IMG/VR virus record: IMGVR_UViG_3300008261_000807
Location: 1 to 21,139 of that record
Direction: 5' to 3' (one strand)
DNA from: a virus
DNA length: 21,139 nt
Below the pieces are notes generated by a model. The model made no database searches. It worked only from the letters and a program-made list of their open reading frames with translations, and was not told the origin of the DNA. The position numbers were made by a program, and so were the translations under genes. Positions within the stretch are counted from its first letter, which is position 1. Every line of letters begins with the position of its first letter. Shown here piece after piece: positions 1 through 21,139 of the stretch.

Positions 1-740
1 GTATAAATTGCTGGTTTACTTAATCTATGAGAGTGTATTGATTCAGCTGTTGTATTTGTTTGAGTGATGTCAAGATACATACCAGCTCCACTATTTCCAC
101 TAAGTTCTCCATTATCTTTACCAGATCCAACAGCGCCAGCTGGTTCTCCAGCAGCATGATTTGTAGTATAATTTAAATATATTGCTGTGGAATTATGAGC
201 GTGACCCTGAAAATTATTAATATCTAAAGCAGCAGAAGCACTATTTCTTGGCATATCGTATGTAGAATTAGAATTCAAATCAATATTTGTTTGAGCTTGA
301 CCTCTAAAATTGCCAATATATCCTATTTCAATTCTATTTCCTACATTACTGAAAGCAGATATTTCTGGTCCAACTCTAGGTTCGCCAGTAGTATCTACAG
401 TACCATTAACATAATCACCTGATCCTCTACTGGGTACAATAACCTTAGATCCCAAATCTGGTAATTGGAATGTTCCTAAATCTCCTGTGGTTGAGTCAGC
501 ATTTCTAAGTAGTGCCCCTTCTTTAGCAAATCTGGATCCATCTCCAACTCCAAGAATTTGTGACAAAGATAGATAATCTCGTGCTTCTAAAATACTACCA
601 TCACATCGTAAAAATCCCGCTGGCAAAATATCATTAAATACAGCAGAAGATGGATCAGATCCTAATCCAGCACTAGTGTGAATTTGTATGGATCCAACAT
701 AACCACCAAATTTAGATCTTTCTCTAGCGTAATTTGCCAT
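1..740 (-). CDS. Tail-collar-domain fibre protein, 3' end cut by window edge
   Basis: I translated this frame by hand. It starts at the ATG at 740, one base after the TAA stop of the upstream gene (742-744), and stays open for 246 codons to base 1, so the C-terminus is outside the window. It begins MANYARERSKFGGYVGSIQ. Residues about 35-95 look like a phage tail collar domain (Pfam PF07484): a GFLRCDG motif, then ARDYLSLSQILG, a GDGSRF turn and a TFQLPDLGSKVIV segment. Histidine motifs HAHN and HSH lie further on, as is common in short-tail-fibre tips where such histidines can bind metal. It follows another collar-domain gene directly and is probably co-transcribed with it. The role is probably host-receptor binding at the baseplate or fibre tip, inferred from the domain. 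The exact T4 counterpart (gp12-like or other) cannot be fixed. Confidence 0.85.
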   Translation of the reverse strand, partial: MANYARERSKFGGYVGSIQIHTSAGLGSDPSSAVFNDILPAGFLRCDGSILEARDYLSLSQILGVGDGSRFAKEGALLRNADSTTGDLGTFQLPDLGSKVIVPSRGSGDYVNGTVDTTGEPRVGPEISAFSNVGNRIEIGYIGNFRGQAQTNIDLNSNSTYDMPRNSASAALDINNFQGHAHNSTAIYLNYTTNHAAGEPAGAVGSGKDNGELSGNSGAGMYLDITQTNTTAESIHSHRLSKPAIY

Positions 741-741
741 T

Positions 742-1989
742 TTAGTATGCCCTGATGATGTATATACAAGTTAATCCTGGCTGTGATGTATTAAAGTTAA
801 TCTGTAAAGCTGCTTGATTAGATTGATTATCTAGACTTAAATTAGCATTAGGAGCTTCCACATTAACAGTAAGCGTAGTATTTGGTCTTAAAGTTCCTCT
901 AACAAATTCTACGTCAAATTCATCATGAACGTGAGGTAGTATTACATCATTTGTACCAGGACTTTGAGTTATTTGATTAAAATCAAAGGCTGCTGGGGTA
1001 AGTAATGTATCAAACGTGTTTGCTTGGGTAATAGAATTAGTAATATCGGGATAATAATTTTTTGCTCCCGCTGGCAAATTAAGACTAACGCCCTGTAAAC
1101 CATATGGTATAGGAGTAGCTTGATCTACTCTAGGATCAGTCATAAATGCCTGTATTGGGCTTAATTTTACATTAAATGGGGTGTAATTAATTGGAGGATT
1201 TTCTGCATTTATTCCAGCAACAACTCTTCCAGGACTTCCTGTTCCAAATCCATTTTCAGCACCTCTTGTTTGAGGATCTCTTATACCAATAGAAACTCCA
1301 GTTTCAGTGTCAGAAGAACCTCCATACAAAATATCTCCGTCATCGTAGTCAATATATGAATAAAATTGATATGCAAATGAAGCATAAGGAATTACTCCAG
1401 CTCCAGGTCTTTGAGGATTAGTATAGCTAATAGATTCGTATCTTCCAGGATGATTATGTGGTTTGATATGATCTCTACCCAATTTTCTTGGACTAATATA
1501 TACAGTTTTACTTATTCCTTCGCCTCCACCGATAGTATTACCAGAAGCTCTTCCAGAATATCCTGATCTATCATTAAGAGTAAATACGACATCAGTAGTA
1601 ATATCGTTATAAATTGTTTTAACGCCATTGTCTGTATTGGGACCAATTAATGGCGTAACAGCAGCAGCAGCTTTTGGATCTAGATCTTGTGTTTCTCCAG
1701 TTCCTCCCGCTCCAAAATAAGAAGTTTCTATATCAATAAGAGTTTTATTAGTTAAATTAGGAAGAACTATATTACCAGAATAATTCGGAAAACTTCCTGC
1801 AAATGATGATGGACCATTATTATAAGTATCCCCAATTGCTCTAGACAAAAGTGGATAACTTGCTGCTGATATTGGAGTTCCATCACAAAGAATCCAGCCT
1901 TTGGGAATGTTGGAAACACCCCCAGTCCAAGGCATGATTGTGCCGATAGCGGCAGCTTTAGCTGTTCTTGTCTGCTGATAAAAAGCCAT
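742..1989 (-). CDS. Tail-collar-domain fibre protein, 415 aa
   Basis: Near the N-terminus (about residues 16-80) is a clear phage tail collar domain: IGTIMPWTGG, then PKGWILCDGTPIS, SYPLLSRAIGDTYN and a VLPNLTNKTLI segment. This is the usual order for PF07484 in T4 gp12-like short tail fibres and in many tail-tip proteins. The middle contains a histidine pair (IKPHNHPG) and the C-terminal part a second one (LPHVHDE), followed by a beta-rich end (TLTVNVEAPN). The start ATG at 1989 lies one base after the upstream TAA (1991-1993), and its own stop lies one base before the next ATG, so the genes are tightly packed and probably translationally coupled. It is a virion protein, probably involved in host attachment. 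A second collar-domain gene directly follows; the two share domain order but differ in sequence, so they look like old paralogues. Confidence 0.88.
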   Translation of the reverse strand: MAFYQQTRTAKAAAIGTIMPWTGGVSNIPKGWILCDGTPISAASYPLLSRAIGDTYNNGPSSFAGSFPNYSGNIVLPNLTNKTLIDIETSYFGAGGTGETQDLDPKAAAAVTPLIGPNTDNGVKTIYNDITTDVVFTLNDRSGYSGRASGNTIGGGEGISKTVYISPRKLGRDHIKPHNHPGRYESISYTNPQRPGAGVIPYASFAYQFYSYIDYDDGDILYGGSSDTETGVSIGIRDPQTRGAENGFGTGSPGRVVAGINAENPPINYTPFNVKLSPIQAFMTDPRVDQATPIPYGLQGVSLNLPAGAKNYYPDITNSITQANTFDTLLTPAAFDFNQITQSPGTNDVILPHVHDEFDVEFVRGTLRPNTTLTVNVEAPNANLSLDNQSNQAALQINFNTSQPGLTCIYIIRAY

Positions 1990-1990
1990 A

Positions 1991-2788
1991 TTATACTTCG
2001 GTTAAATACCAACCTACCTTAGATGAAGGACCGCCAGCCGTTCCATCTGGATTAGCTTGGGATAGGTAAACCAAGGCAAATCCAGCAAATGGAGTCTGTA
2101 CAACTAATTCGCCTCCATTATAATTTATAAAGGTAGTTGAAGAGCCAACTCCAGTAAGAAGCGTTCTTGCTGTATTTGTTAACGTTCCTTGTACACGAAT
2201 GCCATCTGGGGCTCTAACAACAAGGCTGGTAATGTTGTTAAGGTTTCCACCAACATCAACAATTCTAATCATATCACCCATTCTAGGATTGCTTGGTAGT
2301 TTAACTAAAGTATTGCTTAGAGCATTGACAAAAATGTTAACATTTGATGTAGCTTCAATTACACTTTCGTCGCTATATACCCACTTTCTACCACCATTTT
2401 GGTTGAAGAAGTAAGGAATGCCAGCTAAAGTAACTGATTTATCATTGCTTACCTTGAATGATAACGCTCCACCAGTATTTACAGTTAGATCTCCACCGTT
2501 GATAGTAGCATCACCTTGTACAAGAATGCCACCGCCAAATGTGCTGGTTCCTGTGCCAAGAGCAGAGAATGAACCATAAGTTGTGAAATCACCAGAAGAA
2601 TTATTGAAGGTAAGTCTTGGCGTAGTTCCATCAGTACCATAGATATTAATTGAACCACCATTTAGAGTTAAGTTACCAGTAGCAGTATCAACTTGTAAAG
2701 TAGTTCTTTCAGGGGTTCCAGTGGCTCCACCATTAGTGATGGTAAAGAACTGGTTATTGACTACGGTAGAACCACGAAGAGTTAGCAT
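1991..2788 (-). CDS. Fibre-like virion protein, 265 aa
   Basis: The protein is rich in Gly, Thr, Asn and Val and has the short alternating beta-strand pattern of trimeric fibre shafts (for example TTLQVDTATGNLTLNGGSIN, then TTPRLTFNNSSGDFTTYG, then LVQGDATINGGDLTVN). The C-terminal half (from about residue 110) is less repetitive, with a KWVYSDESVIEATSNVNIFV stretch and an aromatic end GWYLTEV. The ATG at 2788 overlaps the end of the giant fibre gene by 35 bases in the +1 frame. A GGAA about ten bases upstream could act as ribosome-binding site. The N-terminus runs straight into fibre-type repeats without an obvious anchoring domain, so it may once have been, or may still be, the continuation of the upstream fibre gene. 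A virion structural role is inferred from composition and position only. Confidence 0.75.
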   Translation of the reverse strand: MLTLRGSTVVNNQFFTITNGGATGTPERTTLQVDTATGNLTLNGGSINIYGTDGTTPRLTFNNSSGDFTTYGSFSALGTGTSTFGGGILVQGDATINGGDLTVNTGGALSFKVSNDKSVTLAGIPYFFNQNGGRKWVYSDESVIEATSNVNIFVNALSNTLVKLPSNPRMGDMIRIVDVGGNLNNITSLVVRAPDGIRVQGTLTNTARTLLTGVGSSTTFINYNGGELVVQTPFAGFALVYLSQANPDGTAGGPSSKVGWYLTEV

Positions 2789-5700
2789 TTGCTGTAATTC
2801 CGTTTGGTGGGAATTCTAATACACCGTTACCATCAAGGTCAGATCCAGTAATAAAGCTAGCATTAGCTTGCTTATTAAGCTTAGCAATTACACAGCTATC
2901 TGGGTGATCTGTTCTTGCCTGAGTACCTTCTTGAGCACGTACAACTTCAATTCTATAACCATTTGGATCAGAAGGATTGCTAACGTTTGTTAGACCAACA
3001 ACACGAACAATCTCACTATTAGCTTGATTTCTCAATCCAGTAATTTGACCACCACTTCCATCACCAACAGAATCTGGAGTAACAGCATTTCCTCTATCAA
3101 TTAGTAGAAGATCACCAATAGCAAAATCAGTTGTAGCTGGGGTGGAAATTGGTAGATAGAAGTTAGAACCAGCAGCATTTACTCCATTTACTTGGAAAGT
3201 AAGATCAGCAGCTCCTCCACCACCTAGTAAATTATCAGTAACAGTTAAGATATCATTATCACTATATCCACTACCAGCACTGACTAGTTCAATGCTAATT
3301 TCTCCAACAATTGTGATAGTAATATTGAAAGTAGCACCACTTCCAGTTCCTCCAGTTGGAGTAATGAAAGTATATGTTCCTGGCAGTCTATCTGGATCGA
3401 CAGCACCAACGTTATCAATTCCAGCAATTTGACCACCAGCAATTAAGAACTCTGGACCACCCCATAAAGTTTCACCAGCAGTATCAATTCTTCTTCCTAG
3501 AGTTTCATATCTATAGAAGTCGATGTTTGGATTTTCTAGACTACCAACAACGTGAGCTGCTGGAGTTGTGGAGAATCTTCCTCTTTGAATTTCAATGATA
3601 CCAGACTTAAGACCACCAGATAATCTTAATTCAGAATTAAGAATTGTGCTAGCATCAACATTAAGAGTGTTTCTGATGTAGGTATTACCACCAACAGAAC
3701 CAATTGACATCTTGGTAGCATTTGGACCAAAGTTGATTGTAGTTGTTTGGTCTCCATCAAATAGATTTAATGTTCTTGCTTGGGTGAACAATCTAGCAGT
3801 GCTTGTTCCTGGAGCATACTTAGTACCGATTTCAAGTTGACCAGCAATCTTAGTTTGGAATGTACCGATTGTTGTTTGGCTGTTTAAGTTTCCCCAAGCA
3901 CCACCAATAACGATATTTGCTTTGTTAGCAGCACTATCATTTACAGAAGCAATATCAACGCTAGCATCTAGTGAATTCTTGTGAATACCTAATCTAGTAA
4001 TTGTCGCTTTACCGCCAATCTCAATTACTTGAGTCGAAGCATTATTACCAATGTTGAGGTTTTGTGAACCATCGGCATTGTTACCAATGCTGAAAATTTC
4101 TCCATCACCAGCAATGTTTAGTACAGTAGCATTGTTGTTAATAAAATTAAATACATTATTTGTGGTATTAATATCACCACCATCAACACTGATGTCATCT
4201 TGAATTAACAGATTTCCTGTAATTCTACCATCACCAACTACAACTAAGTTTCTATCAAGATCAGTAGAAGCATTTATATTGATTGTGGTGTTGATACCAA
4301 ATCTTCCACCATCTCTATAAGTAGTTGTTGCTCTGCTTCCAGCTGGAATGTCAATAGTTGCAACTCTTAGTGTTGCTGCCTGATTTGGTGTGGCGCTGTT
4401 TCCACCAACTAAGAAAGCATTATCGAGTTTAGTAGTAGTCTTAGTTTGATTACCTGTATTTGATACAGTGATTGAAGTATTCGTACCACTGATAAAAGCA
4501 TCACCAACAACGTCAAGATTTGCTCTTGGAGTTGTTTGAGTTTGTACAAAACCATTTAGATAAGCGAGATCAGACGCTCTAGAAAGAGTGTTAATTCCTA
4601 GCTTATAATCGCCCCAGATTTCTGTTTCTGTTCTTAGTGCTTCCGCTCCAAGAACACCAGTTTCTTTCCAATTGGAGCGACCAACTTCCATCTTGGCTCC
4701 AGGTACTGTAGACCAAGTGTATAGAACTCCAACAGCAGGAGTTGCTACAATTTGAATCTCACACGATGTGCCATCTGGATCGAATCCATTAGAAATTACA
4801 GTCCAAATACCGTTAAGATTTGGGTTAGCGCCAAAATTAGTAATTCTTAGTTGAGAGCCAGCAACAACATTAACATTAGCATTTGTTATTCCAGGAGCCC
4901 ATTGAATTTCTAGTCTGATGCCATCACTTACTATGGTCTGAATGCTGGAATCAGCAATTTCAGTGTAATAGTTAGCATAAACCCAGCCAAGAGATCCAGA
5001 ACGTCCTACTTCACTACCTTTTAATAGAATATCACCAGGCTTTGGATTTTGAGTTGTGCTATAAGATACAATCTGTAAAGATCCAAACTTACCAGTTTGA
5101 TCTGGAGTGATATTTGATGGTCCTAAACCATTGGTGAAATGAGTTCTAATCGAATATCCTTGTCCAGCTACTCCAAGGAGTTGTCTTGGAGTGATACCAT
5201 ATACAGCAGCATTGATTCTGTTCTTACCTAGAGTAATATCACCATCATTAGATTGTGGGAACTGCTGTCTTCCAAGGGTAACATCATCTCCAAGATCAGC
5301 ATCAACAACGCTAAAGACTCTTAATGGCGTTCCTTCGTCAGCAGCTACACTAATTTCAACAGGATTATTAAAGTTGGCATTACCTTCTACGGTAATTCTA
5401 TCGTTGAAAGTAACAGGAGTATCAAATGTTGTTACGAGACCACCGAGATCATCTCCACCATCATCAGCAGATTCTTCGAGAACTGCTCTTTCCAAGAATG
5501 TTTCTTCGCCAGTAATAGCGTTGACTTTTCTGTTACCAATGTAAAGATCGCCATTAGAGTTTAGACCAGTATAGAATACGATACCACCATCTTCTCTTTT
5601 GGATTGAGCGTAGAAGTCTTGAACATCGGCAAGAACCACTTCCTGACGTAATGGGAAGCCAGTTGAGTAGTTACCAGGACCGAAGCCAAGATATTCGAAA

Positions 5701-8700
5701 GTATGGTTTCCAGAACGAGCAATCGATGGACGACGAAGTTCTACATAGAGTTTTCCTTCAGTTGGGAAATCAGAATCTCCAGCAATAGGAATATATCTAT
5801 CTTCGGAACCTGAAGTAGCATTACCTTCTTGTGCTTCAAGAATGTTTGATCCGCCAACAGGATTTAATGTAGGAGAAGTTAATTGTTCAGCTCTTATAAA
5901 ATTATATGTGTTTAGAGCAGGCTGTTGAATTAAGTCTTGTACTAATTCTTTGGTCTCACTGTTTTTAGCATCATTAATTGTAACCAAACCATGGATATAA
6001 TTATCAGCTGCCGAAATAGAAGCTGGAGGATCATTTAATACAGAATTAATTTGCTTGAACCATACAGGATCGTTCTTGTAATTTAATGGATATAGCTGAG
6101 AAATTGGCTGGGAGAACTTGAAGTTTCTGAAGTTTGTACCAACACCAGCTCCAGTTGGGAATGGAGAAATGTTGCCACGGAGGCAAGTTAGGTAGTAAAT
6201 ACCATCTTGTTGTCCAGCAATTCTTTCCTGAATAGTGTCAATATCGAAAATGTAGAAAGTATCTTCCAGATTACCTACATCACGAACTTCCTCAACTCTA
6301 TACTGATTATTAGCATCGTCAGTAATAATATCGCCAGGAACTAAAGTATAAACGTTAGCTCCTTCAATTCTGTAGAGGTAATCTCTTCTGTCTGACTTAT
6401 CTTTTCCGTTAGGATCACCAACACTATTTGGTTTAGATTGTAAATCAGCAAATACAGATCCTTGAGTAAATCTAGTATTGACAATATTATTGTACTTAAG
6501 TTCTCCAGTAATGTTTTTAAGAACTAAGTAATACTTGCCATTTTCTTCAAAATATCCTTGAATATAACCAGTTCCTCTAGAGAATCCATCCCAAGCTACT
6601 AAGTTAGAAGCTCCAGCACCGACATTGTTGACGCTGAACGTACCACCCTGAGGGAAGTTGACTTCAACTACACTAAAAATCTCATTTTTGAGACCTTCAT
6701 TAGTGATAGCATGATCAAAAGCTACTATTTCAAGGTATTCAATAATTTCATTTTCGCTGTCAATATCTTCAATTTTTCTAGCTGATTGAATAGAGAAAGC
6801 AATCTTACTCTGTGTTCTTTCGCTACCAACAACCTTTGGTGATAGATATGGATCGTAAGTTGGAGCAGAGATACCAAAATTTTCTAAGAGTTCGGTTTTT
6901 GTATAACCAATTCTTTCACCAATTTGCTCTGGATTATCAAATCTAGCAACAGATGGAGCGCCACCAATTGGCTTCAGAATAAACTTCTGAGGTACTAAAC
7001 GTCTCTTGTCGTCTGTACGAACTTTAAGAACGAAACCGTTTAGAGGATCTCTTACAGTTTCAAGATACTTAGGAATTACATAACGTAGTCTGTATACTCT
7101 ATCTTCTTGCTTTCTGCTATCTTTTAGTCTAGTAAACCATGTGTCAAGAGTTCTAATCTTGCCTGATCCTGGACCATAAGCAGCAATATCCTTAAATCTA
7201 TAAAGAATACTCTGTGTATTTGGGTTAGAAGAGGTTTCATCCTTGACTTGTAAGTACCACAAACCACTATCATTTAAGTTAGCTCCATTATTATCTACTG
7301 GAGCGACTTCAAATCTTAATGGGCTGTTACGCTTGTTAGCAAATACATAGAAGTTTTGACCACTGCCTGGAACGAAAGAAACTGAGTTTACACCAGCAAT
7401 AGCATCAGCATGTGTGGTGTGAATACTGAACTTTTTGGAAGTAACAAATCTGGCATAGAAATAAGTTTGGGTGTCAATAGTGCCAGCACCAGCAATTTCA
7501 GGAAGATCAGAACCAAGAATATCTTCGGCAATTCTGAAGAATACTAATTGAGGAGTTACAGAAGCACTAGGAATATCAAAGATGTGTGCTACATCAGTTT
7601 CGATTTCTCCAGCGCCAGCAATATTACATCTGTATTTGTGTAGATCATAAGTATCATCAAGAACATATCTTTGAACTTCAATTTCTACATCAGCATCTAC
7701 AGAATCTGTTTCTGGGGAGTAGATAAAGATACCAGCAGCAGCATTTTCTTTAGTAGCAGCAAGCATCAATTTGGTTTGATCGGAACCATCAAAATAAGTA
7801 GTGCCAGAGTAATCTTCTGGTTGAGTAAATCTACCAGGAGCAATTACATAATACTTGGTATTGGTGCTAAAACCTTTTGGTAGGCGAATAACTCTCTTAT
7901 CTGGATTAGTGTTTGCTTTTGCTTTAGGTACAAGTCTAACAGGAGTTCCAGTTTCAAATTGATGTGGGTTGGAAGTTCCATTTCCTGTGTTAATAGTGAA
8001 TAATGTTGCTCGCTTCGAAAGACCAGCAAAGTCAATATTTGGTTCTACCTTAGTTACAGAAGAAATAGTAGGAATTACTTTAGTTACACCAACAAGAGTT
8101 CCTGGAATTGTGGATGTTCCAATCGCTTGTGTAATAATAGCAGTTAAGCTTGTAATTGTAGTAGCAACGTCAGCACAAGCAGGAGACGAAGGATCTTCTA
8201 CAACAGTAGGATCAATAAATTGAGTTTTTGTTGAGCCAGTAATAGTAATTGGCTCATTTCTCATTGCTTGAATAGCAAGATCTCTAGCTTGTAAGAAGGC
8301 AAATACAGCTTGATCTTCTTCCCCTTCTACATGCTGACCACTAATGTAAATTTCGCCAGCTTCATAAACTTTATTGTTACCACCATACTTGACGTTGAAA
8401 GCAATTGCTTCCAATACATCAACAATATCATCAATACAATTCTGATTGCCACCAGGAACCTGGAATCCAGGGTAGTTGGTAAGCATTCTATCAACAGCAA
8501 CTTCAGCAATTAATTCTTTATTTCCTAAAATTAAATTGTGAGCATCAATTTCTCTGCCACCAAGAGGAGTTAGACCTTGATTTAGGATAACAAAAATATC
8601 ACTAAAATACTGAGAAATAGTTGAAGCAACGTTGGCACACTCTGGATAATTGGTATCTTGAATTAAGCTGTCATCTTTAGTCGGTTGAACAACAGACCAA

Positions 8701-10148
8701 GCTCCAAAGAGATAATTAAAATATAAAAATGCTGTAGTTGATGATTGTTGAGCAGGAACTACATTTCCAGTAGTTAATTTGGAAGAAGCTTCGCCAAGCT
8801 CAATTCTTTGATCATCGAGAATTCTCTTAATATAAGTATTTGTTGGAATATTTGTGATGATTGGTGATACACCATCAATTAATTTATTGTTTAAGAAGCT
8901 TGCTGGAGAATATTCAGCAACAGACATACCAACAAGAAGTCCTGTAGTATCACCAACATTTACAATAGCAGAGCCAGCTTCTGTTTCACAATTTTTGACG
9001 AGAACATCAAAATTCCTCATCGCTGCAATACACATGTTCTTGACATAATCAAGAGCTTCTACAGTTTCGTCAAGCTCGCTATTAATATAGGCTAAAGAAC
9101 CACCAACGTAATAACCTTCAGCAGCTTGTACAGTATTTACGTTTCCGCCTAATCTCAAATCTTGTACAACAGCATCTACAAAGTAACCAATATCTCTTTC
9201 ACACTTAGCAATTGTGATGCTCTGTCTGGTTAGTAGATATGGATACTTGGCAATAATATAATTATATGCTTCATTTTGAATTAGTTGCTTGTTGTCTTCA
9301 ATTCTGTTAGCGGCATCTTGTGCTATATTATCAATTTGAATTCCTGCTGGATTTAAAGTTTCTAAAGAAGCTTTGTAAGTTACGAATCCATTTGGCTGGA
9401 TAGTGGAATTGTATGTTCCATCATCAAGTTTTACATATATTTTTTCTTCAGTTCTAGCACCAATTCTATAACCACTGACAGTAGCCGCTGGACGATCTGC
9501 TGGGTTTGTAGCGTCATCCGAACCAATGTAAAGACGAGTATGGTTTGTTTGAGCGTTTGATGCTTGAATATCTAATGTATAATATTGAATTCTTTCTTCG
9601 TTTGTTGGGGATACATTGATAGTTCTAGGAGGAATAATGTCAGTAATATATCCACCCTTATCTTGGTTGAAAGCAAATCCCTTGAAGCCAATAGCGTGTA
9701 GAGAAGTGTTACCAAAGTTTGAGTTGGAGTTGGTGATGGACATATCTCCACCAGACTCCATTAAGAAATGGTCAAAGAAGCCTACAGCGAATACAGAAAC
9801 GTTTTGAATAAAAGCATCATCGGAAGCACGAATGTGGAAGTTTCTCCAGTCATCCTTCCAATAAGCATCACCCTTGGTGTGATACGCTACGGTAGCAAAA
9901 GCATCAGTTAATGAAGCTTGATTCCATGTATTAGTAAATTTGTCGTAACGGATGAAAGCTCTATCGTCTCTCTGTAGAGAAACGCCAGTGTACTGAGCAA
10001 CAACCATCGACTTGAAGCCAGTTGCCTTGGCTCCATCCGCCCACATACCACACATACCCCAGGTAGAGCGGATGGAGCAGTTAAAGACGTATGGAGAAGC
10101 AGACTCAACCGAATCAATTTCTGCTTGGGCAACAGCATTTGTGCTCAA
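2754..10148 (-). CDS. Giant tail-fibre-like protein, main part (about 2,460-2,510 codons)
   Basis: This is a very long, beta-rich virion protein. Two Cys-containing modules near the N-terminus (about residue 316, CERDIGYFVDAV, and about residue 560, CIDDIVDVLEAIAF) match two modules in the upstream frame at 10253-12166. The C-terminal half carries fibre-shaft repeats (TLNLFDG, LNIGNNAST, ITVEGNANFNNP) and a Gly-rich SGYSDND segment. The given left-hand start is a TTG inside a well-conserved-looking stretch. The frame is actually open upstream to 10298 with no ATG or GTG, and adding one A at 10257-10259 joins it to the upstream gene, giving a single protein of about 3,137 residues. I therefore read the TTG start as an artefact of a frameshift. 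The role is probably adsorption or baseplate periphery, inferred from repeats and neighbours; no T4 gene of this size corresponds. Confidence 0.85.
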   Translation of the reverse strand: MSTNAVAQAEIDSVESASPYVFNCSIRSTWGMCGMWADGAKATGFKSMVVAQYTGVSLQRDDRAFIRYDKFTNTWNQASLTDAFATVAYHTKGDAYWKDDWRNFHIRASDDAFIQNVSVFAVGFFDHFLMESGGDMSITNSNSNFGNTSLHAIGFKGFAFNQDKGGYITDIIPPRTINVSPTNEERIQYYTLDIQASNAQTNHTRLYIGSDDATNPADRPAATVSGYRIGARTEEKIYVKLDDGTYNSTIQPNGFVTYKASLETLNPAGIQIDNIAQDAANRIEDNKQLIQNEAYNYIIAKYPYLLTRQSITIAKCERDIGYFVDAVVQDLRLGGNVNTVQAAEGYYVGGSLAYINSELDETVEALDYVKNMCIAAMRNFDVLVKNCETEAGSAIVNVGDTTGLLVGMSVAEYSPASFLNNKLIDGVSPIITNIPTNTYIKRILDDQRIELGEASSKLTTGNVVPAQQSSTTAFLYFNYLFGAWSVVQPTKDDSLIQDTNYPECANVASTISQYFSDIFVILNQGLTPLGGREIDAHNLILGNKELIAEVAVDRMLTNYPGFQVPGGNQNCIDDIVDVLEAIAFNVKYGGNNKVYEAGEIYISGQHVEGEEDQAVFAFLQARDLAIQAMRNEPITITGSTKTQFIDPTVVEDPSSPACADVATTITSLTAIITQAIGTSTIPGTLVGVTKVIPTISSVTKVEPNIDFAGLSKRATLFTINTGNGTSNPHQFETGTPVRLVPKAKANTNPDKRVIRLPKGFSTNTKYYVIAPGRFTQPEDYSGTTYFDGSDQTKLMLAATKENAAAGIFIYSPETDSVDADVEIEVQRYVLDDTYDLHKYRCNIAGAGEIETDVAHIFDIPSASVTPQLVFFRIAEDILGSDLPEIAGAGTIDTQTYFYARFVTSKKFSIHTTHADAIAGVNSVSFVPGSGQNFYVFANKRNSPLRFEVAPVDNNGANLNDSGLWYLQVKDETSSNPNTQSILYRFKDIAAYGPGSGKIRTLDTWFTRLKDSRKQEDRVYRLRYVIPKYLETVRDPLNGFVLKVRTDDKRRLVPQKFILKPIGGAPSVARFDNPEQIGERIGYTKTELLENFGISAPTYDPYLSPKVVGSERTQSKIAFSIQSARKIEDIDSENEIIEYLEIVAFDHAITNEGLKNEIFSVVEVNFPQGGTFSVNNVGAGASNLVAWDGFSRGTGYIQGYFEENGKYYLVLKNITGELKYNNIVNTRFTQGSVFADLQSKPNSVGDPNGKDKSDRRDYLYRIEGANVYTLVPGDIITDDANNQYRVEEVRDVGNLEDTFYIFDIDTIQERIAGQQDGIYYLTCLRGNISPFPTGAGVGTNFRNFKFSQPISQLYPLNYKNDPVWFKQINSVLNDPPASISAADNYIHGLVTINDAKNSETKELVQDLIQQPALNTYNFIRAEQLTSPTLNPVGGSNILEAQEGNATSGSEDRYIPIAGDSDFPTEGKLYVELRRPSIARSGNHTFEYLGFGPGNYSTGFPLRQEVVLADVQDFYAQSKREDGGIVFYTGLNSNGDLYIGNRKVNAITGEETFLERAVLEESADDGGDDLGGLVTTFDTPVTFNDRITVEGNANFNNPVEISVAADEGTPLRVFSVVDADLGDDVTLGRQQFPQSNDGDITLGKNRINAAVYGITPRQLLGVAGQGYSIRTHFTNGLGPSNITPDQTGKFGSLQIVSYSTTQNPKPGDILLKGSEVGRSGSLGWVYANYYTEIADSSIQTIVSDGIRLEIQWAPGITNANVNVVAGSQLRITNFGANPNLNGIWTVISNGFDPDGTSCEIQIVATPAVGVLYTWSTVPGAKMEVGRSNWKETGVLGAEALRTETEIWGDYKLGINTLSRASDLAYLNGFVQTQTTPRANLDVVGDAFISGTNTSITVSNTGNQTKTTTKLDNAFLVGGNSATPNQAATLRVATIDIPAGSRATTTYRDGGRFGINTTININASTDLDRNLVVVGDGRITGNLLIQDDISVDGGDINTTNNVFNFINNNATVLNIAGDGEIFSIGNNADGSQNLNIGNNASTQVIEIGGKATITRLGIHKNSLDASVDIASVNDSAANKANIVIGGAWGNLNSQTTIGTFQTKIAGQLEIGTKYAPGTSTARLFTQARTLNLFDGDQTTTINFGPNATKMSIGSVGGNTYIRNTLNVDASTILNSELRLSGGLKSGIIEIQRGRFSTTPAAHVVGSLENPNIDFYRYETLGRRIDTAGETLWGGPEFLIAGGQIAGIDNVGAVDPDRLPGTYTFITPTGGTGSGATFNITITIVGEISIELVSAGSGYSDNDILTVTDNLLGGGGAADLTFQVNGVNAAGSNFYLPISTPATTDFAIGDLLLIDRGNAVTPDSVGDGSGGQITGLRNQANSEIVRVVGLTNVSNPSDPNGYRIEVVRAQEGTQARTDHPDSCVIAKLNKQANASFITGSDLDGNGVLEFPPNGITANANSSWFYRSQ

Positions 10149-10252
10149 GCCACTAGCAGCAGTATAAATCTGACCACTTACTAATCCAAGAGCAGCAGTA
10201 GTAGCATTTATTTCATACTCAAATACTCTTGGGTTTGTGCTATCAATAGCAG

Positions 10253-12166
10253 TTACTTTAACACTATTCTTCTGGTATCTGATAGAGGTCCTACAATTCT
10301 ATTTTCTTGTACAAGAGCATCGAATTCGCCATCATTATCAATAGATGGCTGGAATTTAGCAAAAGCTCTACCAATCTTGGTGTAATAATCTGTAAGATCA
10401 TCACTATCAGCATAAGTCATGATAGTGATCTTATGGTGAGAATATTCTGGGATGGCTAGATTTACAGTGTTTCCTTTTTGGAAATATACTTTACCAACAC
10501 CAGCATTCTCGTCAAACAATGGAGAATTTGAAGAAAGATCACCATCTTTGATGGTAAACTGCCACAAATAGCAACCACCTGTTAGATTAAAAACAGATGT
10601 TCTTTGTTGAGTTCCGTCAGCAGGATCAGGAACATAAAGAGGGCGAACAATAGTTCTACGAAGGTCATAACCAATTAAAGAACAACCTCTGGGAACAATA
10701 GCGCCACCAGAAGCAGCGTTAAACTTGTAAAGAACGTTATCTGGGTTGCTGAGATCTAGAATAGAATTATCATTCCATTGCTCTAGAGCTTGCTCGTAAT
10801 TGAATACAGGGACATCGCCAGTAATTTGAACATTAGCTAGACTGTTTAGATTTCCAGCACTAACAACACCAGTTACAATAGAAACAAGAGTTTCGATTGT
10901 GTTTTGTACGTCAATACAGCTTAAAGCATTACCAGAAGGAAGAATTGGTTGATCTTCTTCGGTGCTGTTGGCAAAAGAAGGACCTGCTAGTAAAGTTAGA
11001 TCTTTAGAATAAAGCTGATTGGTTACAGCTTTTTTCATCATATCTTTAGCAGCACTAAAAGCTACTACAGATTGAGCTTCTTCTCCAATTAAACCATTGG
11101 CGATAGGATTGCCATTTTTATCAAAATAAGATCTAGCAGCTTGTACTGAATTGCTATTTCCTCCCGTTTTGAGGTCAGCAATTACAGCATCTACAATATA
11201 GCCAATATCACGCTGACAAATTGATTGACCAGGACCAGCTAAAGGTCCACTGGTTTCTGCTGGAAGACCAGCTAGAGAATTGGCAGTAATTCTATCAGTT
11301 ACTAATGTGGTAAGCGAAGTGATTGCCGATCTTACATTAGCACAAGAATTAATATTAGTATTTGAACCAACCAGAGAATCTGGTGTAATTGTTAAATCTT
11401 TGTAAGCTAACTGGTTTGTTACTGCTTCGTTCATTAAATCACGAGCAGCATTAAAAGCTTGAATTGACTGAGCTTGCTCACCTTCTAGAGTATTAGCTAG
11501 CCAAGCATTTCCAGCAGCATTAAAATAATTTTTGATAAATTTACGGGTGTACTTATTACCGCCACCAAGGAAAATATCAAGAGATACAGCGTCTACAAAA
11601 TAACCAATATCTCTCTTACACTTTTCATCACTTACAGGAACAACAAAACCAGGATTAAACGCTTGCATCGTAGCAAACGCTTCGTCAATAATAGCAGTTC
11701 TATTTTTCTGAATTAATCTGTAAGAATCAAAAAATCTTGAAAGGTCTGTAGTAATTTGATCTCCAGGAACTACCCAATCGGTGCCCCATACAGACTCATC
11801 ATATTGAATAGCAATTTCGCCAAATGCTCTATCAATAATTTCTTGTCTATTTGCTTCAATTAGGTTAGCGCCGTCAAGATATCTTGGTTCTGGGTTAGTA
11901 ACACCAACAACACCTGGGCGGTTATCGATATAGTGATTACCAGGCATCAACATGATGCTGAACTGGTCAAATCTATCGTTATTTCTTCCTGGTAGGTATG
12001 AATAACGTGCTACTTCAATAAAGGCTCTTTGAATTGTTTTAAATGGTCTTAGAGGAGAATTGCCTCTATTATCTAATTCGTCAGTGGCGTTAAAATCATC
12101 TGGCGAAACATATAGATATCTTCCAGTTTTACTTGAATAAAGGTTATCAAGTCTTGTAAGAGCCAT
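10253..12166 (-). CDS. Giant tail-fibre-like protein, N-terminal part (637 codons, ends at a frameshift)
   Basis: The start ATG at 12166 is preceded by an AGG about eleven bases upstream and, 40 bases away, by a T4-type late promoter. The N-terminus (MALTRLDNLYSSKTG, then YLYVSPDDFNATDELDNRG and PFKTIQRAFIEVARYS) looks like a conserved anchoring region of a cyanophage virion protein. Two related modules follow, starting at C163 (CKRDIGYFVDAV) and C297 (CQRDIGYIVDAV). Each has a GG-N motif, an A-x-Q-S-hydrophobic-x-AF-x-AA-D-hydrophobic-M helix and a second Cys about 90-110 residues on. The frame stops at TAA 10253-10255 just after RRIVLK, while an open frame with no stop continues in the -1 frame for 2,500 codons. 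It is most likely the 5' part of one gene with the downstream frame; virion adhesion is the inferred job. Confidence 0.85.
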   Translation of the reverse strand: MALTRLDNLYSSKTGRYLYVSPDDFNATDELDNRGNSPLRPFKTIQRAFIEVARYSYLPGRNNDRFDQFSIMLMPGNHYIDNRPGVVGVTNPEPRYLDGANLIEANRQEIIDRAFGEIAIQYDESVWGTDWVVPGDQITTDLSRFFDSYRLIQKNRTAIIDEAFATMQAFNPGFVVPVSDEKCKRDIGYFVDAVSLDIFLGGGNKYTRKFIKNYFNAAGNAWLANTLEGEQAQSIQAFNAARDLMNEAVTNQLAYKDLTITPDSLVGSNTNINSCANVRSAITSLTTLVTDRITANSLAGLPAETSGPLAGPGQSICQRDIGYIVDAVIADLKTGGNSNSVQAARSYFDKNGNPIANGLIGEEAQSVVAFSAAKDMMKKAVTNQLYSKDLTLLAGPSFANSTEEDQPILPSGNALSCIDVQNTIETLVSIVTGVVSAGNLNSLANVQITGDVPVFNYEQALEQWNDNSILDLSNPDNVLYKFNAASGGAIVPRGCSLIGYDLRRTIVRPLYVPDPADGTQQRTSVFNLTGGCYLWQFTIKDGDLSSNSPLFDENAGVGKVYFQKGNTVNLAIPEYSHHKITIMTYADSDDLTDYYTKIGRAFAKFQPSIDNDGEFDALVQENRIVGPLSDTRRIVLK

Positions 12167-12205
12167 AATTACTCGGACCTACTAGTTGTGCTTTCTTCTT
12201 CAAAG

Positions 12206-12213
12206 TATTTATA
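12206..12213 (-). promoter_or_regulatory. T4-type late promoter for the giant fibre gene
   Basis: The minus strand reads TATAAATA, a perfect match to the late promoter used by T4-like phages with a gp55-type sigma factor. It lies 40 bases before the ATG of the fibre gene at 12166 and immediately after a hairpin terminator, which is the expected place for the start of a new late transcript. That it is used late is inferred from T4 knowledge. Confidence 0.7.
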
Positions 12214-12217
12214 CAAT

Positions 12218-12242
12218 AAAACCCCCCTGATCGGGAGGTTTT
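12218..12242 (-). terminator. Intrinsic terminator closing the accessory island
   Basis: The minus-strand RNA forms a ten-pair stem: AAAACC, U and CCC on the 5' side pair with GGG, G and GGUUUU on the 3' side, with the loop GAUCA. The U pairs with G as a wobble on this strand, while the plus strand would have an A-C mismatch, so the hairpin is best read as minus. It ends in UUUUAUU. It lies about 40 bases after tRNA-Asn and just before the late promoter of the fibre gene. Confidence 0.75.
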
Positions 12243-12283
12243 AAAGTCACACGGAAGGGGTCGGTTCTTGGCAGTATCGCCAA

Positions 12284-12355
<72 letters not shown>

Positions 12356-12358
12356 ATG

Positions 12359-13009
12359 TCAAGAATTATTTTTAATTCTTTGATTACTAACTGAAGATAA
12401 ACTTATATTTACAGAAGAATCACCGCCACCAATTTCACCAATTGGCATAATATTAAATGCTAAAGAATACCTTTCAACATCTGCTTCTTGGTAGATAATT
12501 CTATGATGTAGCGTACTAGGAAAAATAATTAATAAATTTTTTTCTGGTACAACTTTCCAAGATTGAGAATTAAAAATATTCCATTCAGCTGGATCATTAA
12601 CTTTAATAGCTGCTTTATAGTTATTAATAAATTCTATAGGAGAAGCGTTTAAATGATCAGAAAGATAAAGAACTCCACTGTACATACAATTAGTATGACT
12701 ATGTAGTTCGGACATAGTTCCTTTCACTGTTTTTGTAGCCCAAGACGTAGTTACAGAAAATTCAGTAGTATGATATTTTAAAACATCATTTTTAAAATGA
12801 TTAAAATACCTCATTATTATGGCTTTTAAGTCAGGAATATCATTTAAAACATTTAATGACTTAGATATGTAACTACTGTATGGAGTAGGTACTGCCTTTG
12901 TATATTCATATTTTGATTTAATTATTTCAAAATAATCATCCATATTCTCTTCTACTTTAGAACTATACAAAGCAGAGGGAAACAATGGCAATACATTATA
13001 TTGTGGCAT
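12359..13009 (-). CDS. Putative 2OG-Fe(II) oxygenase (phage type), 216 aa
   Basis: The protein matches the family of small phage and bacterial 2-oxoglutarate/Fe(II)-dependent oxygenases annotated as PF13759. It opens with NVLPLFPSALYSS (the usual LFPTP-like start), has the iron-binding pair H103-S-H105 followed by a SGVLYL strand, then a distal histidine in IIFPSTLHHRI (H168 or H169), and R180 in ERYSLAFNI, which would bind the 2OG carboxylate. The expected order HxH...H...R is complete, so it is likely to be active. Length is normal for the family. The substrate is unknown; these genes are common in cyanophages near structural genes. No strong ribosome-binding site precedes the ATG at 13009. 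tRNA-Asn starts three bases after the stop. A paralogue with the same motif order lies at 14480-15121. Confidence 0.88.
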   Translation of the reverse strand: MPQYNVLPLFPSALYSSKVEENMDDYFEIIKSKYEYTKAVPTPYSSYISKSLNVLNDIPDLKAIIMRYFNHFKNDVLKYHTTEFSVTTSWATKTVKGTMSELHSHTNCMYSGVLYLSDHLNASPIEFINNYKAAIKVNDPAEWNIFNSQSWKVVPEKNLLIIFPSTLHHRIIYQEADVERYSLAFNIMPIGEIGGGDSSVNISLSSVSNQRIKNNS

Positions 13010-13070
13010 ATCAGAATTTATCTTTTGATTTAAGTTTTACCCAATTAAGTAAATTAACATATTGAAATTT

Positions 13071-13103
13071 ATCGTCGGATTCCTCCTTTGTTTTTTTGAC
13101 GAT
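13071..13103 (-). other. Small hairpin displaying an orphan AAAGGAGG
   Basis: A six-base inverted repeat, ATCGTC/GACGAT, encloses a 21-base loop that on the minus strand contains AAAGGAGG, the strongest Shine-Dalgarno-like sequence in the island. No start codon lies at a workable distance: the first ATG is about 22 bases on and opens only a seven-codon frame. It may be the remains of a deleted gene's leader or a binding site for another factor. Function is not known. Confidence 0.35.
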
Positions 13104-13156
13104 TTTTTGGCGGAGAATTTTTTCCCCATTTCATGGATTTAGTTTTTCAATTTCGG
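13091..13156 (-). repeat. AT-rich intergenic repeat, copy A
   Basis: On the minus strand this stretch runs from GAAATTGAAAA through GGAAAAAATTCTCC to an AAAAAATC tract. The same order of blocks occurs at 16075-16137, with roughly two-thirds identity by eye and no gaps. Copy A sits between the hairpin after tRNA-Leu(TAG) and the oxygenase gene. Both copies contain a short near-palindrome, GGARAA-TT-TTTTCC on the plus strand. Much of the match is A-runs, so common origin is likely but not proven. Confidence 0.4.
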
Positions 13157-13171
13157 ATTACAGAATCCGAA
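13152..13171 (-). terminator. Hairpin directly after tRNA-Leu(TAG)
   Basis: A perfect eight-base inverted repeat, TTCGGATT/AATCCGAA, with a four-base loop starts one base beyond the 3' end of tRNA-Leu(TAG). There is no U-run directly after it, so it is a weak terminator candidate. It could equally be a 3' boundary that guides trimming of the tRNA or protects the upstream RNA. Confidence 0.4.
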
Positions 13172-13172
13172 G

Positions 13173-13252
13173 TGCCCAAGAGAGGACTCGAACCTCCACG
13201 CCGAAGCACATGATCCTAAGTCATGCGTGTATACCAATTTCACCACTTGGGC
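13173..13252 (-). tRNA. tRNA-Leu(TAG)
   Basis: This is an 80-base class II tRNA. The acceptor is GCCCAAG/CTTGGGC with discriminator A. The anticodon stem CATGA/TCATG carries loop CTTAGGA, anticodon TAG (plus-strand 13216-13218). A long variable arm contains a TGCTTCGGC turn. The T-arm is GGAGG-TTCGAGT-CCTCT with one wobble pair. It reads CTA and, by wobble, other CTN codons. No CCA is encoded. Confidence 0.95.
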
Positions 13253-13308
13253 AGTGACCCCTCTGTTTGAGCATCGTTGATAGGCTTGAGGGGTGTTGAT
13301 GTGAGAGA

Positions 13309-13361
13309 GTCCCGTGCATGTTTAATCTTGATTTGAAATCAAGCGGCTCGATTCCCTCCCC
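13309..13361 (+). pseudogene. Degenerate tRNA-Ser(TGA)-like remnant
   Basis: CTTGA-TTTGAAA-TCAAG (13327-13343) is a textbook anticodon arm with anticodon TGA (UCA codons), preceded by TTTAAT as in class II D-loops and followed almost at once by a T-loop-like CTCGATT. The variable arm is missing and neither the T-stem nor an acceptor stem closes. It is the only tRNA-like element on the plus strand. The eight-base palindrome of the arm alone could also be chance or a protein site. Confidence 0.3.
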
Positions 13362-13365
13362 AATT

Positions 13366-13420
13366 CCAATTTGTCGCTGAGTTTTTCACTATAAAATTGG
13401 CAAAAGTGTTGTGAAAAACT
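13366..13420 (-). ncRNA. Possible H-type pseudoknot
   Basis: Two perfect inverted repeats are interleaved: CCAATTT (13366-13372) with AAATTGG (13394-13400), and AGTTTTTCAC (13380-13389) with GTGAAAAACT (13411-13420). The order stem 1, stem 2, stem 1, stem 2 with connecting loops of 7, 4 and 10 bases is that of an H-type pseudoknot. It could form from either strand; minus is given because neighbouring genes are read that way. No known family is recognised. Confidence 0.35.
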
Positions 13421-13421
13421 G

Positions 13422-13495
13422 TACTTCTGTCTGGGAATCGAACCCAGTTTCCATGTGTGTTGTCCACCCGTCCTTACCAATAGACTACCAGAAGT
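13422..13495 (-). pseudogene. tRNA-like element with a broken anticodon arm
   Basis: The ends look like a tRNA: a seven-pair acceptor ACTTCTG/CAGAAGT with A after it, a D-arm GTCT-ATTGGTAA-GGAC, and a perfect T-arm CTGGG-TTCGATT-CCCAG. The anticodon region (about 13453-13470) does not fold: the best loop, GACAACA, lacks the universal T33, and its stem has a mismatch. There is also one extra base between acceptor and T-stem. It is probably a decayed tRNA gene; a functional RNA with an unusual anticodon arm cannot be excluded. Confidence 0.45.
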
Positions 13496-13665
13496 TGTGG
13501 TAGGCGTTGAGGACTTTACCTATGTCCCCACTCTTTACATTCACTCAGACACAGAATACTAGGACTGAGGAGCGGTTTTGGCACCTACTTTTGGCGGGAA
13601 GATTCGGACATTTCCAACCCTTCCCCCTCGATCTCCTTCTAGGCTATCTGCCTAACGAGTATCGA

Positions 13666-13738
13666 AGCCCTCGACAAGACTTGAACTTGCGACATCAGCT
13701 TTACAAAAGCTGCGCTCTACCAGCTGAGCTACAAGGGC
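13666..13738 (-). tRNA. tRNA-Thr(TGT)
   Basis: The cloverleaf is complete: acceptor GCCCTTG/CGAGGGC (one wobble), D-arm GCTC-AGCTGGTA-GAGC, anticodon arm CAGCT-TTTGTAA-AGCTG with anticodon TGT (plus-strand 13703-13705), and T-arm GCAAG-TTCAAGT-CTTGT. The discriminator is T. It reads ACA codons. Its first ten bases are also the end of the cpeT frame: T8-A9-G10 is the TAG stop of that gene. Confidence 0.95.
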
Positions 13739-14186
13739 ATTCTAACAAATTCAAACCTACCATATTTAGAACCCCATAGCTGATGTTTATGTTCAGCACA
13801 GAATCCACGATCCATAACATAATAGTGAGTTGGTGTCAACTCGATTTCATTTTGGAGGTAGGTTTGACGACCCATCCAGTCTACCATACAATCACATCCT
13901 TGTATACCCCCCACAAATGAATTACCTTTTGGAGTTAAATATAATTTTCTTTATCGTTTAATTCATAATTATAGATACGGATCTGACCATTTTCTTCTTT
14001 TGGCTCAAGTACAAACTGACGATAAGGTTTGTTTAATTGATAATTATACGCTTGCTCACCGTAAATTAATCCGCTCCCTAAATTTACATGAGTCACTCTA
14101 ATCATAGCATATCTTGAAGGATATGTCATGGCTTGTATTTTATTTTCAAATTTTCCTTCAATTAATCTAAAAAATTCGTTAATCAT
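13729..14186 (-). pseudogene. cpeT: CpeT-like phycobiliprotein lyase, broken by a one-base frameshift
   Basis: The N-terminal frame (13935-14186, 83 codons) has the CpeT/CpcT signature: FFRLIEGKFENKIQAM, YAMIRVTHV, then YGEQAYNYQLNKPYRQFVL and GQIRIYNYEL. It stops at TAA 13935-13937. The second half of the family lies in the next frame: FVGGIQGCDCMVDW, then HYYVMDRGF and QLWGSKYGRFEFVR, ending at TAG 13729-13731. Adding one A to the A4 run at 13945-13948 joins the halves as NDKE-K-LYLTPKGN, about 152 residues, a normal cyanophage CpeT length. CpeT-type proteins attach phycoerythrobilin to phycoerythrin or assist that step, so a cyanobacterial host with phycobilisomes is implied. The break may be real decay, frameshifting or a sequence error. 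The stop codon lies inside tRNA-Thr. The ATG overlaps the upstream gene by eight bases. Confidence 0.85.
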
Positions 14187-14445
14187 CTTTAGGCAGTAAC
14201 TCAGGATTTTCTAATTCGAGATCAAACATAAGCGGATGTACTTCTTCCATCATTAAATAATTAGACCAGACATACAAATCTTCGTCATCAAAATCACGAT
14301 TACTTAATGCTTCGGTTTGTACAGATGGATGGTCTTGAACTATTTGAGGAAGTTCGTCAAAAGTATATGGCATACCTTGAATGAAATACATTCTAACAAC
14401 TTCTCCCATATAGAAGCAATAGGATTGGGAAAGTTTGTATTTCAT
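14179..14445 (-). CDS. Small protein of unknown function, 88 aa
   Basis: I chose the ATG at 14445 (MKYKLSQSYCFYMGEVVRMY), because the TTG three codons earlier lies within a hairpin stem and the ATG has an AGG nine bases upstream. The N-terminal third is aromatic and hydrophobic; the C-terminal half is strongly acidic (NRDFDDEDLY, then DLELENPELLPKDD). No family is recognised and no signal peptide or membrane segment is convincing. The stop overlaps the cpeT start by eight bases (the ATG of cpeT lies inside GATGATTAA), so translation of the two is probably coupled and a related job is possible. The ribosome-binding site lies in the 3' arm of a nine-pair hairpin, which may restrict its translation. 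Confidence 0.7.
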   Translation of the reverse strand: MKYKLSQSYCFYMGEVVRMYFIQGMPYTFDELPQIVQDHPSVQTEALSNRDFDDEDLYVWSNYLMMEEVHPLMFDLELENPELLPKDD

Positions 14446-14452
14446 GTTACAC

Positions 14453-14479
14453 AACCTGCTTATACTATTTAAGCAGGTT
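14453..14479 (-). promoter_or_regulatory. Hairpin covering the ribosome-binding site of the 88-aa gene
   Basis: A perfect inverted repeat, AACCTGCTT (14471-14479) and AAGCAGGTT (14453-14461), with a nine-base loop starts right after the TAG of the upstream oxygenase gene. The 3' arm contains the AGG that would serve as Shine-Dalgarno for the ATG at 14445. RNA read through from the oxygenase gene would fold and hide the site, as known for T4 gene e early transcripts. The absence of a U-run argues against a terminator. Confidence 0.5.
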
Positions 14480-15121
14480 CTAATCTAAATCATCAATAAC
14501 TTGAATATGTAGCTGACTATCGTGGCGTCCATAAACTCCAGATGGATGAATATTAAATGCTAAAGAATATCTATTTTTATCAGATGTATTTTTAGTTATC
14601 TGATGTTTTAAATAAGCTGGAAAAAATATAATTTCGTTTTTGACTGGGTAATATATTAATTTATTATTGTTGTACGCATTATGTTCAAGATATTTAAACA
14701 TAAACCGTTCATGGTGATTATAAACTGAAGGACCCAAATGAAATTCTATAGCAGATGGCTCGTCGGTAATATAATAACAGCCACTATAATAATAATTAGA
14801 ATGTACGTGAGGTCTAGATTCCTGCCCAGGTTTTGTTAATGTGCCCCAACAAGAACCGATCACAAAATCTATACTAAAATCAATACGAAGAATATTTCTA
14901 GCGTATTCCTTAAATGTTTCCGTAATTTCCTGTTTAACTTCAGGAAGTGTTTTTAAAATATTTTTAGAGACAGTTGGATTAACACCATATTTTTCATTAG
15001 AATGATCAAAAAATTCTGCGTTAAATACAATATTTTGTACTTTTTCTAGGTTTTCTTTAGAAAGAAAATTTTGTTGAGTTAATAATGGGGTTGGAAACAA
15101 ATCGTATATTTGATATGTCAT
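14480..15121 (-). CDS. Putative 2OG-Fe(II) oxygenase (phage type), 213 aa
   Basis: The protein shows the same motif order as the oxygenase at 12359-13009: an N-terminal YDLFPTPLL, a VIGSCWGTLTKPGQ strand, the iron pair H105-V-H107 in PHVHSNYYYSG, a distal histidine H173 in IIFFPAYLKHQI, and R184 in NRYSLAFNIHPSG for 2OG. All expected residues are present. It is a paralogue, but clearly diverged, so the two probably act on different substrates or were acquired separately. The ATG at 15121 is 17 bases beyond the 3' end of tRNA-Leu(TAA), with no clear ribosome-binding site, and the nearest promoter is the sigma70-like one at 15236-15264. The substrate is unknown. Confidence 0.88.
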   Translation of the reverse strand: MTYQIYDLFPTPLLTQQNFLSKENLEKVQNIVFNAEFFDHSNEKYGVNPTVSKNILKTLPEVKQEITETFKEYARNILRIDFSIDFVIGSCWGTLTKPGQESRPHVHSNYYYSGCYYITDEPSAIEFHLGPSVYNHHERFMFKYLEHNAYNNNKLIYYPVKNEIIFFPAYLKHQITKNTSDKNRYSLAFNIHPSGVYGRHDSQLHIQVIDDLD

Positions 15122-15138
15122 AACAATTACTAGATTAA

Positions 15139-15222
15139 TAGGGACGGGGGGACTTGAACCCCCACGGGCTTACGCCCAGCAGATTTTAAGTCTGATGTGT
15201 CTACCACTTCCACCACATCCCC
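15139..15222 (-). tRNA. tRNA-Leu(TAA)
   Basis: This is an 84-base class II tRNA: acceptor GGGGATG/CGTCCCT (wobble at 1-72 and 6-67), anticodon loop CTTAAAA with anticodon TAA (plus-strand 15186-15188), variable arm with GGGC-GTAA-GCCC, and T-arm GGGGG-TTCAAGT-CCCCC. The discriminator is A, as needed for Leu. The outermost pair of the anticodon stem (27-43) is a T-C mismatch. It reads TTA and TTG. Its 5' end is about 14 bases after the -10 box of the promoter at 15236-15264. Confidence 0.95.
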
Positions 15223-15235
15223 GTGGTATGAGACA

Positions 15236-15264
15236 ATCATAGCAGGTTTTGCTCGGATTGTCAA
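15236..15264 (-). promoter_or_regulatory. Strong sigma70-like promoter before tRNA-Leu(TAA)
   Basis: The minus strand carries TTGACA (15259-15264), a 17-base spacer and TATGAT (15236-15241). This is a full -35 consensus, ideal spacing and a five-of-six -10 box. It lies in the 45-base gap between tRNA-Met and tRNA-Leu(TAA). The predicted start near 15229 would leave a leader of only about seven bases before the tRNA. It should be read by the host polymerase, hence early in infection, and could drive the whole part of the island down to the terminator at 12218. Confidence 0.75.
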
Positions 15265-15267
15265 GTG

Positions 15268-15340
15268 CTCTGGTTGTCGGGATCGAACCGACCTGTCTTG
15301 CCTTATGAGGGCAGTGCTTTCGCCAGAGAGCTAAACCAGC
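15268..15340 (-). tRNA. tRNA-Met(CAT)
   Basis: The anticodon arm is CTGCC-CTCATAA-GGCAA with anticodon CAT (plus-strand 15305-15307). The T-arm GTCGG-TTCGATC-CCGAC is perfect and the D-arm is GCTC/AAGC. The acceptor pairs at six positions (CTGGTT/AACCAG); position 1-72 is a G-A mismatch and the discriminator would be G, which is unusual. A lysidine-modified Ile tRNA also has CAT and cannot be excluded, but a tRNA-Ile(TAT) already covers ATA nearby. T8-A9-G10 is the stop codon of the HNH gene. Confidence 0.85.
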
Positions 15341-15750
15341 GTTTCAAAAAACTCATTCCAACTATCTCCATAATGTAGTATATGATGACAGTTATGACAA
15401 AGAAGATCACATTTGTCAACTTCTTCTTTAATAGATTCCCATTTTCGATTGGCAAAAGATCTTCCATCAAGCTTTAATTCTTTTTTAGAAGGATCTCTGT
15501 GATGAAAGCATAAAGTTGCTGGTCTTTCTTCGCCACATTGCTGACACTTACCACCTTTGTATTGAAGAGCTTTCCATTTATTAAAATAAGCTCTTTGTTT
15601 TTGTTCGGTATAAGTGTTTCTATTCATAACAGATGGATCATTTCTATAACGCCACTTTTGACGGCAGGTTTCATCACAATAAAGTTTTGCTCTCCCACCT
15701 TTTCTTGAGTGTTGTGGAACTTCTTTTCCACATGCTTTACAGTTAATCAT
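15331..15750 (-). CDS. HNH endonuclease with N-terminal zinc finger, 139 aa
   Basis: An N-terminal Cys4 motif (C4-x2-C7 and C25-x3-C29) is followed by a basic linker and an HNH domain. The domain has a Cys4 knuckle C69-x2-C72 and C118-x2-C121, the FHHRDP motif with H83/H84 and D86, and the end LLCHNCHHILHYG that supplies the Asn (N120) and His residues of the betabeta-alpha-metal fold. This is the layout of free-standing phage HNH enzymes, often homing endonucleases that settle near tRNA genes. It is probably a selfish gene that cuts a related phage genome; the target is unknown. It starts 27 bases after a T4-type late promoter. It ends inside tRNA-Met, whose bases 8-10 are its TAG stop, giving the C-terminal residues FETLV. 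Confidence 0.85.
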   Translation of the reverse strand: MINCKACGKEVPQHSRKGGRAKLYCDETCRQKWRYRNDPSVMNRNTYTEQKQRAYFNKWKALQYKGGKCQQCGEERPATLCFHHRDPSKKELKLDGRSFANRKWESIKEEVDKCDLLCHNCHHILHYGDSWNEFFETLV

Positions 15751-15776
15751 TTGTATTATGAAGGACTACATACACC

Positions 15777-15784
15777 TATTTATA
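15777..15784 (-). promoter_or_regulatory. T4-type late promoter for the HNH gene
   Basis: The minus strand reads TATAAATA, a perfect match to the T4 late consensus, 27 bases before the ATG at 15750 and 17 bases after the 3' end of tRNA-Ile. The HNH gene, and tRNA-Met with it, may therefore be expressed late even though the island also holds host-type promoters. Confidence 0.7.
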
Positions 15785-15800
15785 TAGTAAATGTATGTAA

Positions 15801-15872
15801 TAGGAATACTGGGAATTGAACCCAGACTAAGCCCTTATAAGGAGCCCGCTCTAACCATTAAGCTATATTCCC
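15801..15872 (-). tRNA. tRNA-Ile(TAT)
   Basis: Cloverleaf: acceptor GGGAATA/TATTCCT with discriminator A, D-arm GCTT-AATGGTTA-GAGC, anticodon arm GGCTC-CTTATAA-GGGCT with anticodon TAT (plus-strand 15837-15839) and T-arm CTGGG-TTCAATT-CCCAG. It reads ATA, a codon that many bacteria read with a lysidine tRNA instead, so the phage brings its own solution. No CCA is encoded. It is the first gene of the island and has a sigma70-like promoter 20-50 bases upstream. Confidence 0.93.
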
Positions 15873-15890
15873 ATGAACAGATACCAATCT

Positions 15891-15920
15891 ATGGTATCAT
15901 ATTCGTCCTGTTGCTGTCAA
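15891..15920 (-). promoter_or_regulatory. Sigma70-like promoter before tRNA-Ile
   Basis: TTGACA (15915-15920), an 18-base spacer and TACCAT (15891-15896) on the minus strand place a predicted start about 12 bases before tRNA-Ile. The -35 box is perfect and the -10 box matches four of six. A TATGAT is also present but only 13 bases from the -35. This is weaker than the promoter at 15236-15264. Confidence 0.5.
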
Positions 15921-16022
15921 TCGGTTCTTCAAAGCCTGTCGGCGCTTTCTAGCAGCTCTCATAGCTTGAGGCTTGAGGCTACGCTTCTGTTCTTTTTTGC
16001 TGTGGTGCTGCTTGACAAAACC
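15897..16022 (-). other. 41-codon Lys/Arg-rich open frame, probably a gene remnant
   Basis: The frame is open for 41 codons between the TGA at 16023-16025 and the TGA at 15897-15899, and encodes a very basic peptide (KKEQKRSLKPQ, then MRAARKRRQALKNRL). The only ATG (15962) would give 21 residues. GC content is higher than in the surrounding genes. It looks like the C-terminal tail of a nucleic-acid-binding or ribosomal-type protein whose front end is gone, but no family can be named. Confidence 0.25.
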
Positions 16023-16074
16023 TCACAACCTCAGTAGGATCGCTCTGTCAGGGTTCAGAACTGGTATACTCAAC

Positions 16075-16137
16075 TTTTTTAGTGATTTTTACCTGGAAAA
16101 TTTTTTCCTGTTTTAGAGGTTTTGAGTTTTCAATTTC
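16075..16137 (-). repeat. AT-rich intergenic repeat, copy B
   Basis: The stretch begins at the TGA of the needle gene and shares with copy A (13091-13156) the blocks GAAATTGAAAA, GGAAAAAATTTTCC and AAAAATC in the same order and spacing. The near-palindrome GGAAAA-TT-TTTTCC could form a weak hairpin. Both copies mark edges of island segments, which fits past recombination, but the A-richness limits certainty. Confidence 0.4.
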
Positions 16138-17215
16138 AGTTCAGGAAAATTGATGAACCTTTTATAGTAATCAAAGTTCCTTTAATATCTACTGGTCCTG
16201 ACGTAGTTAAAGACCACCCACCCAAGGTTTTGTTTTCTACTTTTTGTGTTGTTCTTAGAGCATAGGAAACAGCAGCAGCTCCAGCAATTGTTTGTTTGTA
16301 TGTTTCTGTTGGAGGTTCTACTCCACCAAAAGGTTTGCCCATGATAATACTTTCTTTGGTTGAACCAACAAACTCATAAGATTTTCCTATAGTTTTGACA
16401 CCAATTCCACCAGTCAAAGATCCAAATAAAATATTGCCTTTAGCTGCTACATTATAATCTCCAAGAATGCCGACATTATATGCTCCACGAATAAGATAAT
16501 TCACCCCACCTAGAGTATTAATGGAGGTTGTGGTTCCAGGAACAACTTGATTAACTGTTGTCTCTCCTGTGTTATCAATGTAATGTCCGCCAGTAATAGT
16601 GTTGTTTGAAAAAGCAGCGTTGATGTTATAATCACCAGCTAAAACATTAACTTTACCTCCTCCCTGTCCAGCTTCTAAATTAATAGCTTCGCCAGCTCTT
16701 AATGTTAATACATTAGTAGCATTTAATGTAATATTGTCTCCTTTAATAGAAACTTCGCCGCCTTGTGACTCAATAGCAATATCCCCTTCAACAAATAGTG
16801 AGTAAGGAGGATATTCTTCTACCTTTTCTCCACCTTCTCCATCTTTAGTTCTAGTTTTTTGATCATCGTTTCCAGTAATATGGATGCTCGTAGTTTTTGC
16901 TTTCTCTTGCTTATCTTCTGCTCTTATAATTACTTTGCCTCCACATCCAGCCTGAGCTGGCTTGCCAGTTGACAGAATAATATTACCAGCAGCATCAAAA
17001 TGAAAAATTGATGTGCCATTTGTTAAAATATATCCAGAGGTGCCATCATTGTTTGTGTAAGTTCCCATTGTCCACCCATGTTTAGTGGCAATGACATTAA
17101 AATCAGCATTACAAAATTGACCTTTTTCTAATTCATCAGAACCTTCTGGTCTAGCAGCACCTTTGTTTTGAAAATCGCCTTGTTTTGTAGAAGGCTTCTG
17201 TAAATTTTTGCTCAT
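16136..17215 (-). CDS. Baseplate needle, gp5 C-terminal-like beta-helix protein, 359 aa
   Basis: The C-terminal two-thirds is a run of short beta-strands (SLFVEGDIAIESQGGEVSIK, DNITLNATNVLTLRAGEAIN, then VNVLAGDYNINA) like the intertwined beta-helix of the T4 gp5 C-terminal spike and related VgrG needles. The N-terminal part has a strand motif SGYILTNGTSIFHFDAAGNI that is typical of the start of such domains. I chose the ATG at 17215, which overlaps the upstream TAA in a TAATG junction; a TTG nine bases earlier would lengthen it slightly. The tight coupling to the gp5-like gene suggests that the cyanophage hub protein and its spike, one protein in T4, are here two subunits. The role is to pierce the outer membrane at the centre of the baseplate. 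Confidence 0.78.
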   Translation of the reverse strand: MSKNLQKPSTKQGDFQNKGAARPEGSDELEKGQFCNADFNVIATKHGWTMGTYTNNDGTSGYILTNGTSIFHFDAAGNIILSTGKPAQAGCGGKVIIRAEDKQEKAKTTSIHITGNDDQKTRTKDGEGGEKVEEYPPYSLFVEGDIAIESQGGEVSIKGDNITLNATNVLTLRAGEAINLEAGQGGGKVNVLAGDYNINAAFSNNTITGGHYIDNTGETTVNQVVPGTTTSINTLGGVNYLIRGAYNVGILGDYNVAAKGNILFGSLTGGIGVKTIGKSYEFVGSTKESIIMGKPFGGVEPPTETYKQTIAGAAAVSYALRTTQKVENKTLGGWSLTTSGPVDIKGTLITIKGSSIFLN

Positions 17216-20142
17216 TATGGACAATCAATATATTTACCAGTACCAATCTTGGCGTATCCTCTACGCTCAAGTTCTTCTATATCTAGACAGAATAGATTTG
17301 GCAATACTTTAGCTCCTGCTCCTTCACCACCAACAATAATAATTTCAGGGAAACTTTCGTATCGTTTAGATCTATCTAAAATTTCAACTCCAATGACATA
17401 TCCGTTTTCAATAATAGCTTTAGCAATATTAGACTCTCCGTTAACGTATACAGATGGAGCTGAAGTATATCCTATTCCAGGAGATATTAATGTAAAAGAA
17501 TCAATGATACACTGAGTATTTGTATCTTTGGGGGTGTTTACTTTATAATTTGTTCCTGTTCTAGTAACTCTAATCTCTGAAACAAATCCTTTATCATCTA
17601 ATAAAGCAATTCCAGTGGCTCCATATCCTTTGCCAGTAATAATAACTTGAGGTGCTTTTTGATAAGCATCTCCTTTGTTGGTAATAGGAATACTTATGAT
17701 GGCGCCATTTTCATCTGTGATAGGAGTTCCTGCGGTAGGTTTATCAATCTTTGGTTCTATTCTTGTTCCATCAACACCTGTTGTTGGTGTTGTGGTAGCA
17801 GCGATTAACTCTGGATCAGCCTCCAAAACGGCATCAGTAAAAGCTCCAGTCCCATTAATTACAAAAGAAACAATTAAATTATTTTGCCAATTAAGATTGT
17901 CATCAATTGCTACTACAACTTCTGCTGTATTTTCTTGTACAGTAAAAGATCCTAAAAGAGTTTTGTTAACAAAAAATTCTGGCAAAATTCCAGATCCAAC
18001 TAAAGTATAATTAAGTTCAGTACCATCAGCTATGTTAGTTGTGGTAATTGTATAAACAATATTTTCCCCTTCACGATATGAAGGTTTATCAGAAACAACT
18101 GAATACGTTGGTGTTGCTACTACGTTATCGTTTATTCCTGGAACTAATTCAAACTCAGAATCAATGACTACAGTTGCCGAAGCTTCTGTTCCATCAATAG
18201 TAAAAGTCAATGCTTCTGGCACTGTTTCCACAACATTATCTTCAGCGATAGTAATTAATACAGTCTGTTCATTTGATAACATTGTGACCGAGCCTGTTAA
18301 CTCTCCACCAACGATGTCACTGGCAGTAATGTTGGAACCAGATAAAGTATAGTTAAGAACTGTTCCTACTGGTACGTTGAGAGTTTTGATTGTAAATTGT
18401 ACAGTCTCTCCCTCATTTACTATTGACTTATTTGCCTGGACTGAGTAGAATGGATTCTCCGTAGCATCAGGATCTGGAGTAGCGTCTCCCACAAATGTGG
18501 GCAAATCTCTATCATCAAATGGGTCATCGTAATCGTCTGGAGTACCAATTTCTCCAAAAGTATCGTCTGGTATAGATGTTCCTCCAGGCAAGAATGATTC
18601 TGGAGTATTATCTCCCGTATCTGGTTCAGATGATGGAGTTGGAGGGGGTTCTACAAATACACCACCAATAAAATCTACTTCAGTGGGTGTTGGAGCAGGA
18701 ACTTTAGTTGATTCTTCACACAAACCACTTCCATAATCTAATGCTCCATCTTCGATAGCTTTAATCAATCTATCTAAATCATCTTCTTTATTTTGTCCAC
18801 AGTCAGTACATTTTTTCTGGATGGCTTCACAATTATTGGCTGGACCAGAGCAAGAAATGCCCAAGAAACCTAAAATACTATTAAGAATGCCCCCAATTAA
18901 ATTTAATGGAGCTGCCAATATACCCAACAATTCTTGAAGAGGTCCTAAAATCTGAGCAACAAGACTATCAAATAAAGCAAGAATTTCATTTAAAATTCCT
19001 TGAACAATTGTATCTACGGCACAAGTGGCTTGATAAAATAGGTCAGAAAGATATCCAAAAATAAGATCAGTAATAAACTGAGCAATTCTGTCAGTAAGAT
19101 CTTCAATAGTACAACCAAGTTGTTTAAAAATTTCATCAAAAATTTTTTTAATTGTCTTTAATCTATTGCCCTTTGGTTTTACTGGTTTGAAAGCTGTTTT
19201 TGGATCTGCTGTGGGACCTGTATTTACATTTCCTAGTTCATCTGTGGCAGCTTCAGTGCCAACAATAACTTTAACTAATTCATCAATGCCTTTACGAATG
19301 TATTTGATAATCTCTCCTTTAATTCTAGCAATAAAGCTACGAACTAAACGAGTAATTCTGCTAATATGATAACGTGCTATCTCAACTTTATCATATAAAA
19401 ATCCATTGACTTTACCAACATAATAATCTCCTAGTTGACCACCAGCAGATTGATTAGCTGCTAAAAGATCACCAAGAATATTTGTGATCCCATTCTTTAA
19501 GCTTTTCTCTTGACCACATTTGGGATTAGCAATAATATTACAACTCTTTCCTCCAATCGGATTAGTTTCGTTATACTCTGCTAGAGCAGCTAAAAGAATA
19601 GGAGGAGCTTTGTCTGGTTTGTTAGCAGAATCGGCAGCAGGGGGACCAGCGGATGATACATTAGCATTTGTTTCTTTATCAACACCGCTTTGAGCATTGG
19701 TTGGATAATGTGCCTGTGGTTTTACTTCTTTTGATGTAAACGTAGTAAATGATTTACACTTTCCTGTTGGATTTGGGTCATCATTTTTTACTACAGTAGC
19801 ATACTTCGTATGTCCAATTGAACCCATGATAATGGGCTTTTGCTTATCATTATCAAGATAAAATCCTAATACCCAACAGCCAGGCTCAAGACCAACTGAA
19901 GCTCCTGTTGTTAATCCGTCTGTATATGGAGTGGTTACGGGCATCATTACATTTGCCCATGGCAGTTCCTCTGTAGGAACAGCATCACAATCTTTCAAAT
20001 GCTGACCTACAATACGTACACGATACCTACCAGATTCCTTGGGGTCGTCTCCTTTCTTACTTTCTACTTGTCCAACCCACCAGTTAAATCCATCAGCACC
20101 TATTTGATGTATGGGAAATAATGATGATAACGCTTGATCCAT
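17215..20142 (-). CDS. gp5-like baseplate hub protein with Calx-beta-like repeats, 975 aa
   Basis: Residues about 15-120 form the OB-fold of gp5/VgrG hub proteins: FNWWVGQVE, YRVRIVGQH, LPWANVMMPVT, then VGLEPGCWVLGFYLDND and PIIMGSIG. Residues 245-300 are basic and helical and 330-430 are long amphipathic or hydrophobic helices; Cys-rich and Pro/Asp-rich linkers follow to 560. Two related Calx-beta-like or Ig-like repeats lie at about 563-660 and 677-773 (INEGETVQFTI-type starts, NYTL strands). The C-terminus (820-975) has Gly-rich modules of the GYxxxP type. No T4-like lysozyme domain is visible between the OB-fold and the spike. At 975 residues it is far longer than T4 gp5 (575). The repeats may decorate the baseplate or bind glycans. 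The ATG at 20142 follows the gp27-like stop by 22 bases. Confidence 0.82.
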   Translation of the reverse strand: MDQALSSLFPIHQIGADGFNWWVGQVESKKGDDPKESGRYRVRIVGQHLKDCDAVPTEELPWANVMMPVTTPYTDGLTTGASVGLEPGCWVLGFYLDNDKQKPIIMGSIGHTKYATVVKNDDPNPTGKCKSFTTFTSKEVKPQAHYPTNAQSGVDKETNANVSSAGPPAADSANKPDKAPPILLAALAEYNETNPIGGKSCNIIANPKCGQEKSLKNGITNILGDLLAANQSAGGQLGDYYVGKVNGFLYDKVEIARYHISRITRLVRSFIARIKGEIIKYIRKGIDELVKVIVGTEAATDELGNVNTGPTADPKTAFKPVKPKGNRLKTIKKIFDEIFKQLGCTIEDLTDRIAQFITDLIFGYLSDLFYQATCAVDTIVQGILNEILALFDSLVAQILGPLQELLGILAAPLNLIGGILNSILGFLGISCSGPANNCEAIQKKCTDCGQNKEDDLDRLIKAIEDGALDYGSGLCEESTKVPAPTPTEVDFIGGVFVEPPPTPSSEPDTGDNTPESFLPGGTSIPDDTFGEIGTPDDYDDPFDDRDLPTFVGDATPDPDATENPFYSVQANKSIVNEGETVQFTIKTLNVPVGTVLNYTLSGSNITASDIVGGELTGSVTMLSNEQTVLITIAEDNVVETVPEALTFTIDGTEASATVVIDSEFELVPGINDNVVATPTYSVVSDKPSYREGENIVYTITTTNIADGTELNYTLVGSGILPEFFVNKTLLGSFTVQENTAEVVVAIDDNLNWQNNLIVSFVINGTGAFTDAVLEADPELIAATTTPTTGVDGTRIEPKIDKPTAGTPITDENGAIISIPITNKGDAYQKAPQVIITGKGYGATGIALLDDKGFVSEIRVTRTGTNYKVNTPKDTNTQCIIDSFTLISPGIGYTSAPSVYVNGESNIAKAIIENGYVIGVEILDRSKRYESFPEIIIVGGEGAGAKVLPNLFCLDIEELERRGYAKIGTGKYIDCP

Positions 20143-20161
20143 ATATCACACGTTTTATTTT

Positions 20162-20169
20162 TATTTATT
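20162..20169 (-). promoter_or_regulatory. Possible late promoter before the gp5-like gene
   Basis: The minus strand reads AATAAATA, seven of eight matches to the T4 late box TATAAATA, 20 bases before the ATG at 20142 and partly over the stop of the upstream gene. The region is very AT-rich, so a chance match is quite possible. Confidence 0.3.
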
Positions 20170-21139
20170 GTACTTTAGAAGAACTTGTTGGGCTTCCATA
20201 AGAATCTCGAATCAATGTCAAGTAGGTAGTTGATAATTTTTTCTTAGGAATAAAAGCATGGTTTACTTCTGATATTAAATAGACTCCGCTGTGCTCTGTA
20301 TCATATGGCTCACCTATTCTATTTGCTGATGGTATTTGATTAGGAATTTTTATTTCAATTTTATCTCCTGCCATCAATTTTGGATTGCCAGTAACAGTAA
20401 TTTTAACTGTTTGATTGATCAACGAATTCACTCTAGCAATAGACTGTGACATATAATATTTTTGAAAGTCTGGGAAATTTGTAGTTGACCCAGTTGCTCC
20501 GTCTTCTTTTTCGGGAGATGCTATATCAGTGCCGTTATACCAAGTTTCGTGGTCTAATAAAGCACTCATAATACGAGTAGGATATTTTGATAATTCTTTT
20601 TGTCCGTATGGCAATCCTTTTTGTGAGCCCGAATGACCCATGATGTCATACGAATCTGCTAAAGAATATACATGCTCTTCGTATTTTCCTGTACTGTAAT
20701 TATAGAAACAAATTAAAGATGAAAATGCTCCAAGTCTTAACTTAGTCATGATATCAATTTCTTCGACAAAATCTATGTCAAGTATCTTTCTTGTGGGAGG
20801 ACCCCCAATATCATTATTTTCTTGAGTGTATACAGCAACTGGGGCAGAAGCATTGTATTTGTTTGTAGAACACAAAGAGTCAATTGATTTAAACACATAT
20901 CCATTTCTATTTTCAAAGAACATATATCCGCTTGTTCCTTTTGTTTTAGTATAATCAGCATTCGATACAGGTGGAACTGATGATGTTACATCAGTTTTAT
21001 TTCCGCCAGTATCAAATTTATTTTTGTTCTTACTTGTTTTAGGATCTACATTTCCTCCAGTAGGAACTGATTTTAATTTGATGCTATCAATAATTCCAAA
21101 GGGAGATTTTTTTCCAGGATTAAAAACAATATTATACAC
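20165..21139 (-). CDS. Baseplate hub protein, gp27-like, 5' end outside window
   Basis: The frame is open to the last base of the window (the terminal codon is GTG), so the N-terminus is probably missing; 324 codons are seen. The C-terminal part has features of the gp27 and late-control-D type of hub domain: NQTVKITVTGNPKLMAGDKI, then GVYLISEVNHAF and TTYLTLIRDSYG, the usual pattern of a barrel closing with LIRD. The middle is a mixed alpha/beta region (SSLICFYNYSTGKYEEHVYS). It lies directly before the gp5-like hub gene, as gp27 partners gp5 in T4. The assignment is from domain pattern and position rather than clear identity, so another hub or tail-tube-cap role is possible. Confidence 0.65.
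   Translation of the reverse strand: MYNIVFNPGKKSPFGIIDSIKLKSVPTGGNVDPKTSKNKNKFDTGGNKTDVTSSVPPVSNADYTKTKGTSGYMFFENRNGYVFKSIDSLCSTNKYNASAPVAVYTQENNDIGGPPTRKILDIDFVEEIDIMTKLRLGAFSSLICFYNYSTGKYEEHVYSLADSYDIMGHSGSQKGLPYGQKELSKYPTRIMSALLDHETWYNGTDIASPEKEDGATGSTTNFPDFQKYYMSQSIARVNSLINQTVKITVTGNPKLMAGDKIEIKIPNQIPSANRIGEPYDTEHSGVYLISEVNHAFIPKKKLSTTYLTLIRDSYGSPTSSSKVQ

Follow-up and report, generated by a model that had tools for sequence, protein, structure and literature searches.

In compact genomes such as those of mitochondria, protein genes overlap with tRNA genes and the stop is supplied by the tRNA. Such overlaps resemble the cyanophage case described here in that tightly packed neighbours on the same strand are involved and the stop lies within the tRNA; the phage case differs in its use of the bacterial code, in ordinary RNase P processing and in the fixed position of the stop at tRNA nucleotides (nt) 8-10. 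In mycobacteriophage Fionnbharth, tRNA-Lys-TTT overlaps the 3' end of gene 37, and the C-terminus of the protein is unlike that of a tRNA-free relative (PMC10865867). While the cyanophage cpeT gene likewise has its 3' end overlapped by a phage tRNA, the Fionnbharth tRNA is antisense to gene 37, whose product is longer by 18 residues, whereas cpeT shares its strand with the tRNA, stops at nt 8-10 and has a product of normal length. T4 segB, a free-standing homing endonuclease gene within a tRNA cluster, has a late promoter and a hairpin upstream (PMC2988022). A second overlap in our sequence involves an HNH cassette of similar layout, with an endonuclease gene placed between two tRNAs and a late promoter and hairpin upstream. 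However, SegB is a GIY-YIG enzyme, its gene ends ahead of tRNA-Arg and its homing was shown experimentally, whereas the gene studied here is of the HNH type, overlaps tRNA-Met and is a putative homing gene on sequence grounds. The cpeT gene itself corresponds to T4-GC 338, carried by 12 of 16 cyanophage genomes, and the region near gp5 with its tRNAs has been named as a hot spot (PMC3037559). The sections of that account that deal with this gene do not mention an overlap with tRNA-Thr, and our literature searches, mainly of open-access papers, returned no account of a cpeT/tRNA-Thr overlap in cyanophages.

The window, by which we mean the whole stretch analysed, is a virus record of 21,139 bases from a T4-like cyanophage. 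Among named phages, those closest to it are S-PM2, S-CAM1, S-CAM3, S-CAM4 and Sf-FR1, joined by S-SRM01 in the case of the HNH gene. ARAGORN identified seven tRNA genes on the minus strand. Among these, tRNA-Thr(UGU) occupies positions 13666-13738 (minus strand; ARAGORN anticodon tgt), in agreement with the sequence and with acceptor stem pairing in relatives. Read on the minus strand, positions 13738-13729 are GCCCTTGTAG, with TAG (13731-13729) at nt 8-10 of the tRNA. The original prediction, that the cpeT frame stops at T8-A9-G10 of tRNA-Thr, was confirmed by ARAGORN and by the sequence; nt 1-7 of the tRNA (GCCCTTG) double as code for the last CpeT residues, M-P-L.

The end of the frame was thus correctly placed, but profile and alignment reveal that the frame is not a whole cpeT gene, representing only the C-terminal part. 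The stretch that ends in the tRNA (13729-13934, minus strand, stop included) matches positions 118-181 of the 181 in PF06206 (CpeT) with an E value of 9e-15, while the N-terminal part (PF06206 2-86) lies in a different frame at 13935-14186 on the same strand and ends with TAA at 13937-13935. Each half scores 55-56 bits against a cut-off of 21. When aligned with three loci that have an intact cpeT and are 80-83% identical at the DNA level (L172, L185 and L183), the window cpeT lacks 67 nt between the halves, with the junction at 13937-13938 (minus strand). Profile positions 87-117 are missing and the frame is shifted, leaving no continuous full-length CpeT frame in this contig. The frame-shifting deletion is seen in this contig only, and it may be either a real deletion or an assembly error. 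Since this contig carries a broken cpeT, the overlap can have no bearing on CpeT function in it.

The same arrangement is found in many relatives. A cpeT stop at nt 8-10 is also annotated in S-CAM1, S-CAM4 and Sf-FR1, and most of 80 IMG/VR cpeT loci have the gene end at nt 8-10 of tRNA-Thr. Among 61 distinct cyanophage CpeT sequences, 42 end at these nucleotides of tRNA-Thr and one at nt 8-10 of tRNA-Asp. In a tree of the 61 sequences the overlap state occurs in several deep clades, with at least six changes needed. A third clade, containing S-PM2, Syn1, Sf-CH3 and others, shows other arrangements: the S-PM2 stop falls at tRNA nt 6, and in Syn1, which has no tRNA-Thr, CpeT stops just ahead of tRNA-Leu. 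In this virus and in most cpeT-carrying relatives, cpeT is without a stop codon of its own, and the overlap is both real and old.

Several individual loci show variations on this arrangement. In L192, near position 6522, a tRNA-Asp lies in register between cpeT and tRNA-Thr, and the cpeT stop is again at nt 8-10; elsewhere in the clade of this locus, the place after cpeT is taken by tRNA-Thr. The body of the window tRNA-Thr differs strongly from that of L172, although the two loci are nearly identical at the end of cpeT and over the 30 nt downstream, which suggests that the tRNA body may have been swapped within the overlap. S-CAM1 (L003) has a further example 750 bp away from its cpeT overlap, at 3372-3381, where a gene for a 2OG-Fe(II) oxygenase takes its stop from nt 8-10 of tRNA-Ala.

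The sequence of the CpeT C-terminus follows that of the tRNA. The 5' strand of the acceptor stem varies between loci (GCCTGAA, GCCTGTT, GCCAAAC, GCCCTTG and others), and this variation is matched by pairing changes in the 3' strand. The last CpeT residue changes along with the stem, being E, V, N, L, Q, K or S. This co-variation, observed together with the changing last residue, indicates that the tRNA sets the CpeT C-terminus. Beyond the final F of the conserved FxF, overlapped CpeT proteins have a tail of 5 residues, usually [KR]MPx following one residue, compared with 2-8 in CpeT proteins without overlap. Nothing has therefore been lost, and CpeT capped by the tRNA is of normal length; of the proposal that a tRNA trims or caps phage genes, the capping holds for CpeT and the trimming does not. 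Exceptional loci are informative about the triplet. In S-CAM3 (L004, 4099-4138) the frame is shifted, and the annotated CpeT has a tail, LAQLDRAAVL, that is translated from the D and anticodon arms of tRNA-Thr as far as nt 39. At the HNH loci L229 and L233, tRNA-Met has T8-A9-C10 and not G10, and the HNH frames continue to nt 22 and nt 37. Because frames run on in all three, T8-A9-G10 can be identified as the terminator. The tRNA has been lost from L156, where a trace of the run-on tail (LAQ) is kept at the CpeT end, and from L198, located inside the overlapping clade, where CpeT ends in VRQ.

We consider it very probable that the cpeT overlap is passive and inherited, the gene and tRNA having come to abut in the right frame and being held there by selection on the tRNA. 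Packing would place the frame of a gene onto a neighbouring tRNA, where one frame in three meets T8-A9-G10; the cpeT frame would accordingly cross the 5' end of tRNA-Thr and stop at the tRNA's own triplet. We infer a distant origin in one or a few events, in which cpeT and the tRNA came to abut in that one frame of three. As the triplet and the acceptor stem are under selection for the tRNA, the overlap would persist: selection on the tRNA bases and stem pairing would keep the stop and dictate the last CpeT residues (M-P-x), with a CpeT length neither below nor above that seen in tRNA-free relatives. Alternatively, the cpeT overlap may have lasted through large divergence because it is useful in itself. 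The HNH case would follow the same rule in the opposite direction, a cassette having come to lie between tRNA-Ile and tRNA-Met and taken over the tRNA-Met stop.

The frequency of such junctions was determined in a survey of tRNA-pattern scans of viral contigs combined with the cpeT and HNH loci. It comprised 2452 tRNAs with checked register, the scans selecting for encoded CCA and given T arms, and genes defined, under a GC limit, as ORFs of 80 codons or more (60 in the first pass), called independently of expression. Junctions were collapsed by gene family, isotype and position, yielding 306 within 60 nt. The triplet TAG at nt 8-10 had been presumed near-universal in tRNAs; it was found in only about half of the phage tRNAs (1242 of 2452, 51%), with T8 present in 90%. 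Overlap was seen at 84 of the 306 non-redundant junctions, and the stop position met most often is nt 8-10, with 29 cases. The genes concerned are many and unrelated, and involve tRNA-Pro, Asp, Lys, Gly, Asn, Arg, Leu, Phe, Met, Gln, Thr and Ala. That an adjoining tRNA recurrently offers a ready stop in one frame is borne out by these 29 of 84 overlapping junctions.

Under a random frame, 24.0 stops at nt 8-10 are expected across all loci compared with the 29 observed (z 1.5); for the tRNA-pattern loci alone the values are 16.7 and 22 (z 1.9), and an earlier pass over the first loci gave 22 observed with 18.3 expected. Any excess over frame chance is at most slight and non-significant, and a larger sample might bring it to significance. 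Overlaps of at least 5 nt account for approximately 22% of gene-tRNA pairs and 21% of gene-gene pairs in the tRNA-pattern loci, while overlaps of any length account for approximately 24% and 48%, respectively. The comparison with gene packing that had been suggested as a check on the recurrence therefore shows overlaps of at least 5 nt no commoner than between protein genes. With stops at the frequency of frame chance and an overlap rate that is not raised, passive capping explains the recurrence. An unfiltered count from cyanophage loci (140 of 179 overlaps at nt 8-10) was not used as evidence, because the same two gene families are counted many times. In a bacterial comparison covering 230 tRNAs, only 18 genes had their end within 60 nt of one, and for 3 the stop was at nt 8-10; these are few and some are probably spurious.

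A second, unrelated gene in the window ends in the same manner, as had been predicted. An HNH endonuclease gene at 15331-15750 (minus strand) has its TAG, 15333-15331, at nt 8-10 of tRNA-Met(CAU), which ARAGORN places at 15340-15267 on the same strand; the last HNH residues, L-V, correspond to tRNA-Met nt 2-7. The family assignment follows from the sets of overlapping genes, including the family of the window HNH protein, that match PHROG HNH families, and an annotated HNH endonuclease of S-SRM01 is 88% identical to the window protein; the window protein alone gave no Pfam match at 0.001. A third gene beside a window tRNA, 13009-12359, ends 2-3 nt short of tRNA-Asn.

Comparison of related loci provides both occupied and empty versions of the HNH site. 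At 32 loci including the window, an HNH cassette of approximately 455-620 nt is located between tRNA-Ile and tRNA-Met. At 12 others (S-PM2 and eleven more) the two tRNAs are 0-4 nt apart. In the window, where the cassette covers 15331-15799, tRNA-Ile(UAU) lies at 15800-15873 (minus strand; ARAGORN). The adjacent stretch of the cassette, 15767-15799 (minus strand), holds TATAAATA flanked by the arms of an inverted repeat, TACATACA...TGTATGTA, which most HNH cassettes have conserved at their left end. The cassette usually starts with TACATACA...TATAAATAGGTGTATGTA, placing a T4-like late promoter inside the inverted repeat. In the window TATAAATA is at 15777-15784 (minus strand), 27 nt upstream of the HNH start, as a match to the T4-type late promoter consensus. 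Matches to this consensus are not above chance in number, and it is position and conservation that set TATAAATA apart. A second TATAAATA at 12206-12213, located 40 nt upstream of the tail gene start at 12166, is consistent with a late promoter.

The empty sites, with only 0-4 nt between the tRNAs, indicate that the gene was inserted beside the tRNA rather than the tRNA into the gene. The direction originally proposed, in which tRNAs insert into or next to genes, is thus reversed for HNH. The cassette is probably mobile. It may be that mobile endonucleases make such overlaps, HNH genes homing to tRNA clusters and preferentially ending inside a tRNA, a proposal that we judge to be evenly balanced. 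In addition to the occupied and empty sites, HNH-like genes make up 9 of 59 overlapping neighbours compared with 8 of 185 non-overlapping ones in the tRNA-pattern loci (odds ratio 4.0, p 0.008); this enrichment was however noticed post hoc, and when the fresh set is taken by itself the figures are 3 of 20 versus 2 of 63 (p 0.09). In Henu11, FSL SP-107 and Sham, HNH relatives abut a tRNA or lie within one. T4 segB, positioned at tRNA-Arg/tRNA-Ile, has the tRNA intergenic region as its target (PMC2988022), but it does not overlap the tRNA-Arg that follows. Homing would also leave cpeT unexplained, as it is not an endonuclease gene. Regarding the individual relatives, the HNH gene of FSL SP-107 (L725, 801-1205) shares 23 nt with the 5' end of tRNA-Leu; wV8 (L724) has an HNH gene of the same length, but there tRNA-Leu starts about 360 nt farther away, beyond an intervening ORF.

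Passive capping of an abutting gene also has to be weighed against repeated tRNA insertion, in which phage genes are trimmed or capped by tRNA genes arriving within them or at their side, making the nt 8-10 stop a recurrent mode of evolution. In favour of insertion, unrelated genes do stop at nt 8-10 of many tRNA isotypes, and the tRNA-Asp of L192 sits in register between cpeT and tRNA-Thr. We nevertheless regard this as improbable, since CpeT is not shorter than in relatives without the tRNA, nt 8-10 stops occur at the frequency of frame chance, and the empty HNH sites show the gene arriving and not the tRNA, which largely refutes insertion for HNH. Trimming by tRNA insertion was rejected for both genes, on C-terminus lengths for CpeT and on the empty sites for HNH.

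A regulatory role for the overlap appears more doubtful still. RNase P processing at nt 1 of tRNA-Thr would leave a cpeT mRNA without a stop, so that, on the anatomy of the locus, one transcript could not give both products; each transcript would yield CpeT or tRNA-Thr, and the overlap would serve as a switch or set the ratio. The leftover nonstop mRNA would then be cleared by host tmRNA. The predicted cut does split the M codon as AT|G, ahead of the stop, and the overlap is kept in most CpeT lineages. Against this, the overlap has been changed without obvious consequence in the close relatives S-PM2 (nt 6), S-CAM3 (nt 39) and, through loss of the tRNA, L156 and L198, and the residues at the C-terminus change as the tRNA stem does. 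We therefore think such coupling very unlikely, and the passive overlap probably has no regulatory role. If coupling were true, the phage would tie the output of a phycobilisome-related protein to the supply of tRNA-Thr.

Finally, that the frame is a dead cpeT remnant or an assembly error, its end in the tRNA being meaningless here, draws on the deletion peculiar to this contig and is refuted as an explanation of the overlap, with hardly any probability left to it, because the intact cpeT genes of relatives stop at the same tRNA position and the overlap was thus not produced by the 67-nt deletion.

The findings bear on how such regions are annotated and how they evolve. Gene callers that forbid gene-tRNA overlap truncate or drop genes of this kind. 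The tRNA-Ile/tRNA-Met junction offers a clean occupied and empty site for the HNH cassette, making homing to cyanophage tRNA clusters testable. In these phages, a structural constraint of the tRNA (U8, position 9 and G10) doubles as the stop of a packed neighbour, and has been fixed in this function over long evolution.
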